Shown: piece after piece, positions 1 through 64,000 of the stretch | How positions within the stretch are numbered: the first letter of the stretch is position 1 | Layout: each line of letters starts with the position of its first letter | Assembly (NCBI RefSeq): GCF_000243255.1 | Contig: NZ_CM001436.1 | Coordinates: 1,090,077 to 1,154,076 of the forward strand | From: Methanoplanus limicola DSM 2279 | Lineage (GTDB): Archaea > Halobacteriota > Methanomicrobia > Methanomicrobiales > Methanomicrobiaceae | Length of the DNA stretch: 64,000 nt | Direction of reading: 5' to 3' | Notes under the pieces: generated by a model | What the model was told of the DNA's origin: nothing | What the model saw: the letters and a program-made list of their open reading frames with translations, nothing else | Database searches by the model: none | Translations under genes and position numbers: made by a program

Positions 1-305
1 GCATCATAGCGTACTGCTGTTGTTTTATTCATCAGAAGAAGTGTTCCGGGAGCATTTTTTGTGCTGTCCCGGTATTCCATACGGTATTCTGAAGGTTTTT
101 TCCAGTCGAAGAAAATAAGGCCGTCTTTTTTTGAGTGATATTCAGACTGATAATCCTCAATTTTGCCTGCATTTTCAAGATACTTATTTTTTAGTTCGCC
201 TGCGTCAGGGTTTTTCTGCCCGCTTTCCGTGCATCCTGCAATAAAAGAGGCTGTTACAAGAAGAAGCACCAGACACAGACATATCAATTTTCCCGGATAT
301 TTCAC
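1..305 (-). CDS. LolA-like lipoprotein, 5' part (partial)
   Basis: This is the N-terminal part of an exported lipoprotein; the gene runs off the left edge. A GTG start at 305 opens a hydrophobic signal segment ending in a lipobox (ASFIAGC) with the lipidated Cys near residue 25. The mature part (FFDWKKPSEYRMEYRD, then LLLMNKTTAVRYDA) resembles archaeal 'outer membrane lipoprotein-sorting' (LolA/COG2834-type) proteins, in which a beta-sheet half-barrel handles lipids or lipoproteins outside the membrane. A G-rich stretch (TGTGGGG) lies 10 bases upstream and an ATG farther up is out of frame, so GTG is preferred. The family call rests on a short segment and is tentative; the lipoprotein call is firm. 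Confidence 0.6.
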   Translation of the reverse strand, partial: MKYPGKLICLCLVLLLVTASFIAGCTESGQKNPDAGELKNKYLENAGKIEDYQSEYHSKKDGLIFFDWKKPSEYRMEYRDSTKNAPGTLLLMNKTTAVRYD

Positions 306-401
306 GATTTAAACCCCACATGAATATTATGCTTTTTTTGAATTAAAATCAGATCAGATATTAACACATTAATCTTTATCATACAGTATTTATGGCTCTC
401 C

Positions 402-980
402 TCAAGCATCGTCTGCATGGGCAAGATAATCCTGTACAGGAGGGAGAGGTTCGCCTTCTACTCTTACATCACCTGTCCTGTATTCGTAGTGGTAATAGTT
501 TCCATTTTTATCGGTGTACGAGGCGCTGTCCACGATATACTCCTCACCGAATGCCCGAACAGATGCTACAACCGAATGCTCGCCTGCTGTCAGAACTATC
601 TCGCTTTCAGAAAAACCCTCAAGATATCCGGTGTAGGAATATATCCCCAAAACTTCGCGGGGATTTTTTATTGTAAAACCTTTAAGAACCATAAGATACG
701 GCTCTCCTTCTATTTTTACAGGAATATTTTCACCTGAAAAAAGCTGATTTCTGATCATTTCTATATCAAGGATCACGAGGTCGCAGTTTTCAATGGTGCC
801 CTGTATATTAAGCTCCGTGCCGTTCTTCTGTGAATGTACAAGCGTAGTTGCACCTGTAAAATCAACAAGCGGAACTTCCGGCATATCTCCCCCGGAATTT
901 ATTATAAAGCAGGTTACAACCAGAATTATCAGTGCCGAAAAAATTCCGGCAGCAATCAGTTTTTTATCAGCCCCTTTCAT
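402..980 (-). CDS. membrane-anchored exported protein, unknown function
   Basis: I do not recognise the family. The protein has one N-terminal transmembrane or signal segment (about residues 8-28) and an extracytoplasmic part of about 165 residues that looks beta-rich and acidic. The ATG at 980 (MKGADKK) overlaps the stop of the upstream gene by four bases (ATGA), which fixes the start and implies translational coupling; an upstream in-frame ATG at 1019 would sit deep inside that gene. The two genes form a small operon. No catalytic motif is visible. Confidence 0.7.
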   Translation of the reverse strand: MKGADKKLIAAGIFSALIILVVTCFIINSGGDMPEVPLVDFTGATTLVHSQKNGTELNIQGTIENCDLVILDIEMIRNQLFSGENIPVKIEGEPYLMVLKGFTIKNPREVLGIYSYTGYLEGFSESEIVLTAGEHSVVASVRAFGEEYIVDSASYTDKNGNYYHYEYRTGDVRVEGEPLPPVQDYLAHADDA

Positions 981-1360
981 GATCTGGCCATAAGAATACA
1001 GTAATAATCCCCGTTCCAAAAAAGGGCCTTTCTTATGTGTTTGCCCTGGCCGTCGGTTTCAACAGAGTATTTTGACATAATCTCGTCTGTCGCTCTTCCC
1101 CGGACAGATGCATGGCTTATAAACTCCCCCCCGTCGCCGTTGATGTTTTCAAAAAGCTCTCTTAAGGAAGGGTATTTGTTGAAATCATCATCTGTTATCT
1201 CTACAATTTCGTAATGAGCCAGGTTCTCTTTTGACACTTTTGCAAGCGACATGGATCCTCCGAGATCGCCTGAGAGCAGGTGCAAAAAGAGCATCAGTCC
1301 CGATGCCAGGATAACCACTACAATTAAAAGCGCAAGTAAAGCTTTCTGTAATTTTTTCAT
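977..1360 (-). CDS. small membrane-anchored protein, paralogue of 54845-55225
   Basis: A short protein with one N-terminal membrane segment (about residues 7-29) and a roughly 95-residue outer domain. The outer domain shares a clear pattern with the product of 54845-55225: an I(S/T)(E/D)xDFxK motif, then P-x-LxELFxxIN, a spaced middle block, and a C-terminal WNxxYYxI motif. This defines a small family present twice in the window. The ATG at 1360 is chosen because the hydrophobic segment follows directly; the upstream ATG at 1414 would add an unlikely polar leader. It is coupled to the next gene by an ATGA overlap. The function is unknown. Confidence 0.7.
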   Translation of the reverse strand: MKKLQKALLALLIVVVILASGLMLFLHLLSGDLGGSMSLAKVSKENLAHYEIVEITDDDFNKYPSLRELFENINGDGGEFISHASVRGRATDEIMSKYSVETDGQGKHIRKALFWNGDYYCILMARS

Positions 1361-1500
1361 ATAAGCATATACTCCGGTTAAAAATTGAGTACAGTCATTT
1401 ATATATTCTCTCACTATGTCCTTGAACTGTTCTTTCAGACAATTGAATTAATTGTATAATTGCGCGATCTATTTTCCCATTGTAAAAAAATAATGGTACT

Positions 1501-1782
1501 TCAGTCTGAAACCGAATAAAACAGGCAGAATGAATCCGAGCCTCCGAAACTGTAATTCTCAGCATCAGGGACGTATTCTTTTAGTTCCGGGCTTTATGAA
1601 ATTGCATTTTCAAATGAAAACTCCGCTTCGCTGATATTGGCAATGTTGAGCAGGACATATCCTTTCAAAAGCCATGCGAGACCATATTCGGGATTGATTT
1701 CAATAGCTTTATCCGCACTTTCCAGAGCTTCATCATACCTGTTGAAGTTATTGTTGTAATACATTCCCAAAGAGATTGACAC
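1501..1782 (-). pseudogene. TPR protein relic with internal stop
   Basis: The region encodes one clear tetratricopeptide repeat (YDEALESADKAIEINPEYGLAWL) and the start of a second (LLNIANISEAEFSFENAI). An in-frame TAA at 1594-1596 interrupts it, yet the same frame stays open for about 30 more codons to the stop at 1501, with protein-like sequence (PELKEYVPDAENYSFGG). There is no good start: the frame closes just upstream of 1782 and only a GTG is available. It is best read as the 3' remnant of a TPR gene that lost its 5' half and gained a nonsense mutation. Confidence 0.6.
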
Positions 1783-1897
1783 AAGAAAGGAATCTGATGA
1801 GGTGTTTTATTTATTGGTGGATGATATTAGAGGAAGGACTTATTATCTCTAATATTTACCTGATGAAATCTGAATATAATGTCCTGAAAGAGAATTA

Positions 1898-2767
1898 TCA
1901 AAGGTAAGGATCTTTCAGAATAACTTCCCCTGTCACTGCATCAATGAGAACTATCCCACCCACAGAGATGTAATTCTTTGGTTTTCCTTTAATATCGACC
2001 CGCCAGAGAAGTTTCTGCTCTGTTCCGGCCGGACAGTCGACAATAAGCCGTGCATCCGATTCAGTCACAACAATTCCGTCAAACTGATCTTTTGCAATCT
2101 CAAGAGCCTCATCTTCACTGATCTCCGGAACAAGTGAAACCTCAGTCTCCCCGCTTATTGCCATATAAGTAATAATCTCTCCCGTTGAAGGATTTAGTGA
2201 GATTAATGCCGAATTTGGGAGGTAAACTCTGTCTTTTATTTCATTAAACGTTATCGAGTATTCTTTGTAAGCCCCGTGATCAAGGAGCTTTGATTCGGTA
2301 ATTTCAAGTTTTTCTGCATTTGATGCAGATGTCTTTTCTGCGATATAGTCACGGGCAATATCCTCTGCGTCCTCAGGTTCTATCCTGACATCAAGAGTCT
2401 CACTCCAGTTAACCGGAAAATGTGCAAGGGTAATCTCCAGAGTTTCCGAATTAACATAATACCTCTCTCCACCATCCGTTGAGAATTTATAATAGTCTCC
2501 ATAATAAGATTCACCAGTGCCTTCATATTTTAAAATCACAGATGAATTAGCCAGAAAATTAATAACAGCGGTTTTTGCAGCATCTTCTCCGGCAATGCCC
2601 GCCAGACTGGCCAAAACACCGGATTCTTCAGAATTACCAGCAGAATATTCTGTTCCACGATCATCTGCGGTCACAATTTCACCTGAATATCCTGATGGGA
2701 CAAAAATCAGAATTAACAGAACCACTGCAAGTGCCAGAAGAACTGTAACTTCACTTTTTATTTCCAT
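1898..2767 (-). CDS. exported PepSY-type protein
   Basis: A 289-residue protein with an N-terminal membrane or signal segment (about residues 8-25) followed by tandem PepSY-like units. The repeated pattern is a helix of the form EDAEDIARDYI or EDEALEIAKDQF followed by strands with xWRVDIKG and a closing VLIDAVTGEVI motif. PepSY domains act outside the membrane as peptidase propeptides or inhibitors. It is a paralogue of the product of 8537-9316, with the same domain order and motifs (EISE..A.EIA..QFD, TEQKLLW). It lies 13 bases after the stop of the upstream exported protein gene, so the two are probably one operon. Its natural partner peptidase is not evident here. Confidence 0.75.
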   Translation of the reverse strand: MEIKSEVTVLLALAVVLLILIFVPSGYSGEIVTADDRGTEYSAGNSEESGVLASLAGIAGEDAAKTAVINFLANSSVILKYEGTGESYYGDYYKFSTDGGERYYVNSETLEITLAHFPVNWSETLDVRIEPEDAEDIARDYIAEKTSASNAEKLEITESKLLDHGAYKEYSITFNEIKDRVYLPNSALISLNPSTGEIITYMAISGETEVSLVPEISEDEALEIAKDQFDGIVVTESDARLIVDCPAGTEQKLLWRVDIKGKPKNYISVGGIVLIDAVTGEVILKDPYL

Positions 2768-2780
2768 AACATTACCTCAT

Positions 2781-3449
2781 TTAAATTGCCGGGAGCGGCG
2801 GCATATAATTGTGATCAATGTCTTTTGATGAATAGATAATATATAGCGGACTCTTACTTTTCACAGCAGATTCGGTTGCCTGAACTGGTTTTATGTATAT
2901 GCCATAATTATCACCAGACTCAGACTGAAAATTGATATTGAGGATGAAAAAACTGAGGCCATTTTCATCTTTTTTACTGAGATCCGTGCCTTCGGCAAGA
3001 AGTGCCACTGCACTCTCAGAGTCATTGATATAATAGATTATGGCAGAATATGTATCCGCACTCATATTTTTTTTGTTAATGCTGCTGTCAATAAAGTTAT
3101 AATTTAAATCATACTCTGTATCATATATTCTTGTGATTAGTGAAGTGGAATTATCCTGATTAAGCCCAAAATCCCTGAACTCTGCAAGATCATAGGTTTT
3201 TACATCCGGAGGTACGCGAATTTCCCCATATTTTTCCGTGATATAATCCGGAAGAGGGTCATCTGCACTGAGTCTTGCTTCAACTGCATCAGTGTAACCG
3301 ACTACCTCACAGACAAGTTCCTGATTTTTTGGATTATCTGTCCCAAAACCACCTATTCCTTGCCCAAAAAAGAAGGCAGCTGTCATTCCAACTATGGCAA
3401 GAATTACTGCTGTAAAACACAACACCACCATCAATAATTTCTTTGACAT
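2781..3449 (-). CDS. membrane-anchored exported protein, unknown function
   Basis: A protein of about 222 residues with one N-terminal hydrophobic segment (about residues 4-28, MSKKLLMVVLCF...) and an extracytoplasmic remainder rich in Ser, Asn, Asp and Tyr. I recognise no family or catalytic motif. The ATG at 3449 is preferred over the one at 3467 because it puts Lys-Lys directly before the hydrophobic stretch. The gene is followed after 13 bases by the PepSY-type gene, so the two are likely co-transcribed. Confidence 0.65.
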   Translation of the reverse strand: MSKKLLMVVLCFTAVILAIVGMTAAFFFGQGIGGFGTDNPKNQELVCEVVGYTDAVEARLSADDPLPDYITEKYGEIRVPPDVKTYDLAEFRDFGLNQDNSTSLITRIYDTEYDLNYNFIDSSINKKNMSADTYSAIIYYINDSESAVALLAEGTDLSKKDENGLSFFILNINFQSESGDNYGIYIKPVQATESAVKSKSPLYIIYSSKDIDHNYMPPLPAI

Positions 3450-3724
3450 CATTAATAATACTCCCATATAATAATTGTTTGATTAGATCCTTTGACATAT
3501 ATCCATATTTATCACTAAAAGCTTGCCGGTATCTCAACTTCCTTCAATCAAACACGGATATTTCTTACCATTTTAAATTTTGGACCTGTATAATTCATCC
3601 TCATTCAGTCCGGGAAATTTATCGCCGGGATATGTCATATCCAAAAAGCCATCAAATATCTCAAAAACTCACATCCCGGGCTTTCCATAACCGATATTTC
3701 AGTCTATTACCACGCAAAAAATAA

Positions 3725-3952
3725 GGCTTTGTATTGATTACCGGAGATAACCTGCTCCGGAAAACTGCACAGAGAAACGGAGTTAATGTTCATGGAATAT
3801 TATGGATTCTTGATGAGTTCGTCATCGCCGGTTGCATATCCTCACAAAAAGCACTAAAATCGCTTGAAAAAATCATAAAAGCCGGCGGACGACTGCCATA
3901 TGAAGAATGCGAAAAGCTGAGGAAAAAATGGGTAAAAATTACCCGGCAGTGA
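3725..3952 (+). pseudogene. PIN-domain protein, C-terminal fragment
   Basis: The frame opens at GFVLITGDN and continues through LLRKTAQRNGVNVHGILW to a Lys-rich end. This is the C-terminal third of a PIN-domain (DUF3368-like, VapC-type) protein; the TGDN motif supplies the last acidic residue of the PIN active site. A TAA at 3722-3724 closes the frame directly upstream and the first two thirds of the domain are missing. A different PIN fragment, N-terminal, lies at 6552-6659 on the same strand. The two do not overlap and about 70 residues between them are absent, so they cannot be proven to be halves of one gene. Confidence 0.6.
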
Positions 3953-4198
3953 CACGGCAACGTTGGATTTTTCAGTGAAAGGGATATTTGAAATATACTA
4001 TCTCAGCTTAAATAAGCTGAAAAGGTAATTTATGTTTAAGGATTTTCAGTCATCACTGGATTTTCAGACAGTGCCTCTCAGTTTCAGGATTGGGAAATAG
4101 ATCAAAAAAATTTATCTCTCAAAATCAAAATGTTCTTTTAAGACGATGTTTTAACAATACATTATCAGAATTAAAATTCATGAGAGGAAACAGCAGGG

Positions 4199-5349
4199 AT
4201 GAATGAGGATAATTATAAAAGCACAAAAGAGATGATGAATTCAGCATCTAAAAACAGATTAGTCCATGAAGAGAAAGGGGGTGTAGAACTTCCACTTTTA
4301 GACGAAGTCCGTAATCTGATAATAACGGCCAGAAGAACCGCGGCACAAAATATAAACATCCTTCAGGTGATCACAAACTTTGAGATTGGAAGACTTATCA
4401 TTGAAAATGAGCAGTCCGGAAAAATAAATGCAGAATATGGAAAAATACCCATATTCAGCTTTCAAAAAGTCTAACTGAAGAATTTGGAAGGGGATTTTCA
4501 AAAAGCAATCTTGAATATATGCGCAGATTTTTTGTAGAATACAAAAATGAATTCACTGAAATTTCCCAGAAAGCGTCCGGGGAATCTGATTATTTAAGAA
4601 GTCCTGTAGCAATCGCCCAGACACTGTCTGGGCAATTAAGATTACCAAATCTTAGCTGGTCTCACTATGTATTCCTGATGGGAATAAATAACAGAGATTA
4701 ACGCAGATTCTATGAAATAGAATCCGGAGATAACAACTGGTCGCTTGCAGAATTAAAGCGTCAGTTCAACTCCGGCCTATACGAAAGACTTGTTCTGAGC
4801 AGAGATAAAACGGGAGTTTTAGAGCTATCACAAAACGGCCAGATCATTCAAAAACCCGAAGATCTGATTAAAGATCCATTCGTTCTCGAATTTCTCGGAC
4901 TTGATGAGAGAGAAAGATATTCCGAAAGCGAACTTGAATCCGCAATAATAGACAAATTAGAGAATTTCCTGCTTGAACTTGGAAAAGGATTTTTATTTGA
5001 AGCACGCCAGAAAAGATTCACATTTGACTCTGAAAATTATTATGTCGATCTGGTATTCTATAACAGACTGCTTAGGTGTTATGTCCTAATAGATCTGAAA
5101 ATAGGAAAACTATCGCATGAAAACCTCGGACAGATGCAGATGTATGTCAATTACTATGACAGGCATGTAAAACTGGACGATGAAAAGCCAACAGTCGGAA
5201 TAATTCTTTGCAAAACCAAAAATGATGCACTTGTAAAGCTCACACTTCCGGAAGACGGAAATGTATATGCATCACGCTACCAGCTGTACCTCCCGTCAAA
5301 AGAAGAACTCCGGAAAAAGCTCATAGAATGGTCTGAAGAGAGCACATAG
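4199..5349 (+). pseudogene. YhcG/DUF1016 PDDEXK nuclease gene, broken
   Basis: Three open pieces add up to one DUF1016 (YhcG-type) protein: an N-terminal helical DUF1016_N domain (about 4200-4700) and a C-terminal PDDEXK nuclease domain (about 4790-5340, with YYVDLVFYNRLLRCYVLIDLK as the core). Two lesions break it. First, a one-base loss in an A-run near 4440-4445 shifts the frame; adding one A restores EYGKNTHIQLSKSLTEEFG. Second, a TAA at 4699-4701 follows MGINNRD, after which the same frame continues as RRFYEIESGDNNWSLAEL. These proteins usually work in restriction-like or other defence settings. The gene lies upstream of an XRE-ImmA gene in an island that is generally decayed. Confidence 0.8.
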
Positions 5350-5456
5350 TAAGAGAATATCACCGCCCAAAAACATCCGGATTAACAGGACAATTTTCTT
5401 AGAAAAAACCATTGAATAACCAAAGGATGCTTTTAAGTCACACATAACTCTTATTA

Positions 5457-5492
5457 GTTTACAAATTATATGATAAACCCAAGCTTGTAAAC
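5457..5492. promoter_or_regulatory. inverted repeat, probable operator of the XRE-ImmA gene
   Basis: A perfect 8-base inverted repeat, GTTTACAA at 5457-5464 and TTGTAAAC at 5485-5492, is centred 28 bases apart just upstream of the start at 5513. The spacing (about 2.7 helical turns) and position suit autoregulation by the helix-turn-helix protein encoded directly downstream. This is inference from position and symmetry. Confidence 0.45.
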
Positions 5493-5512
5493 CAAAAGGC
5501 AAGGTGGTTATG

Positions 5513-6559
5513 ATGAATCAGATAGGCGAGAGAATACATGCAGCCCGTAAAGGCAAAGGGCTTAGCCTCAGGGCAATGGGAGAGATAATAGGTGTATCAC
5601 AGACTGCGGTCTCAAAATATGAAAAGGGTGAGATTGTACCGGATTCCGGAATGCTGATCAGGATTGCTAACAGCACCAGTAAAAGTCCGGACTTCTTTTT
5701 CAGGCAGAATAAAGTTAAATTACTGGAACCAAACTACCGCTGCAGAAAAAGCCTTGGAAAAAAAGAACAGGACATTATCCATGCAAAAACTGTTGACTGG
5801 CTTGAGAGATATCTGGAAATAGAGCATATCAGTGATGAGAAAATTGAGATTGATCTCCCGGATAAGAAGAACTGCCACGCAGATACTCTTGCAGATATTG
5901 AAAATATCGCCGTTAAAATCAGAAAACACTGGAATCTGGGGTTAGATCCAATAGATAATTTAATTGACAGTTTTGAGATGCACGGAATAAAAGTCGGACT
6001 TATTGATGCAGACAGCAGATTTGATGCACTTACTTTCCGGCATAACAGTCAGCCCGTAATAGCGGTTGCAAAAAACATTCCCGGAGACAGACAGAGGTTC
6101 AACCTTGCGCACGAACTTGGCCACATAATTCTTGATTTAAACCCGGAAATTGATGAGGAAAAAGCGGCACACAGATTTGCCGGAGCATTTCTGATTCCGG
6201 AAGAGATGATAAAATATGAACTCCGGGAGAAGAGAAAATCAATTGATATAAACGAACTCTACCGCCTGAAGCATAAATATGGCATCAGCATGAAGGCTCT
6301 TGTGCATCGTGCCGCCGATCTGGAAATAATTCCTGACAAAGTTGCAGTCAGGTATTACAGAGAATTTTCAAAGAAAGGATGGAATAAAAAAGAGCCGGGC
6401 CGGCCATTCCCAGGCGAAAGGCCGTCACATATGGAACTATTAATCCTGAGAGCACAGGCTGAGGAAAAAATTACCAGAAACCGGGCAGCAGAACTTTTCG
6501 GTGAACCACTGACAAACATCCTAAACGATGGCAGTGAACAGAAGGTGGTAAATGGATAA
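5513..6559 (+). CDS. XRE-family regulator fused to ImmA/IrrE metallopeptidase
   Basis: A 348-residue two-domain protein. Residues 3-60 form a Cro/CI-type helix-turn-helix (GERIHAARKGKGLSLRAMGE ... VSQTAVSKYEKGE). The second domain is an ImmA/IrrE zinc peptidase with HELGH at about 200-204 and a downstream helix EEKAAHRFAGAFLIP. Such proteins cleave or bind repressors and regulate mobile or toxin-antitoxin modules. A Shine-Dalgarno-like AGGTGG at 5502-5507 favours the ATG at 5513 over ATG 5510 or GTG 5504. The 3' end overlaps the start of a PIN-domain gene by eight bases, the usual arrangement of ImmA-PIN toxin-antitoxin pairs, but that PIN gene is truncated here. The protein itself appears intact. 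Confidence 0.85.
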   Translation: MNQIGERIHAARKGKGLSLRAMGEIIGVSQTAVSKYEKGEIVPDSGMLIRIANSTSKSPDFFFRQNKVKLLEPNYRCRKSLGKKEQDIIHAKTVDWLERYLEIEHISDEKIEIDLPDKKNCHADTLADIENIAVKIRKHWNLGLDPIDNLIDSFEMHGIKVGLIDADSRFDALTFRHNSQPVIAVAKNIPGDRQRFNLAHELGHIILDLNPEIDEEKAAHRFAGAFLIPEEMIKYELREKRKSIDINELYRLKHKYGISMKALVHRAADLEIIPDKVAVRYYREFSKKGWNKKEPGRPFPGERPSHMELLILRAQAEEKITRNRAAELFGEPLTNILNDGSEQKVVNG

Positions 6560-6659
6560 TCCTAAAGAGGTCTGGATAAGTGACACCTGCATCATCATCG
6601 ATCTCTTCAATGCAGGAATACTAAACCATCTCTTTAGTCTTGGTTACTCCATTAAAACC
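6552..6659 (+). pseudogene. PIN-domain protein, N-terminal fragment
   Basis: ATG at 6552 overlaps the XRE-ImmA stop and begins MDNPKEVWISDTCIIIDLF, the first strand of a PIN domain with its catalytic Asp, then continues to LFSLGYSIKTT. There the sequence meets, at about 6659, a segment duplicated at 12396-13442 and the PIN reading is lost. The truncation point therefore coincides with the edge of a duplicated block. It was probably the toxin partner of the upstream regulator. Confidence 0.6.
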
Positions 6660-7196
6660 ACCCTCTTTAGTTAACAGTTCGAGATTTGAGGCAAATTTAT
6701 CTCCAAGATTAAATCCCTTTTCCTGATAATATATACGAAGCTGTTCAAAACTGAGATCCTGTCGTGGGGACCTTATATTACCGATGGAATTGCGAACCCG
6801 TTTTGCAAACAATTCTTTGATCATACGTGCCGGCATTGGATCACTTGCACTGCCAATCCGGATGAAGCATCCCTTTTCTGTCATCCCATATTTCCGGAGA
6901 TAATATGGCTTCTCAGAACCACCAGCCAATACAATCCTGACGAGATCTTTTCCATTCCGCAATTCATGAATAACATCAAATAACCCAAGGCATGACGGCC
7001 GGATATTGTTTCTTAACCTATCCTTAACCTTTAGCTGGATCTCATCAGCGTCACTCAGACCGAACACATTTCCCGCCTTATCAATCCCCAGATAAATAAC
7101 ACCACCTTCAGATGTATTTAAAAAGGCCACAACCTCCTTTTCAAGAGATTCCGTTAACTCCTGTTTATACTCAATGCGGTTGGATTCTGTCATCAT
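6659..7196 (-). pseudogene. AlbA_2 ATP-binding gene, 5' part only
   Basis: The N-terminal 179 codons match, nearly base for base, the larger gene at 11587-13075. The visible domain is AlbA_2 (Schlafen-type, 'divergent AAA_4'): NRIEYKQELTESLEKEVVAF, then GGVIYLGIDKAGNVFGLSD. After LELLTKEG the two copies part company at about 6659; the C-terminal HATPase_c_4-like and winged-helix parts are missing and the frame runs a few codons into PIN-gene sequence. This copy lacks the small insertion that interrupts the other copy, so the start ATG (7196 or 7193) and N-terminus here show the original form. Confidence 0.8.
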
Positions 7197-7437
7197 CTTC
7201 TCCCTATAATTAATCAGGATATTTTCGTAATCTCCCTCTGTAAAATCCCATCTAAACGAACAATAAAATGCTAATCACTCACAGTGATCAGAGTTATTCG
7301 TCTCAAAACTAAAATAAATTCCTCTGATTTCCATCAGGCAATATTATAATCAGGACATGTACAAAAAATGATTCTGATAATCCGTGCGCAATATTGTTAA
7401 TTAGGAAGAAAAAATAAAAGCAAAAACCCAAAAAAAG

Positions 7438-7563
7438 TTATTTGGCCTGGGTTTTGGCCCGGATATTTTTGAGACGGACGATTTCGTCCCTTTCCATCTC
7501 ATCAAGCCTCATTTTAATGAAGTCACGTGCTTCGGAAAGTTCGGGGATTACCTTGAACTCCAG
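7438..7563 (-). pseudogene. atpD 3'-end fragment A (42 codons)
   Basis: The last 41 codons plus stop of ATP synthase subunit D are present without the rest of the gene; compare the intact gene at 15378-16010. The match begins at the stop codon (TTA on the plus strand) and ends abruptly at 7563, 31 bases before the 3' end of the winged-helix gene at 7595-8089. It is one of three partial atpD ends in the window. Confidence 0.9.
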
Positions 7564-7594
7564 GAGCAGCAGTAACATGACATTATAGAAGACA

Positions 7595-8089
7595 TTACAG
7601 ACCATACCTCTTCAATATTTGAGAATATTTTTTCCTCCGGTAAAATATGACTAAAAAAGCAATACAAACCAATAAAAATAATTCTCCAATAAAGAAAAAT
7701 AAAGGTTCATGCATAATTGGCTGAAAATCAGACTTAACTACAAAACCCTTTATATAAATCACAATAGAAAATATTGAAACTGTAAACAAAATAAGTGAAG
7801 AAAGCACAAAAAATACATTATATTTTTTAGCAGGATTTAGTATTGCCTTCCCTGAGGCTGAAAGTGAATAATACTTCCATTTGTGGCCATCTTCCCTTTT
7901 ATCCACAAAACCTGACTCAACAAGTTGAGCCAGATGCTGATGGACAGTTGAATTAGAATAATTCAATGTACTCGCAATCTCAGTAACGGTCATATTTCGC
8001 ATATTAAGCAGCTTTAAGATCTGTACCCTTGAAGAAGATGATAATGCTCCAATCTTCTTGGAATCAAGAATGATTTCATCAATTATCAT
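7595..8089 (-). CDS. winged-helix regulator with two membrane segments
   Basis: The N-terminal 90 residues form an ArsR-like winged helix (SSSSRVQILKLLNMRNMTVTEI, then STVHQHLAQLVESGFV and a wing EDGHKWKYYSLS). The C-terminal half holds two predicted transmembrane helices (about 95-118 and 130-152) and a basic tail. It should be a membrane-tethered transcription factor. The product of 13481-13957 is a paralogue with the same architecture, and each gene ends next to a short atpD fragment. ATG 8089 is chosen over the TTG two codons upstream. A TATA-like TTATATAG lies about 25-30 bases upstream of the start. Its likely target is the exported-protein operon at 8537-10951. Confidence 0.75.
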   Translation of the reverse strand: MIIDEIILDSKKIGALSSSSRVQILKLLNMRNMTVTEIASTLNYSNSTVHQHLAQLVESGFVDKREDGHKWKYYSLSASGKAILNPAKKYNVFFVLSSLILFTVSIFSIVIYIKGFVVKSDFQPIMHEPLFFFIGELFLLVCIAFLVIFYRRKKYSQILKRYGL

Positions 8090-8352
8090 TAACAATTACA
8101 TAATACAAAGATACTATATAACCTATCGGAAATAATACCAATATTGACAATTAATTATAGAAAAAAGATGGTGCTAGTGATTCGTCATAGTATAGAACCT
8201 TGACGTTTATGAATTATCGGAGTGAAACGAAGATGATTCCAAAACGTGCACTCTTATAACACTACATAGCACTTAGCACATTTTCTGGATAATTCCGGTG
8301 TATATTCCTGAAAGTTTACCATGTATTATAATTAGAATCTCACTAACACTAT
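8090..8352. other. intergenic region upstream of winged-helix gene
   Basis: No gene is evident in these 263 bases. The part next to 8089 carries the leftward TATA-like element of the winged-helix gene. The remainder is AT-rich with no clear ORF or repeat, and ends at the target duplication of the small element at 8361-8527. Confidence 0.4.
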
Positions 8353-8360
8353 AAATTTAG

Positions 8361-8527
8361 GGCTCCTCGCTAAATCCTGTGGGTAGTTATCAAAGGTTCC
8401 AACAAATCACTTGTTTTTTTGCAGGATTCTAATAGATTATTTTAGCTAAATGCAGTATCCATAGATTTTGTGGTCGAATTGGTTATTCGACCGATCAAAT
8501 TTTACCCACACCAAACAGCGAGGAGCC
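8361..8527. mobile_element. ISL3-like MITE (167 bp) with 8-bp target duplication
   Basis: The ends are inverted repeats: GGCTCCTCGCTAAATCCTGT on the left, then GGGTA; and on the opposite strand GGCTCCTCGCTGTTTGGTGT, then GGGTA. These resemble ISL3-family termini (GGCTC...TGTGGGTA). Both sides are flanked by the direct repeat AAATTTAG (8353-8360 and 8528-8535), exactly eight bases, the length expected for ISL3. There is no ORF, so it is a non-autonomous miniature element. It inserted one base beyond the stop codon of the PepSY-type gene and could supply or disturb the end of that transcript. Confidence 0.85.
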
Positions 8528-8536
8528 AAATTTAGT

Positions 8537-9316
8537 TTATTTGAATGAACTTTTCAAGTAAACTTCACCTGAAAGAGCATCAATAATCACAGATCCCCCA
8601 CGAAGTATATAATTATCAGGCTCTCCTTCAATAACTACAAGCCACAATAATTTCTGCTCAGTTCCATCTGGATAATCAACAATAATTTTTGCATCCTTTT
8701 TCACAATCCTGATGTTGTCAAATTGATTTGTTGCGATTTCTATTGCCTTTTCTTCGCTTATTTCAGGCGCAAGAGAGATTTCTAAATTTTTATCAACAGA
8801 CACATAGGAAATTATATCACCAGAATACGGATTTACAGACACAATTGCGGAATTAAAGAGTAAAACACCATCTTTTACATCTCTGAATACAAATTTATAC
8901 TCCTTATAACTTCCATGGTTCAATAATGAAGAGTCTATAAGATCAGATTTATCAATACCCGATAATGAGGACTTTTCTTTTATGAAATTATAAGCATTTT
9001 GTTCTGCGTCTTCTAAACTAATCTTAACAGTATTTGTCTCTGACCATTCAAAAGGAAATTCTGCACGGCTGACTGTATAGGTACCAGCATCTACATAATA
9101 ATTCCCGCCACATTCAGTGGAAAATTGATAATATTCTCCATAGTGATTTTTTCCAGTTCCTACATATTTAACAGCCTGATCCTTTTCCCCAAAAAATGCA
9201 TGAAGCGAATTTTCTGCAATTTCATCTTCAGAATAATTGAAGGAATTATTTGCCATTACAGCTGCTGCAGAAATTATAACTGCAACTATCAATGTCAATA
9301 TAAGAATTCTTTTCAT
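8537..9316 (-). CDS. exported PepSY-type protein
   Basis: A 259-residue protein with an N-terminal signal segment (about residues 4-21) and PepSY-like repeats, including EDAEQNAYNFIKEKSSLSG and EEKAIEIATNQFDNI, closing with IDALSGEVYLK. It is a clear paralogue of the product of 1898-2767. Its ATG lies 10 bases after the stop of the exported caspase-fold gene, so the two are translated together. PepSY domains commonly restrain peptidases, so this may be the inhibitor or chaperone of the upstream protein. That pairing is inferred from the operon only. Confidence 0.75.
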   Translation of the reverse strand: MKRILILTLIVAVIISAAAVMANNSFNYSEDEIAENSLHAFFGEKDQAVKYVGTGKNHYGEYYQFSTECGGNYYVDAGTYTVSRAEFPFEWSETNTVKISLEDAEQNAYNFIKEKSSLSGIDKSDLIDSSLLNHGSYKEYKFVFRDVKDGVLLFNSAIVSVNPYSGDIISYVSVDKNLEISLAPEISEEKAIEIATNQFDNIRIVKKDAKIIVDYPDGTEQKLLWLVVIEGEPDNYILRGGSVIIDALSGEVYLKSSFK

Positions 9317-9326
9317 AAATTATACC

Positions 9327-10061
9327 TCAAATTGTTCCATACCTTACAGGAGTTAAATACGCAGTACTCGGACTATTTCCTTGAACAACAATAGTATCTA
9401 CTCCATCAGTCCATCCCCATGGAAAAATATCATCTATAGCATCATTAACCGCAGTTGATGCAGAATACCCAATAGAATACCCATCTTCAAGATATTCCCA
9501 GAATTTATTCCCCCAGTAATTTGACCTGCCATTGCCAATAGCACCTGAAAATCCTATTCTGTAGTCAACTCCTTTACTTGAGGCCGTGGAAAGTAAATTA
9601 CCGGTTTCAGAATTATAATTTGCTGAATAACAAGCCTCAAGCACCATTAATAAAACATCATTAATTTCAAAAGCTGAATCTGAAAGTACTTTATGATTAG
9701 TACTCATTAAATCATCAGGAACATCACTGGCAAACAGATAAGATGAACTGCCATTTGAATCCTGAAATACTAAAATACCACCACCGTCACCCTGATATGT
9801 ACCTCCATGACCATTGAAAAAATAAATCGAAGAATCACTTAACCACTGGGTACCACTTATAACTGATTGATCAGTGTAAGAATAACCATTATAACCAATT
9901 TGATCCTGATAATTTTCAGCATTCGAAGCGGTAGGTGTCGATGGTATATCACTGAAATCATAATTCATTGCATAAGGTGGACTGTGCTGTGTAGCAGATA
10001 CAACTCCGGTTATGCTGAAAGCAATAACCAAAATCATAATAACTCTATAATATATTTTCAC
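9327..10061 (-). CDS. exported caspase-fold (clan CD) cysteine peptidase-like protein
   Basis: A signal peptide (about residues 1-23, ending VVSA) leads to a 220-residue domain. Two motifs match the catalytic dyad of clan CD peptidases: His85 in YFFNGHGG at the end of a strand, and Cys144 in VLEACYSAN after another hydrophobic strand. The order His before Cys and the spacing of about 60 residues fit caspase/gingipain/C13-type folds. The C-terminal third has GRSNYWGNKFWEYL and YSASTAVNDAI. The GTG at 10061 is preferred because an ideal GGAGGT lies five bases upstream; the longer start at 10094 would disrupt the signal peptide. It is the second gene of a three-gene operon with a membrane protein and a PepSY-type protein. 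Activity is unproven. Confidence 0.7.
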   Translation of the reverse strand: MKIYYRVIMILVIAFSITGVVSATQHSPPYAMNYDFSDIPSTPTASNAENYQDQIGYNGYSYTDQSVISGTQWLSDSSIYFFNGHGGTYQGDGGGILVFQDSNGSSSYLFASDVPDDLMSTNHKVLSDSAFEINDVLLMVLEACYSANYNSETGNLLSTASSKGVDYRIGFSGAIGNGRSNYWGNKFWEYLEDGYSIGYSASTAVNDAIDDIFPWGWTDGVDTIVVQGNSPSTAYLTPVRYGTI

Positions 10062-10156
10062 ATTATACCTCCTGTCACGTACAAAAATGCACAAACAGAT
10101 TATAATTATAAAATAGATTAGAATATGTTTTTCCTTCGGTTTTTACCGAAACAAAG

Positions 10157-10951
10157 TCAAAAAAAAGATTTAATTTTAAATCTTAGATTGGTTGCATAAG
10201 AGTAGTGAGAATCCTTTTTAGTAATCTCAATCACAACATTTTCCTGATACTGAATATCTTCATCAAAATATTTACAAATATTAAGATTTTTAGCTTCACT
10301 GGGAGATAACAGAGTGACTTCAACCCTTATTTCCCTAAATTCATGAGAAGGAATCAAAACTTCCGGAGCATAATCAGAAATTAACTTCCGTTCAGAATCA
10401 CATTGCCCATTTACCTGTTCAAGACTGTATTTTACAGAAACATTTGAAATTTCAATATCCTCATTTCCTCTGTTGACTATAAGGATATCAAACGAAAGTT
10501 TATTCCCATCCAGTTTGACATCCGGCGAATAGATGACAGACAGATTATCTATGTTAAGATCAGGAGTATAATAAATACTCATATTTTCTTCAGTAGCATC
10601 AAGATAATAATCAAATGAATACTCATCCCCAAAAACCTCCTCTATCGAAAAAGAACCATCAGAGGAATAGTACATTACGGGAATAATGGTATGATATACT
10701 GAAGGAATCCTATTCACGGGAACATCTGCAAACTCTCCATCATCTATCGCAAGCATATGAACGGGGCTAAAAATTGAATAGTTTTGATCAGGCATCACAG
10801 GAAGTTCATTGCACCTGTATAAATAAGGCAAAGAAGATGTACCTGATGAATTTTCCAAGATAAATACAAGAATAACAGCTGAATTTATAGCCACAATAAT
10901 TAAAACAATTATTGCACAAATACATACCTTCCCCCTCCCATCAAAAAACAT
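10157..10951 (-). CDS. membrane-anchored exported protein, first gene of the caspase-like operon
   Basis: A 264-residue protein with one N-terminal membrane segment (about residues 8-31) and a large outer part. Residues about 140-215 (LSFDILIVNRGNEDIEISNVSVKY ... EFREIRVEVTLLSP) look like an Ig-like or CARDB-type beta domain. I do not recognise the rest. It is followed after 95 bases by the caspase-fold gene on the same strand. The shared export and order suggest a surface complex, but no direct evidence is visible. Confidence 0.65.
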   Translation of the reverse strand: MFFDGRGKVCICAIIVLIIVAINSAVILVFILENSSGTSSLPYLYRCNELPVMPDQNYSIFSPVHMLAIDDGEFADVPVNRIPSVYHTIIPVMYYSSDGSFSIEEVFGDEYSFDYYLDATEENMSIYYTPDLNIDNLSVIYSPDVKLDGNKLSFDILIVNRGNEDIEISNVSVKYSLEQVNGQCDSERKLISDYAPEVLIPSHEFREIRVEVTLLSPSEAKNLNICKYFDEDIQYQENVVIEITKKDSHYSYATNLRFKIKSFF

Positions 10952-11024
10952 TGTTATTTAATTAAACAGAACAGGTATAAGAAAAATATCTTTTTTTTAG
11001 GAAAAAAACGAAACCCAAAAAAAA

Positions 11025-11504
11025 TTATTTGGCCTGGGATTTGGCCCTGATTTTCTTAAGACGGACGATTTCGTCCCATTCCATCTCATCAAGCCTCATT
11101 TTAATGAAGTCACGTGCTTCGGAAAGTTCCGGGATTACCTTGAACTCCAGAGCATTGACACGGCGTTTTGTCGACTCAATTTCATCGAGCAGACGCTTCA
11201 TAGTGGTCTCAATCTCAGCAGCCTCAATGATAGCATCGACCAAATCCTCAAAGGAGGCCGCAGTATCATCAATAACCGCTGATGTGCCTAAAACGCCATA
11301 GCCACGCTCAGTAACGCTCTTTTTCACAGCCGAGGACTCAATCTCAGGAACAACAACACCCATGATGTTCTTCTCCTTAAGAGTAATCTGGGGTTTCTCC
11401 TTGACAGCCATTGCAGCCGCCTTAACCTTAATTGAACCCTCAACTGTATTCGCCATTGCAATCATACCGGTTGCACGCTCAAAGCCCTCGGCAGGAGCAC
11501 CACG
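11025..11504 (-). pseudogene. atpD 3'-end fragment B (about 160 codons, frame intact)
   Basis: The fragment corresponds to about the last three quarters of subunit D, from RGA(P)AEG(F)ERATGMIAMANT to the stop. Compared with the intact gene it carries many silent changes and a few mostly conservative substitutions (R/K, Q/E, S/A, T/S), yet no frameshift or stop. The short sequence after its stop (run of T, then AGGAAAAAAACGAAAC read on the plus strand) also matches that after the intact gene. The pattern looks like a diverged functional allele that was later cut, not a long-decaying duplicate. It lacks the N-terminal coiled-coil start and cannot make a complete subunit. Confidence 0.85.
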
Positions 11505-11586
11505 AATTGGACATCCACAAACTAACTTTCAGGTTCAAATCTCAATCTAACAAAAAAATGGTTCTCCCCTCAGAACCATAATAACT

Positions 11587-13075
11587 TTAATACTCACCCA
11601 AAACTTCCCAGTGTCCACCTTTGTCAGGACCAATGCGTTTTAGTTTGCCAGCCTCTTTTAGCTTATCTATCTGTTTTGCAACTGCCCTTCTGCTAATTTT
11701 AAGACATTCTGCCATTTCTGTTGTGGTAATACTATTATTATCTTTGACAAGCTGCAAAATTTTCTGTGAACTTTTCTGTGAACTTTTCTGTGAACTTTTC
11801 TGAGCGGTGTTTTCCATTATTTTGGTTACAGTTCCAGTCTGTTGAAGTTCCAGCGCACCAGAATCCATAGGAAAGACGGTACGGACAAAGTTTGCAGTAA
11901 AAAGAAAAGATTCCCTTGGATAGGCCTTAAGAATACGAGGCATACCTGAACCAAGATATTCTACAATACCCAAATACTTAAAGATCCGCATAAGTATTTT
12001 GTTACGTGGAATTGAGTAACCGGCAAAAAACTCCTCACGTGCAATACCAGGTGCAACAGTTCCGGCAGAAGTAATTTCGATACGATCCTGGAAAATTTCA
12101 AACTTCGGGACAGCCCCACTGGTATAGTCATTGTGAATAATGGCATTAATTACAGTCTCACGTAAAGCAACGGCATTCCACAGGCGTATATTGATTCGTT
12201 CTTTAGAAGTAATCTTCGTTACAGTACGGTTCTCAACCTCCAGTCGATCAAGAACCTGTTTACAGGATTTAATCAAAGAACAATAGCCATATTCATTGCT
12301 TTCAATCAGGTCAACCCTGTCCGGACCACGGTACCTGGCAACCTGAACCGAATTTCCGTTATCATCAGCAAGAAGATAAGCTGCATAATTATAATCACCC
12401 TCTTTAGTTAACAGTTCGAGATTTGAGGCAAATTTATCTCCAAGATTAAATCCCTTTTCCTGATAATATATACGAAGCTGTTCAAAACTGAGGTCCTGTC
12501 GTGGGGACCTTATATTACCGATGGAATTGCGAACCCGTTTTGCAAACAATTCTTCGATCATACGTGCCGGCATTGGATCACTTGCACTGCCAATCCGGAT
12601 GAAGCATCCCTTTTCTGTCATCCCATATTTCCGGAGATAATATGGCTTCTCAGAACCACCAGCCAATACAATCCTGACGAGATCTTTTCCATTCCGCAAT
12701 TCATGAATAACATCAAATAACCCAAGGCATGACGGCCGGATATTGTTTCTTAACCTGTCCTTAACCTTTAGCTGGATCTCATCAGCGTCACTCAGACCGA
12801 ACACATTTCCCGCCTTATCAATCCCCAGATAAATAACACCACCTTCAGAGGCTGTTGCGTGAATAAAAATTAATAGACAAATGAATAAATGATTAGCACA
12901 TTTGGGCAAAGTATTGGCAAACAATAAACAATTGTCGTGCGAAATTATCTTATTGTCTACAGAAAAGTAACCGTGCAACAGCCTCTTCAGATGTATTTAA
13001 AAAGGCCACAACCTCCTTTTCAAGAGATTCCGTTAACTCCTGTTTATACTCAATGCGGTTGGATTCTGTCATCAT
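11587..13075 (-). pseudogene. AlbA_2 / HATPase_c_4 / winged-helix protein gene, interrupted by a small insertion
   Basis: The full-length relative of the fragment at 6659-7196. Domains in order: AlbA_2 (about residues 8-130), a GHKL-type HATPase_c_4 region with LRETVINAIIHNDY and FEIFQDRIEITSAG, a Lys/Ser/Gln linker with three SSQK repeats, and a C-terminal winged helix (TTTEMAECLKISRRAVAKQI). Such proteins are RecG-related ATP-binding regulators, sometimes linked to defence. A 142-base insertion at 12850-12991 breaks the gene 27 codons from its start (MMTESNRIEYKQ at 13075/13072) and shifts the frame. A shorter ORF from 12978, starting inside the insertion, could still yield most of the protein. 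It stands between long and short atpD fragments. Confidence 0.75.
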
Positions 13076-13442
13076 CTTCTCCCTATAATTAATCAGGATA
13101 TTTTCGTAATCTCCCTCTGTAAAATCCCATCTAAACGAACAATAAAATGCTAATCACTCACAGTGATCAGAGTTATTCGTCTCAAAACTAAAATAAATTC
13201 CTCTGATTTCCATCAGGCAATATTATAATCAGGGCATGTACAAAAAATAATTCTGATAATCCGTGCGCAATATTGTTAATTAGGAAGAAAAAATAAAAGC
13301 AAAAACCCAAAAAAAATTATTTGGCCTGGGTTTTGGCCCGGATCTTTTTGAGACGGACGATTTCGTCCCTTTCCATCTCATCAAGCCTCATTTTAATGAA
13401 GTCACGTGCTTCGGAAAGTTCGGGGATTACCTTAAACTCCAG
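12396..13442. repeat. duplicated block, copy 2
   Basis: Counterpart of 6659-7563: 5' part of the AlbA_2 gene, its 240-base upstream region and the atpD end. It differs from copy 1 by the inserted small element and scattered substitutions. At its left edge the AlbA_2 gene simply continues, whereas copy 1 is cut; at its right edge the atpD match runs 12 bases longer than in copy 1. Confidence 0.85.
12848..12985. mobile_element. MITE-like insertion with 11-bp inverted repeats
   Basis: Comparison with copy 1 (7100-7110) shows a 142-base insertion here. Its ends are the perfect inverted repeat GAGGCTGTTGC / GCAACAGCCTC. Depending on where the end is drawn, the flanking direct repeat is TTCA (four bases, element 12848-12985) or CTTCAGA (seven bases, element 12850-12984). 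There is no transposase. It belongs to the wider group of elements with GGCTGTTGC ends, but the family cannot be fixed by eye. It inserted after the block duplication, as the other copy lacks it. Confidence 0.8.
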
Positions 13443-13454
13443 AGCATTGACACG
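13317..13454 (-). pseudogene. atpD 3'-end fragment C (46 codons)
   Basis: Contains the last 45 codons plus stop of subunit D, nearly identical to the intact gene and to fragment A. It ends abruptly at 13454 after GACACG, 26 bases from the 3' end of the winged-helix gene at 13481-13957. It shares its right-hand neighbour type (a winged-helix gene) and left-hand neighbour (AlbA_2 upstream region) with fragment A. Confidence 0.9.
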
Positions 13455-13480
13455 CATCTTAGAGAAATTAGATCATAGAT

Positions 13481-13957
13481 TTATATTTTTAGCAATACCC
13501 GGTTTTTCCACAAAATAATTATCTGTAATACTACTGCCCCAATTGCAATAATAAACAGTGGAAAATATGGATCATCAAATAGTGGAATACTTAAACTCAT
13601 TTGAAGACGGGGAATTGTGTAATAAGTATAAATTGCAGCAAACGCAATTGTAAAGTTCAGAATTGAAGAGATTATAATCGAAAATCTGGAATTATTATCA
13701 GAACCTGTAACAGCTTTTCCAAAAGGAGTAAGTTCATAATATATCCATTTGTGACCATCCTCTTTTGATATAATAAGACCGGCAGATTCCATCTTTTTAA
13801 GATGGTAATGCACAGTTGATTCCTGAAGGGAAAGATCCTTTGAAAGTTCTGAATTAGTTTTTTTCCGGACAGAAAGCAATTTAAGTACATTTATCCGGGT
13901 ATCTGAGGACAATGAATTAATAATGTTTTTATCTATAATATATTCAGAATCTTCCAT
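13481..13957 (-). CDS. winged-helix regulator with two membrane segments
   Basis: Paralogue of the product of 7595-8089. The N-terminal winged helix (SSDTRINVLKLLSVRKKTNSEL, then STVHYHLKKMESAGLI and EDGHKWIYYELT) is followed by two transmembrane helices (about 93-113 and 128-148) and a basic end. It is divergent from the exported serine protease gene at 14124 with a 166-base shared promoter region, so it probably controls that gene, sensing something at the membrane. A TATA-like TTTATTTAA lies about 20-30 bases upstream. It ends 26 bases from a short atpD fragment. Confidence 0.75.
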   Translation of the reverse strand: MEDSEYIIDKNIINSLSSDTRINVLKLLSVRKKTNSELSKDLSLQESTVHYHLKKMESAGLIISKEDGHKWIYYELTPFGKAVTGSDNNSRFSIIISSILNFTIAFAAIYTYYTIPRLQMSLSIPLFDDPYFPLFIIAIGAVVLQIIILWKNRVLLKI

Positions 13958-14047
13958 GTGTACTTACTTGTAATTAATTAAATAAAAATCATATTCCTCA
14001 TAAAAATTATTCCAAACAATTCGATGCGCATCTAAGGAAATTAATAC

Positions 14048-14056
14048 TTATATAGT
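14048..14056 (+). promoter_or_regulatory. TATA box of the exported serine protease gene
   Basis: CTTATATAG, a good archaeal TATA element preceded by a purine-rich BRE-like GGAAAT, lies 68 bases upstream of the ATG at 14124. The predicted transcript would start near 14080, inside or just before a small hairpin. Confidence 0.5.
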
Positions 14057-14077
14057 GGTCCAAATCACAGTTTCTTA

Positions 14078-14096
14078 TGGAGGATAAAGACCTCCA
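14078..14096 (+). promoter_or_regulatory. GGAGG/CCTCC hairpin in the leader of the protease mRNA
   Basis: TGGAGG (14078-14083) and CCTCCA (14091-14096) form a six-pair stem with a seven-base loop. The stem arms equal a Shine-Dalgarno and its complement, while the probable RBS of the gene (GAGGT at 14111-14115) lies 15 bases downstream. The CCTCC arm could pair with that RBS instead. This is a possible translational switch, seen only as complementarity. Confidence 0.3.
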
Positions 14097-14123
14097 ATAA
14101 ACTAATTAATGAGGTAAATCTAA

Positions 14124-15188
14124 ATGAAAAAACGAACAATCATATTAAGTTTCGTCTTTGTGATACTATTGTTCTCAAACGTCTCTGGTGCTGCAATAGA
14201 TGATAATGTCTATAATGCACTTGCACCATGTTACTCTGAAAATCTTATAGCATCATACGGACTCATACCAGTATTTGACGAAAACAATCTGTTAAAATCA
14301 GCCGGAATTTCTGCTTCATTTTCAAATGATACTCTTCAGAAAGAATGGTATGATCAGATGCATAGTCTTTATGAAAATACAAAATATGAAATCGATAAAA
14401 AATACTCATATCCAAGAGGTCCGATCATATCTTATGGCACTGATGCCTTAGGATCTGTTATTGTCGGAATATATGACAAAGAAAAAACTAACAGTTCCTA
14501 CCGGGATCAAATATATTCAACCATTAAATCAGAAGCAGATAAATTAGGCATTAACAATATCCCGATCATTTTCTTTAATGCTGCAATGCCTGAACTGCAT
14601 GTATCACGAACCGACACATGGAGGCCAGTAATCGGAGGAATCCAAGGTTCATGCAATATAGGAGATTTTACATTAGGATTTGCCGCAACAAGAAACGGAC
14701 AAAATGGATTTGTAACAACAGGACATATTGGAGGTACCGGAACAACTGTTTATCAACCGAGTTCGCCTAATTCCGTAGGTTCTGTCACAGTTTCTTCAGG
14801 TGGTTCGACATCAGATTCATCATTTATCCAATATAGTAATGTTGCAGCTAAAATCTTTGAAAGTTCTTCAAGTCAACCATCCGTATATTCATACTCAGAT
14901 CCATGGCAAAATCTTTGGGTGATCAAATCAGGAATTAATACAGGAACCACAACAGGACAGGTTATTGCCGAGACATCCTTATGGAATAGTTATTTCCAGA
15001 CAACTCTTTACAACCAATGGTATGCAAGTTATTCCAGTAGTGGAGGAGATAGCGGAGGACCGGTATATTACAAAGATACTAACCACAGAGTTCATATTTC
15101 TGGCATACACTGGGGAAAAGGAAGCTATTCATGCTTTTCTCCAATATCAAATGTAATGAATGATCTTGATATTTCAGTAAAAACATAA
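14124..15188 (+). CDS. exported chymotrypsin-like serine protease (S1/alpha-lytic type)
   Basis: A 354-residue preproprotein: signal peptide (about 1-23, ending VSGA), a propeptide-like region to about 165, then a trypsin-fold catalytic domain. The triad is readable: His201 in FVTTGHIGG, Asp231 in STSDSSFIQ, and Ser310 in GGDSGGPVYY. The domain is small and Ser/Gly-rich like alpha-lytic or streptogrisin-type proteases of bacteria, so bacterial origin is possible. It acts outside the cell or at the surface. A GAGGT RBS eight bases upstream supports the ATG. It is divergent from a membrane winged-helix regulator and stands directly behind the ATP synthase operon, convergent with it. Confidence 0.85.
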   Translation: MKKRTIILSFVFVILLFSNVSGAAIDDNVYNALAPCYSENLIASYGLIPVFDENNLLKSAGISASFSNDTLQKEWYDQMHSLYENTKYEIDKKYSYPRGPIISYGTDALGSVIVGIYDKEKTNSSYRDQIYSTIKSEADKLGINNIPIIFFNAAMPELHVSRTDTWRPVIGGIQGSCNIGDFTLGFAATRNGQNGFVTTGHIGGTGTTVYQPSSPNSVGSVTVSSGGSTSDSSFIQYSNVAAKIFESSSSQPSVYSYSDPWQNLWVIKSGINTGTTTGQVIAETSLWNSYFQTTLYNQWYASYSSSGGDSGGPVYYKDTNHRVHISGIHWGKGSYSCFSPISNVMNDLDISVKT

Positions 15189-15377
15189 ATTTTAGAATAA
15201 TACTAAATTTTCCGTAATTATTTGGTAAAATTGATTAATTCTATGTAGTGCAATTTAGAGTGCCGGTCTTGTAATAATCTCCGTTTCACTTTGATTATTC
15301 CAGAAAATCAGGTTCTGCACTATAAATTAACTAAAACTACAAATTCTTTTTTTGAGGAAAAAACGAAACAAAAAAAA

Positions 15378-16010
15378 TTATTTGGCCTGGGTTTTGGCCC
15401 GGATCTTTTTGAGACGGACGATTTCGTCCCTTTCCATCTCATCAAGCCTCATTTTAATGAAGTCACGTGCTTCGGAAAGTTCCGGGATTACCTTGAACTC
15501 CAGAGCATTGACACGGCGCTTTGTCGACTCGATTTCATCGAGAAGACGCTTCATAGTGGTCTCAATCTCAGCAGCCTGAATGATAGCATCGACCAGATCC
15601 TCAAAGGAGGAGGCAGTATCATCAATAACCGCTGATGTTCCGAGAACACCATAACCACGCTGTGTAACACTCTTTTTAACAGCTGAAGACTCAATCTCAG
15701 GAACAACAACACCCATGATGTTCTTCTCCTTAAGAGTAATCTGGGGTTTTTCCTTGACAGCCATTGCAGCTGCCTTAACCCTGATTGAACCCTCAACTGT
15801 ATTTGCCATTGCAATCATACCGGTTGCACGCTCATAGCCCTCGGCAAGAGCACCCCGGCTTTCCTTTGCATCTTCTAAAACCTTGAAAAATTCAAGGATC
15901 AGTCCGTCGCGCTTCATCTTGAGGATGTTATAGCCACGCTCTGAGAGCTTAATCTTCTTCTTTAAAGCAATAAGCTCAGAGCGGGTCGGCTTTACATCTT
16001 TAAGCGCCAT
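15378..16010 (-). CDS. atpD: A-type ATP synthase subunit D
   Basis: Central rotor shaft subunit of the A1Ao ATP synthase. The 210 residues have the family's long N- and C-terminal helices (KLSERGYNILKMKRDGLILEF at the start, [21 protein letters not shown] near the end) around a central GVVVPEIESSAVKKSV region. It is the last gene of the operon, eight bases after atpB. Three partial copies of its 3' end lie at 7438-7563, 11025-11504 and 13317-13454, which makes this 3' end the pivot of the neighbouring accessory region. After the stop the plus strand shows A- and T-runs (AAAAAACGAAACAAAAAAAA) that may serve as terminator. Confidence 0.97.
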   Translation of the reverse strand: MALKDVKPTRSELIALKKKIKLSERGYNILKMKRDGLILEFFKVLEDAKESRGALAEGYERATGMIAMANTVEGSIRVKAAAMAVKEKPQITLKEKNIMGVVVPEIESSAVKKSVTQRGYGVLGTSAVIDDTASSFEDLVDAIIQAAEIETTMKRLLDEIESTKRRVNALEFKVIPELSEARDFIKMRLDEMERDEIVRLKKIRAKTQAK

Positions 16011-16018
16011 TTACAGTC

Positions 16019-17395
16019 TCACTCCTTTCTGTACTTAGGGTGATACTTCCTGATCAGGTCACGGTCAATACGTGTAAGCTGGTCTTCCGGAAGTGACGAG
16101 AGAAGCTCCCAGCCGAGATCAAGTGAATCCGCAATTGAGCGGTCCTCATCATGGCCCTGGCGGACAAATCTGCCCTCAAAGAGGTCAGCGAATTCGAGGA
16201 AGAGCTGATCACGCTCTGATAAAGCATCCTTACCGACGATAGCCACAAGACCACGGAGATCAACACCCTCCGCATATCCTGCATACATCTGATCAGATAC
16301 CTTCTTGTGATCGTCGCGGGTCTTGCCCTCTCCGATACCAAGGTTCATCAGACGTGACAGTGACGGCATGACATTGATCGGCGGGTAGATACCCTTCCTG
16401 TGAAGTTCACGGTTGACCACAATCTGACCCTCGGTAATATAACCTGAGAGATCAGGAATCGGGTGTGTGATATCATCACCAGGCATTGTAAGGATTGAAA
16501 GCTGAGTAACAGATCCCTTGTTGCCCTTGATAATACCTGCACGCTCGTAGAGTGATGCAAGATCAGTGTACATGTAACCCGGATATCCACGTCTTCCGGG
16601 CACTTCCTCACGTGCTGCACCAATCTGACGGAGAGCCTCACAGTAGTTTGTCATATCAGTCAGGATAACCAGAACGTGATATCCAAGCTCAAATGCAAGG
16701 TACTCAGCAGTTGTAAGTGCAAGACGCGGGGTGATGATACGCTCTACAGCAGGATCATCTGCAAGGTTGAGGAATACAACAGCATGCTCAAGAGCACCTG
16801 TACGCTCGAAATCAGCCATAAACTGATTCTCCTCTTCCTTTGTGATACCCATTGCAGCAAAAACTACAGCAAACTCCTCGGTTGATCCGGGAACCTTTGC
16901 CTGACGTGCAATCTGAAGAGCAATCTCATTGTGCGGAAGACCTGCACCGGAGAATATAGGAAGCTTCTGACCACGGACAAGTGTGTTTGTCGCATCAATG
17001 GTCGAAATTCCGGTCTGGATAAACTCAGACGGTGATGCACGTGCATATGGATTGATAGCAGCACCGTTGATGTCGATCTTCTTCTCAGGAACAATCTCAG
17101 GTCCTCCGTCCTTTGGCTTACCGCCGCCGGAGAGAATACGTCCAAGCATCTCATGTCCGACAGGCATCTTGATGGTCTCACCAGTGAAGCGGACACCTGC
17201 ATCCCTGCCGATACCTGCTGTGGTCTCAAAGACCTGAACAACCACAATATCATCAGATGTATCGAGGACCTGACCACGCTTTGTGGTCCCGTCCGCCTGG
17301 ACAATGTTTACAAGCTCATTGTATCCGACAGGCTCAGTCTTCTCAACAAATACAAGAGGCCCCTGAACCTTCTGAATAGTGCGATATTCTTTCAT
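16019..17395 (-). CDS. atpB: A-type ATP synthase subunit B
   Basis: Non-catalytic nucleotide-binding-type subunit of the A1 head. Length 458, standard for the family. Readable landmarks are [16 protein letters not shown] at the N-terminus, [21 protein letters not shown] in place of a true P-loop (no GKT), [18 protein letters not shown], and a C-terminal [20 protein letters not shown]. It lies five bases after atpA and eight before atpD. Confidence 0.97.
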
Positions 17396-17400
17396 CTGAA

Positions 17401-19149
17401 TCAGGCCTCCTTGATCTTTGCGAACTCAGCTTCCATATCCTTGAAGATCTTTGCAAGTTCAGTTTTGTAATCTTCAATAAACTTGATCTGTGCAAGTTCA
17501 TTCTTTGACTTGACAGCAATAATAGAAGCAATCGGGAACCCTGCCTTCTGTGTGGAATATGCAAGCTCTGCGTACTTCTTAATTGCCTTCATAATGTCAA
17601 ACTGCTTATCCATTGAACAGAATGTATCAACCGGGTCGAAAGCATTCTGCTGAAGGAATACCTCACGAAGCATACGTGCCACTTCAATTGTGACCTGCTC
17701 TTCGTCAGGAAGTGCATCTGAACCGACAAGCTGTACAATCTCCTGAAGTTCCGACTCTTTCTGAAGAACTTCCATTGCCCATGCACGAATCGGATTCCAC
17801 TCAGGTGAAACATTCTCATCGTAGTATGGTGCAAGAGTGTCAAGATAAAGAGAGTACGAATTCAGCCAGTTGATTGCCGGGAAATGTCTCCTCTGTGAGA
17901 GTTTTGCATCAAGCGCCCAGAAGCACTTTACAATACGGAGCGTGTTCTGTGTAACCGGTTCTGAGAAATCTCCACCAGGTGGGGAAACAGCACCGATAAC
18001 GGTAATTGAACCAAGTTCTCCGTTGAGAGTATCTACACGGCCCGCACGCTCATAGAATTCTGAGAGACGTGCTGAAAGGTATGCAGGATAACCTTCCTCA
18101 CCAGGCATTTCTTCAAGACGTGATGAAATTTCACGCATTGCTTCAGCCCAGCGGGATGTCGAATCTGCCATCAGTGATACATCGTATCCCATATCACGGA
18201 AGTACTCAGCAATTGTAATTCCGGTGTAAACTGATGCCTCACGTGCTGCCACAGGCATGTTTGAGGTGTTTGCAATGAGAATAGTTCTCTCCATCAGAGG
18301 CTTTCCGGTCTTTGGATCCTCAAGGAACGGGAACTCGGTAAGTACCTCTGTCATCTCATTGCCACGCTCTCCACAGCCGATATAGACAACAATCTCTGCA
18401 TCAGACCACTTTGCAAGAGCCTGCTGGGTAACAGTCTTTCCTGATCCAAAAGGACCCGGAATTGCGGCTGTACCACCCTTTGCAATCGGGAAGAGGCCAT
18501 CAAGAATACGCTGTCCGGTAATCAGAGGGATATCCGGATTCTTCTTCTCCATGACCGGTCTTGGGACACGGACAGGCCACTTCTGCATCATGGTGACATC
18601 TTCACCGCTGTCAAGGACACAGACAACCTCTTCAACAGTAAAACTGCCGGATTTTATGTCTGTGATCTTTCCGCCCTTGAAATTCGGCGGAACCATGATC
18701 TTTGTGACAATGTTTGTCTCCTGAACCTGACCGATAACCATACCAGGTTTAGCAAGATCGCCCTTCTTTAAAAGCGGCTCAAATTCCCACTTCTTTTCAT
18801 GGTCAAGACCAGGTGCAGTGACACCACGTTCAATGAAATTGCCCATCTTTTCCATGAGCACTTCAAGCGGCCTCTGAATACCATCATAGATACTTGTCAG
18901 AAGACCTGGTCCAAGCTCAACTGCCAGGGACAGTCCGGTGTTTTCAACCGGTTCACCCGGACGGATACCGTCGGTCGCTTCGTATACCTGAATGATAACG
19001 TTGTCACCGTCAATCTTGATGACCTCGCCCATCAGCTGCTCATCGCCAACCCTGACCACATCATACATATGTGCATCAAAGTTAACGGCAGTAACGACCG
19101 GACCGGAAATCCTCTTTAGAATTCCTTTACTTTTTCCTTTTACTTCCAC
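17401..19149 (-). CDS. atpA: A-type ATP synthase catalytic subunit A
   Basis: Catalytic subunit that makes ATP from ADP and phosphate. It has 582 residues. The P-loop is GPFGSGKT at 232-239, the characteristic A-type variant. The archaeal 'non-homologous' insertion lies at about 110-190 ([18 protein letters not shown]). Downstream come [20 protein letters not shown] and the [14 protein letters not shown] motif. The C-terminal helical domain contains [20 protein letters not shown]. The start overlaps the atpF stop by ten bases. Confidence 0.98.
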
Positions 19150-19442
19150 AGATCAACACCCACTGATCTCTTAATTCTCTCTCTCATGGAAAGTCCGCCC
19201 TCTTCACCGCCGATTGCAATGACAGTTGGCCTGACTGATTCCGATAGGGTAGTGCGAAGTCTTACAGAGAGTTTCTGCATATCCTCGCCCTTAAGGACAA
19301 GGATTCCTACTTCAGAATCGCTCATGACCTTTGTGACAAGTTCTGTCAGCTGATCCACAGATTCTGCCGGATATGTCTTCTCAACACCGGCAAGACGGAA
19401 TCCAAGGATAAACTCACTGTTTCCAACAACTGCAATCTCCAT
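19140..19442 (-). CDS. atpF: A-type ATP synthase subunit F
   Basis: Small Rossmann-like rotor subunit of 100 residues ([23 protein letters not shown] ... [14 protein letters not shown]). It sits on the central stalk with D and C. It is preceded by atpC (four-base gap) and overlaps atpA by ten bases, the usual close packing of this operon. Confidence 0.95.
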
Positions 19443-19446
19443 ATTT

Positions 19447-20505
19447 TCACACCACCATTGAGGCCTCTATCCTCTCTGAAGGGAGCTTTGACTCCTTTCC
19501 TCTTGCAAGTGCACGAAGGTTCGCAACCTCGTAATATTTCTCTTCAAGATAGACCAGAATCGGAGTAACCGAAAATGCATAACGCCTTGAGAGTTTTTCC
19601 ATCTCACTAAGCTTTGCCTTAATCAGTCCGACCTCTACCTCATACGAGGAACCGCCCATCTTTACAAGCTCGAAAACTTCGTCAAAAGATTCGCCCTTAA
19701 TACGCTTATTGACAGTATCAACAACCTCATCCATATTATCAGAAGATGCCAGACGGACAAGTTCATCAACTGTGAAACTTCCGCCTTCCACCATCAGAGC
19801 TTTAATCTCCTCAGGATCTGCCTCTCCCTTAACACGGAAAAGGGTCTGAAGGTTTCTGGTATCAATGTCCACCTTGATGTAGGACAAAAATGCATATCCT
19901 CCCTTCACACCGCCCTTGGCTTCCCTGATGAGGTTTGCGTAATACGCCTTGTAAAGTTCATTCTCCATATCTGCAAAGGAGCCGGACTCCATTGCTCCGG
20001 CAAGTTCCCTCTCAAATACAGGATATAATTTATGATCTTTAAGGCTCTCAATAATCCTGTCAGGTGAATCCTCATTTAACAGGCGGTCCAGTACCGTCCT
20101 GTCGAGGCATCCTGCCGGAATTAAGATCTCCCTGATCTTTCCGGTTTTGACACCCTGGTGCTTACCACGGATTATTGTAAGGACGTTTTGAATGTCCCAG
20201 CGCAGAAGGTAACTCTTTGTAAAGCCCTTCAGGTGCCCCGGCACAAGTTCAATAATCTTCTGATATTCCTTCGCAAGATTCCAGGAAAGTGCGATCTCAA
20301 TCAGATCTATACCTGAGAATGATGGAGCAAGCTCATCGATCTCTGCTTTATAGCGTGTCTCTTCAATAACACGCGTAATCTCAGGCAGCTCCATATTCAG
20401 CATGCGCATGTAGTCTTCACGGGGAATGAGTTTTGATCTCCTCACCCGCATACGAGTGCATGTATAGATATAGGGAGCAGGGCCTGTTGTATTCACAGCA
20501 GCCAT
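19447..20505 (-). CDS. atpC: A-type ATP synthase subunit C
   Basis: Adaptor between the central stalk and the membrane rotor ring, like subunit d of V-ATPases. The 352 residues are all-helical with the family landmarks [21 protein letters not shown] at the start, [21 protein letters not shown] in the middle and [19 protein letters not shown] near the end, the last being characteristic. It lies 15 bases after atpE. Confidence 0.96.
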
Positions 20506-20520
20506 TTCTGCAACCCTCCT

Positions 20521-21099
20521 TTAGCCAAAAAGGGCCTCTGATGCGTCTTTCAGACTGTCTTCCCAGACCTCTGAGAGATAGGCATTGTAGCTGAAATCCA
20601 GCTGCAACTGCCCGTCTGCACTCTCTGCAATGACGCCACCCGATATGTCCTTTATTCCTGCCAGTGAAAAACCTTTAAGCGTTTTAAGCTCTGAAAGAGC
20701 TGCCTCAACTGCTGCTGAATCACGTTCATTGCAGTAGAATAGACCTTCACCAAGTTCCTTTGCCGCGGCCTTACACAGCTCACGGACAGCCTTGGAGTGG
20801 AAATCTGCGGGAAGTTCATTGATTGCCCTGACAGTTTTCTCATAGGTCTCATCTAAAAGATCCTTTTCTGCATTAAGAATACCACGTTTGACAGAAAGGT
20901 TTGCAGCTGCAACCTCCCTTGTCACAATGAGCGCTGACTGTCTGTCTGACTCACTCTCTGCAGCCTTCTTGATAGAAATTACTTCCTCATTTGCTTCTGC
21001 AAGGATCTTATCTGCTTCCGCTTTTCCTTCCGCTATAATCGCGGCAGCCTCTTTTTCACCTTTTGCTTTGATCTCACTGACTACAGCATCCAATGCCAT
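20521..21099 (-). CDS. atpE: A-type ATP synthase subunit E
   Basis: Peripheral stalk subunit that pairs with H. The first ~100 residues form an Ala/Glu/Lys-rich coiled coil (EIKAKGEKEAAAIIAEGKAEA), and the C-terminal ~90 residues form the globular cap that binds the A3B3 head. Length 192 is typical. It lies between atpK (36-base gap) and atpC. Confidence 0.95.
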   Translation of the reverse strand: MALDAVVSEIKAKGEKEAAAIIAEGKAEADKILAEANEEVISIKKAAESESDRQSALIVTREVAAANLSVKRGILNAEKDLLDETYEKTVRAINELPADFHSKAVRELCKAAAKELGEGLFYCNERDSAAVEAALSELKTLKGFSLAGIKDISGGVIAESADGQLQLDFSYNAYLSEVWEDSLKDASEALFG

Positions 21100-21135
21100 T
21101 GTTCATTACCTCTATATTTAAGTCGGGCTACCAAC

Positions 21136-21387
21136 TTACGTGAACAACAGCAGGAGTGCAATAACAAGACCAAAGATAACGACTGTTTCCGGAATTACAG
21201 TAAAGAGAAGTGCGAGACCGAACATCTCCTTGTTCTCTGCGGTTGCTCCGACTGCTGCACCGCCGATACCGAGCTGTGCGAGACCTGTTCCCATACCTGC
21301 AAGACCTACTGCAAGGCCTGCACCAACTGCTTTAAGTCCAACTGCTGATGCCTGTGCCACTTCAACTGTCATAGCTTCTACTACCAT
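21136..21387 (-). CDS. atpK: A-type ATP synthase membrane rotor subunit K
   Basis: Proteolipid c-type subunit of the Ao rotor ring. The 83 residues form a single hairpin: helix 1 (about 15-48) and helix 2 (about 55-82), with the ion-binding carboxylate Glu67 in IPETVVIFG. There is only one hairpin and one carboxylate, unlike the fused multi-hairpin forms of some methanogens. The start could also be Met6. The coupling ion cannot be decided by eye. Confidence 0.95.
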   Translation of the reverse strand: MVVEAMTVEVAQASAVGLKAVGAGLAVGLAGMGTGLAQLGIGGAAVGATAENKEMFGLALLFTVIPETVVIFGLVIALLLLFT

Positions 21388-21390
21388 AAT

Positions 21391-23367
21391 CTAATCCTCT
21401 GTAAATTTCCTTTTAATTCCAAATGGTTCATATTTCCGTCCTCCACCCTGATAGAATTTGGTGAAGAACTCGACATAGTGCAGACGAATTGAATGCAAAC
21501 CGCCGCCAAGGAGACCAAGTGCGGTGTTTAAAATGTGTCCGAGAAGGAACACAACAATTCCTGCGATAATTAAAACTATACTCATAATGCTGAAATCAGC
21601 CATTGCAGGCTCTATCATCATACCGATTGATATAAAATTTGTAACCGCTGCAATTGCAACAGATGAGAGACCAACTGCTGCAAGACGTGCATATGAAAGC
21701 ACGTGACTGATAACCGTCGGGAGTTCCATCAGCTCAAGTGCTGATTCCTGTCCGATTCCGACAACACCTGCAATAAGCAGAACTGCTCCAAATATTCCGA
21801 ATATATTAAACCCGGAGACGATCGGCGCAAATCCTGAAAGATCAGGCATAAGAGGCATTGCAAACATCGACCAGAGAATAAAGAGAATACCCCACATTAC
21901 AAAAATCCATCCAAGCTGCCCAAAAATAACTTTCTTCTGGTGCTCACCGGGGTGAATAGTCTTTTTTGCGTTATAAATGTGAAGACTCCTTCCGAGAGTG
22001 ATGTGTAAAATTCCAACCCATGCCGATATAATCAGCAGAAGTATTGCGTCAGGTCCGTGACCACCGTGTGCCGCTCCTATATTGAAGTGACGGCTGACCC
22101 ATAACGGGTCCCACGGCAGCGCAAATCCCAAGAATTCACTGTAAAAGAGACCGAAAATGATACTCGATACACTCGCATTTCTAAGTACGTCAAGGAGCAG
22201 ATTTCCTGCTTCACTTCCCTTAACAAGTTTGCGGAGCCCAAAGCTCATTGCGAGCAGTATAAGACCATAGCCCACATCTCCAAGAATAAATCCGAAGAAA
22301 ATCGGGAAGACAATTGCAACAAGCAGTGTCGGGTCAAATTCACTGTATTTCGGCCTTGAATAAATGTCAACCAAAACTTCGGTTGGCTTTGCAAAGTCCG
22401 GGTTGTCGTATTCTACCGGAACAGCGTCTTTAGCATAATCGACTTCTGTTTCGGTAACGAAGACCTTACCTCCGGTAACGGATTCAAGGTCCTTTATGAG
22501 AGCCGCTGTCTTGTCAGATGGAACCCATCCTTCAGCAACGAACGCCTCATCTGTGGTGGCAAATCTAAGCGGAACTTCCGCCTGTTCAACTTCTGCCGTG
22601 AGCAGTTCATCGCATGCCACCAAAAACGATGCATGCTTTTCTTTCTGAGCAGATATCTGCTCTTCTAACTTACCAATCTCGCTTTCGAGACGGGTGATCT
22701 CATGAGTATGCCGGGAAATGCTGTCCTTTGCCGTGCCATCTCCTTCAGGGATGACAACAGATGTAAAACCGGCCTCTGATAATGCTCTGTCAGCCTTATC
22801 AGATTCAGATTTGGATACAACTGCAATAAGGAGATTACCGGGCACTTCAGATGTGAAATATTTTTCACAGTCAACCGGAAGTTCAGTGTCCGCGGGTATA
22901 TGACCTGCAAATACATTTACTTCTTCGTAGCCCCTGAGCAGTGAAAGATCCAGAGGTACAGGAACAAAAGGCTCAAGCTCCGCTACTTTCTGCTGGTTTT
23001 CGCGAAGTGAAGTCTCAAGGCTGTTCTTCTTATCAACCAGAGACGAAACTTCCTTTTCAATTGCAGGAAGCTCACTTTCAACTTTTGCAGATAACGGGCC
23101 TGACTTATGCACTGTTCCAGGCTCAACATCACCGGAACCAAGTCCGATCATATTGATTATGGATCGTATTTTCAACAGCTCGGTGGAATTTTCAGAGGCT
23201 CCCTTCATCGGTTTTCCGATCTTAAAGCCCTGATATTCTTCCTCCTCCTTTTCGACAAAGTCTTCTACATGAAATACATTATAGCGGTACAACTCACGTA
23301 CAATCGGATCAAGCTGATCTTTGGACGCGGCGATGAGCAGTTTGCTCATCATCTGTGCCTTAAACAT
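21391..23367 (-). CDS. atpI: A-type ATP synthase membrane subunit I
   Basis: Stator membrane subunit (a-subunit equivalent). The first ~345 residues are cytosolic with coiled-coil segments and bind the E/H stalks. From PTLLVAIVFPIFFGFILGDV onward come seven or eight transmembrane helices. The essential channel arginine is in VLSYARLAAVG. Length 658 is normal. The start overlaps the atpH stop by eight bases and the gene ends three bases before atpK begins. Confidence 0.96.
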   Translation of the reverse strand: MFKAQMMSKLLIAASKDQLDPIVRELYRYNVFHVEDFVEKEEEEYQGFKIGKPMKGASENSTELLKIRSIINMIGLGSGDVEPGTVHKSGPLSAKVESELPAIEKEVSSLVDKKNSLETSLRENQQKVAELEPFVPVPLDLSLLRGYEEVNVFAGHIPADTELPVDCEKYFTSEVPGNLLIAVVSKSESDKADRALSEAGFTSVVIPEGDGTAKDSISRHTHEITRLESEIGKLEEQISAQKEKHASFLVACDELLTAEVEQAEVPLRFATTDEAFVAEGWVPSDKTAALIKDLESVTGGKVFVTETEVDYAKDAVPVEYDNPDFAKPTEVLVDIYSRPKYSEFDPTLLVAIVFPIFFGFILGDVGYGLILLAMSFGLRKLVKGSEAGNLLLDVLRNASVSSIIFGLFYSEFLGFALPWDPLWVSRHFNIGAAHGGHGPDAILLLIISAWVGILHITLGRSLHIYNAKKTIHPGEHQKKVIFGQLGWIFVMWGILFILWSMFAMPLMPDLSGFAPIVSGFNIFGIFGAVLLIAGVVGIGQESALELMELPTVISHVLSYARLAAVGLSSVAIAAVTNFISIGMMIEPAMADFSIMSIVLIIAGIVVFLLGHILNTALGLLGGGLHSIRLHYVEFFTKFYQGGGRKYEPFGIKRKFTED

Positions 23368-23683
23368 TTACTTTCACCTTGAACTTGGAAACAAGCATAT
23401 CTACTGCTCCGTCAAGGTTAGAAGCGGCGTCTTTTCTGAGCGATTCAGCACGCTTTTCTCCGTCTTTACGGATTATGTCATGCTTCTTCTGCGCTTCAGC
23501 ACGTGCGTCTGCGGTACGCTTGATTTTGTACTCTTCAGCATCTTTTTCCGCTTTGGAAACAAGGTTTTCAGCTTCTGTTTCAGCAGATGCAATTAGTTTT
23601 ACTTTCTCTGCTTTGGCAGCGCTGATTGATTTTTTGTAGTTTTCTTCAGTCTGTTTGATGCTCTTGAGGACCTCAGTCTTCAT
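23360..23683 (-). CDS. atpH: A-type ATP synthase subunit H
   Basis: First gene of the operon. The 107 residues are nearly all coiled coil (KQTEENYKKSISAAKAEKVK, then AEKDAEEYKIKRTADARAEA), as expected of the peripheral stalk partner of subunit E. It overlaps atpI by eight bases. A TATA-like element lies about 25 bases upstream, making this the likely operon start. Confidence 0.93.
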   Translation of the reverse strand: MKTEVLKSIKQTEENYKKSISAAKAEKVKLIASAETEAENLVSKAEKDAEEYKIKRTADARAEAQKKHDIIRKDGEKRAESLRKDAASNLDGAVDMLVSKFKVKVNV

Positions 23684-23703
23684 CCAACCCTCCTCTCACG
23701 GCA

Positions 23704-23713
23704 ATATTATAAA
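23704..23713 (-). promoter_or_regulatory. TATA box of the ATP synthase operon
   Basis: Read leftwards the sequence is ATTTATAATA, followed after about 10 bases by GAGAGGAGGGTTGG, a strong RBS, and the atpH ATG at 23683. The short spacing implies a very short leader. The assignment is by position and consensus only. Confidence 0.45.
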
Positions 23714-23955
23714 TGGAGAATGGATTAGTATTAAGAGTTATCATTTTAGGTTTGAAGCATGCCCATAATGTGATAAAGAGAACAGAAAGTTCAGAATGTG
23801 CTATAATAGCTTTTTCAACAGAGAAACTGATACGCGGAATATTCACCCTCATAATCTTTCAGGGATTTTACCCCCACGCCACCATAAAAACAGAGACGAA
23901 ATGAGAAATAAATAATCAGACGAATATCACCGGTAAGGCTGAAAAACAGATCTCA

Positions 23956-24447
23956 TTACCTCAATTCAGAATCCGACAGCAGGACAATATCAATATTATT
24001 TCCGGAATCTGATGCTGTATCACCGGACAATTCAGATTCAATTCTGACATATCTACCATCAGAATAGAAGGAAAATCCTGAAAAATCATCAGATGCGCAG
24101 ATTACATTCTGCTCAGGGTGAGTACCCCTCATAATGCCGCACCCCGGCACTATTTCCGGTCCGGCAGAGACAACCATATTCAGCCTCGATGAACCCGGAT
24201 GACCTTTAGGGAGCACCATTACCGGCACATTATACTCCCGGATCAGTTCAAGGAGCATAAATGCCTGTCTGGGATCACCACCCTCAGGTGCAGATACGGC
24301 AATGAGGTCATCTTTACATACAGTCTGACAGAGTTCCTTATCAAAAGTCTCGATAAAAAGAACAAACAGACGCTTCGCTCTTCCAATAAGAATAAAAGAG
24401 TTTTTTCCTTTCAGAAGAAGATTTCCTTCCTTTAAATCATACTTCAT
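23956..24447 (-). CDS. conserved-looking cytosolic protein, unknown function
   Basis: A 163-residue protein with no signal peptide or membrane segment. It alternates strands and helices (NSFILIGRAKRLFVLFIETF, then NVPVMVLPKGHPGSSRLNMV and PGCGIMRGTHPEQNVICA). I do not recognise a named family, though the pattern is that of a conserved methanogen protein. It follows a zinc-ribbon gene by seven bases, so the two are likely co-expressed. Confidence 0.7.
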   Translation of the reverse strand: MKYDLKEGNLLLKGKNSFILIGRAKRLFVLFIETFDKELCQTVCKDDLIAVSAPEGGDPRQAFMLLELIREYNVPVMVLPKGHPGSSRLNMVVSAGPEIVPGCGIMRGTHPEQNVICASDDFSGFSFYSDGRYVRIESELSGDTASDSGNNIDIVLLSDSELR

Positions 24448-24454
24448 TGCCCGG

Positions 24455-24607
24455 TCATACCAGAGTCACATTTTCAGACTGACATGAAGGACATACCGGA
24501 TGCCTGCCCACAGCCTCAAATGTTGTACCACAGTCATTGCAGCGGTACTTTTTACCTTTGAGACGCTCAGCAAGTTCTACATCCATTGGTCCGCCTACAG
24601 AACACAT
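24455..24607 (-). CDS. small zinc-ribbon protein (50 aa)
   Basis: The frame encodes MCSVGGPMDVELAERL followed by a rubredoxin-like zinc ribbon: CNDC at about 23-26 and CPSC at about 39-42, 12 residues apart. The protein could start at Met1 or Met8. Such mini zinc ribbons are common beside archaeal genes of unknown role. It stands just upstream of the gene at 23956-24447. Confidence 0.7.
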   Translation of the reverse strand: MCSVGGPMDVELAERLKGKKYRCNDCGTTFEAVGRHPVCPSCQSENVTLV

Positions 24608-24844
24608 AGTTTTCAATATAGTCAGAACACCGGATAAATGTTTTGAAAAAAATTGAAATTTTAAGATTCAACATCAGGTTAAATCTGGCATTTAAGATCA
24701 GTATTGGCATAAACTTCAGTAAAAACAGGAATCCAGGCTGTGACAGAACTACAACTGCAAACTCATGTTATTTATGCATGCCTCCAATTAAAGGGCATAT
24801 TGGGCTTATTTCTATAACGTTTGGGCATTGTGTCACAGCCCGAA

Positions 24845-25750
24845 TCATCTCTTATCCGGTTCGATATGAATGGTGACATAAATCTGCCCGTAATGCCTGT
24901 AGAAATGCTCCTCAATCTTTTCGGTGAGGGCATGTGCACTCACCACATCCATATCCGGAGGAACAATCAGATCAAACTCAACATGCCTGTCAGGGCCGGA
25001 TTTCCTCGTCCTGATTCTGGCGTAACTGCACGATTCCCCGCAGTACTGAAGGATAATATTCTCTATTTCACGGGCATCCTCAGGCGGCAGGGATTTATCA
25101 GTTAAATCCCAGAATGACCTCTTTACAAGACCATATGCAGTATGAATAATTATCAGTGAAATTCCGACTGCAATTAGCGGATCAATTATCTCAAGTCCTG
25201 TTATCTTTATGAGAATCAGACCGGAAAATACACCAAGGGATGTATAAACATCGGTTCTCAGGTGCCATCCATCACTTTCAAGGGCGATTGAACCGGTTTC
25301 ATCTGCAACCTTAAATAATCTGGAAGAGACAATCCAGTTTGCACATGCAGAAATGAGCATCACAATGATACCGACTGTAAGAAATTCCTCAGATAGTAAT
25401 TCTCCGCCAAATACCAGTTTCTGAAGTGCCTCCCAGAGAATGATCCCTGCGGCTGCGAAGATTAAAAGCGCCTCGGCCATTCCGGAGATGTCCTCATATT
25501 TACCATGACCATACGCATGGCACTTATCAGGAGGCATCCCTGATTTCTTTACAGAGATAAACGCAATCCCCGAAGCAATCAGGTCAATTCCTGAATGGAT
25601 CGCCTCAGAGATGATACCAATTGATCCTATTGAAATTCCGGCTATAAGCTTAAAAACAACAAGAACGGAGTTTGATATAACTGAAAGAGCGGCGACATTT
25701 TTCTTCCTCTGATTTATTTCACCGGAATTCAGACTGTCATTCATATTCAA
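24845..25750 (-). CDS. cation diffusion facilitator (CDF) metal transporter
   Basis: A 301-residue inner-membrane protein with six transmembrane helices and a cytosolic C-terminal domain of about 85 residues. The metal-site motifs are readable: SEAIHSGIDL in helix 2, HAYGHGKYE in the loop, ESDGWHLRTDVYTSLGV in helix 5. The C-terminal domain (HVEFDLIVPPDMDVVSAHAL) carries several His. The family exports divalent metals such as Zn, Fe, Co or Mn by proton antiport; the metal is not predictable here. It stands alone between the zinc-ribbon gene and the pilin-type gene. Confidence 0.93.
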   Translation of the reverse strand: MNMNDSLNSGEINQRKKNVAALSVISNSVLVVFKLIAGISIGSIGIISEAIHSGIDLIASGIAFISVKKSGMPPDKCHAYGHGKYEDISGMAEALLIFAAAGIILWEALQKLVFGGELLSEEFLTVGIIVMLISACANWIVSSRLFKVADETGSIALESDGWHLRTDVYTSLGVFSGLILIKITGLEIIDPLIAVGISLIIIHTAYGLVKRSFWDLTDKSLPPEDAREIENIILQYCGESCSYARIRTRKSGPDRHVEFDLIVPPDMDVVSAHALTEKIEEHFYRHYGQIYVTIHIEPDKR

Positions 25751-25786
25751 AAGAAAAAATCCTCCGGAATAATCCGGATATATCCA

Positions 25787-26371
25787 TTATGAAAGGACAT
25801 TTATATTGTCAATTCCCCAGGGGGCACTCCTGTGAATGATAAATGTCGTGGTTTTAGGGGAATTCATCTCAATTCTGAAGTCCTGCCCGGGTTCAAGTTC
25901 CTCACCGTCAGTCAGATTGAGATAGACAGTATAAACCTCATTAGCCTCAAGATATGTGTCCCCCGCTGCGGTTGCGGGTTTAATATCAATAATCCCCCAG
26001 TATCCTTCATCTATCATAGTACTGTCATAAAAAGGGACATTCTGATCATATGTTCTCAGATATTCAGAGGTACTGTAAAGCAGAACCATATTCTCAAAAG
26101 AGATGGGATTATTACCGGAAGATATTCCGACATTAAACCGGATTGCACCTATTCCGTCAACACCCTCCTTTTTAATCCCGTGTACACTGCCGAGAAGAAC
26201 AGGAGTGGAACCGGTCTGCGAAATAGTGGAGTACAGCACCCTCTCTGTAGTCTGAGTTGTAAAATAGCCTGCCCCGATTACGGCAAATGAAAAGACCGAA
26301 GCCACAACTACGAATGCAATCAGGACTATTGCGGCCTCAAGGCCTGTAAAAGCTTCAGAATTCTCCCGCAT
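25787..26371 (-). CDS. archaellin-like type IV filament subunit
   Basis: The N-terminus MRENSEAFTGLEAAIVLIAF is a class III signal peptide: cleavage is expected after Gly10 and the following LEAA...VVVASVFSFAVIGAG is the archaellin assembly helix. The outer part (about 150 residues) is beta-rich as in archaellins (GSVHGIKKEGVDGIGAIRF ... GQDFRIEMNSP). ATG 26371 is preferred over 26398, which would put bulky hydrophobic residues before the charged leader. It lies downstream of arlI-arlJ on the same strand, but a TATA-like element 75 bases upstream suggests its own promoter. Confidence 0.8.
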   Translation of the reverse strand: MRENSEAFTGLEAAIVLIAFVVVASVFSFAVIGAGYFTTQTTERVLYSTISQTGSTPVLLGSVHGIKKEGVDGIGAIRFNVGISSGNNPISFENMVLLYSTSEYLRTYDQNVPFYDSTMIDEGYWGIIDIKPATAAGDTYLEANEVYTVYLNLTDGEELEPGQDFRIEMNSPKTTTFIIHRSAPWGIDNINVLS

Positions 26372-26445
26372 CACAAACACAAACCAGACTGCCGTCAATA
26401 AGAAAGCAGAACTTAGAAGATATCTACGTTACTATTGCAAAAAAT

Positions 26446-26455
26446 GGTATATAGT
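26446..26455 (-). promoter_or_regulatory. TATA box upstream of the archaellin-like gene
   Basis: Read leftwards the sequence is ACTATATACC, about 75 bases before the ATG at 26371, in the 164-base gap after arlJ. It suggests separate, stronger transcription of the filament subunit, as usual for pilins and archaellins. Confidence 0.4.
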
Positions 26456-26535
26456 CGTTTTGAGTGTGACAATATTTCTTAAGCCCTCCGGCATTCACAG
26501 GCACAGAAATATTGCAGGCAGAAAATTTTAAAAAA

Positions 26536-28479
26536 TCAGATGAATAGATTGAATATTATAAGCGCAACCAGCAGGAGAATAACAACATGCTTAATTCCGG
26601 CCTTAACAGACCCTTCACCCATCTGTCCGGCTATAAGTCCGGAGAAGAAGGCCTGTATCAGGCATGTATGGTACATAAGCCTCCTGAATGAGTCGACTGC
26701 CATTGTGGATGTCTGGGAAAAAGCACCGCCGGATGCTCCAACAGAAGCGCCCGATGCACCGGTTTCAGCCATATTTTCGATAATGGAGAGGAAATTTGTA
26801 TTCAGAACTGATACTACAAAGACAAAGACGAAGAATGCCAGATATATGATGACCGTATAGATGAACATCTCTCCGTTCCTCTCTTTTTTCAGAGTCTCAG
26901 TCATTCTGGCATCGCTGGATGCAATGTTTAACACCTCCCCGATGTCCCCGCTCATCTCACTTGCCTTTGTTATCAGAGTAACCGTTCTTGCAATGGTTGC
27001 AGTCTTAATCCTCTTCTCAAACCTGTAAAGGGCATCATTTACACTTGCTCCCCAGTCTATATCCCTCTTGATTCTCTTAATCTCATATGAGATAAGACCA
27101 AGATTGGCCCTGACAAGAATCCCGATTGCTCCGGCAATCGTCATTCCCACACGGTTGATTCCGGCAAGTCTGTCAAGGAAATCCGGGGTGCTCCCCTCAA
27201 TGCTCCTGACCCTCTTCCTCCACAGTTCGACAAATATCGCATATGGCAGCAGAACAATCAGAAGCGCAATGATCAGGTGATCGTCAATGACTGCGTAATA
27301 TATCTCAGAATCAGAATAATGCGGGGTATTCAGGAAGAGTAAAAGCAGATAAACTGCTGCAATAGGAACTGTTACATAAAGGATGCGCTCCGCCCGATCT
27401 TCAAACCATTTCAGAGGGTCTTTTAAGAATTCCTTAATTTTCCTTGACCGTTCATATTTTTCAAGGTCCTTAAATTTCTCCTCTTCACCGCCGGGAATCC
27501 TGACAATTGCAACATCAGAAAATTCCTTCAGTTCGGTCGCTTTCTCGTACCTCTCAACCTTTTCATCCTTTATACTGACCATATCCAGAAAGAGCATGAA
27601 CATGACCGCGCCTATAGGAAGAAGAAGATAGGTTATTGCAGTAAGCTGAAGGGTAGCAGAACTGCCGACCATACCCATCACAACCATAATAATTATCAGA
27701 AAGAGAGGGCCTGCCACAAAAACGGTCACATAACTCTCAGCCACCATCTGGAGCAGTGAGAGAAACTGCTTCTGCTCAAACCTTGCCTCATCCTGATAGA
27801 GACGAACACGGGTCTCAAGATAGGTGGAAACATTGCCTCCGCTGTTTATCACCGAAATCAGATCCTCAAGGAAATCCTTAAACTTCTCAGAGGGGGTCGT
27901 AAGGCTCAGGTTTCTGAGAGCTGCAAGGATATCAAGGCCAAAATACTCGGCATCCCTTACAACCTGTCTGAATTCAATTGCAACTTCACCGTAAATGTCA
28001 GCATTGTCAGATATTGATTTAAAAATTGTGAGGAGTTCTGCCCCGCCTCTCCTCATAGCATAAAGATATGAGACCGCGTTGTGCAGTGTGAGATTGATCT
28101 TGGTGGCACGTGCATTCTTCTGCATTCCGGGAAAAATCAGCATGATAAAATACGAAAAAAATGTCCCGATAACAAAAGCTACCAGAAATGCAAATATTCC
28201 TACATACAGGCGCATATTACCTACAAATGAATAATCAGGGGTGGGTAGGTTAAAAACATTGTATATCTGAAGCTGAAATCCCGGAATAAAAAAAAGGGAA
28301 GAGACCAGATATCCTGCAACACCAAGCGCCAGCCCGGCACAGAGTGATATGATTATTGCATAACTGAGGAACCGGTGCAGAGTAATACCGCTCCTGGATG
28401 ACACCAGATCGCCATGAAGTGTGAGATAGGCATCCTTATTCCGTGAGATTTTCCGGTCAACATACCTGTCAATTATCAT
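26536..28479 (-). CDS. arlJ: ArlJ/TadC-type filament assembly membrane protein
   Basis: Polytopic platform protein of archaeal type IV filaments. The 647 residues show two similar halves: membrane clusters at about 40-125 and 240-300, then 360-425 and 540-645, with cytosolic T2SF-type helical domains between (LTIFKSISDNADIYGEVAIEF, and IKTATIARTVTLITKASEMSG). The start overlaps the arlI stop by four bases (ATGA), so the two are coupled. It may serve an archaellum or another filament; the accessory genes arlC-H are not in the window. Confidence 0.88.
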   Translation of the reverse strand: MIIDRYVDRKISRNKDAYLTLHGDLVSSRSGITLHRFLSYAIIISLCAGLALGVAGYLVSSLFFIPGFQLQIYNVFNLPTPDYSFVGNMRLYVGIFAFLVAFVIGTFFSYFIMLIFPGMQKNARATKINLTLHNAVSYLYAMRRGGAELLTIFKSISDNADIYGEVAIEFRQVVRDAEYFGLDILAALRNLSLTTPSEKFKDFLEDLISVINSGGNVSTYLETRVRLYQDEARFEQKQFLSLLQMVAESYVTVFVAGPLFLIIIMVVMGMVGSSATLQLTAITYLLLPIGAVMFMLFLDMVSIKDEKVERYEKATELKEFSDVAIVRIPGGEEEKFKDLEKYERSRKIKEFLKDPLKWFEDRAERILYVTVPIAAVYLLLLFLNTPHYSDSEIYYAVIDDHLIIALLIVLLPYAIFVELWRKRVRSIEGSTPDFLDRLAGINRVGMTIAGAIGILVRANLGLISYEIKRIKRDIDWGASVNDALYRFEKRIKTATIARTVTLITKASEMSGDIGEVLNIASSDARMTETLKKERNGEMFIYTVIIYLAFFVFVFVVSVLNTNFLSIIENMAETGASGASVGASGGAFSQTSTMAVDSFRRLMYHTCLIQAFFSGLIAGQMGEGSVKAGIKHVVILLLVALIIFNLFI

Positions 28480-31340
28480 ATCAGTGCCTTCTTAAGGTCA
28501 TCGAGATTTTCAAGAACTTTTCCCGGATTTATCGCATAGGACTGCACAACCCGTGTAAATGAGATATAGTCCCTCATACCCTGGTCATGCATGGCATCAA
28601 GTATCTTCATCCTTTTCTCAACCTCTTCAGACATCTCCTGATTGCTCCACCCACGTATCTCCATTATATTTGAGTAAACCTGTGATCTTCCCTTATAGCT
28701 ATGGCGGTCTGAGATGGGATCATATTCAAAGACGGTATTGACCCTCATACTTCCTGTTGAAGGATCTATTCCTATAATTTCAACGATCTCCATCGAACGT
28801 CTCACCCTGTCCTGCCCCCTGTAGATGAGTGACTGGATACTCACAATATCAAGCGCCTGAACCATATTTCTCGGAACATTTAAAGGAGGATTCTCAAGCC
28901 TGTGTATGGCAGCATCGACATTGTTTGCGTGAAGTGTCGAAAAGGTTGTATGTCCGGTATTCATCGCCTGAAAGAGCGTTTGGGCCTCCATACCCCTCAC
29001 TTCACCGACAAGGATGTATTCCGGCCTTTGTCTCATTGCGGCTTTTAATAGGTCAAACATATCAATCTTTGAAGCGTTTGACTCACTTACGGACTCTCTG
29101 GTGACGCTTGCGATCCAGTTGTCATGAAAGAGAGTAATCTCCCTTGTATCCTCAATGCTGACGACCTTCGCAATCGGAGGAATGAAGAGGGATACGGCAT
29201 TGAGTGAGGTTGTCTTTCCGCTTGCTGTGCCACCGACAAAGAGAAGACTTTTGTTGTTCTCAATACCAAGCCAGAAATATACCAGTTCATCTATGCTGAA
29301 AGTATTGAGTTCAATCAGTTCAACCGGGGTGAAAGGCTCCTCCCTGAACTTTCTGATTGTAAAAGATGTACCCCGGCTTGTAACCTCTTTCCCAAGTGTC
29401 AGCTGAAGTCTGGAGCCGTCCGGCATTGTAGCATCAAGCATGGGCTGAGATACCGATATGTGCTTGCCAGACCTCTGGGCAAGGGTGATTGCAAGTGAGT
29501 ACAGCATCTCCTCCTCAAACTTCAGGTTTGTCTTCACATTGTGGTACCTCCTGTGATAGAGGAAGATCGGAATATCGGCACCGTCACAGGATATGTCCTC
29601 AATGTTTGGATCTTTTATAAGAGGTTCAAGCTTTGACCAGCCGAGGAAATTCCTGATCAGGTAGTACTGGAGTTTAAAGAGAGAATTGTCCTCAAGGGAA
29701 ACATGGTATTCCTTCAGAAGATCTGCCATCTTCTCCATAAGAACTTCCTTTCTGTCCTTCAGGAGATCTTCATCCGTAAGAATAAGCACGTCTCGCATAT
29801 CCTCATAAAGCCTTTCTGCAAGTTCGTGCTCAAACTCTGTAAGCGCGGGTTCAAAGAGAAGATATTCATTTAAGCCGGACACTACATTTTTTCCGATGAT
29901 AACCTTTGTTGCTCCCTCCTCTATCCAGTAGCTCTCAACTTCTTCGTAGCCGTCCGGAATTTTGGCATCGAGAAGAGTTTCGTCAGTCTCAGGGTGGTAA
30001 AATCTTACAGGCTCTCTTTTTTTGACGCTAAATCCGGACAGTAAGCCTTTCTTTACCGGTATTTCACCGTTCAGGGTATTGAGAAGGGAGTCTTTTTTAT
30101 CAGGTCTCTTTTTTCTGCCAAAAAGTCCTCCAAACGATTTTTTCTTCCCTTTATCATTGCCCGGTCCCATGCCCGAATCTTCAGGTTCAATTTCAGGAAT
30201 TAAAGGGGCAGTGCTGCCGCCCGGAATAAATACAGCAGCCTCAGCGGGATTTTCATCCCTTATAACCGGAGTAATCTCTTCTGACCGGGACTCTGATAAA
30301 GTACCTGCCGGCTCTTCAGAAGGTGCTTCATCCGCATCATCCAAAAGACTGCCACCATTACCGGAAGTCTCAGGGGAGACAGAGAGAGCTTCTGGAGAGA
30401 TTTCGGGGGGAATTTCAGGGGAAGTATCACCGTCAGCCGGGAGCACAGGGGCAGCATCACCGCTGTCATCCGCAGGAGGTTCAGGCGAAGGTTCTGGAGA
30501 AGCAGGTTCTGAAGTCTCAGGGGAGACAGAGAGAGCTTCTGAAGAAATTTCAGGGGAAGTATCACCGTCAGCCGGGAGCACAGGGGCAGCACCACCGCTG
30601 TCATCCACAGGAGATTCAGGCGAAGGTTCTGAAGAAGCAGGTTCTGAAGTCTTAGGAGAGGCAGAGAGAGCTTCTGAAGAGATTACAGGGGAAGTATCAC
30701 CGTCAGCCGGGAGCACAGGGGCAGCACCACCGCTGTCATCCACAGGAGATTCAGGCGAAGGTTCTGAAGAAGCAGGTTCTGAAGTCTTAGGAGAGGCAGA
30801 GAGAGCTTCTGAAGAAGGGGAATCAGAAGAATCAGCTGAAGAAACGGCTGAAAATCCAGGTGACGTCTCAGCATCGTTCTCCGGGATTTCTGAAAATGAA
30901 GAGATTTCAGGAGAGCCGGAAGATACTTCAGAATAATCATTATCTGCACCGGCAGGATTTCCGGAAGACACAGCAGAACTTTCAGGTCTGCGGGAGATTA
31001 CAGGCCATAAAGGCCCGGCAGCTGAGGGCGAAGGAGAAGGAGCGGTTTGACCGCTGCCATCAGAAACGGCAGAGTCTGACAGATTATGAAACTCAAACAT
31101 TTCAGGATTCTCTGCCCCTTCAGGAACTCCGGCCTTCTCACCCTCTTCTGTGGATTCCGGCGGACCATAATCCACCGGTTCTGTTATGCCTTCTGAATTA
31201 TCCGGGCCAAAACCCCGGGTCTCTTTCCCGTATGCTTCGCCGGACGTCCGGTTTAAAAGATCATGTAGTTCAATATCATCCTCTTTCCGTACAGAATTCT
31301 CTTTATCCCCTTTATTCTTCCCAAACCACTTAAATGCCAA
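28476..31340 (-). CDS. arlI: ArlI/TadA-type secretion ATPase with very long acidic N-terminal extension
   Basis: The C-terminal ~520 residues are a PilT/VirB11-type ATPase that powers filament assembly: Walker A GGTASGKT at about 703-710, an Asp box IEDTREI, a Walker B region ILVGEVRG, and a His box TGHTTFSTLHANN. What is odd is the first ~390 residues: a low-complexity Ser/Pro/Glu/Asp-rich region with three 45-residue tandem repeats (30370-30815), followed by a basic patch (KGKKKSFGGLFGRKKRPDKK). Ordinary ArlI proteins are about 520-560 residues. The extension probably forms a long disordered tether. A divergent promoter region (31341-31579) separates it from the KaiC-like pair. Confidence 0.88.
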   Translation of the reverse strand: MAFKWFGKNKGDKENSVRKEDDIELHDLLNRTSGEAYGKETRGFGPDNSEGITEPVDYGPPESTEEGEKAGVPEGAENPEMFEFHNLSDSAVSDGSGQTAPSPSPSAAGPLWPVISRRPESSAVSSGNPAGADNDYSEVSSGSPEISSFSEIPENDAETSPGFSAVSSADSSDSPSSEALSASPKTSEPASSEPSPESPVDDSGGAAPVLPADGDTSPVISSEALSASPKTSEPASSEPSPESPVDDSGGAAPVLPADGDTSPEISSEALSVSPETSEPASPEPSPEPPADDSGDAAPVLPADGDTSPEIPPEISPEALSVSPETSGNGGSLLDDADEAPSEEPAGTLSESRSEEITPVIRDENPAEAAVFIPGGSTAPLIPEIEPEDSGMGPGNDKGKKKSFGGLFGRKKRPDKKDSLLNTLNGEIPVKKGLLSGFSVKKREPVRFYHPETDETLLDAKIPDGYEEVESYWIEEGATKVIIGKNVVSGLNEYLLFEPALTEFEHELAERLYEDMRDVLILTDEDLLKDRKEVLMEKMADLLKEYHVSLEDNSLFKLQYYLIRNFLGWSKLEPLIKDPNIEDISCDGADIPIFLYHRRYHNVKTNLKFEEEMLYSLAITLAQRSGKHISVSQPMLDATMPDGSRLQLTLGKEVTSRGTSFTIRKFREEPFTPVELIELNTFSIDELVYFWLGIENNKSLLFVGGTASGKTTSLNAVSLFIPPIAKVVSIEDTREITLFHDNWIASVTRESVSESNASKIDMFDLLKAAMRQRPEYILVGEVRGMEAQTLFQAMNTGHTTFSTLHANNVDAAIHRLENPPLNVPRNMVQALDIVSIQSLIYRGQDRVRRSMEIVEIIGIDPSTGSMRVNTVFEYDPISDRHSYKGRSQVYSNIMEIRGWSNQEMSEEVEKRMKILDAMHDQGMRDYISFTRVVQSYAINPGKVLENLDDLKKALI
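30370..30815 (-). repeat. 135-bp in-frame tandem repeats in arlI
   Basis: Three units of 45 codons each encode variants of SSEALSASPKTSEPASSEPS continuing through PVDDSGGAAPVLPADGDTSP. The first two units are almost identical and the third has drifted (SVSPETSEPASPEPSPEPP), so amplification is fairly recent and copy number may vary between strains. Because the repeats are multiples of three, number changes keep the frame. Confidence 0.85.
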
Positions 31341-31579
31341 AACCTTACACCTTCTCCTCTGACTATGAAATAATATTAATATATGATATTGCAGGCTTAT
31401 CTGATAACTTCAATTGCAATTAACTGGTATATAATCTATTTTATTGACCCGGATAAAAACAGATACATTCATACGAATTTTTCCGCGGATTGTACCTTTA
31501 AGGCCCGCACCATGCATCAACTTACCTCTGATCTACAAACACAATATTTAGATAAAAAACCACCTATTAGTTAATTATT
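31341..31579. promoter_or_regulatory. divergent promoter region between arlI and the KaiC-like pair
   Basis: These 239 bases hold no gene. AT-rich segments (AATATTAATATATGATAT near 31370-31385, TTTAGATAAAAAA near 31548-31560) could serve as TATA elements for the leftward and rightward genes. No symmetric operator was seen. Confidence 0.35.
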
Positions 31580-32410
31580 ATGGAAGAGGTTACGGCAGAG
31601 AGAATGCCAACCGGAATTTCCTCACTTGACCCGGTACTGGACGGCGGCATTCCCCCGGGGTCAGTAGTTCTTCTTTCAGGCACCCAGGGGTCAGGGAACA
31701 GGGAATTTGTGTACAGTTCTATAATATTCCTTGCAAACATGAAAAAATCCGGCCAGATTAGGGAGAACACAATTCTTCCGGGAGAGATAGCATATATTAC
31801 ATTCACAAGGCTTTCATCATCAATTCTAAAAGAGATTTCACTCTCATTTAAGAAAGATCTGATCGTGGGAATAGAGGAAAATGTCAGGTTTATAGACCTT
31901 TCCGAGATATACTTTGAATCAACGATAGTGCCAACCGGATGGTACTCCGATTCAACAATACTTGAGAGGTTCCAGAAAAAATCGAGCGATGACAGCCTCA
32001 TAGGTGCACTTGCCGCAAAACTTAACGAACTGCCGGATAAAAGCCTCATAATAATAGATTCAATATCTGATGTCGCAACGGGATTTAGCGACCCCAACGG
32101 ATGGAAGGAGATTGTCGGATTTTTAAGAGGGCTACAGAGAATTTCAAAGAAGTGGAATTCTACAATTATGATCCTGATATCAGAAGGCATACTTCCGGAA
32201 CAGAAGTTCATGGAGATAGCAGACTGCTGCGATGCACTTGTAAACTTCTCATGGGAAGAGAGTTCAGGCAGGAAACGCCAGAGGATTATGTTCTTTGAGA
32301 AGTTTGCCGGAGTTATGCCCCACCTTGAAGAGAATGACCTTGTAAAGTTCGGGGTAAAGATCTCACCTGAGGCAGGTTTTGAAGTCAGCAATATCAGGGT
32401 AGTCATATGA
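31580..32410 (+). CDS. KaiC-like RecA-fold protein with altered Walker A (Lys to Asn)
   Basis: A 276-residue RecA/KaiC-type domain: TGISSLDPVLDGGIPPGSVV at the N-terminus, Walker B-like LIIIDSISDV, and late strands STIMILISEG. The P-loop reads GTQGSGNREF at 34-43: the invariant Lys is replaced by Asn40, and the next Thr/Ser by Arg. It should therefore bind nucleotide poorly or not at all. Its stop overlaps the start of a normal KaiC-like gene by four bases, so the two are made together, plausibly as a heteromer of an active and a degenerate subunit. ArlH of archaella is a relative of this fold, and the genes face arlI. Confidence 0.8.
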   Translation: MEEVTAERMPTGISSLDPVLDGGIPPGSVVLLSGTQGSGNREFVYSSIIFLANMKKSGQIRENTILPGEIAYITFTRLSSSILKEISLSFKKDLIVGIEENVRFIDLSEIYFESTIVPTGWYSDSTILERFQKKSSDDSLIGALAAKLNELPDKSLIIIDSISDVATGFSDPNGWKEIVGFLRGLQRISKKWNSTIMILISEGILPEQKFMEIADCCDALVNFSWEESSGRKRQRIMFFEKFAGVMPHLEENDLVKFGVKISPEAGFEVSNIRVVI

Positions 32411-33105
32411 AAAAAGAGAGAATATTTATGGGAATTCCCGGCCTTGACGAGATGATGGGCGGAGGAATAATTAAAGAGAGCATATGCACCATAATCGGGA
32501 CATATGGTACAGGTAAGACAACATTTGCCCTTGAATTTCTCTATGAAGGTCTTAAAAATGATGAACCGGGAGTATTTATCAGTCTTGAAGAGGATGCCGA
32601 TATAATATACGAGAAGATTGATGACCGGGGTTATGACATCGAACCATATAAGGACAAATCATTCTTCGTCCTCAAACTTGACCCGACTGACTTCAATATA
32701 TCCATAAACAGCATAAAGAACGAACTTCCTGACCTTATAAAGAGCGTCAATGCAAAAAGAGTCGTAATTGATCCTATATCTCTCTTTGAAGGACTCTTTG
32801 ATGACGAAGCACTCAGAAGAAAAGAGATGTTCAGGCTGTTTGAACTGCTGAGAAAGATGGAATGCACTTATGTAATGACAACGGAGTCTGAAAAAGGTGA
32901 TTTCTTCTCAAGCAAGTATGGCCTTGTTGAATATCTCGCAGACGCCGTTGTAATTCTCAGATACATACGCCCGTCTGATCTCTCAGAGGTCCATACAGCA
33001 GTTGAAGTGGTAAAGATGAGGCGCTCAAACCATTCAAGGGAGATCAAACCTTACGAGATAATGGAAGATAAAGTGAATGTATATTCAGAGGCCGGGATAT
33101 TCTGA
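32407..33105 (+). CDS. KaiC-like ATPase, intact P-loop
   Basis: A 232-residue KaiC/RadA-type ATPase with the standard features: GIPGLDEMMGGGIIKES, Walker A GTYGTGKT at 31-38, then EEDADIIYEKID, Walker B-like RVVIDPISLF and the closing VEVVKMRRSNHSREIKPYEI. It is a single-domain KaiC-like protein as found with signalling or filament genes in archaea. It is coupled by an ATGA overlap to the degenerate relative upstream. Its closeness to arlIJ suggests an ArlH-like role, but this is inference. Confidence 0.85.
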   Translation: MKKERIFMGIPGLDEMMGGGIIKESICTIIGTYGTGKTTFALEFLYEGLKNDEPGVFISLEEDADIIYEKIDDRGYDIEPYKDKSFFVLKLDPTDFNISINSIKNELPDLIKSVNAKRVVIDPISLFEGLFDDEALRRKEMFRLFELLRKMECTYVMTTESEKGDFFSSKYGLVEYLADAVVILRYIRPSDLSEVHTAVEVVKMRRSNHSREIKPYEIMEDKVNVYSEAGIF

Positions 33106-33222
33106 TCACTCTGATTTTTGTTATTTTTGGGCAGACACTGAAAATTATTTTATCCCGTGAAAATCCGGAAGAGAGCAGATACCAAAATAATATAATCTGA
33201 TACGTTAATATAAAAATTAACG

Positions 33223-33441
33223 ATGACTCAGTACAGTGTCATAATTGAAAAGGACGAAGACGGTTACTTTGCCCATGTACCCGCAATTCAGGGATGCTAT
33301 GCTCAGGGCGACACTTATGAGGAAGTACTCATAAATATTGAAGATGCCATTATACTTCATCTTGAAGATATCATAAAATCCGGGCAGGAAATTCCAAAAA
33401 TACATCACATTAGCCTGACAACCGTAGAAATTCCCGGGTGA
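33223..33441 (+). CDS. hicB: HicB-family antitoxin
   Basis: 72 residues with the HicB fold signature: YSVIIEKDEDGYFAHVPAIQ, then GCYAQGDTYEEVLINIEDAI. No C-terminal DNA-binding domain is present, as in short HicB forms. It should neutralise the HicA toxin encoded four bases downstream. A TATA-like stretch (AAAATAATATAATCTGA near 33185-33200) precedes it. Confidence 0.85.
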   Translation: MTQYSVIIEKDEDGYFAHVPAIQGCYAQGDTYEEVLINIEDAIILHLEDIIKSGQEIPKIHHISLTTVEIPG

Positions 33442-33445
33442 CACC

Positions 33446-33661
33446 ATGGGCAGAACCCCACGTGTTGATGCAGCTAAAGTATCCGGAACACTCAAAAAGC
33501 ATGGATATGTACCTGTCAGGCAGAGCGGGAGTCACAGAATATACAAAAACCCGGATGGGATCAGAATTACTGTTCCAATACATTCGGGTAAAATAATACA
33601 TCCAAAAATCCTTAACAAAATTTCAGAAGACACCGGAATACCCCTGGATGAATTCAGGTGA
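33446..33661 (+). CDS. hicA: HicA-family mRNA interferase toxin
   Basis: 71 residues of the HicA double-stranded RNA-binding-like fold: KVSGTLKKHGYVPVRQSGSH with the catalytic His in SGSHRIYKN, then ITVPIHSGKIIHPKIL. HicA cleaves mRNA when released from HicB. The gene order here is hicB-hicA and both genes look intact. Confidence 0.88.
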   Translation: MGRTPRVDAAKVSGTLKKHGYVPVRQSGSHRIYKNPDGIRITVPIHSGKIIHPKILNKISEDTGIPLDEFR

Positions 33662-33772
33662 GAATATAACAATCTCATACTCACAGGAAATCTCAGGTAT
33701 AAAGCCTTAATAATCGTTTCCAGACATTATATCTATAAAAAATCTAACTTTGCACTGTAAAAACAGTATTTT

Positions 33773-33955
33773 TCAGAGTTGGTTAATCTTTTTAACGAAG
33801 TACCAGGCTATCTTTGCAGAGTCTCCGACATCAACACAACCATTGCCATTGAAATCAGCCTCAGGCAAGATTTCGGGGACCTTTCCGGCAACCATAAATG
33901 AGACCCTAGAGACATCACCTATATCAACATATCCGTTTTCATTGAATATCGGGAA
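33773..33955 (-). pseudogene. dockerin-domain relic
   Basis: The frame encodes two calcium-loop helices typical of type I dockerin: FNENGYVDIGDVSRVSFMVA and DFNGNGCVDVGDSAKIAWYF, ending at a TGA (33773). Nothing upstream in frame continues the protein; the frame closes within the 38-base tandem repeat at 33945-34026. It is the 3' end of a larger exported protein, whose body has been lost. Confidence 0.65.
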
Positions 33956-34026
33956 ATATCAGCCTGCATGAACCAATATGCAAATATCGGGAAATATCAG
34001 CCTGCATGAACCAATATGCAAATATC
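33945..34026. repeat. 38-bp tandem repeat (two full units)
   Basis: The unit beginning AATATCGGGAAATATCAGCC occurs at 33945 and 33983, and its first six bases recur at 34021. The units are identical. The repeat sits exactly where the dockerin relic loses its upstream coding sequence, so it probably marks the deletion or rejoining event. Confidence 0.75.
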
Positions 34027-34091
34027 ACCAGAACAGGCAGAACAAGCAAAAAAAGATAGAATCAATAAATTATCAGATAACTTATTGTCAA

Positions 34092-34346
34092 CTATACAGC
34101 AATTCCAACTGCATTGAGGAGAATTAAGAGTATCGCACCCGGAAGTCCGCCTATAGCACAGATTATGACGGATGCCCATGTAACCTTAAAGGTCTCCATA
34201 CCCAAAATTCCAAACTGACTTACAACTATCAGAGTAATTATACCGACAATCGAATTGATTATCAGGGTTGTGACATTTTTCAGCATATACCATATGAAAA
34301 ATACAATCCCGACTGCGATCAGAATTGTAATTATTGTTCCAATCAT
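34092..34346 (-). CDS. BofA-like small membrane protein
   Basis: 84 residues with two or three transmembrane helices and the pattern of the 'pro-sigmaK processing inhibitor BofA' family (NSIVGIITLIVVSQFGI ... GGLPGAILLILLNAVGI). Archaea lack sigmaK, so the role must be different; some members sit near proteolysis genes. The ATG at 34346 starts directly before the first helix. It lies 19 bases after tldE, in a tldD-tldE-bofA string. Confidence 0.75.
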   Translation of the reverse strand: MIGTIITILIAVGIVFFIWYMLKNVTTLIINSIVGIITLIVVSQFGILGMETFKVTWASVIICAIGGLPGAILLILLNAVGIAV

Positions 34347-34365
34347 GATTTCACTCCTGTCATAG

Positions 34366-35676
34366 TTACTTACCAATTATTCGTATAGTATTAAACCTCA
34401 CCGACGGAAGTTTTGATGAGCCAATCTCTCTTGAAGACTCTGAAAGTCCCGCAATATTCTTCATCATCTCAAAGAAATTACCGGATACCATAGCCGACCG
34501 TACAGCAGTGCCATACTCTCCTGATTCCATCCATGACGTATTTGACAGTTCAAGTGAAAAGTCACCGGTAATTGTATTTGCAGTGTGTGCACCTACGACA
34601 TCATGGACATAGAGCGCTTTTTCATCGAAGATATTGCTTCTCTCACCGTCAACATGCAGATTATGCATCCCGATTGACGGCAGTCCCCCGGCGCCGCCCC
34701 TCTTTGCACTTCCGGTAGACTCTTCACCATATCTGTATGCAGTCTTTAAATCATATGCAAAGGATTTCAGGACACCATTTTCAATAAAATCAATTTTACG
34801 GGTCGGAACACCCTCTGCATCAAGCAGTGTGCTCCCCTGGCCGTCCATCGGATCGTCATAGACACAGAGGCATTCATCAAAGACCTGCTCACCAAGCTTT
34901 CCGGCAAGGAAGGACCTGTTGGAATGGACGTTTCTGCCGGAAAATGAGGGCAGAAGTATGGAGCCCAGCAGCTGGCTGAATGCTATAGGTGAGAAGATTA
35001 TATCATACTGCCCCGATTCAATCTCCTCAGCATTTACTGAATGGGCGGCAAGAAATGCAGCCTGTTTTCCGGTCTCCTTTGCGTCAATCCTGTCTGTAAA
35101 ACAGGCCGAGTCAAATTCATAACCGGTGGATGTACCTGATATTGCCTCAAGGGAGACAGAAACGCGGCTCTTTTCCCGGGCATAAAATACACCTTCAGAA
35201 TTTAAGATTACAGAGTAGCCCGTTCCAAGAGAAGAACCTCCGCCGGCGATATTGACATCAAACTCCGAGGCACCCTCTTTCATCTCCTCAATAAAGGATG
35301 ACGCAACCGAAATATCGGGATCTAAGGAGCTGTCAAAAATATCCAGATCTATATCGCTTAGAGGTACAGGAGAGGGAAGGCCTTCCCACTTCTGTCCTGT
35401 CGCAAGTTTTGCGCTCGCCTCAGCGGCTGCAAGGCATTCCTGCCATCTGTCAGGGTTGCCTGTCGTGGAGGAGCCAATCTTTCCATCTTTAATCAGCCTG
35501 ATGCCGATACCGAATGACTCTGACCCCCCGGCCTCGCCAATTAAATCACCCTTAAGCTGTGCCTCAACACCACTGCCGCCGGCTAAGAAGATCTCAACCT
35601 CATCAGCACATTTCCGCCCTTCCCTTATGATAAGATCAGAGATCTCTCTTATTTTTTCTTCATTCACCGCAACCAC
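34366..35676 (-). CDS. pmbA: TldE/PmbA-family protein
   Basis: The non-metal-binding partner of the TldD/TldE metallopeptidase heterodimer that cleaves unfolded peptides. It has 436 residues with the family pattern (ESFGIGIRLIKDGKIGSSTT, YDDPMDGQGSTLLDAEGVPT, SKRGGAGGLPSIGMHNLHV). It lacks the HExxxH motif found in TldD. It overlaps the tldD 3' end by 17 bases. Confidence 0.93.
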   Translation of the reverse strand: MVAVNEEKIREISDLIIREGRKCADEVEIFLAGGSGVEAQLKGDLIGEAGGSESFGIGIRLIKDGKIGSSTTGNPDRWQECLAAAEASAKLATGQKWEGLPSPVPLSDIDLDIFDSSLDPDISVASSFIEEMKEGASEFDVNIAGGGSSLGTGYSVILNSEGVFYAREKSRVSVSLEAISGTSTGYEFDSACFTDRIDAKETGKQAAFLAAHSVNAEEIESGQYDIIFSPIAFSQLLGSILLPSFSGRNVHSNRSFLAGKLGEQVFDECLCVYDDPMDGQGSTLLDAEGVPTRKIDFIENGVLKSFAYDLKTAYRYGEESTGSAKRGGAGGLPSIGMHNLHVDGERSNIFDEKALYVHDVVGAHTANTITGDFSLELSNTSWMESGEYGTAVRSAMVSGNFFEMMKNIAGLSESSREIGSSKLPSVRFNTIRIIGK

Positions 35677-36991
35677 CTACCACAGCATCATTAAGCAGAA
35701 TATGCGGAGAACCATCTGTAACAGGTACGCTCTGCCCACCCTTGCCACAGTATCCGGGTGTCATTTTTTTGTCATTGCCGCAGAGACCTATATTATGCAT
35801 GGTCTTTAAGATGTCTCCCGAAAGTGAGACGTCCCTGACCATCCCTGATAATTCCCCGTTCTCTATCACATAGCCGTATTCCGCATTGAACTGGAAGACT
35901 CCCCTTCCGGGATCGACCTGACCGCCGCGTGAGCCTTTCAGAAGTATTCCGTTTCTGCACTCTGAAATTATCTCATCATACGAGGAATCGCCGTTCTCTA
36001 TGTATGTGTTGCTCATCCGGACAAGCGGAACCTCGCCTGACTGCCCCCTTGCATGCCCGGCATCGCCGTCACCTACAACAGCAAGAGTCTGACGGTTGTG
36101 AAGATATGCACTTAAAACGCCGCTTTTGATAATTTCTGTCCTGACCGGAAGAACACCCTCGGAATCTACCGGCATAAAACCAAATTCATGCAGAGTGGGA
36201 TCATCGACAACAGTCAGGTTCGGACTGCCGATCTTTTCGCCAATCATTCCCTTAATGACCGAGATACCCTCTTTTACAAGGTCGCCCTCACTTGCGTGGC
36301 CGATAGCCTCATGAGCAAATACGCCTGCAAGCTGCGGGTCAAGAACAGCGTTCATTTTTCCGCCCTTTGCCGGAGAGGCATCAAGAAGAGCAACTGCCCT
36401 CTCAGCCGCCTTTGTGCCCATATTCTCCTTATGTCTGAGGTTTAGGCCGGAGATTGTATGCTCACTCTCCCTTGCGGCCTGCATCACACCGTTTCGCCCT
36501 GCAACCGCCGATATAGAGTATCCCGAACGGCATATGCTGTATGAAAATTCAGCACCGGAAGAGTTCTCAAATGAGACAGTGCCCGACCCTTCGGAATACC
36601 CGGCACGGGTGCTTACAATACCATCGATCTTTCTGGCCTCCGACTCTATTGCAGAGAGGAGGGAACATTTCTCCTCCAGAGGGACAGATAAAGGGTTCTC
36701 CTTCATCGCAGGCATTGGCAGAATTCCGGATTTCACATCACCGAGTTCTACATCCTCCACAGTCACCATCGCGTGACGGAGAGCCTGACTGATGTATTCA
36801 TCCTTCTCCTTTCTGCTCTTTGCACTGTAATTGTCAATAGTTACAATCCCCCACCCGTGAATGCCAAGCACCCGGAGAATTGCGGTATCAAAAAACGATG
36901 TTCCCGCAGATTCAACCACGCCGTTGTCAATATCAATGTGCGTGGAAGTGCCGGCAGTGTGCCTTATATCATAATATCTTGGTTCTTCCAT
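35660..36991 (-). CDS. tldD: TldD-family zinc metallopeptidase
   Basis: The catalytic half of the TldD/TldE peptidase. The 443 residues include HEAIGHASEGD (HExxxH motif, zinc ligands) and a later GYCGKGGQSVPVTDGSPHIL with the third ligand region. It is followed by overlapping tldE. The strand and close spacing make one operon with the downstream BofA-like gene. Confidence 0.94.
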   Translation of the reverse strand: MEEPRYYDIRHTAGTSTHIDIDNGVVESAGTSFFDTAILRVLGIHGWGIVTIDNYSAKSRKEKDEYISQALRHAMVTVEDVELGDVKSGILPMPAMKENPLSVPLEEKCSLLSAIESEARKIDGIVSTRAGYSEGSGTVSFENSSGAEFSYSICRSGYSISAVAGRNGVMQAARESEHTISGLNLRHKENMGTKAAERAVALLDASPAKGGKMNAVLDPQLAGVFAHEAIGHASEGDLVKEGISVIKGMIGEKIGSPNLTVVDDPTLHEFGFMPVDSEGVLPVRTEIIKSGVLSAYLHNRQTLAVVGDGDAGHARGQSGEVPLVRMSNTYIENGDSSYDEIISECRNGILLKGSRGGQVDPGRGVFQFNAEYGYVIENGELSGMVRDVSLSGDILKTMHNIGLCGNDKKMTPGYCGKGGQSVPVTDGSPHILLNDAVVGGCGE

Positions 36992-37040
36992 TCAGGACCA
37001 CCTGTAACATTAAAAAATAAAAAAATTGGTTGAAATTTAT

Positions 37041-39140
37041 TCAGAGTCCGGTTGAAGAGGTGAGATTGCCGGAGATAGACTCGATGAATTCAGAAGGCTT
37101 CATATTTGCAAGTTTATGCAGTTTCTCCATGAAGTCCTCCTTCCTCTCAGGCACAAGAGCGATTTCAAGCACCTCTTCTATTGTGCTGACCGGAATTATC
37201 TCTACCATATCCCTGTATCTGTCCTCTATCAGGACATCATCAAGGTTTGATTCCGGAATTATGACCGTCTTTATACCAGCCTTTGCCGCGGCCTCAATCT
37301 TGTAGGTTGCGCCGCCTATAGGCAGGACATTGCCCCTTACAGAGAGAGAACCAGTCATTGCAACATCCTGTCTTACAGGTATACCCTCAATTGCGCTGAT
37401 GACAGCGGTTGCAACACTGATTGAAGCGGAATCGCCCTCAACACCGTTGTAAGTGCCGATAAACTGGATATGAATATCCATATTCCGGATGTCCTTTCCG
37501 GTAAACTTCTTCAGGATTGCACTGACGTTTTTAATAGACTCCTGTGCAATCTCCTTTAAAAGTCCGGTTGCGATAACATTGCCTGTTGCACCCTGTGTCG
37601 GGGTTGCCTCAGCCATTATCGGGAGCACCTGTCCTGAGTCGTGGCCAACGACTGCAAGGCCGTTGACCCTGCCGACCGAAGTTCCTTCAACGATTGTCAG
37701 GTCATATTCGCGGCTTCTTCTGGTGTATTCATCGGAGATCTGATCCTCTACAGACTTTGCAATCTCCTTTGCCCTTAAGACATGCTCAGCTGTTGTTATC
37801 TCTGAATTATCCTGCCTTGCCATATCGCCGGAGACCCTGATAAGACCGCCGATGTCACGCAGCTTGAGCGTCAGATGACCCTTGCGGTTGCTTCTCCTTC
37901 TGGCCTCCCTCATAATTTCCTCAATGGCAGACCTGTCAAACGGAGGAATCTTGCCATCATTTTTGACTTCCTGGGCAACGAATGTTATGAACTTCTTCTG
38001 GTTCTCAGGTGTATCAGGCATGGTGTCCTGCATATAGACCTCATAACCATATCCCCTGATCCTTGAACGCAGTGCCGGGTGCATGCCCTCCATAGCATCC
38101 AGATTTCCGGCTGCTATCATTATGAAACGGCATGGCACAGGTTCGGTCTTGACCATTGCACCGCTTGAACGCTCACTCTGTCCGGTGATTGAGAACTCCC
38201 CTTCCTGAAGTGCTGTAAGCAGATTCTGCTGTGAATGTGGGGTCAGTGTATTGATCTCATCTACGAAAAGTACACCCTTGTTGGACTTGTGAATTGCTCC
38301 GGCTTCAACACGGTCATGTGCCGGTGTCTCAAGTCCTCCGGACTGGAACGGATCGTGCCTGACATCTCCGAGGAGTGCGCCGGCATGTGATCCTGTTCCG
38401 TCAATGTATGGTGCTGTGCTGTCAGGTGTGTTGGAGACGAGAAGTTTTGGCACCATTGCCTCTTCTTTCGGCCTTGAGTACTGGAGTGCCATGAATATGA
38501 AGGCAGCTCCGATGATACCCATAAGGAGCTGTCCGGTAATTATCGCATAGCCCATGATTCCGAATATAAGAATCATTATAAGGGTATTTCTCGTCTGCGC
38601 CCTCTTCTTCGCCTCTGCTTTGTGGGCAGCGACTATCTCCTTGCCTCTGCCGGCTTTTACGGACCTGATTATCGGGTTATTAGAGTCTTCGGAGTTCGGA
38701 TATACGAGTATATCCTGCATCTCCTCTTTCGGAAGAAGTTCGGCCATTGCCTTTGCAAGCATTGATTTGCCGGTACCGGGGGTTCCGATCATCATAACAT
38801 GACGCCTCTGGATGGCGGCCTTCTTTATGACCTCTACTGCATGCTCCTGACCTATAACCTGGTCGATGAGCTTTTCGGGCACCTCAATCTCGGAAGATGA
38901 ATGGAGGCTTTCAAGCTCAATATCCTCCGGCTTAATCTTCGGCTCTTCTTTCTTCTCCTCCGTAATTTCTTCAGAACCTACAACTGATACATTTGGATTG
39001 TCTGTTATTGTCTTGTTATTATCCTGATTTATGCTCCCCGTGGTTTCGTCAGGTGACAAAGATTCCCCTGCACCACCCTGAATATTGACCTCAGGAGAGA
39101 CATTATCAATATTGGGATTTATTTTATCGTCTTTTTCCAT
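37041..39140 (-). CDS. lonB: archaeal membrane Lon protease (LonB)
   Basis: ATP-dependent membrane-bound protease of archaea. From ATG 39140 it has 699 residues: an acidic N-terminus of about 95, an AAA+ domain with Walker A GTPGTGKSM, a membrane-spanning insertion (TLIMILIFGIMGYAIITGQL), sensor regions, and a C-terminal Lon peptidase domain with the catalytic Ser in GVEGDSASIS and the Lys in the EAAAKAGIKT stretch. The longer frame to 39383 is rejected because it would cover the divergent prs gene and its promoter. Confidence 0.95.
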   Translation of the reverse strand: MEKDDKINPNIDNVSPEVNIQGGAGESLSPDETTGSINQDNNKTITDNPNVSVVGSEEITEEKKEEPKIKPEDIELESLHSSSEIEVPEKLIDQVIGQEHAVEVIKKAAIQRRHVMMIGTPGTGKSMLAKAMAELLPKEEMQDILVYPNSEDSNNPIIRSVKAGRGKEIVAAHKAEAKKRAQTRNTLIMILIFGIMGYAIITGQLLMGIIGAAFIFMALQYSRPKEEAMVPKLLVSNTPDSTAPYIDGTGSHAGALLGDVRHDPFQSGGLETPAHDRVEAGAIHKSNKGVLFVDEINTLTPHSQQNLLTALQEGEFSITGQSERSSGAMVKTEPVPCRFIMIAAGNLDAMEGMHPALRSRIRGYGYEVYMQDTMPDTPENQKKFITFVAQEVKNDGKIPPFDRSAIEEIMREARRRSNRKGHLTLKLRDIGGLIRVSGDMARQDNSEITTAEHVLRAKEIAKSVEDQISDEYTRRSREYDLTIVEGTSVGRVNGLAVVGHDSGQVLPIMAEATPTQGATGNVIATGLLKEIAQESIKNVSAILKKFTGKDIRNMDIHIQFIGTYNGVEGDSASISVATAVISAIEGIPVRQDVAMTGSLSVRGNVLPIGGATYKIEAAAKAGIKTVIIPESNLDDVLIEDRYRDMVEIIPVSTIEEVLEIALVPERKEDFMEKLHKLANMKPSEFIESISGNLTSSTGL

Positions 39141-39222
39141 TAACTGGTTAACCTCACATAAGCGATAGTTCTTAAATGATTCTTTGTGATAGTTTAAGTA
39201 CTTTCTAGAACAGGTAATTGAA

Positions 39223-40068
39223 ATGAAGATAATCGGAAATGAAAAATCACAGGTTCTCGCGGCAAAAACAGCCGGGATTTTAGGTGCGGAGCTGCTGCCG
39301 GTTGAGTTTCGAAAATTCCCTGACGGAGAACTTTTTCTGAGGGCAGAGGGCATTGGCGATGAGATAACCATAATCGGAAGCATTGTTGACAGCGACTCTT
39401 TTGTTCAGCTCCTGCTCCTGATAGATGCCTGCGAGAGGGCAAAAATCACCCTTGTTATTCCGTATATGGGATATGCACGGCAGGACAAGAAGTTTCATGA
39501 CGGCGAACCCATCAGCAGCCGGGCAATTGCAGGCGCACTGTCACGTAATGTTTCAAAGATTTATACAATCAATATCCACGAAGAGTCAGTCCTTGATTTC
39601 TTTAATACAGATGCCGAAAACCTCTCACTCGCACCGTATATGGGCAGGTACATTAAAGAACTCGGCCTTGAAAATCCCCTTGTCCTTGGACCGGACGGTG
39701 GTGCAGCCGAGTTTGCAAAGGCAGTTGCTGACGGGAACGGATGGGACAGTGACCATCTCGTAAAGACAAGGCTCTCCGGCACCGAGGTAAGGATCGAACC
39801 AAAGACCATTGAAGCGAAGGGAAGGGAAGTTGTATTTGTTGATGACATCATCGCAACAGGCGGCACACTTGCAAACGCGGCTTCAATGCTTATGGCACAG
39901 GGGGCAGCAGGTGTCCATGCGGCATGCGTCCACGGTGTCTTTGCAAAGGGCGGCTACTCAAAACTCTGTTCCTCCGGGCTTAAATCAGTTGTATCAGCCG
40001 ATACGATTGAGTCGGCATCAAGTGTTATCTCAGCTGCCCAGTGCATAGCTGATGCACTCCGGAGATAA
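39223..40068 (+). CDS. prs: ribose-phosphate pyrophosphokinase
   Basis: Makes PRPP from ribose 5-phosphate and ATP. The 281 residues include EFRKFPDGELFLR, the catalytic flexible region PYMGYARQDKKF, and the PRPP loop VVFVDDIIATGGT. The length is typical of the short archaeal enzymes. It is divergent from lonB with 82 bases between the start codons and leads a run of housekeeping genes. Confidence 0.96.
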   Translation: MKIIGNEKSQVLAAKTAGILGAELLPVEFRKFPDGELFLRAEGIGDEITIIGSIVDSDSFVQLLLLIDACERAKITLVIPYMGYARQDKKFHDGEPISSRAIAGALSRNVSKIYTINIHEESVLDFFNTDAENLSLAPYMGRYIKELGLENPLVLGPDGGAAEFAKAVADGNGWDSDHLVKTRLSGTEVRIEPKTIEAKGREVVFVDDIIATGGTLANAASMLMAQGAAGVHAACVHGVFAKGGYSKLCSSGLKSVVSADTIESASSVISAAQCIADALRR

Positions 40069-40171
40069 AATAGGATAATTCAGGGAATTAAGCCGGAAGG
40101 AGAGGCAGGTATAGAGATGAAAACGGCGAAATACGAAAAAATAAAGAAAATATCCGGAATCAGAAAATATT

Positions 40172-40624
40172 ATGATAATTCTTGACTCATCATTCTTTTT
40201 TACCGATATCCCGCTCAGTGAGAAGGCACTGATACCTCCGTCGGTGCTCTCAGAACTTAAGGATTTCAGGTCAAAATGCCGTTTTGAGACACTAAGTCAG
40301 TGCATGGTATCGGTGGAATCACCTTCGGCAGAGTCTCTTGCGCTCGCAAGGGCGGGTGCGGAGAAGACGAAGGATATAACCGTGCTCTCGGAGACCGATC
40401 TTGAAGTCATCGCACTTGCGATAGAGAAGAAGGCTGAGCTTGCAACCGATGACTTTGCAGTATCAAATACCGCCCAGTATCTCGGCATAGAGGTAAAGCC
40501 AATCCAGCAGAGAAAACCTGCACTCAGAAAATGGAAATACAGGTGCAGCGGATGTGGAAGGTATGCCGGGGATTCGGGCATATGTGATGTCTGCGGATCA
40601 GAGATCAAAAGAAAGCTTAAATGA
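40172..40624 (+). CDS. nob1: ribosome maturation endonuclease Nob1
   Basis: 150 residues: an N-terminal PIN domain with Asp5 (MIILDSSFF) and later acidic residues (ETDLEVIALA, ATDDFAV), and a C-terminal zinc ribbon with YRCSGCGRYAG and CDVCGSE. This is the archaeal Nob1 layout, which trims the 3' end of 16S rRNA. A 22-codon ORF (40117-40185) overlaps its start in another frame. It is followed directly by gfcR. Confidence 0.9.
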   Translation: MIILDSSFFFTDIPLSEKALIPPSVLSELKDFRSKCRFETLSQCMVSVESPSAESLALARAGAEKTKDITVLSETDLEVIALAIEKKAELATDDFAVSNTAQYLGIEVKPIQQRKPALRKWKYRCSGCGRYAGDSGICDVCGSEIKRKLK

Positions 40625-40645
40625 TTGAAAACAAATCCTATTCTT

Positions 40646-41254
40646 ATGTCATCCCTTGAAGAACTTGTCGGAAAAGCGAAGATGCTGCATTCTGAAGGAA
40701 GAAGCACAAGCCAGATTGCAGATGAACTGAGCCTCTCCGCAGAGACCGTCACCTGGCTTTTAACGCAGCAGAAAGGCAGTGAAGCGCCAAAGGACGTTTT
40801 AATAGACTGGTCTGCAATAAGCGGACATGCGGATATGTTAAAAGACTCCGCGTTAATGATGATTAAACGGTATTACTACTCCTTAGATGATAATGGAGAA
40901 GATTACTGTCCGCCGGAAGTTGTAATAGGAATTGCGCATTCCGGAATTCCGCTTGCAACTCTCATTGCAGCAGAGGAGAACTGCCTCTTTACGATGTTTC
41001 ACCCGAAGAAACACGCAGCCGGAGAGCATCCGGCAGGCTCACTCAACAGCAGTTTTGCTGAAGTGGCAAACAAGAACTGCATCATTGTCGATGATGTCAT
41101 CACAAGCGGGAATACTGTGACCGAAACAGTCTCATATATTAAAAGCCACGGCGGAAATCCGGTTGCGATTCTGGTGCTCTTCAATAAACTTGGTATTAAA
41201 GAGGTAGATGGAGTTCCCTTGATATCACTCGTAATGATAGAGAGAATTGACTGA
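40646..41254 (+). CDS. gfcR: GfcR-type regulator (HTH + phosphoribosyltransferase fold)
   Basis: 202 residues: an N-terminal helix-turn-helix (STSQIADELSLSAETVTWLL) and a type I phosphoribosyltransferase fold with the PRPP loop CIIVDDVITSGNTVT. This matches the archaeal orotate phosphoribosyltransferase-like regulator family (GfcR/PurR-like). ATG 40646 is preferred; the upstream TTG at 40625 is weak. It lies just after nob1. Confidence 0.88.
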   Translation: MSSLEELVGKAKMLHSEGRSTSQIADELSLSAETVTWLLTQQKGSEAPKDVLIDWSAISGHADMLKDSALMMIKRYYYSLDDNGEDYCPPEVVIGIAHSGIPLATLIAAEENCLFTMFHPKKHAAGEHPAGSLNSSFAEVANKNCIIVDDVITSGNTVTETVSYIKSHGGNPVAILVLFNKLGIKEVDGVPLISLVMIERID

Positions 41255-41291
41255 TAAAAACGGATAAATAAGATTTAATTAAGGAGAAATT

Positions 41292-41753
41292 ATGGCAATT
41301 ATTGATGTGGTGGTCTTTGAGATCGGGGGTACTCTGTATGCACTCGATATACATCTGGCAAGAGAGATAGTTGAGATGATGCCGATAACGCCTGTCCCAA
41401 GGGCGCCGCTGCATATTGCAGGAATCATCAATTTAAGGGGGGAAATTACAAACATAATTAAACTCAATGAGATCCTCGCCCTTCCCGAGAATGAGGACAG
41501 GGAAAACCAGAAGATAATTGTGCTTATGTCAGATGAATCAGGAGGCTCAAATCTTGGAATCATCGTTGACAATGTTCACTCTGTCATTCAGGTAGATGAA
41601 AATACCATTGACAAAATGGACTCTGCATTCTCAAAAGAGGCATATGTCAGGGGGATCATTAAGGAGAGATCGGATCTTGACGGTGAGGAGAAGACCGAGC
41701 TTATAATATGGATTGATCTTGGGCTGATCCTTAATGCCCTCAAAGAGGAATAA
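41292..41753 (+). CDS. cheW: CheW chemotaxis coupling protein
   Basis: 153 residues of the CheW fold: DVVVFEIGGTLYALDIHLAR, PITPVPRAPLHIAGIINLRG, and SNLGIIVDNVHSVIQV. It couples receptors to the CheA kinase. No cheA or receptor gene is in the window, but archaellum-type genes lie 10 kb away. Confidence 0.93.
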   Translation: MAIIDVVVFEIGGTLYALDIHLAREIVEMMPITPVPRAPLHIAGIINLRGEITNIIKLNEILALPENEDRENQKIIVLMSDESGGSNLGIIVDNVHSVIQVDENTIDKMDSAFSKEAYVRGIIKERSDLDGEEKTELIIWIDLGLILNALKEE

Positions 41754-41943
41754 TCTTTTTTTCACCGATATAAGCCCTTAAACAGCACTGAATCTTTTTT
41801 AAGGCACAGTATATTGTCTCATTATGAAGGAAAACTTCCGGAAGGGAAGAGAGGATGATAGAACATCTGAATATAAATCCGGCTGATCCGAGAGGCGGGT
41901 AGATATTACTGAGCGGAAGAATATGCCGGGAACCCATCGGAAA

Positions 41944-41952
41944 TTATATATA
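41944..41952 (+). promoter_or_regulatory. TATA box of the thermosome gene
   Basis: TTATATATA lies 50-58 bases upstream of the ATG at 42002. Transcription would start about 25 bases downstream, leaving the RBS AAAGGAG (41986-41992) in a short leader. Strong consensus agrees with a highly expressed chaperonin. Confidence 0.65.
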
Positions 41953-42001
41953 GAACCACAATTCTACATTTATGGAAGATCTTAGAAAGGAGTATCTGCA
42001 T

Positions 42002-43579
42002 ATGTTAGGAAATCAACCAATTGTAATATTACGTGACAACGTAGATGTCACATCAGGAAGGGAGGCACAGAACTCCAACATCATGGCATGCAAGGCCATC
42101 GCTGAGGCAGTAAGAACAACTCTTGGTCCACGCGGAATGGACAAGATGCTTGTATCACCATCAGGTGATGTGGTCATCACAAACGACGGCGCAACAATTC
42201 TCCATGAGCTTGCAGTTGAGCATCCGGCTGCGAAGATGGTTATCGCCGTTGCTGAAACACAGGACAATGAAGTTGGTGACGGTACAACAACCGCATCAAT
42301 TCTAATCGGCGCACTGATGGATGAGGCACAGAGACTTATTGCAAAGAGTATTCATCCTACAATAATAGCAAAGGGATATACACTTGCAATGCAGAAGGCT
42401 CTTGAAATCCTTGAGGAGAATGCAATCGTTGCAGGAGGAAAGGACATTGATCTCTTAACAAAAGTTGCAGCAACCGCTGTAACCGGAAAGTCAATTGAGT
42501 CAATGAAAGAACCAATCACAAAGATTGTAGTGGATGCAGTCTGTGAAGTTGCAACTGAAGAGAACGGAAAGTTCACTGTCGACGAAGACGATGTAAGGAT
42601 AAAGACTGTCATCGGTGACAGCCTTGAGTCGGCAGAACTCATCACCGGATTTTTGATTGACAAGACACGCTGTGATGATGGTATGCCAAAGAGGGTTGAT
42701 AATGCAAAGATTGCACTTCTGTTAAAGCCTCTTGAGATAGCCAAGACAGAGACAAAATCAAAGATCAAAATCACATCCTCTAAGCAGCTTGAAGCGTTCT
42801 CCGAACAGGAGAGAGAGACACTTAAAGGAATGGCTGACAAGGTCCACGCAGCCGGTGCAAATGTTCTTCTCTGCCAGAAGGGAATCGCAGATGCAGTCCA
42901 GTACTATCTTGCACACCACGGCATTCTTGCAATTCAGGACGTTCCTGAGAAAGACATGAAGGCTTTTGCACGTGCCCTTTCAGGTACAATTGTAAACAGT
43001 GTTGATGATCTTGAAGAGGCAGTTCTTGGAAATGCAGAAACTGTTGAGGAGATGAAGGACATCAAGGTGACAAAGTTCACCGGATGCACAAACGGACACA
43101 CAGTCACAATTCTGATCAAAGGTTCAAACCAGATCTACGTTGATGAGCTTGAACGTGCAGTCTATGACGCAGCAAGAGTTGTTATGGATGCACTTGAGGA
43201 CGGTAAATATGTCGTAGGTGCTGCTGCAATTGATACTGAGCTGTACCTGAAACTGCGTGAATATGCCGCCACAATAGGCGGAAGAATCCAGATTGCAGTT
43301 GAGGCATTCTCCAATATCTTTGAGACAATCCCTGAGACACTTGCAGAAAACTCAGGTCTTGACCCTATTGATATTCTTGTTGACCTTAAGGCAGCACATT
43401 CCAGAGGAGAGAAGTATGCAGGTCTTAATGTGTACACCGGAAAGATCACCAATATGTATGATGAGGGTGTAATTGAGCCAATGCGTGTCAAGAGGCAGGC
43501 AATTGAGAGTGCTGCCGAGACTGCATCACTGCTCATCCGTGTTGATGATATGCTGATCTCAAAATCATCCCATATGTAA
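42002..43579 (+). CDS. thsA: thermosome subunit (group II chaperonin)
   Basis: ATP-driven protein-folding chaperonin subunit of 525 residues. Landmarks are [50 protein letters not shown] (nucleotide-binding) and [13 protein letters not shown]. The strong RBS AAAGGAG nine bases upstream fixes ATG 42002; a start at 41972 would lie upstream of that RBS. The C-terminus ends SKSSHM and lacks the usual Gly/Met-rich tail. Confidence 0.96.
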
Positions 43580-43687
43580 ACACATAATAAAAATTATTTC
43601 CTTTTTTTTACCGGAGCAGTTTATCTCATATCAGAACCACAAAAGGATAGCGACAGCCTTTTTTCTGTTTAGGACAAAGCAGTTTTT

Positions 43688-44167
43688 ATGGAGAAAGATA
43701 ATGCCACATTTGCAGCAGGGTGCTTCTGGGGGGTTGAAGCAGCATTTCAGAAGAAAGAGGGTGTCATTGCTACAAGAGTCGGTTACACCGGCGGGGATGC
43801 TGAAGAGCCGGATTATACGACTGTGTGCACCGGAAATACGGGCCATGCTGAAGCCGTGCAGATTGCATTTGATTCTGACATTATAACATTCAGGGAATTG
43901 TTAGAGATATTTTTCTCAGTACATGATCCGACCACATTAAACAGGCAGGGGCCGGATGTTGGTGATCAGTACAGGTCTGCTGTATTTTACCGGAATGATG
44001 AACAAAAGGAGGAGGCTCTTCTGTATATAAAAGAACTTGAGGATAAGAAAGCGTTTGAAGAGCCGATAGTTACCGAGGTTCTGCCGCTTGATAAGTTCTG
44101 GAAAGCAGAGGACTACCACCAGAAGTATTTCGAGAAGATGGGACGTAAGTGGGGCTTTTATGATTAA
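43688..44167 (+). CDS. msrA: peptide methionine sulfoxide reductase A
   Basis: 159 residues with the catalytic Cys12 in AAGCFWGVEAAF, then RVGYTGGDAEEPDY and FFSVHDPTTLNRQGPDVGDQ. It repairs methionine S-sulfoxide in proteins. It lacks a clear C-terminal resolving Cys. Its stop overlaps the start of the next gene by eight bases. Confidence 0.95.
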   Translation: MEKDNATFAAGCFWGVEAAFQKKEGVIATRVGYTGGDAEEPDYTTVCTGNTGHAEAVQIAFDSDIITFRELLEIFFSVHDPTTLNRQGPDVGDQYRSAVFYRNDEQKEEALLYIKELEDKKAFEEPIVTEVLPLDKFWKAEDYHQKYFEKMGRKWGFYD

Positions 44168-44615
44168 ATATTCCTGCACAGCAGTTTTCAAAATAATCCC
44201 GGCCCTGATCTTCCTTGCCGCTTTTCTCATAGTTCCGGGCTGCACTGAGAATCCCGGGATTTTTCCGGGCGGAACACATATTGAGGTTGACAACGAGACA
44301 TATCTGCAGTGGATAGAGGAGTATAAAGAAAATCCTGAGAAGTATCTCACCAATCCGGAAAATCCGCTTGAATGGACATTAAAAGGCATGCAGAGCAGTG
44401 CAACGCCTTTCGGGGACGAAGAGGCAATTGAATATTATGACAGGGCAATAGAGATCGACCCTGAATTTCCGATGGCATACTGCGTAAAGGCTGAGTCTCT
44501 CGGCAATCTGAAGAGGTTTAATGAGAGTGCAGAGTGCCTGGAAATTGCTGTTGGACTTGACAGCAGGTATGAGCCATTGGCTGATAAGCTCAGAAGGACA
44601 TATAACCTTGATTAG
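44160..44615 (+). CDS. TPR-containing lipoprotein
   Basis: The ATG at 44160 overlaps the msrA stop (ATGATTAA) and starts a hydrophobic leader with a lipobox (LIVPGCTEN, Cys at about 26). The outer part holds one clear TPR pair (DEEAIEYYDRAIEIDPEFPMAYCVKAESLG, then NESAECLEIAVGLD). It is exported and membrane-anchored; its binding partner is unknown. The relic at 1501-1782 has a similar TPR composition. Confidence 0.75.
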   Translation: MIKYSCTAVFKIIPALIFLAAFLIVPGCTENPGIFPGGTHIEVDNETYLQWIEEYKENPEKYLTNPENPLEWTLKGMQSSATPFGDEEAIEYYDRAIEIDPEFPMAYCVKAESLGNLKRFNESAECLEIAVGLDSRYEPLADKLRRTYNLD

Positions 44616-44826
44616 GTTCGGCTCCGATTCCGGCTTTACCTAACCTCCATAAGTGAATGATATGAAAGAATGAAGTTTTACAGAATTAATTACATATTAT
44701 CCATTTAACGGACTGCACTTCCGGGCAATAAATTATCTCATCAATGATGAGACAATTGCGCCGGAAGCCCTTAAATTAGAATATTCTTATCCTGAAATAA
44801 TATGAATTTTTAAAAACATGAGTATT

Positions 44827-45387
44827 TTAACTGAATATGCCATCAATTCCTCTTGTGAGGACATTGAAACTGTATGAGAGATTAGAACTGTCATATTTAA
44901 GATGTTTCCCTATCGCTCTGGAACCGCTGATCTTCTGATATTTGCCATTCGTAATATTTCTGAGTTCTTTGGAGGGTTTATTAATGCTGTCCGGACTCTG
45001 AAATTTAATTAAGCTCTGCTTTTCAGCGATACCGGGAATACCAAGGCCATCTTCAACCGCTTTTAGATCTCCAAGATAAAATGATTCAAGTTCGGTGCAC
45101 GCAATCCGCACCATTGTATTATCCCTGTGTGCTTCCCTGCATTTGTTCATAAGATTTTCCTTGATCTCTATACAGTTGCCATTGTCCTGATCCCTTAGAA
45201 TTACAAAAAAAGTATCGGGAGTTCTCCAGCCTCTGAGTTTTTTTACAATCTGCTTCTCTAAATCCTGTTTCCCCTGAAATATCACATAGCGTACCTGAAT
45301 ATATTCCGGAATCATTGAAGGAAGAAGCCCCTTAAGCATCTCTTTTGCTGATGGCTCTTCGAGAAAGAAGACAAGAGTTGTGATCAT
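44827..45387 (-). CDS. DUF4276-like protein (TOPRIM-type)
   Basis: 186 residues starting TTLVFFLEEPSAKEMLKGLL, then FFVILRDQDNGNCIEIKENL and RIACTELESFYLGDLKAVED. These are the conserved blocks of the DUF4276 family, which I place near TOPRIM/OLD-type nuclease domains: acidic residues Glu, DxD and the ELE triad. The gene begins two bases after the AAA ATPase stop, so the two proteins work together. Comparable ATPase + TOPRIM pairs are anti-phage systems, which makes this a candidate defence pair. Confidence 0.7.
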   Translation of the reverse strand: MITTLVFFLEEPSAKEMLKGLLPSMIPEYIQVRYVIFQGKQDLEKQIVKKLRGWRTPDTFFVILRDQDNGNCIEIKENLMNKCREAHRDNTMVRIACTELESFYLGDLKAVEDGLGIPGIAEKQSLIKFQSPDSINKPSKELRNITNGKYQKISGSRAIGKHLKYDSSNLSYSFNVLTRGIDGIFS

Positions 45388-45389
45388 AT

Positions 45390-46592
45390 TCAGATCTCAC
45401 CAAAAAAGCCCTCTCTCCAGAGATACCCCATCTGATCGCCTTCTTCCATGTAGGCAGCTATCTGTTCATCATCTTTTGCCCGTTTTATTTTCGTATAGCC
45501 ATCTGATTTTTCAAGCCAGTACACTTCATCAAGGAGGGCGGCATTGAGGAAGTCGGGCGAGTGGGTAGATACAAACACCTGCCCGCCGCGATTTGCATAG
45601 TCCCTGAATTCTTCGGCAAGTTCCCATAACAGTTTAGGATACAGCTGATTTTCTGGTTCTTCAACACATAAGAGAGGGTGTGGATGTGGGTCATAGAGGA
45701 GAACGAGATATGCCAGCATCTTTATTGTTCCGTCAGAGACATAACGGGCAAGGAATGGATCTTCAAAAGATCCGTCCTGAAACTTCAGAAGGACACGCCC
45801 CTCTTCGGTTGTCTTTGATTCTACATCTGTTATGCCGGGGACCCGGTCCTTTAGCAGTTCAATAATTCTTCCGAATGTCTCAGGATATTCCCTGTGCAGA
45901 TACTGTATTACAATCGAAAGATTTTCACCTTCAGTTGAGAGATGTTCTGCATATCCGGCATCCTGTTCATGCCGTGCCCTGTTTATATGAAAATCGGATG
46001 TATGCCAGTTTTCAATAAGATTTCCAAGTAAAACCACAGCCGAAAATTTTTCAAACTGAGTCAGGCCCTTTATCGCCAGAATATCATTGGATTTTAAGTT
46101 CTGTTCTTCTCTTTGGAGTTTGCTTATGTCTGATGTCTCACTCGGTACTTTATCCTGTACATCATCAGAAATTTCTGTTACTGCGTAACCCTTACCATCT
46201 GCAAATTCAAGAATGCTCAGGGGTTTTCCTCTGCTGCCCCGGCGGTATTTCAATATCTCATTTTCAACATATGCCCGACCTTTTCGCTCATTTATCCGGA
46301 GGAAATAAGTTATAAGGGGCTTCTCTGGAGATTCCCTGAATTTAATTTCTATCTCTATCGGACCTTTTGAATTTCTGCTGCGGACTTCTTCAAATCCTCT
46401 GCTGCCTCCAAGTTTTACAAGTGCTGAGTTTACATTGCCTGAGAGTGCATCTTTTAAAAATTTAAATATGCTGAATATTGTGCTTTTGCCGCTCCCGTTA
46501 GCCCCAACAATTATACAGAAATCCGGAATGTCTGTCATCTCAGCATCCTGAAATGCCTTGAAGTTCTTCAGCCTTATTGATTCAATTTTCAT
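45390..46592 (-). CDS. AAA15/21-type SMC-like ATPase of a two-gene pair
   Basis: 400 residues: N-terminal IRLKNFKAF and Walker A GANGSGKST at about 32-40, a middle insertion, then an ABC-type signature region (ARYVSDGTIKMLAYLVLL), Walker B LLCVEEPENQLYP and the His switch VFVSTHSPDFLNA. This is the COG4637/AAA_21 architecture, related to RecF/OLD proteins. It forms an operon with the DUF4276-like gene two bases downstream. Both genes are intact. Confidence 0.85.
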   Translation of the reverse strand: MKIESIRLKNFKAFQDAEMTDIPDFCIIVGANGSGKSTIFSIFKFLKDALSGNVNSALVKLGGSRGFEEVRSRNSKGPIEIEIKFRESPEKPLITYFLRINERKGRAYVENEILKYRRGSRGKPLSILEFADGKGYAVTEISDDVQDKVPSETSDISKLQREEQNLKSNDILAIKGLTQFEKFSAVVLLGNLIENWHTSDFHINRARHEQDAGYAEHLSTEGENLSIVIQYLHREYPETFGRIIELLKDRVPGITDVESKTTEEGRVLLKFQDGSFEDPFLARYVSDGTIKMLAYLVLLYDPHPHPLLCVEEPENQLYPKLLWELAEEFRDYANRGGQVFVSTHSPDFLNAALLDEVYWLEKSDGYTKIKRAKDDEQIAAYMEEGDQMGYLWREGFFGEI

Positions 46593-46813
46593 ATTTCCAC
46601 AGCCTTTTAGATACCAGAATTGTCAAAGTTGCAAGATAGAACTGGGTCTTTAAAGCAGTTAAAGTAGCTAAAGTAATATCTGTTTTATCTTTTCTTAAAT
46701 GATGTGCCATGACATTCAGAGTTTAACATCTGCCAACACCAACCACCAATACGCACATGGACATATGCAGTCAATCATATTCATTTTAAAATGTATTCTT
46801 AACAAGCCCAATT

Positions 46814-47575
46814 TCAGTTATCATATGCTTCAGTAGATTCTTCAGCTAATTGATCAGCCAATGATTTTACGTCAGCATTTACCCGATAGTGACTGAAATT
46901 TTTTACTTTCTCAACATTTATGAGATTTCCAAGCTTCAGCCTGCTGATGTGCCATGATATTGCTGAGCCGGAAAGTCCGGTGAATCCCACCAGATCTTTG
47001 TGGGTACATCCAGGATTTTGCCCGATATAATTCAGAACATCCTTGGTTTTGCTGTAATCTAGAATCGAAATTGCAATACGATCTTTTGGGCTGAATCTAT
47101 TGTGATTTTCAAAATAATGTCGCTTTTTTGAAACTTTTTGAGAGATAACTTTGCCGTTCTCCTCAAGAAGATTTAGATGATGTCTTAGAGAACTGCGATT
47201 AATCCCTGTAATATTTTCAATTTCAGTCTGGTTTATCCCGGGATTTTCCTGAATTTCCCTGTAAATCCCGGCTCTTTTATCATTATCAAGCAAATTTTTC
47301 TTCTTTATCTGCCTGATCCCAAAAAACAAAACCCCCAGAACTGCAATAAGATTTGCCAGAGGAACTAAAATAGAGGCATTGACAGCAATATATGAGACAA
47401 TGTGATGTTTTAACGGGATTTCCCACCATTCAAGAACGTAAACAACATCCTCCCCTGAAAGATCCCGTGGTTCTTCACTTGGAGTTACAACGATATTAGA
47501 ACCTATTGATGCCTGGTTGATATAAACAAATACAAGTATCAGAAAAAGGGCTACTGCAACACCTTTAAGTTTCAC
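46814..47575 (-). CDS. membrane-anchored regulator with two winged helices
   Basis: 253 residues: a signal-anchor helix (about 5-23), an outer loop of about 35 residues, a second transmembrane helix (about 62-86), then two consecutive winged-helix domains (GIYREIQENPGINQTEIENI ... SLRHHLNLLEENGKV; and VLNYIGQNPGCTHKDLVGFT ... ISWHISRLKLGNLI). The starting codon is GTG. It is a membrane-bound transcription factor that could sense an outside signal. It lies 51 bases downstream of the PPC-like gene and is the best candidate to bind the 52-bp palindrome present three times in this locus. Confidence 0.78.
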   Translation of the reverse strand: MKLKGVAVALFLILVFVYINQASIGSNIVVTPSEEPRDLSGEDVVYVLEWWEIPLKHHIVSYIAVNASILVPLANLIAVLGVLFFGIRQIKKKNLLDNDKRAGIYREIQENPGINQTEIENITGINRSSLRHHLNLLEENGKVISQKVSKKRHYFENHNRFSPKDRIAISILDYSKTKDVLNYIGQNPGCTHKDLVGFTGLSGSAISWHISRLKLGNLINVEKVKNFSHYRVNADVKSLADQLAEESTEAYDN

Positions 47576-47626
47576 AAATATATTTTAGACAATGAGATAA
47601 AATATGTTTCTCCTGATTCAGCAGCA

Positions 47627-48088
47627 TCAGGTCAGTGAATAATCAAGAGATGCTCCGGATACCTCCCTGCCATATACGTTGAGTTTCCAGTCGCCCATTG
47701 GAAGAAAACCTGAAGATGTCTTAATATCAATATCAATCAGGCCGTCCTTTGATGAACTGTCATATAAATCTGTATAATGCCCGATTAAGGTGTCATCCGA
47801 TCTGTAAACATAGAGTTCAAGATCTCCGTAATTTTCATTCCAGGATAATGTGACATCAATCTTTGATGTAAACGGCCAGACATACCTGGAGTGACTTATT
47901 ATTTCCCCCTCCGATATCTGATTTTGTGCCTTTGTGCCCGATATTGCAGGATTGTACTTGTCAAACGAGGGGATTACAATAATCTCATTGTTCTCTGTTT
48001 TTTCCATTGCATTCTCCGCTGTTACAGGCATTATAAAAAATGCCGCAAGTAACAGGGCTGCCAGTAAAAATGATGATTTTCCTGTCAT
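47627..48088 (-). CDS. small exported PPC-like protein
   Basis: 153 residues: signal peptide (about 5-23, ending PVTA), then a linker and a beta-sandwich domain resembling bacterial pre-peptidase C-terminal (PPC) domains (DVTLSWNENYGDLELYVYRS ... FLPMGDWKLNVYGREVSGAS). ATG 48088 is preferred over GTG 48091. It is divergent from the exported peptidase at 48283 and followed by the membrane regulator. Two degraded copies of this gene (50503-50705 and 52677-53139) accompany the other two copies of the cassette, so it is the divergent half of the repeated unit. Confidence 0.75.
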   Translation of the reverse strand: MTGKSSFLLAALLLAAFFIMPVTAENAMEKTENNEIIVIPSFDKYNPAISGTKAQNQISEGEIISHSRYVWPFTSKIDVTLSWNENYGDLELYVYRSDDTLIGHYTDLYDSSSKDGLIDIDIKTSSGFLPMGDWKLNVYGREVSGASLDYSLT

Positions 48089-48122
48089 CACTATGCGGGT
48101 ATAATTTAATGCTATATTGCTG

Positions 48123-48174
48123 TTCTGACCAAATCATCGAATTAGGTATCAGTAATTAGACGATTTGGTCAGAA
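48123..48174. promoter_or_regulatory. 52-bp palindrome between divergent genes, copy 1
   Basis: TTCTGACCAAATCATCGAAT on the left and, read on the other strand, TTCTGACCAAATCGTCTAAT from the right, separated by a short centre: about 20 of 22 positions match. It lies between a leftward TATA-like TTAAATTATA (PPC-like gene) and a rightward TAAATAAAAG (peptidase gene) and so could control both. The same palindrome occurs at 50740 and 53174. Confidence 0.75.
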
Positions 48175-48282
48175 GACGTAAATAAAAGCGGAAAAAACCT
48201 CTGCTTAGTGAACCGGAATCTTACCAGAAAAAAGAACTTGGAAATTTAGAGATATGGTTTGCTGTTAGATGAGAGGAAAATT

Positions 48283-49479
48283 ATGAAACCAGAAAAAATC
48301 ATACGGGCTTTAAGCCTGCTATTGCTAATGGCACTGCTAACGGCGATGTTTATTCCGGCTGTTAGTGCAATAGATGTTGAAACTATAGAAAAATATTCAG
48401 TTAGTTCTGAGGACTCATATTTAATTGCAAAAAATACCTTTGATGATTTTGTTTCATCCGGAGCATTAGATAATGAAATATTCAAAGATTCACAAATATT
48501 ATCAAATTCGCCACTGCTGATATATGATGTAAATGGATCAATATTATTTCACCAATATGACATCACAAAAGATGGGAAAAAATTGGGATTTATAAGAGCC
48601 GCAGGAAGCAAAGTTCTTGGGTCTACAATAATTATGATTCAGGAAACTCCAGACACCATAAACTATCATGACATCATATTAAAATCAGAAGAGATCATAA
48701 AATCAAACTTTAAAGATTTAAAACATCCAAAACCACAAATTGTCTGCTATAATTACCCAAAAATCGGAATAATGTATGATATAATTAACAATAAAAATGA
48801 GAGAAAGAAAATAATAATAGATGCAGCTGAAATGTATATTGTACCAGAAAGATATTCTATTTCTTCTGGTGAAAATGAGATTTGGTCATTGTATGATAGT
48901 ATCACAAATGAACAAATAAAAACCAAAGTTAATGAATGGAATAAAGAATATCTAGCAATTGAGTCAGTAGACAATAACAATTCTCAGAGCTCCAAATCTT
49001 ATACATACAAAAAATTATGGGGCCCTGCAAATCTTGTGCCTCAGATAAATGGAGTATGGTGTGCAGTCGCTTCTGCTAAAATGATTGCTTATTGGTACGG
49101 GACGTCCCATACTATGACTCACATCGCTGATGTAATGGATGCCTGGAACCATTCAGCTGTGCCTCCAACTCCCGGAGGAGTAATCAACTCTAAAGAATTA
49201 AGCTATTACGAAGGGTCACCCGAAGGTCTCCAGATGAATGCTGAACGTGTTTTTGCAGCAGGCTTCTACTGGATGGACTTTAAGAACCATATTAAAAATT
49301 CTGACGTAATAACATCTTCAATACCCGGACATGTTCGCGCATGCGATGGTTATGCCGAATATAGCTCAGGAAGTAAATACCTGCACATATTTGACCCAGG
49401 AAATCCTGCCAGCACAGGATGTACTTTTTGGGAAAGCTTAACAGGAGTCACAAAAGTTAGTTACATTTTTGTAACATAA
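48283..49479 (+). CDS. exported papain-like (C39/C10-type) cysteine peptidase
   Basis: 398 residues: signal peptide (about 1-28, MKPEKIIRAL... to VSA), a propeptide-like region to about 235 (SEDSYLIAKNTFDDFV ... LLIYDVNGSILFHQYDI) reminiscent of streptopain-type pro-domains, and a papain-fold domain. Active-site residues readable: Cys260 in NGVWCAVASAKMIAYW, His350 in PGHVRACDG, Asp371 in HIFDPGN. An RBS GAGAGG 5-10 bases upstream supports ATG 48283. Its promoter, RBS and signal peptide are shared with the genes at 50900 and 53334. Confidence 0.8.
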   Translation: MKPEKIIRALSLLLLMALLTAMFIPAVSAIDVETIEKYSVSSEDSYLIAKNTFDDFVSSGALDNEIFKDSQILSNSPLLIYDVNGSILFHQYDITKDGKKLGFIRAAGSKVLGSTIIMIQETPDTINYHDIILKSEEIIKSNFKDLKHPKPQIVCYNYPKIGIMYDIINNKNERKKIIIDAAEMYIVPERYSISSGENEIWSLYDSITNEQIKTKVNEWNKEYLAIESVDNNNSQSSKSYTYKKLWGPANLVPQINGVWCAVASAKMIAYWYGTSHTMTHIADVMDAWNHSAVPPTPGGVINSKELSYYEGSPEGLQMNAERVFAAGFYWMDFKNHIKNSDVITSSIPGHVRACDGYAEYSSGSKYLHIFDPGNPASTGCTFWESLTGVTKVSYIFVT

Positions 49480-49539
49480 CATTTATATTGTCACAATATA
49501 ATATATTCAAATTATTAGAAGACCCATAAAGGCGCTATT

Positions 49540-50217
49540 ATGAAATTATCTTTCAAAAATGTTGTATTATTTGGGATGATATTCTGTATTATTACATTAT
49601 CACCAGGATGTATAGATGAAACGTATTATGCCCCATCCCAAAACAATAGCCAGGATTATCAAAAAGTTGAGTCTGACTGTCCGGAGGACTACGTACCATC
49701 ACTGTATAGTGACGCATGCCAGTCATTTCTTAAAAATGGTTCATGGGTGCCCACATTAATTTTTGATTCAGATGTTTCAGACAGTTCTATTAAAGCATTT
49801 ATGGAGCGGTATTTTGGGGAATATGATAATGAATGGCAAATCTTTAATTTTTCTTCAGATTTTCCATACTATCTAAAATCACCTAAAGAAAAATACAATT
49901 ACTATACGTCCCAGATTAAGGAAAACTGGGAATTATGTTTAAACTGCCATTACGGCTGTTATGATGAGGGAATTATCTCTTTTGAAAAAGAAAGGGGAGA
50001 TTATGTAATACTGGGACTTAATAACTGCCGTATAAAGTATAAGAACTGTTTTGAAGAGATGAAAAAAGCAGGGATTCCGGTAAAGAAAACAAAATGTGCA
50101 TTTCCAAGGAAATACAGAACAAATAATTCAGATGTCAAAATGATCAATCTGCTGAAAGAAATAGACAAAGATGAAGAGGTTCTTTTCGTTATGAAGTCAT
50201 ACATCAGCGACAGGTAA
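49540..50217 (+). CDS. Cys-rich lipoprotein, copy 1
   Basis: 225 residues with a lipobox (ITLSPGC, Cys at about 24). The outer part has about ten Cys, including CLNCHYGCYDEG, NNCRIKYKNCFEE and KKTKCAFP, suggesting disulfides or metal binding. I do not know the family. It is nearly identical, at DNA and protein level, to the gene at 62810-63487; differences are a handful of substitutions. Downstream lies a broken copy of the ThiS-like gene in the same arrangement as the second copy. Confidence 0.75.
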   Translation: MKLSFKNVVLFGMIFCIITLSPGCIDETYYAPSQNNSQDYQKVESDCPEDYVPSLYSDACQSFLKNGSWVPTLIFDSDVSDSSIKAFMERYFGEYDNEWQIFNFSSDFPYYLKSPKEKYNYYTSQIKENWELCLNCHYGCYDEGIISFEKERGDYVILGLNNCRIKYKNCFEEMKKAGIPVKKTKCAFPRKYRTNNSDVKMINLLKEIDKDEEVLFVMKSYISDR

Positions 50218-50307
50218 TATTATATCCTCTAAAAATTCAGGGAATTTTCAAAAGGAGAGCAAAAAACTAATGAAATTCCTAACCATTTTTTAAACCCAAA
50301 TGAATGG

Positions 50308-50466
50308 TCACCCTCTCGAAGCAGTGGTTATAATATCATAACCGGCTTCCTCTGCCGGCTCGTCCTCCGGGATAATCCTGCCGTTGAGTTCAATAATTAC
50401 GGTATTCGAAATAATCCCGCAGGCAAGCAGGATATCTGAAAGCGGAGTGCCTTCTTCAAACTCTGC
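50308..50466 (-). pseudogene. ThiS-like gene, truncated copy
   Basis: About 53 codons match the 3' part of the intact ThiS-like gene at 63578-63781, up to the codons for FEEG. Upstream of 50466 the sequence switches to unrelated bases and then to the PPC-like fragment, so the first 13-14 codons and the start are missing. Confidence 0.75.
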
Positions 50467-50502
50467 TTTTTACTGGCTTTTGACAGCAAAATCAGGAAAA
50501 AC

Positions 50503-50705
50503 TGGAATGACTTATTATTTCCCCTTCTGAAATCTGATTTTGTGCCTTTGTGCCTGAGATTAGTGGATTATATTTGTCAACCGAAGGGATTACAATAATC
50601 TCATTTTTCTCTGTATTTTCCATCGCACTTTCTGCTTTTACAGGCATTATAAAAAATGCCGCAGGTAACAAAGGCTGCCGGTAAAAATGATGATTTTCCT
50701 GTCAT
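50503..50705 (-). pseudogene. PPC-like gene, truncated copy (cassette 2)
   Basis: Only the signal peptide and first part of the mature protein remain, matching 47880-48088, and an extra base in the signal-peptide region (GGTAACAAAGG) shifts the frame. The PPC-like domain is missing, replaced by the ThiS fragment junction at about 50470-50503. It is divergent from the exported protein at 50900. Confidence 0.75.
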
Positions 50706-50739
50706 CACTATGCGGGTATAATTTAATGCTATATTGCTG

Positions 50740-50791
50740 TTCTGACCAAATCATCGAATTAGGTATCAGTAATTAGACGATTTGGTCAGAA
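50740..50791. promoter_or_regulatory. 52-bp palindrome, copy 2
   Basis: Identical by eye to the palindrome at 48123-48174, including the centre, and again located just upstream of the TATA-like TAAATAAAAG that serves the gene at 50900. Its divergent gene has decayed, yet the site is perfectly kept. Confidence 0.75.
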
Positions 50792-50899
50792 GACGTAAAT
50801 AAAAGCGGAAAAAACCTCTGCTTAGTGAACCCGAATCTTACCAGAAAAAAGAACCTGGAAATTTAGAGATATGGTTTGCTGTTAGATAAGAGGAAAATT

Positions 50900-51844
50900 A
50901 TGAAACCAGAAAAAATCATACGGGCTTTAAACCCGCTATTGATAATAGCACTGCTAGCAGCGATGTTTATTCCGGCTGTTAGTGCTGAGGAAGCTATTGA
51001 ACCAATTGATAGTAATCAGGATATCACCAATCTATTTGAACCAATAAACAATGAAATAGTCAATAAAATGGCCACCATTGTTACAAAAGATGGATTCGCT
51101 AAGACAACATTTAATCCCAGAGATTATTCAGAAAAACTGATGTGTATTTACCAGAAAAATCTGGATCAGATTATAGATTTACTTGAGAAAAAAACCGGTC
51201 AGAAGTTATCAACAGATGAAAAAGAAGATCTTAAAAAAATTATCATTCAGGAGCATATGGATAAAGTGTCATGGGCACAATTAAAGGAAAAAATGGGCGT
51301 AAAAGATGAAAATTTTAAACCCATGTTATTAAGTCAGGGTAAAATATTAACTCATACAGAACAAAGCCGACTACCACTATCTCTAATCCTTGTTCAGGTA
51401 TCAGACGATATATACGGGGGTGCAGGTCTTGATGGAGCCGGGATACCATATATTGTTAATGGCGAAAATGATCTATTATCTGTATCAGTAAACACTGCAT
51501 ACACAGGAAAGGATCTTTATGAATGTCTATTTATGGATGAAGATGCTCCCAATACTGCCCTTGACATCTCCTATGATGAATTGAGGATGCAAGTATATGG
51601 TACGCTTCATGATATTCAGGGATTTTTCATTACAGAACCAGATGATCATGGACACAGGTACATTGAATTTGGAAATGACTACGATAATGGAAATTCATAT
51701 GGAACTGTTATTGGCCAACACGGTGCATTAACAACATCCTGGAATGTAGGTTACCGGATCTATATCAGTAATGTATGGAATCATGCTATGAGTCTGGATA
51801 ACCGGAATTCGAATATGGCAACAAAAACCTATTATTATTACTGA
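50900..51844 (+). CDS. exported protein of cassette 2, unknown function
   Basis: 314 residues. The first ~29 codons (signal peptide MKPEKIIRAL ... PAVSAEEA) and everything upstream to beyond the palindrome match the genes at 48283 and 53334; the mature part does not. It has a helical Lys-rich middle (LDQIIDLLEKKTGQKLSTDE) and a C-terminal beta-rich part with HDIQGFFITEPDDHGHRYIE and a Tyr-rich end. I recognise no family. Two His/Asp-rich spots may bind metal. Confidence 0.7.
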   Translation: MKPEKIIRALNPLLIIALLAAMFIPAVSAEEAIEPIDSNQDITNLFEPINNEIVNKMATIVTKDGFAKTTFNPRDYSEKLMCIYQKNLDQIIDLLEKKTGQKLSTDEKEDLKKIIIQEHMDKVSWAQLKEKMGVKDENFKPMLLSQGKILTHTEQSRLPLSLILVQVSDDIYGGAGLDGAGIPYIVNGENDLLSVSVNTAYTGKDLYECLFMDEDAPNTALDISYDELRMQVYGTLHDIQGFFITEPDDHGHRYIEFGNDYDNGNSYGTVIGQHGALTTSWNVGYRIYISNVWNHAMSLDNRNSNMATKTYYYY

Positions 51845-51883
51845 TTTTCCAATGATAAATAAAAGAGGCAGTAGGTGATGAAA

Positions 51884-52492
51884 ATGAAGCTGACTGCAAA
51901 AGGCATGGATCAGGTATTTTACTATTGTCTCCTTGGAATTCTTATATTCACATCTATCACCAATTTTTTTATGTTTATAATAAACTGGGAGGCCTGGTTT
52001 TTTGGAATTAAGATGGAAGGTCTTTATGCAGGTCTTATATTATTCAGTTATTTTCTGATTTCATCATTTCTTGCATATTTTTTAATCAGGCATCCTGAAA
52101 AAATTGTAATCATTGCCGGTTCGTCAGTTGTTTTCTTTGGATTTTTATTTATGGACTCCTCAGTTACAGTACAGGAACTGAGTAATGGTAAAAATTTATT
52201 TACAAGCTTATCCGCAGCACGGGTGATTATTTCTATAAATATCCTGGCTGCTCATCTTATTGTTGTACGCTTCTACAAGAAGGAAGATAATACATTAAAA
52301 GGTGACATTATATGGAATTCTATAAAATATGAACATGAAACTAATTTTTCCTTAAAAACAACCGGGATAAAAAATTTAGAAAAATATGCAACATGGAATA
52401 ACCTGATACTGGCAATGGCAACGTTTATCATAATTTTTTTTCTTGTGTGGTTAGTGATACCTATGATTATTTTTCTTATCCTGCTACCGTAA
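51884..52492 (+). CDS. four-helix integral membrane protein, unknown function
   Basis: About 202 residues with four predicted transmembrane helices (about 10-32, 42-66, 72-90 and 108-128) and a further hydrophobic end (about 172-202). No motif is recognised. ATG 51884 is chosen because AGGTGA at 51873-51878 gives normal RBS spacing. It follows the unknown exported gene by 39 bases and is probably its operon partner, perhaps for anchoring or immunity. Confidence 0.6.
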   Translation: MKLTAKGMDQVFYYCLLGILIFTSITNFFMFIINWEAWFFGIKMEGLYAGLILFSYFLISSFLAYFLIRHPEKIVIIAGSSVVFFGFLFMDSSVTVQELSNGKNLFTSLSAARVIISINILAAHLIVVRFYKKEDNTLKGDIIWNSIKYEHETNFSLKTTGIKNLEKYATWNNLILAMATFIIIFFLVWLVIPMIIFLILLP

Positions 52493-52676
52493 GTGAGTAA
52501 CATTTGATAGGTTGAATCACAAAATAAATCAAAAATTCAGAAAATTTATTATTTGAATAAAAAATGCTACATAATCCTAATGAAAAATAAGTGACTCTGT
52601 GAAATATATTATAATTACCCAAACAGTTCAGCAAGGAGCCAAAAATATGAAATATATTTCTCCCAAACTAAGGGCA

Positions 52677-53139
52677 TTAAGTTAGTGAATAATCAAGAGA
52701 TGCTCCGGATACCTCCCTGCCATATACGTTGAGTTTCCAGTCCCCCATTGGAAGGAAGCCTGAGGACGTTTTAATATCAATATCAATCAGGCCGTCCTTT
52801 TCTGAACTGTCATATAAATCTGTATAATGCCAATTAAAGTATCATCCGGCCTGTAAACATAAAGTTCAAGATCCCCATAATTTTCATCCCAGGACATTTG
52901 TTACATCAATCTTTGATGTAAATGGCCAGATATATCTTGAATGACTGATTATTTCCCCTTCTGAAATCTGATTTTGTGCCTTTGTGTCCGATATTGCAGG
53001 ATTGTACTTGTCAACCGAGGGGATCACAATAATTTCATTGTTCTCTGCTTTATCCATTGCACTTTCCGCTGTTACAGGCATTATAAAAAATGCCGCAGGT
53101 AACAAAGGCTGACAGTAAAAATGATGATTTTCCTGTCAT
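52677..53139 (-). pseudogene. PPC-like gene, degraded copy (cassette 3)
   Basis: Nearly full-length relative of 47627-48088, from the start region to a TAA at 52677. At least three lesions break it: a base change in length in the signal peptide (GGTAACAAAGG), one near the middle (GACATTTGTTACATC for GATAATGTGACATC), and a one-base loss near 52832 (AATGCCAATTAAAG). It cannot be translated as one protein. It is divergent from the metallopeptidase at 53334. Confidence 0.8.
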
Positions 53140-53173
53140 CACTATGCGGGTATAATTTAATGATATATTGCTG

Positions 53174-53225
53174 TTCTGACCAAATCATCGAATTAGGTAT
53201 CAGTAATTAGACGATTTGGTCAGAA
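53174..53225. promoter_or_regulatory. 52-bp palindrome, copy 3
   Basis: Identical by eye to the palindromes at 48123 and 50740. Here the following TATA-like element reads TAAATATAAG, a slightly better archaeal TATA than in the other copies, so expression strength may differ. Confidence 0.75.
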
Positions 53226-53333
53226 GACGTAAATATAAGCGGGAAAAACCTCTGCTTAGTGAACCGGAATCTTACCAGAAAAAAGAACTTGGAAATTTAG
53301 AGATATGGTTTGCTGTTAGATGAGAGGAAAATT

Positions 53334-54716
53334 ATGAAACCAGAAAAAATCATACGGGCATTAACCCCTTTATTGATAATAGCACTGCTAGCGGCGATGG
53401 CCGTTCCGGCTGTTAGTGCTGAGGAAAAAAAATCTGATTTGTTATTCGTAGATTCTTCAGAAGCAATTTTTGAGATAATTGGAACTACAACTAACGTGAA
53501 AACAAATGTTGATTCTGAAAAGAGTGTCAATATTCTCGAAAATAAATACGGAAAATTAAACATTCCTTCGACTGTTCTTAGATACGATATTGTTCAGTTC
53601 AGCAAAGCAGATGTTGAAACAGATAAAACAAATTCCTTAAATATTTCAATCTACGGCAAAACATATAATCTAGTCCTTGAAAAAATGGATTTTGAAGATA
53701 TTGATGACAGAATAGATTCATATTCAGGATACATAAAAGGACTGGAAAACTCCATAGCATTGTTAACATTTGATGAAAGTATGAACAAATCTCTGGTTCA
53801 TGGAACAATTCAACTTAAAGATGAAACTATATTCATAACACCTATTCAAAACAGAGAGAATGGTATGAAAACAGCAATGCCTTTACACGCTGTTTACTCT
53901 TCAAAAGATATGATACAACCAAGTACAGCAGAAATAGCTGAGATTAAAAAATTGCCTCAGATAAAGATGAAGCTACCAGATAATAGCTCTCCTGCAGATG
54001 TACCAATATTATCAGATACATCTAAATCATCAAGAAGTTGGGAATCTGTTTATGTTCTTATAGCAACTGATCAGGAATTTTATGAACTTGAAACGAACTG
54101 GGTATCATCCGCACAGAGTTATATTTCCCAGGCGGCATACCAATATCAAAGAGCAGACTTAGGAGTATTCCTAAATGTTGCATCATACGATGATAATGAA
54201 ACAAAACGGGTTGCACTGTCAGGTGATAGCAGAAAAACATCGGATCCGTTATGCTTATTTAAGGACATATACCCTGTATCTGATTTGAATGATGCAAATG
54301 CAGACATAGCAATTTACCTGGGTGGAAACGATCTCACAACTGGACAATATGATCAGGCTCAGGGATTATCATGGGGGTATTCTTACTATAATACAATATA
54401 TGAAGATTATTGTCGCTACTTATGGTCACAGATGATAGCCGATAATGTTCCTGTTTGGGGTTTCATATATGATGGATCATACAAAGCAAGAGTGTATTGC
54501 ATAATTCATGAGTTAGGACATATATTTAATGCAACACATGAAAAAGCATGTACATTTTATGATGGAGGTTTCAAAACAACTGTAATGACACCCACTTATT
54601 TAGGAATTATTGAACAGACATACGAATATTCATCACCCAGTTATCATGGAGACATTGCACATAACAATGCAGGAGCAATAAGTGCAGTAAAGGGGAACAT
54701 TGCATCATTTGTATAA
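53334..54716 (+). CDS. exported metzincin-type zinc metallopeptidase
   Basis: 460 residues: the shared signal peptide (MKPEKIIRAL ... PAVSAEEK), a prodomain-like region to about 220 (YGKTYNLVLEKMDFEDIDDR is typical of reprolysin prodomains), and a catalytic domain. The zinc motif is HELGHIFNATHE at 392-403 (HExxHxxxxxH), with a Met-turn candidate in KTTVMTP about 18 residues later. This fits M12B/reprolysin-like or related archaeal metallopeptidases. It is the third effector joined to the repeated promoter/signal cassette. Confidence 0.82.
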   Translation: MKPEKIIRALTPLLIIALLAAMAVPAVSAEEKKSDLLFVDSSEAIFEIIGTTTNVKTNVDSEKSVNILENKYGKLNIPSTVLRYDIVQFSKADVETDKTNSLNISIYGKTYNLVLEKMDFEDIDDRIDSYSGYIKGLENSIALLTFDESMNKSLVHGTIQLKDETIFITPIQNRENGMKTAMPLHAVYSSKDMIQPSTAEIAEIKKLPQIKMKLPDNSSPADVPILSDTSKSSRSWESVYVLIATDQEFYELETNWVSSAQSYISQAAYQYQRADLGVFLNVASYDDNETKRVALSGDSRKTSDPLCLFKDIYPVSDLNDANADIAIYLGGNDLTTGQYDQAQGLSWGYSYYNTIYEDYCRYLWSQMIADNVPVWGFIYDGSYKARVYCIIHELGHIFNATHEKACTFYDGGFKTTVMTPTYLGIIEQTYEYSSPSYHGDIAHNNAGAISAVKGNIASFV

Positions 54717-54844
54717 ATATATATCTGTGTACACATATGAAACAACATAGTAAATAATAGGAGCATTTGGAATATCATCCCACAACAAATTAAACTTTTT
54801 TAATTTGCATTTATCAGTAAATAATGAATAAGGAGATTTCATAA

Positions 54845-55225
54845 ATGGAGAAGAAAAAAATTTTAGCACTAGTTATCACTGTGATTATTATCACATTATT
54901 GTACTTTTCCGGCCTGTACGCATTGATTGTTTATTTCCTGTTATCTATCACAGGGCTTGAATATGATGGATATCTAGACCTTATCGAGGAATCAAATTAT
55001 TCTAAGATTAACCAAAGTAATGTAATAAATATTTCCGAAAAAGATTTCAAAAAATGCCCTAAACTAAAAGAATTATTCACTAAAATAAATCCAGAACGGG
55101 AATCCAAAGTCAGTACAGTTAAAGTAAAACAAAATGTAATTGATACAATATGGTCTGATTACCCCCCTGACAAATATTTGTACTGGAATAATAGCTATTA
55201 TCATATTTTCCCAGTTTATGCATAA
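54845..55225 (+). CDS. small membrane-anchored protein, paralogue of 977-1360
   Basis: 126 residues: one N-terminal hydrophobic region (about 6-36) and an outer domain sharing ISEKDFKKCPKLKELFTKIN and YWNNSYYHI motifs with the gene at 977-1360. It is downstream of the metallopeptidase with a 128-base gap and its own likely RBS (AAGGAG). The shared small family next to exported-protein genes at both ends of the window suggests a common role. Function unknown. Confidence 0.68.
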   Translation: MEKKKILALVITVIIITLLYFSGLYALIVYFLLSITGLEYDGYLDLIEESNYSKINQSNVINISEKDFKKCPKLKELFTKINPERESKVSTVKVKQNVIDTIWSDYPPDKYLYWNNSYYHIFPVYA

Positions 55226-55656
55226 TACTCATTTTCCAAACAATACAGATATAACCCAAATGGATAACTGACTCTTAGGAACAGGTGTTCAATTCAGGCG
55301 TAATATACATTTTAACAGGAATTTTGGAAAAATCACTTGACAAGAACGCTTTTCTTGAAGCTCTTGATGACATATGTATGTTTGACCCTTCAAACAGGAT
55401 ATTGACCTGCCCGAGAACTTCAGGAAATCCTATATCCTGTATTTCCAGAAATACATGTCAATGAAGAGAAAACATAGCAGTTCTTGTTTAAAGGGAGATA
55501 TACAGATAAACAAAATGAATTTGTAATTTGAATTCATATTCATACGTCTTAGTTTTAGGGCCACTTCATACTGGAACTGATTTTACGTAGTCATGCCATT
55601 TTTTTGCGGCCTGCGGCGCTTTAGGAAACTATATATAGTCCAGCTGCAAAGTGCTC
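55226..55656. other. intergenic region with a short coding relic
   Basis: No complete gene is present. On the plus strand a short open stretch near 55318-55461 reads LEKSLDKNAFLEALDDICMF, then DPSNRILTCPRTSG, which looks protein-like but has no start and ends after about 48 codons; it may be a gene relic. The last ~40 bases hold the probable promoter of the transposase gene (CTATATATAG near 55630-55640). Confidence 0.35.
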
Positions 55657-56982
55657 ATGTCTCTTGAATTAGAGCAAGAAGGGCTTAAAATCAAGGAAAT
55701 CCTTGAGAAATACCTCAATGTTGAGGAAATATATTGCGCGGCCACCAGAACAGGTTTTATCACCAGAGAAAGGAAAACTGATCCATTTGCATTTTTATTT
55801 GCACTGGTTTTAGGTAGATTTTCTCAGGACACGCCGTCCATTGTAAAGTATAACAGAATATACAACTCATTGTCCGGTAAGGATCATTCTATTGAGTATA
55901 ACTCATTTTACGACCGTTTTGATGAAAGTTGCCTTAGTTTCATCAATGAATGCCTTGATATCTGTCTAAATAAGGCTATGTCCGAAGCCAGTGCTGAATT
56001 ATATGGTCATTTAAGGAAATTTAAAGATTTACTGATTCAGGACAATAGCATAGTTAGAATTCATCCATCTTTTTCAGAGAAGTATCCGGCAACCAGAACA
56101 CGTTCTAAAGCTGCCAGAATTAAAATTGCCTGTCTTTTCAGTGAACTTACCAATTCACCGGCTAAAGTTACATTATCAGCTGAAAATACAAATGACAATA
56201 AAACTCTGGAGATTGGTCCCTGGATTAAGGACAAACTCCTCCTAATAGATAGGGGTTTTTTTAAGCATGAAACTTTTGCTAATATAATGGAGAATGAAGG
56301 CTTCTTTATCTCCAGAGTAAAAAAAACCTCCAAACCCAGAATTAAAGAATTGGGCTTTGATATTCCAGAGCATTTAAGGGAGAAATGTTACGGTAAGACA
56401 ATATTTGAGGCAATGGAGATTCTCAAAGGCAGAGATATAGATGCAAATGTAACTTTGAATTATCCAGTTCAAAATTCCAATGGAAAAAGAGATTTAATCC
56501 CTTTTGAATTACGATTTATTGCCATATACAACGAGGAAAAAGAAGATTACCACACTTATCTTACAAATTTATCCAGAGAATATAAGGCCAAAACAGTTTC
56601 GGATCTGTATTCTCTTAGGTGGGATATTGAACTCCTGTTTAAAGAGATGAAAAGTGAATATGGCTTAGGGAAAATAAAGACTAAAAATGAATATCTAATG
56701 GAGATTGCCATAAAAATACCCATATTGACGTTAATTATTAGCAGGAAACTCTTTTGGTCGGTTCTTGAACTTGTCGATGAAAAAGACAAAAAAGATTATA
56801 GAATTACCAAATGGGCCAGAATATTTGCTGAAAATTCAATTAGAATCCTGAGAACATACTTTAGGGAAATATTTCCACTTGATAAAGAGAACGAATGGGA
56901 TTGGATATTAAGAGATTTAATCCGTGGAACTCGGACTGATCGTAAAAAACGAAAATATCTAACCATGGACTGTTATCACTGA
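55657..56982 (+). CDS. IS4-type transposase (ISH8-like)
   Basis: About 441 residues of a DDE transposase. Acidic residues in the expected places: Asp in LIQDNSIVRIH, Asp in LLLIDRGFF, and Glu in the YSLRWDIELLFKEMK signature (Y-x2-R-x3-E-x6-K), which defines the IS4 group. The frame is intact. The relative at 57691-60805 has the same landmarks but is broken. Inverted terminal repeats were not located with certainty, so the element limits are not given. Confidence 0.88.
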   Translation: MSLELEQEGLKIKEILEKYLNVEEIYCAATRTGFITRERKTDPFAFLFALVLGRFSQDTPSIVKYNRIYNSLSGKDHSIEYNSFYDRFDESCLSFINECLDICLNKAMSEASAELYGHLRKFKDLLIQDNSIVRIHPSFSEKYPATRTRSKAARIKIACLFSELTNSPAKVTLSAENTNDNKTLEIGPWIKDKLLLIDRGFFKHETFANIMENEGFFISRVKKTSKPRIKELGFDIPEHLREKCYGKTIFEAMEILKGRDIDANVTLNYPVQNSNGKRDLIPFELRFIAIYNEEKEDYHTYLTNLSREYKAKTVSDLYSLRWDIELLFKEMKSEYGLGKIKTKNEYLMEIAIKIPILTLIISRKLFWSVLELVDEKDKKDYRITKWARIFAENSIRILRTYFREIFPLDKENEWDWILRDLIRGTRTDRKKRKYLTMDCYH

Positions 56983-57690
56983 AGCTCGTTTTCAGTTTTT
57001 AGAACCTTCAATTGGTTCTATACATAGTCATAGCGTAAGCTAACTTCAAAAATTTGGGAAATACCTTATTTCATGAGCTAAAGCCTGGAAATTAAATAGA
57101 TATTTATTGTAGATATATGTGTGGTCCACAATAATTACTATTTTTCTGATTTTTACACTTTATGCGCGAAAATAGAATATATTCAGAGATCAAAAAGAGT
57201 CTCTATTTTCCAGCATTGTAACAAGAGATAATACTTATTTGACAATAATTATGCCAAAAATGCATACTGAACCCGTATCATATCCTAAATTTGAGGAATA
57301 CGTTAAAAATAATGTGTTATAATTAGGAAGTAATAGATCTCTTTAGACCTACCAGTACATTGGATCCTGCATTCCCGGAAACACATAACCCACTCTGAAA
57401 TCCATATAAGTCAGTTTAAGGGATCTGGACTGAAAAATTGCATACATTTTTGAGTGTACGTATTAATTAGTAACATTTTCCGATTAAATTAACAGGATTT
57501 AGAAATTCTAAAAGAAGATACTTCGCGCAGATTAGGAAATAAGAGGTAAAATGTTGCTATCTCAAGCCATTTTCTAAGCTGTATTATGTCAAATGTAAAA
57601 TAATGGCATATTAAACGTATTTTTAGAATTTTTGAATACAGCTATCGCTAAGGCTAACGACTCAAATATTGTTGGATTGACTTCTACTCT
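56983..57690. other. 708-bp stretch between two IS4-type genes
   Basis: No gene is supported. Near the left end GAACC (57002-57006) and GGTTC (57014-57018) form a small hairpin that may end the transposase transcript. Toward both ends there are similar sequences (GTAAGCTAACTTCAAAAATT at about 57027 and, on the other strand, AGCTGTATTCAAAAATTC near 57625-57650) that may belong to the ends of the two IS4-type elements. The rest is AT-rich with no clear signal. Confidence 0.35.
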
Positions 57691-58660
57691 TTAAAAGCCA
57701 ACATATTTGAGTGAAATTCGGTCGTATCCTTTATGTCGGCTACATGCAAGTCGCCGCAATGAATCTTCCAGTTTTTTCCATCTTTCACCAACACTCTCTT
57801 TTCCAAAGATACTCTGATCAATGATACTCAGGAACTCGTGAGCTTTCTCTGCAAAAACTTTAGACCATAAAAATGGACCATAACGAGGTTTTTCATCTTC
57901 ATCAAGTGATGCTACCATTTTTTTGTACAGATTTCTGCTCAAAACAAGCCTTATTAACATAGAATAGACATGGATCAGAGCAAGCGGTTCCCTGGCTAAA
58001 AGAAATTTCCCAAGATCATAGTCACTTTTCATCTCCTTGAATAACAGCTCAATTATCCATCGATACCGATATAGCTGATAAATCTCGTCCTTTTTGTAAG
58101 CATCACCAGGTAAGTTTGTTGCATAATTATGCCAAATCTTGTCATTTTCATCCCAGAAACAGACGACTCTGAAATCTGCATTAATTCTTTTTTTGCCCCA
58201 TGGTTTTTCTTTATCTCTTCCAGTAAAGGTGCATATTAGCTCAATTTCATCGCTTTTTGGAACTTTCTCAAGAAAGTCTCCTAAATTCATTCCTTTTTCA
58301 AAAATACTATCAAAAATCTTAGATTCTGATACAATTTCTTTTAATTTTGGTTTGGCTGAATTCTTGACCCGACTAACAAAAAATCCTCCTCTTTCATTGA
58401 TGTTTGCCAAAACATAATGCGAATAATAGCCTAAATCAAAAAGGAAAAGAACGTCTTTTATGTTCCCATCAATCCTGATTTTCTTGTAGTCATGCGTTTT
58501 TCATCAGTAATTTCAAATGATTTAAGTGAATGTGATACAGCACTATATACTGCATGAATTTTCAATCCCGCAGCTTCACTACGTGATCTTGCCGGTGGAA
58601 ATTCCTCTGCAAGTTTTTTGCTCAATCGAACGATGCTGCTGTCCTGTATCAAGATATCTT
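57691..58660 (-). pseudogene. IS4-type transposase, C-terminal part (split gene)
   Basis: Continues the N-terminal part at 60422-60805 after removal of the inserted IS66-type element: the joint reads GILKDILIQDSSIVRLSKK. It contains the second Asp region (VLFLFDLGYYSHY) and the YRYRWIIELLFKEMKSDY signature. A frameshift near 58498 (after ITDEK) additionally breaks it: the frame KRMTTRKSGLMGT ends while the correct protein continues in another frame as HDYKKIRIDGNIKD. The element is dead. Confidence 0.82.
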
Positions 58661-58668
58661 GTATATAT

Positions 58669-60127
58669 TCAGTGTTGTGAAGGATGAATCAAATTAAGCA
58701 AATCTTCAATTAAATCTGCACCATTGTTCTGACTGGTAAAAAGTACAGATGCAAGTATTTCTAATGTCCGAGAACCTTCTGGTGATCTCGTTCCTCCGGA
58801 AATTTTCCTTTTACAGTCATTGGCCTAACAGCTCTTTCAGCTTTATTGTTAGTACTCTCTACTTTCGGATTAATCACAAACTGAAATAATTTTTCCTTAA
58901 CTCTCTTTAAACTCTCCCCAAATTTCCTGCATTTTAAATTTTATAAGGTCGGTCTAATTTATCCTGCAATTCTGAGATTAAATTTTCAACATCCTCCGGG
59001 CGGCCTTTTCCCTCGAATGATTTTGCTTTAGCATGGATGTACTTCATTGTTTCATGGATATGTTTGCCCTCTTCACCATAAAGTTTTGAAAGATCTTTAG
59101 AATCTACAAGAAGATGAAACCAGCAAATCTGTTGTGCTCTGTTTCCGGTTTTTCTTGCCAATGTATTATACGCAGAGAATCGGTCATGAACATCTATTCC
59201 TTTTGGGTTTTCTCCAAGAATAGAAAGTGGTTCCTTGTGACTGCGGGTTTTTGCAATCATGTATAGTGCTACACCTTCCGCAACAAAAACCCACAACCAT
59301 TTGTTAATTCCACTCTCTCTCCAGGAAGTTTCATCCATGTATCTGACATCGGCTTCTCTGACCATCTCTTTGAGAACCTCATAATATTCAGAGAATTCCT
59401 TTGCAATCAATTCACCCATTTTTTGACTTCACCAGTGCTGATTTTTAAACCGGTAAAGTTCTTAAATATTTTAGGTATTCCAACTGCAGTACCTTTCATT
59501 ACAACATCCATCCAGACCGCAGTAAGCATAGCCCTTAAACCTATCCTTGCGTTTGGAAGAGCATCTAAAAACTTCTCCTTCAACCATTTTTTTACATTTT
59601 GAGCAATATCTCCGAGGGATATGATACATTGTAACAATTGGTTTAACTATGGGGATATCCTCAACAATTCTTGTCCTTTCTTCCTGCACTTTGCTCAATT
59701 TGGTATTGCCGCAGTAAGGGCATTCAGCCACATCAATTGTCTTATGTATGTCAACCTTCTCCGGTTTTGGCCTAAAATTACCCTTATGTCCAGGTTGTGC
59801 CCCTCTCTTCTTTTTCTTCTCTGTTTTATTATTATCTGGATCCTTGGAATCTTTAGTTGTGCTTTTTTTTGACTCTTTTTTTATGGCATATGGTTTGCCA
59901 CCTTTTTCTCCTGTAGTTGGTGGATGCCTGAATTTGTACTCATTGAATTCTTTTTTCAGCTTTTCATTTTCGTAGAGTAACTCTATGTTGGTGGAATTAG
60001 CCTGACTCAATTTTTTATTCAACTTCTCGTTTTCGACCTTCAGTTGAATAATATCATGAGATAATTTGGCTATTTCTTTCTTGTACCTGTATGTTTTGTT
60101 GTAATTACGGATACTTTCGCAATTCAT
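58669..60127 (-). pseudogene. IS66 transposase (TnpC-like), multiply frameshifted
   Basis: In order: an N-terminal coiled coil (IAKLSHDIIQLKVENEKLNKK), a Pro/Lys linker (KKKKRGAQPGHKGNFRPKPE), a zinc finger (CPYCGNTK and CSKCKK), the DDE region (YMDETSWRESGINKW, then VHDRFSAYN), and the closing NNKAERAVRPMTVK with the final catalytic Glu, ending LLNLIHPSQH. The frame is broken near 59605 (GEV/FLDALPN), near 59412 (KKWVN/ELIAKEF), near 58945 (KLDRP) and near 58815 (TVK/KISGG). It cannot make transposase. Confidence 0.85.
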
Positions 60128-60133
60128 CTGATA

Positions 60134-60298
60134 TCAGTCTTCAGGCCCTACAATTACAAGATAGACTTTCTTTCCAAGGTGTTCCTTTGGACAATCAACC
60201 TTCGCACTTGTTCCAAAGGGTGTAACTTTTCGAATGTAGAACCCCTCAATGTTTTTGACATTAAGTTCAGTTTCTGCAACAATTGGTACTTTTTTCAC
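60134..60298 (-). CDS. DUF2080-type transposase-associated protein (54 aa)
   Basis: A GTG start at 60298 gives a 54-residue protein ending at TGA 60134: ELNVKNIEGFYIRKVTPFGT, then AKVDCPKEHLGKKVYLVIVG. This matches the pattern of the DUF2080 family, small proteins found with archaeal transposases. It is the first gene of the IS66-type element, six bases before the transposase start, and seems intact although the transposase is not. Confidence 0.75.
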   Translation of the reverse strand: MKKVPIVAETELNVKNIEGFYIRKVTPFGTSAKVDCPKEHLGKKVYLVIVGPED

Positions 60299-60421
60299 AG
60301 ATATCTATTAGATATCTAAAGTATATATAACTTACGATTTGAATCAAAATAGCGATATTTCCAGAAAGTGATTCAAAAAAATGGGAAATTAGGATATTGC
60401 TTCAGAAGACTGAACATTTAC

Positions 60422-60805
60422 GATATCTTTCAGGATCCCAACCGGACCCTTTAATCTTGCAGGTGAATCTGCAAAGGTTATATTGATATAGTGATCCAGC
60501 ATCGCTCGTAAGAAAAGAGCCATATTACTGTCAAAACGATTGTGAAAACTCTGATATCTAATCTCTTTTGTCCCTGCGGATTTCCCACCCAGGTCTTGAT
60601 AGTCACGATGAATTTCTTCAAGTGTAGGTTTACAGTGACTACTGATTCCAAAAATAAGGACGTATAAGAGATATGTCGGATCTAATTTCCTCATTCTCTT
60701 AATAAATCCAGTACTGCGTGCCTTTTCCATAATAACTTCAGGAGGGAGTAATTTCTCCTGCCAATTCCTCAGGGAATTGTTATCATCTTTTTGCTGATGA
60801 TTCAT
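60422..60805 (-). pseudogene. IS4-type transposase, N-terminal part (split gene)
   Basis: Begins MNHQQKDDNNSLRNWQEKLL and continues to ARLKGPVGILKDI, where the IS66-type element interrupts. The N-terminal region is comparable to that of the intact IS4-type gene (STGFIKRMRKLDPTYLLYVL against RTGFITRERKTDPFAFLFAL). A TATA-like TTTATATAC lies about 30-40 bases upstream of the start. Confidence 0.82.
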
Positions 60806-61007
60806 ATTTCCAGGTTCCGCGAAGCGGCGCGCGAAAAGTATATAAAGGTTCCGATCTGTTGTGGGGTGTGGGATTATTGGGGAGTAATACTCAAAAATGA
60901 AATATTGATGACTTCACGCTAAAAGTGACTTATATGCTCTGAAATCTAACTCCACATTTTTCTTAATATTCCAAAATACTCCCCAAGATCAAACCGATAG
61001 TTCTATA

Positions 61008-61039
61008 ATCGTCATGTGTTAAATAATACACATAACGAT
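61008..61039. promoter_or_regulatory. palindrome upstream of the IS1634-type transposase
   Basis: ATCGTCATGTGT and ACACATAACGAT form an almost perfect inverted repeat around TAAATAAT, ending 11 bases before the ATG at 61051. In RNA it would be a hairpin directly before the RBS AGGAG; in DNA it could be an operator. Either would limit transposase production. Confidence 0.5.
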
Positions 61040-61050
61040 TAGGAGTTTAC

Positions 61051-62661
61051 ATGGTCGCAATAGTTCACCAAACAGACAAAAGATCCGGGATAACCTATGC
61101 TTACCGCTCCGTATCATACTGGGACAAGGAAAAGAAACAGTCACGTGCCAAACGTACCCTTATTGGGCGTGTAGACAAAGAGACAGGTAAAATAGTCCCC
61201 ACTGATGGACGCAACAGGAAGAAAAAAGAAGGTAATCCGCCTGTGAAACGTAATACAAAGAGGTTTGAGGAAGCACATCGTTCATTCTACGGAGCCACAT
61301 ATCTACTGGATGCTATTGGTGAGAAATTAGGTATCATTCATGATCTGAAACAGTGTTTCCCCGACACATATGAGCAAATCTTATCCGTTGTGTACTATTT
61401 AATCCTTGAAGACAGCACTCCGATATACCGTTTTGAGAAGTGGGGACTCCTGCATAAGCATCCTTATGGCAAAGACATCACCTCACAACGCAGTAGTGAA
61501 CTGTTTTCCAGCATTACCGAGGCAAATAAACTACAGTTCTTCAGACTTCAGGGAAAGAGAAGGATGGATAATGAATTCTGGGCTTATGATACAACATCTC
61601 TGTCCAGCTATTCAGAAACCCTCAGGCAGGTACAGTATGGTCGCAACAAGGAGCACGACAAACTGGCACAGCTGAATCTTGCTCTGGTCTTTGGACAGGA
61701 GTCCAATCTCCCTTTCTATTACAGAAAACTCGCAGGTAATATCCCGGATTCAAAGACCATTACACGCCTGCTTGAAGAGCTGGATATTCTTGATCACTCA
61801 AGAGTTAAACTGGTTCTTGACCGGGGCTTTTACAGTGAGGTCAATATTAACAACCTGTTTAAGAATCACGTGAAGTTCCTTGCAGGTGTCAGAATGTCTC
61901 TGAAATTTGTCTATGGAGAACTTGATGCAGTCTATGACATTTTTAGGAGCTTTGAGCGTTACAGTGAGAATTACGAACTGTATTACCAGACTATCCGGAC
62001 CACCTGGAATTATACGCAGGAGCGTCCTTACAAAGGAGATACTCTTCAGGAATCACGCCGCCTTTACATTCATTATTACTACAACATCGACCGGGCAGCC
62101 GAAGATGAGAAAAACTTCGACCGTAAGCTAATTGCACTAAAAAAAGAACTGGAATCAGGAGAGCGTGTTCCAGGACACGCTAAACTTTACAAGCAGTACT
62201 TCATTACCAAAACAACACCTAAGAGAGGAACAAAGGCACAGATTATTGATGAAAATGTCATCAAAGCCAAGCGATATTTTGGGTTTTTTGCTCTGATTAC
62301 CAATGAAAAGATGGATGCAGTAACTGCTCTTGAACTCTACCGCAACAAAGATGTGGTTGAAAAGGCCTTTGGAAATCTCAAAGAACGCCTGAATATGCGC
62401 CGTACACTCGTTTCTTCAGAACAGAGCCTTGATGGGAAACTGTTTGTGCAGTTTGTGGCACTGATCTACTTATCTTATCTCAAAAAGCAGATGCAGGATC
62501 ATAACCTTTTCAGGAATTACACATTGCCTGGTATGTTGGACAAACTGGATGTCATCGAGTGTTTTGAACAACCAGGAAAATCTCTCAGAGTGGGTGAGAT
62601 ACTCGATAAACAGGAGCAGCTGTACCGGGACCTGGGGGTGACACCACCCACATCGTTATGA
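61051..62661 (+). CDS. IS1634-type transposase
   Basis: 536 residues, apparently intact. It has a DDE core: Asp in FWAYDTTSLSSYSE, Asp in VKLVLDRGFYSEV, and the YRNKDVVEKAFGNLK signature with the final Glu and Lys, typical of the IS1634 group of the IS4 superfamily. The N-terminus (GITYAYRSVSYWDKEKKQSR) is characteristic of this group. Possible ends are TGTGGGGTGTGGGATTATTG near 60860 and, on the other strand, a TGTGGGTGGTGTCACCCCC stretch near 62655, but the pairing is imperfect. Confidence 0.88.
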   Translation: MVAIVHQTDKRSGITYAYRSVSYWDKEKKQSRAKRTLIGRVDKETGKIVPTDGRNRKKKEGNPPVKRNTKRFEEAHRSFYGATYLLDAIGEKLGIIHDLKQCFPDTYEQILSVVYYLILEDSTPIYRFEKWGLLHKHPYGKDITSQRSSELFSSITEANKLQFFRLQGKRRMDNEFWAYDTTSLSSYSETLRQVQYGRNKEHDKLAQLNLALVFGQESNLPFYYRKLAGNIPDSKTITRLLEELDILDHSRVKLVLDRGFYSEVNINNLFKNHVKFLAGVRMSLKFVYGELDAVYDIFRSFERYSENYELYYQTIRTTWNYTQERPYKGDTLQESRRLYIHYYYNIDRAAEDEKNFDRKLIALKKELESGERVPGHAKLYKQYFITKTTPKRGTKAQIIDENVIKAKRYFGFFALITNEKMDAVTALELYRNKDVVEKAFGNLKERLNMRRTLVSSEQSLDGKLFVQFVALIYLSYLKKQMQDHNLFRNYTLPGMLDKLDVIECFEQPGKSLRVGEILDKQEQLYRDLGVTPPTSL

Positions 62662-62809
62662 ATGGGCGGGAATCCAGGTTATAGTGTGTAGACAGCACTG
62701 AAAAAAATTTGTCCACATTGAATAAACAAACTCAAGCAAAATCCATACCGACCTGAGGCAGATAAAACCTCTGTATTTCCTGACCGACAATGACAATAAG
62801 GGCACAATT

Positions 62810-63487
62810 ATGAAATTATCTTTTAAAAATGTTGTATTATTTGGGATGATATTCTGTATTATTACATTATCATCAGGATGTATAGATGAAACAGATTATG
62901 CCTCATACCAAAACAATAACCAGGATTATCAAAAAGTTGAGTCTGACTGTCCGGAGGACTACGTACCATCACTGTATAGTGACGCATGCCAGTCATTTCT
63001 TAAAAATGGTTCATGGGTGCCCACATTAATTTTTGATTCAGATGTTTCAGACAGTTCTATTAAAGCAGTTATGGAGCGGTATTTTGGGGAATATGATAAT
63101 GAATGGCGAATCTTTAATTTTTCCTCAGATTTTCCATACTATCTGAAATCACCTAAAGAAAAATACAATTACTATACGTCCCAGATTAAGGAAAACTGGG
63201 AATTATGTTTAAACTGCCATTACGGCTGTTATGATGAGGGAATTATCTCTTTTGAAAAAGAAAGGGGAGATTATGTAATACTTGGACTTAATAACTGCCG
63301 TATAAAGTATAAGAACTGTTTTGAAGAGATGAAAAAAGCAGGGATTCCGGTAAAGAAAACAAAATGTGCATTTCCAAGGAAATACAGAACAAATAATTCA
63401 GATGTCGAAATGATCAATCTGCTGAAAGAAATAGACAAAGATGAAGAGGTTCTTTTCGTTATGAAGTCATATATCAACGACAGATAA
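62810..63487 (+). CDS. Cys-rich lipoprotein, copy 2
   Basis: Nearly identical to the gene at 49540-50217. 225 residues, lipobox ITLSSGC, the same Cys pattern. Differences are few (for example ASYQNNNQ for APSQNNSQ, AVMERYF for AFMERYF). Unlike copy 1 it is followed by an intact convergent ThiS-like gene, so this is likely the original arrangement and copy 1 the duplicate. Confidence 0.75.
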   Translation: MKLSFKNVVLFGMIFCIITLSSGCIDETDYASYQNNNQDYQKVESDCPEDYVPSLYSDACQSFLKNGSWVPTLIFDSDVSDSSIKAVMERYFGEYDNEWRIFNFSSDFPYYLKSPKEKYNYYTSQIKENWELCLNCHYGCYDEGIISFEKERGDYVILGLNNCRIKYKNCFEEMKKAGIPVKKTKCAFPRKYRTNNSDVEMINLLKEIDKDEEVLFVMKSYINDR

Positions 63488-63736
63488 TATTATATCCTCT
63501 AATAATTCAGGGAATTTTCAAAAGGAGAGCAGAAAACTAATGAAATTCCTAATCATTTTTTAAACCCAAATGAATGGTCACCCTCTCGAAGCAGTGGTTA
63601 CAACATCATAATCAGCTTCCTCTGCCGGCTCATCCTCCGGTATAATTCTGCCGTTAAGCTCAATTATTACAGTATCCGGAATTATTCCACAGTTAAACAG
63701 GAGATCTGAAAGTGGAGTTCCTTCTTCAAACTCTGC
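62810..63736. repeat. duplicated lipoprotein + ThiS segment, copy 2
   Basis: Counterpart of 49540-50466. The ThiS-like gene and its neighbour continue beyond the right edge of the repeat, supporting this as the parental location. Confidence 0.85.
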
Positions 63737-63781
63737 CTCCTTTGTAATATTTTCTTTTGTTAATGTGAATTTACATCTCAT
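63578..63781 (-). CDS. ThiS/MoaD-like small protein
   Basis: 67 residues of a ubiquitin-like beta-grasp fold: CKFTLTKENITKEAEFEEGT, then LLFNCGIIPDTVIIELNGRI and PAEEADYDVVTTASRG. ThiS, MoaD and archaeal SAMP proteins share this pattern and carry sulfur or form protein conjugates through a C-terminal Gly-Gly. Here the end is SRG, with a single terminal Gly, so the usual thiocarboxylate tail is altered. It lies 66 bases downstream of a YoaP-like gene on the same strand. Confidence 0.75.
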   Translation of the reverse strand: MRCKFTLTKENITKEAEFEEGTPLSDLLFNCGIIPDTVIIELNGRIIPEDEPAEEADYDVVTTASRG

Positions 63782-63847
63782 ATTATCATCTTAGTTATAT
63801 TATCCCAGCCATTTTATCATGGCTATGCTATCTCAGCCCATATCATT

Positions 63848-64000
63848 TCATTTTACAGGTCTATTCATGATATTCTCAAAACGGCTGTTGCTTATCGGGT
63901 GGTGGCTGATAACCTTCCCGTTGTATATTATGCAGAAAGTCCCGAACGGGCAGGGTGACTGCTGAGCCCCCACGTGGCTCTTCAGGTCGATTAAAACCGG
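63848..64000 (-). CDS. YoaP-like C-terminal domain (partial, gene continues beyond window)
   Basis: The last 50 codons of a gene that enters from the right edge: IDLKSHVGAQQSPCPFGTFC, IIYNGKVISHHPISNSRFENI, ending RPVK. This resembles the YoaP-type C-terminal domain often joined to a GNAT acetyltransferase in archaea and bacteria (Cys-Pro-x-Gly and YNGK-x-(I/L)-x-x-x-x-I-S motifs). The family call is by memory of these motifs and is tentative. Confidence 0.5.
   Translation of the reverse strand, partial: PVLIDLKSHVGAQQSPCPFGTFCIIYNGKVISHHPISNSRFENIMNRPVK

Follow-up and report, generated by a model that had tools for sequence, protein, structure and literature searches.

A predicted exported clan CD-type peptidase of Methanoplanus limicola is encoded with a separate PepSY-fold partner, a membrane protein and a putative membrane-bound regulator

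In a 64,000-nt stretch of the Methanoplanus limicola DSM 2279 genome (the window; contig NZ_CM001436.1, positions 1,090,077 to 1,154,076), a small protein with a signal peptide and a caspase-like pair of His and Cys residues is encoded next to a PepSY protein and a membrane protein, raising the question of what kind of enzyme it is and why these proteins are encoded together. The host genome is archaeal, with a size of 3.2 Mb on a single contig. Three labels were coined in this analysis, CASP for the peptidase family, TMB for the membrane-anchored beta-rich family and HTM for a membrane-bound winged-helix regulator. The genes are transcribed from the minus strand in the order TMB, CASP, PepSY and HTM (Table 1). 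The spacing is 95 bp between the TMB and CASP genes, 10 bp between the CASP stop and the start of the PepSY gene, and 441 bp between the PepSY and HTM genes, the last including an inverted-repeat element. The start codon of CASP is GTG, not ATG, and is preceded shortly upstream by a ribosome-site-like sequence. Signal peptides and membrane helices were called from hydropathy alone, which predicted a CASP signal peptide of approximately residues 1–26 ending at VVSA/TQ. A preliminary description had named the signal peptide, His85 in FNGHGG, Cys144 in LEACYSAN, the PepSY gene 10 bases downstream and a membrane-anchored beta protein in the same-strand cluster; all of these were found, the PepSY domain scoring over the Pfam cut-off and the membrane protein having an N-terminal helix plus a beta-rich region.

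Table 1. Coordinates of the four cassette genes and the two dyad codons in the window
Feature	Position	Strand	Basis
CASP, predicted exported clan CD-type cysteine peptidase, 244 aa	9327..10061	-	GTG start; AGGAGGT a few bases 5'; CHAT/DUF6345/C25 homology
His85 codon, in FNGHGG	9807..9809	-	Sequence; kept in aligned copies; aligns with GHG of CHAT and DUF6345
Cys144 codon, in LEACYSAN	9630..9632	-	Sequence; aligns with CHAT Cys
Predicted exported PepSY protein, 259 aa, three PepSY-like units	8537..9316	-	Pfam PF03413; AF2 model; YpeB match; adjacency census
TMB, membrane-anchored beta-rich protein, 264 aa, one uncleaved N-terminal helix	10157..10951	-	TMB family profile
HTM, ArsR-type winged helix and two C-terminal membrane helices, 166 aa	7595..8095	-	Pfam HTH_5, E=1.2e-13; recurs in related cassettes

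Single-sequence searches with CASP against Pfam, NCBIfam and PDB gave no match. Searches for relatives revealed CASP in 26 genomes out of 393 Halobacteriota genomes sampled, and a broader profile matched in 37 of 386, outgroup proteins and weak matches included, both counts being samples from this one phylum. Relatives within the host's own family and order include species of Methanogenium and Methanoculleus. Comparison of the family profile with the whole PDB revealed a sole significant match, the CHAT protease 8tl0_A (E=7.3e-5), in which GHG was aligned over GHG and the AC motif over AC. By hhalign, the family was similar to DUF6345 (P=7.5e-11, GHG and Cys aligned) and to archaeal CHAT domains (P=5e-8, from a CHAT alignment containing two or three mis-trimmed rows), while two unrelated control alignments gave P values of 0.01 and 0.3. 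Archaeal CHAT proteins were scored by the CASP HMM down to E=1e-11, a value that, like the other local-set E-values, refers to a small database. The weak outgroup matches of the CASP profile were bona fide TPR-CHAT (genome G257) and C25 (genome G158) proteins, and one of them (locus L162) passes the C25 cut-off. The window CASP itself had 1) no match at E≤1 to the Pfam CHAT model (PF12770), which matched 2 of 18 relatives with a best E of 0.01, 2) no Pfam match to DUF6345 (PF19872), which matched 4 of the 18 with a best E of 0.0028, and 3) none at E≤1 to Peptidase_C25, C14 or C13, the last being matched by just 2 relatives (E≥0.037). The AlphaFold2 model of CASP, built from 12 sequences, had a pLDDT of 38.8, and the putative clan CD-type fold is assigned from homology. 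The clan CD-type dyad proposed in the preliminary description stands through profile homology, although CASP lies closer to CHAT, DUF6345 and C25 than to caspase or legumain.

CASP shares with CHAT proteins the order and surroundings of the two dyad residues (hydrophobic strand-GHG ... hydrophobic strand-AC) and a C-terminal G(x)n-A motif, but it is predicted to be exported, is small and single-domain, and scores below the Pfam CHAT model, whereas the CHAT proteins in this analysis were large, some with TPR repeats, and had neither PepSY nor HTM neighbours. Like C25 (gingipain type, PF01364), it would belong to clan CD and be exported, but it has no large catalytic or adhesin regions. As the closest homolog with a solved structure belongs to the CHAT proteases, a function in defence or cell death, as in CRISPR- or gasdermin-associated CHAT proteases, could be considered. 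It is barely credible, given the signal peptides on both CASP and PepSY, the lack of CASP relatives among the viral contigs searched and the steady, not island-like, operon context; in addition, PADLOC had no match for CASP, PepSY or TMB, and HTM matched its Csa3/CARF models via the generic wHTH only.

The clan CD dyad pattern, a His (HG) followed by a Cys ([AGS]C), each behind a hydrophobic strand, was found in CASP. All 36 of the aligned copies have His85 and 34 have Cys144; the copies that deviate are fragments and three second paralogs with Phe. Together with the conserved gene adjacency, this puts the arrangement beyond a chance occurrence. The Phe-bearing proteins, possible pseudopeptidases, are each the second CASP of a CASP-PepSY-CASP cluster, located after the PepSY gene (L064 7066–9361, at C1:2858065–2860360 of the host's own genome; L066; L069). 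Since non-catalytic forms thus exist beside PepSY, CASP could also be a clan CD-fold peptide binder signalling via the membrane partner, which we judge highly improbable for the main paralog, as it keeps His and Cys across about 30% identity and the Cys was lost only in the second copies. It was also noticed that an Archaeoglobales homolog (L062 952–1670) is split over two frames with the PepSY gene behind it intact, representing a decayed gene or an assembly error. In the alignment, the CASP domain begins shortly after the signal peptide, and therefore no space is left for a separate N-terminal prodomain.

The PepSY protein scored 25.9 bits against PF03413 (cut-off 24). Its AF2 model (12 sequences; pLDDT 84.7) consists of three helix-plus-four-strand units at residues ~30–86, 101–174 and 188–258. 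The best structural match by far was the YpeB C-terminal region (5boi; Foldseek E=1.4e-10), with Z=17.1 over 208 residues and an rmsd of 4.5, followed by the uncharacterised 5coz and then by the fungalysin and vibriolysin propeptides (Z 9–11). With consecutive PepSY units in a modelled YpeB-like fold, the protein qualifies as YpeB-like; it is not the partner of a spore cortex lytic enzyme, the neighbouring gene encoding a clan CD-type protein. As in the SleB-YpeB pair of Bacillus spores, a predicted exported hydrolase and a separate multi-PepSY protein share one operon, but SleB is a peptidoglycan lytic enzyme and, to our knowledge, methanogens of the host's group form no spores. In the M4/M36 propeptides (vibriolysin, fungalysin), a unit of the same fold binds and restrains an exported peptidase; these units are located in cis at the N-terminus, whereas the PepSY of CASP is encoded by a separate gene or, in fusions, at the C-terminus.

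PepSY domains are also found in proteins with no relation to peptidases, and the constancy of the pairing was examined in 386 genomes. For 35 of the 36 CASP family members, PepSY is either a same-strand neighbour or fused to the peptidase; counted as profile matches, 34 of 40 had a PepSY-family match on the same strand within 500 bp, and in genome G313 PepSY adjoins CASP as the neighbouring gene. Four CASP-profile matches without PepSY were CHAT (G257), C25-type or divergent (G158) proteins, of which G158:1940469 was set aside on its weak score only. In the lone exception within the family (L067), a DDE transposase gene overlaps the end of the peptidase gene, in the place of PepSY. With three such PepSY genes among ~3,000 genes, the adjacency would be expected by chance at roughly 0.001 per locus. 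It is kept across families and classes, and PepSY is the most constant partner of CASP. In two genomes, both parts lie in a single ORF (L078 4681–7566 and L079 5390–9004) with the peptidase first and PepSY directly behind; the L079 fusion has an independent Pfam PepSY match, below the cut-off. The window contains a second PepSY gene (1898–2767, minus strand), whose product is 46% identical to that of the first, and upstream of it a gene for a single-helix membrane protein (2781–3467, minus strand) with no peptidase gene there; the two may be what remains of a cassette after loss of the peptidase. Because no peptidase adjoins it, a PepSY protein of this kind may be able to act without one.

These results suggest that the propeptide function of CASP is supplied by PepSY in trans, a view for which gene coupling, the fusions and the PepSY fold give good support. 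In our reading of the whole cassette, to which we give a probability of about 0.6, CASP is an exported, probably cell-surface, prodomain-less clan CD cysteine peptidase, PepSY folds it and keeps it inactive in trans, the membrane partner tethers the pair, and HTM tunes expression of the cassette. Lacking a prodomain of its own, exported CASP would obtain the propeptide function from the separately made protein; PepSY may both fold it and keep it inactive, as YpeB does toward SleB, and cleavage or removal of PepSY would set the peptidase free. It is also conceivable, though unlikely, that PepSY is a foldase without restraint and CASP a plain scavenging extracellular protease. Metalloprotease propeptides of the PepSY fold do assist folding, and the CASP-PepSY fusions are compatible with either role. 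However, YpeB, the closest fold match, inhibits its partner in vitro (PMC6660665), PepSY in the fusions forms the full C-terminal region instead of an N-terminal prodomain, and a membrane-bound regulator and a conserved membrane partner point beyond a free digestive enzyme. The case for restraint by PepSY is made by analogy, because YpeB inhibits SleB; YpeB is also required for SleB stability and is co-expressed with it from a common operon (PMC6660665; PMC13393411).

The TMB of the window was recognized by a profile of CASP-PepSY-adjoining TMB genes from other genomes (E=6.9e-9), while an HMM from the window protein alone found no relatives. Members of this family adjoin CASP-PepSY in Methanoculleus, Methanogenium, one Methanoregula assembly and G008, being downstream of PepSY in most loci and upstream in the window and G008. 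Since the position varies, the partnership has outlasted rearrangement. In other lineages, a polytopic membrane protein after PepSY takes the place of TMB. By either type of protein, the CASP-PepSY pair may be kept at the membrane or surface. A small exported enzyme with a membrane-anchored beta partner and conserved PepSY coupling would also suit a processing or ligating (transpeptidase-like) enzyme that matures S-layer or envelope proteins, with PepSY or the membrane protein perhaps as substrate. Legumain-type clan CD enzymes are able to ligate, which is in line with this idea, but the flanks of the CASP loci showed no specific S-layer gene link, and we consider it decidedly improbable.

The regulator gene HTM is located beyond PepSY/TMB, in the same position, in the Methanoculleus and Methanogenium loci. 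Of the three-part system suggested earlier, a dedicated PepSY (adjacency, two fusions) and a conserved membrane-anchored third protein were borne out, but this fourth conserved gene had been overlooked. Only two strong HTM members occur in the genome, both within the window. The second (13481–13957, minus strand) is divergent from a plus-strand gene (14124–15188) for an S1-like exported serine protease, and this gene pair is kept in several relatives. The protease is of alpha-lytic type (PDB E=0.003; motifs TTGH and GDSGG). An HTM gene was found beside 7 of the 12 loci examined for this S1-like family and beside 9 of the 24 for DUF6345, whereas 40 CHAT/C25 loci with similar flanks had none. 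Because it recurs beside three unrelated exported protease types, HTM is proposed to be a regulator. Its DNA-binding domain would face the cytoplasm, with almost no external domain. It would probably sense the membrane partner or the state of the membrane, and may match cassette expression to the envelope state.

DUF6345, listed by Pfam (PF19872) without assigned function, resembles CASP in being exported and about 250 aa long and in having a PepSY/FTP-like gene downstream and HTM near many members, but it is a separate family with a distant, longer partner (about 320 aa). Among 15 DUF6345 loci with longer flanks, 13 have directly downstream a gene for an exported or anchored protein of 250–330 aa. 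Ten of these downstream proteins, aligned against the PepSY partner, gave an hhalign P of 1.2e-6 (controls, P>0.01), and Pfam matches to FTP or YycI were obtained for several of the downstream proteins; L098 combines DUF6345 with an FTP-like match. Loci L163 and L164 copy the four-gene order exactly, as DUF6345, PepSY/FTP-like protein, small membrane-anchored protein and HTM. On sequence grounds, this suggests that DUF6345 may itself be a clan CD-type exported peptidase family. We tentatively suggest, as a rather doubtful generalization, that a modular cassette for signalling by surface proteases is common to Halobacteriota, consisting of an exported protease (CASP, DUF6345 or S1-like), a membrane protein and a dedicated HTM that would couple protease or envelope state directly to transcription, the clan CD types adding a PepSY-fold partner in trans.

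Prokaryotic metacaspases, a few euryarchaeal ones among them, have been described (PMC3501461). A YpeB-like archaeal family was predicted to act as an inhibitor of unidentified proteases (PMC6393860). A full-text search of open-licence literature found no paper on DUF6345 and none that connects PepSY with archaeal proteins of the caspase type. The present analysis names a concrete candidate protease partner for PepSY, in another archaeal group and with natural fusions as backing, adds a predicted exported branch to the CHAT/C25/DUF6345 group, and links CASP and DUF6345 to one membrane-bound regulator family. It thereby offers a testable example of a protease that may be controlled by a propeptide-like partner encoded as its own protein.

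The surroundings of the cassette are rearranged through segmental duplication. The V/A-type ATP synthase subunit D gene is complete at 15378–16010 and has near-identical partial copies at 11025–11465 and ~13321–13518, and an AlbA_2/RecG-like regulator gene occurs with a near-identical N-terminal part at 6621–7196 and 11587–12978, one copy being truncated. In addition, the small element between the PepSY and HTM genes (8361–8527) is MITE-like, with 25-nt inverted ends (GGCTCCTCGCT...) and AAATTTAG on each flank, and one diverged copy (70%) of it is present elsewhere in the genome.
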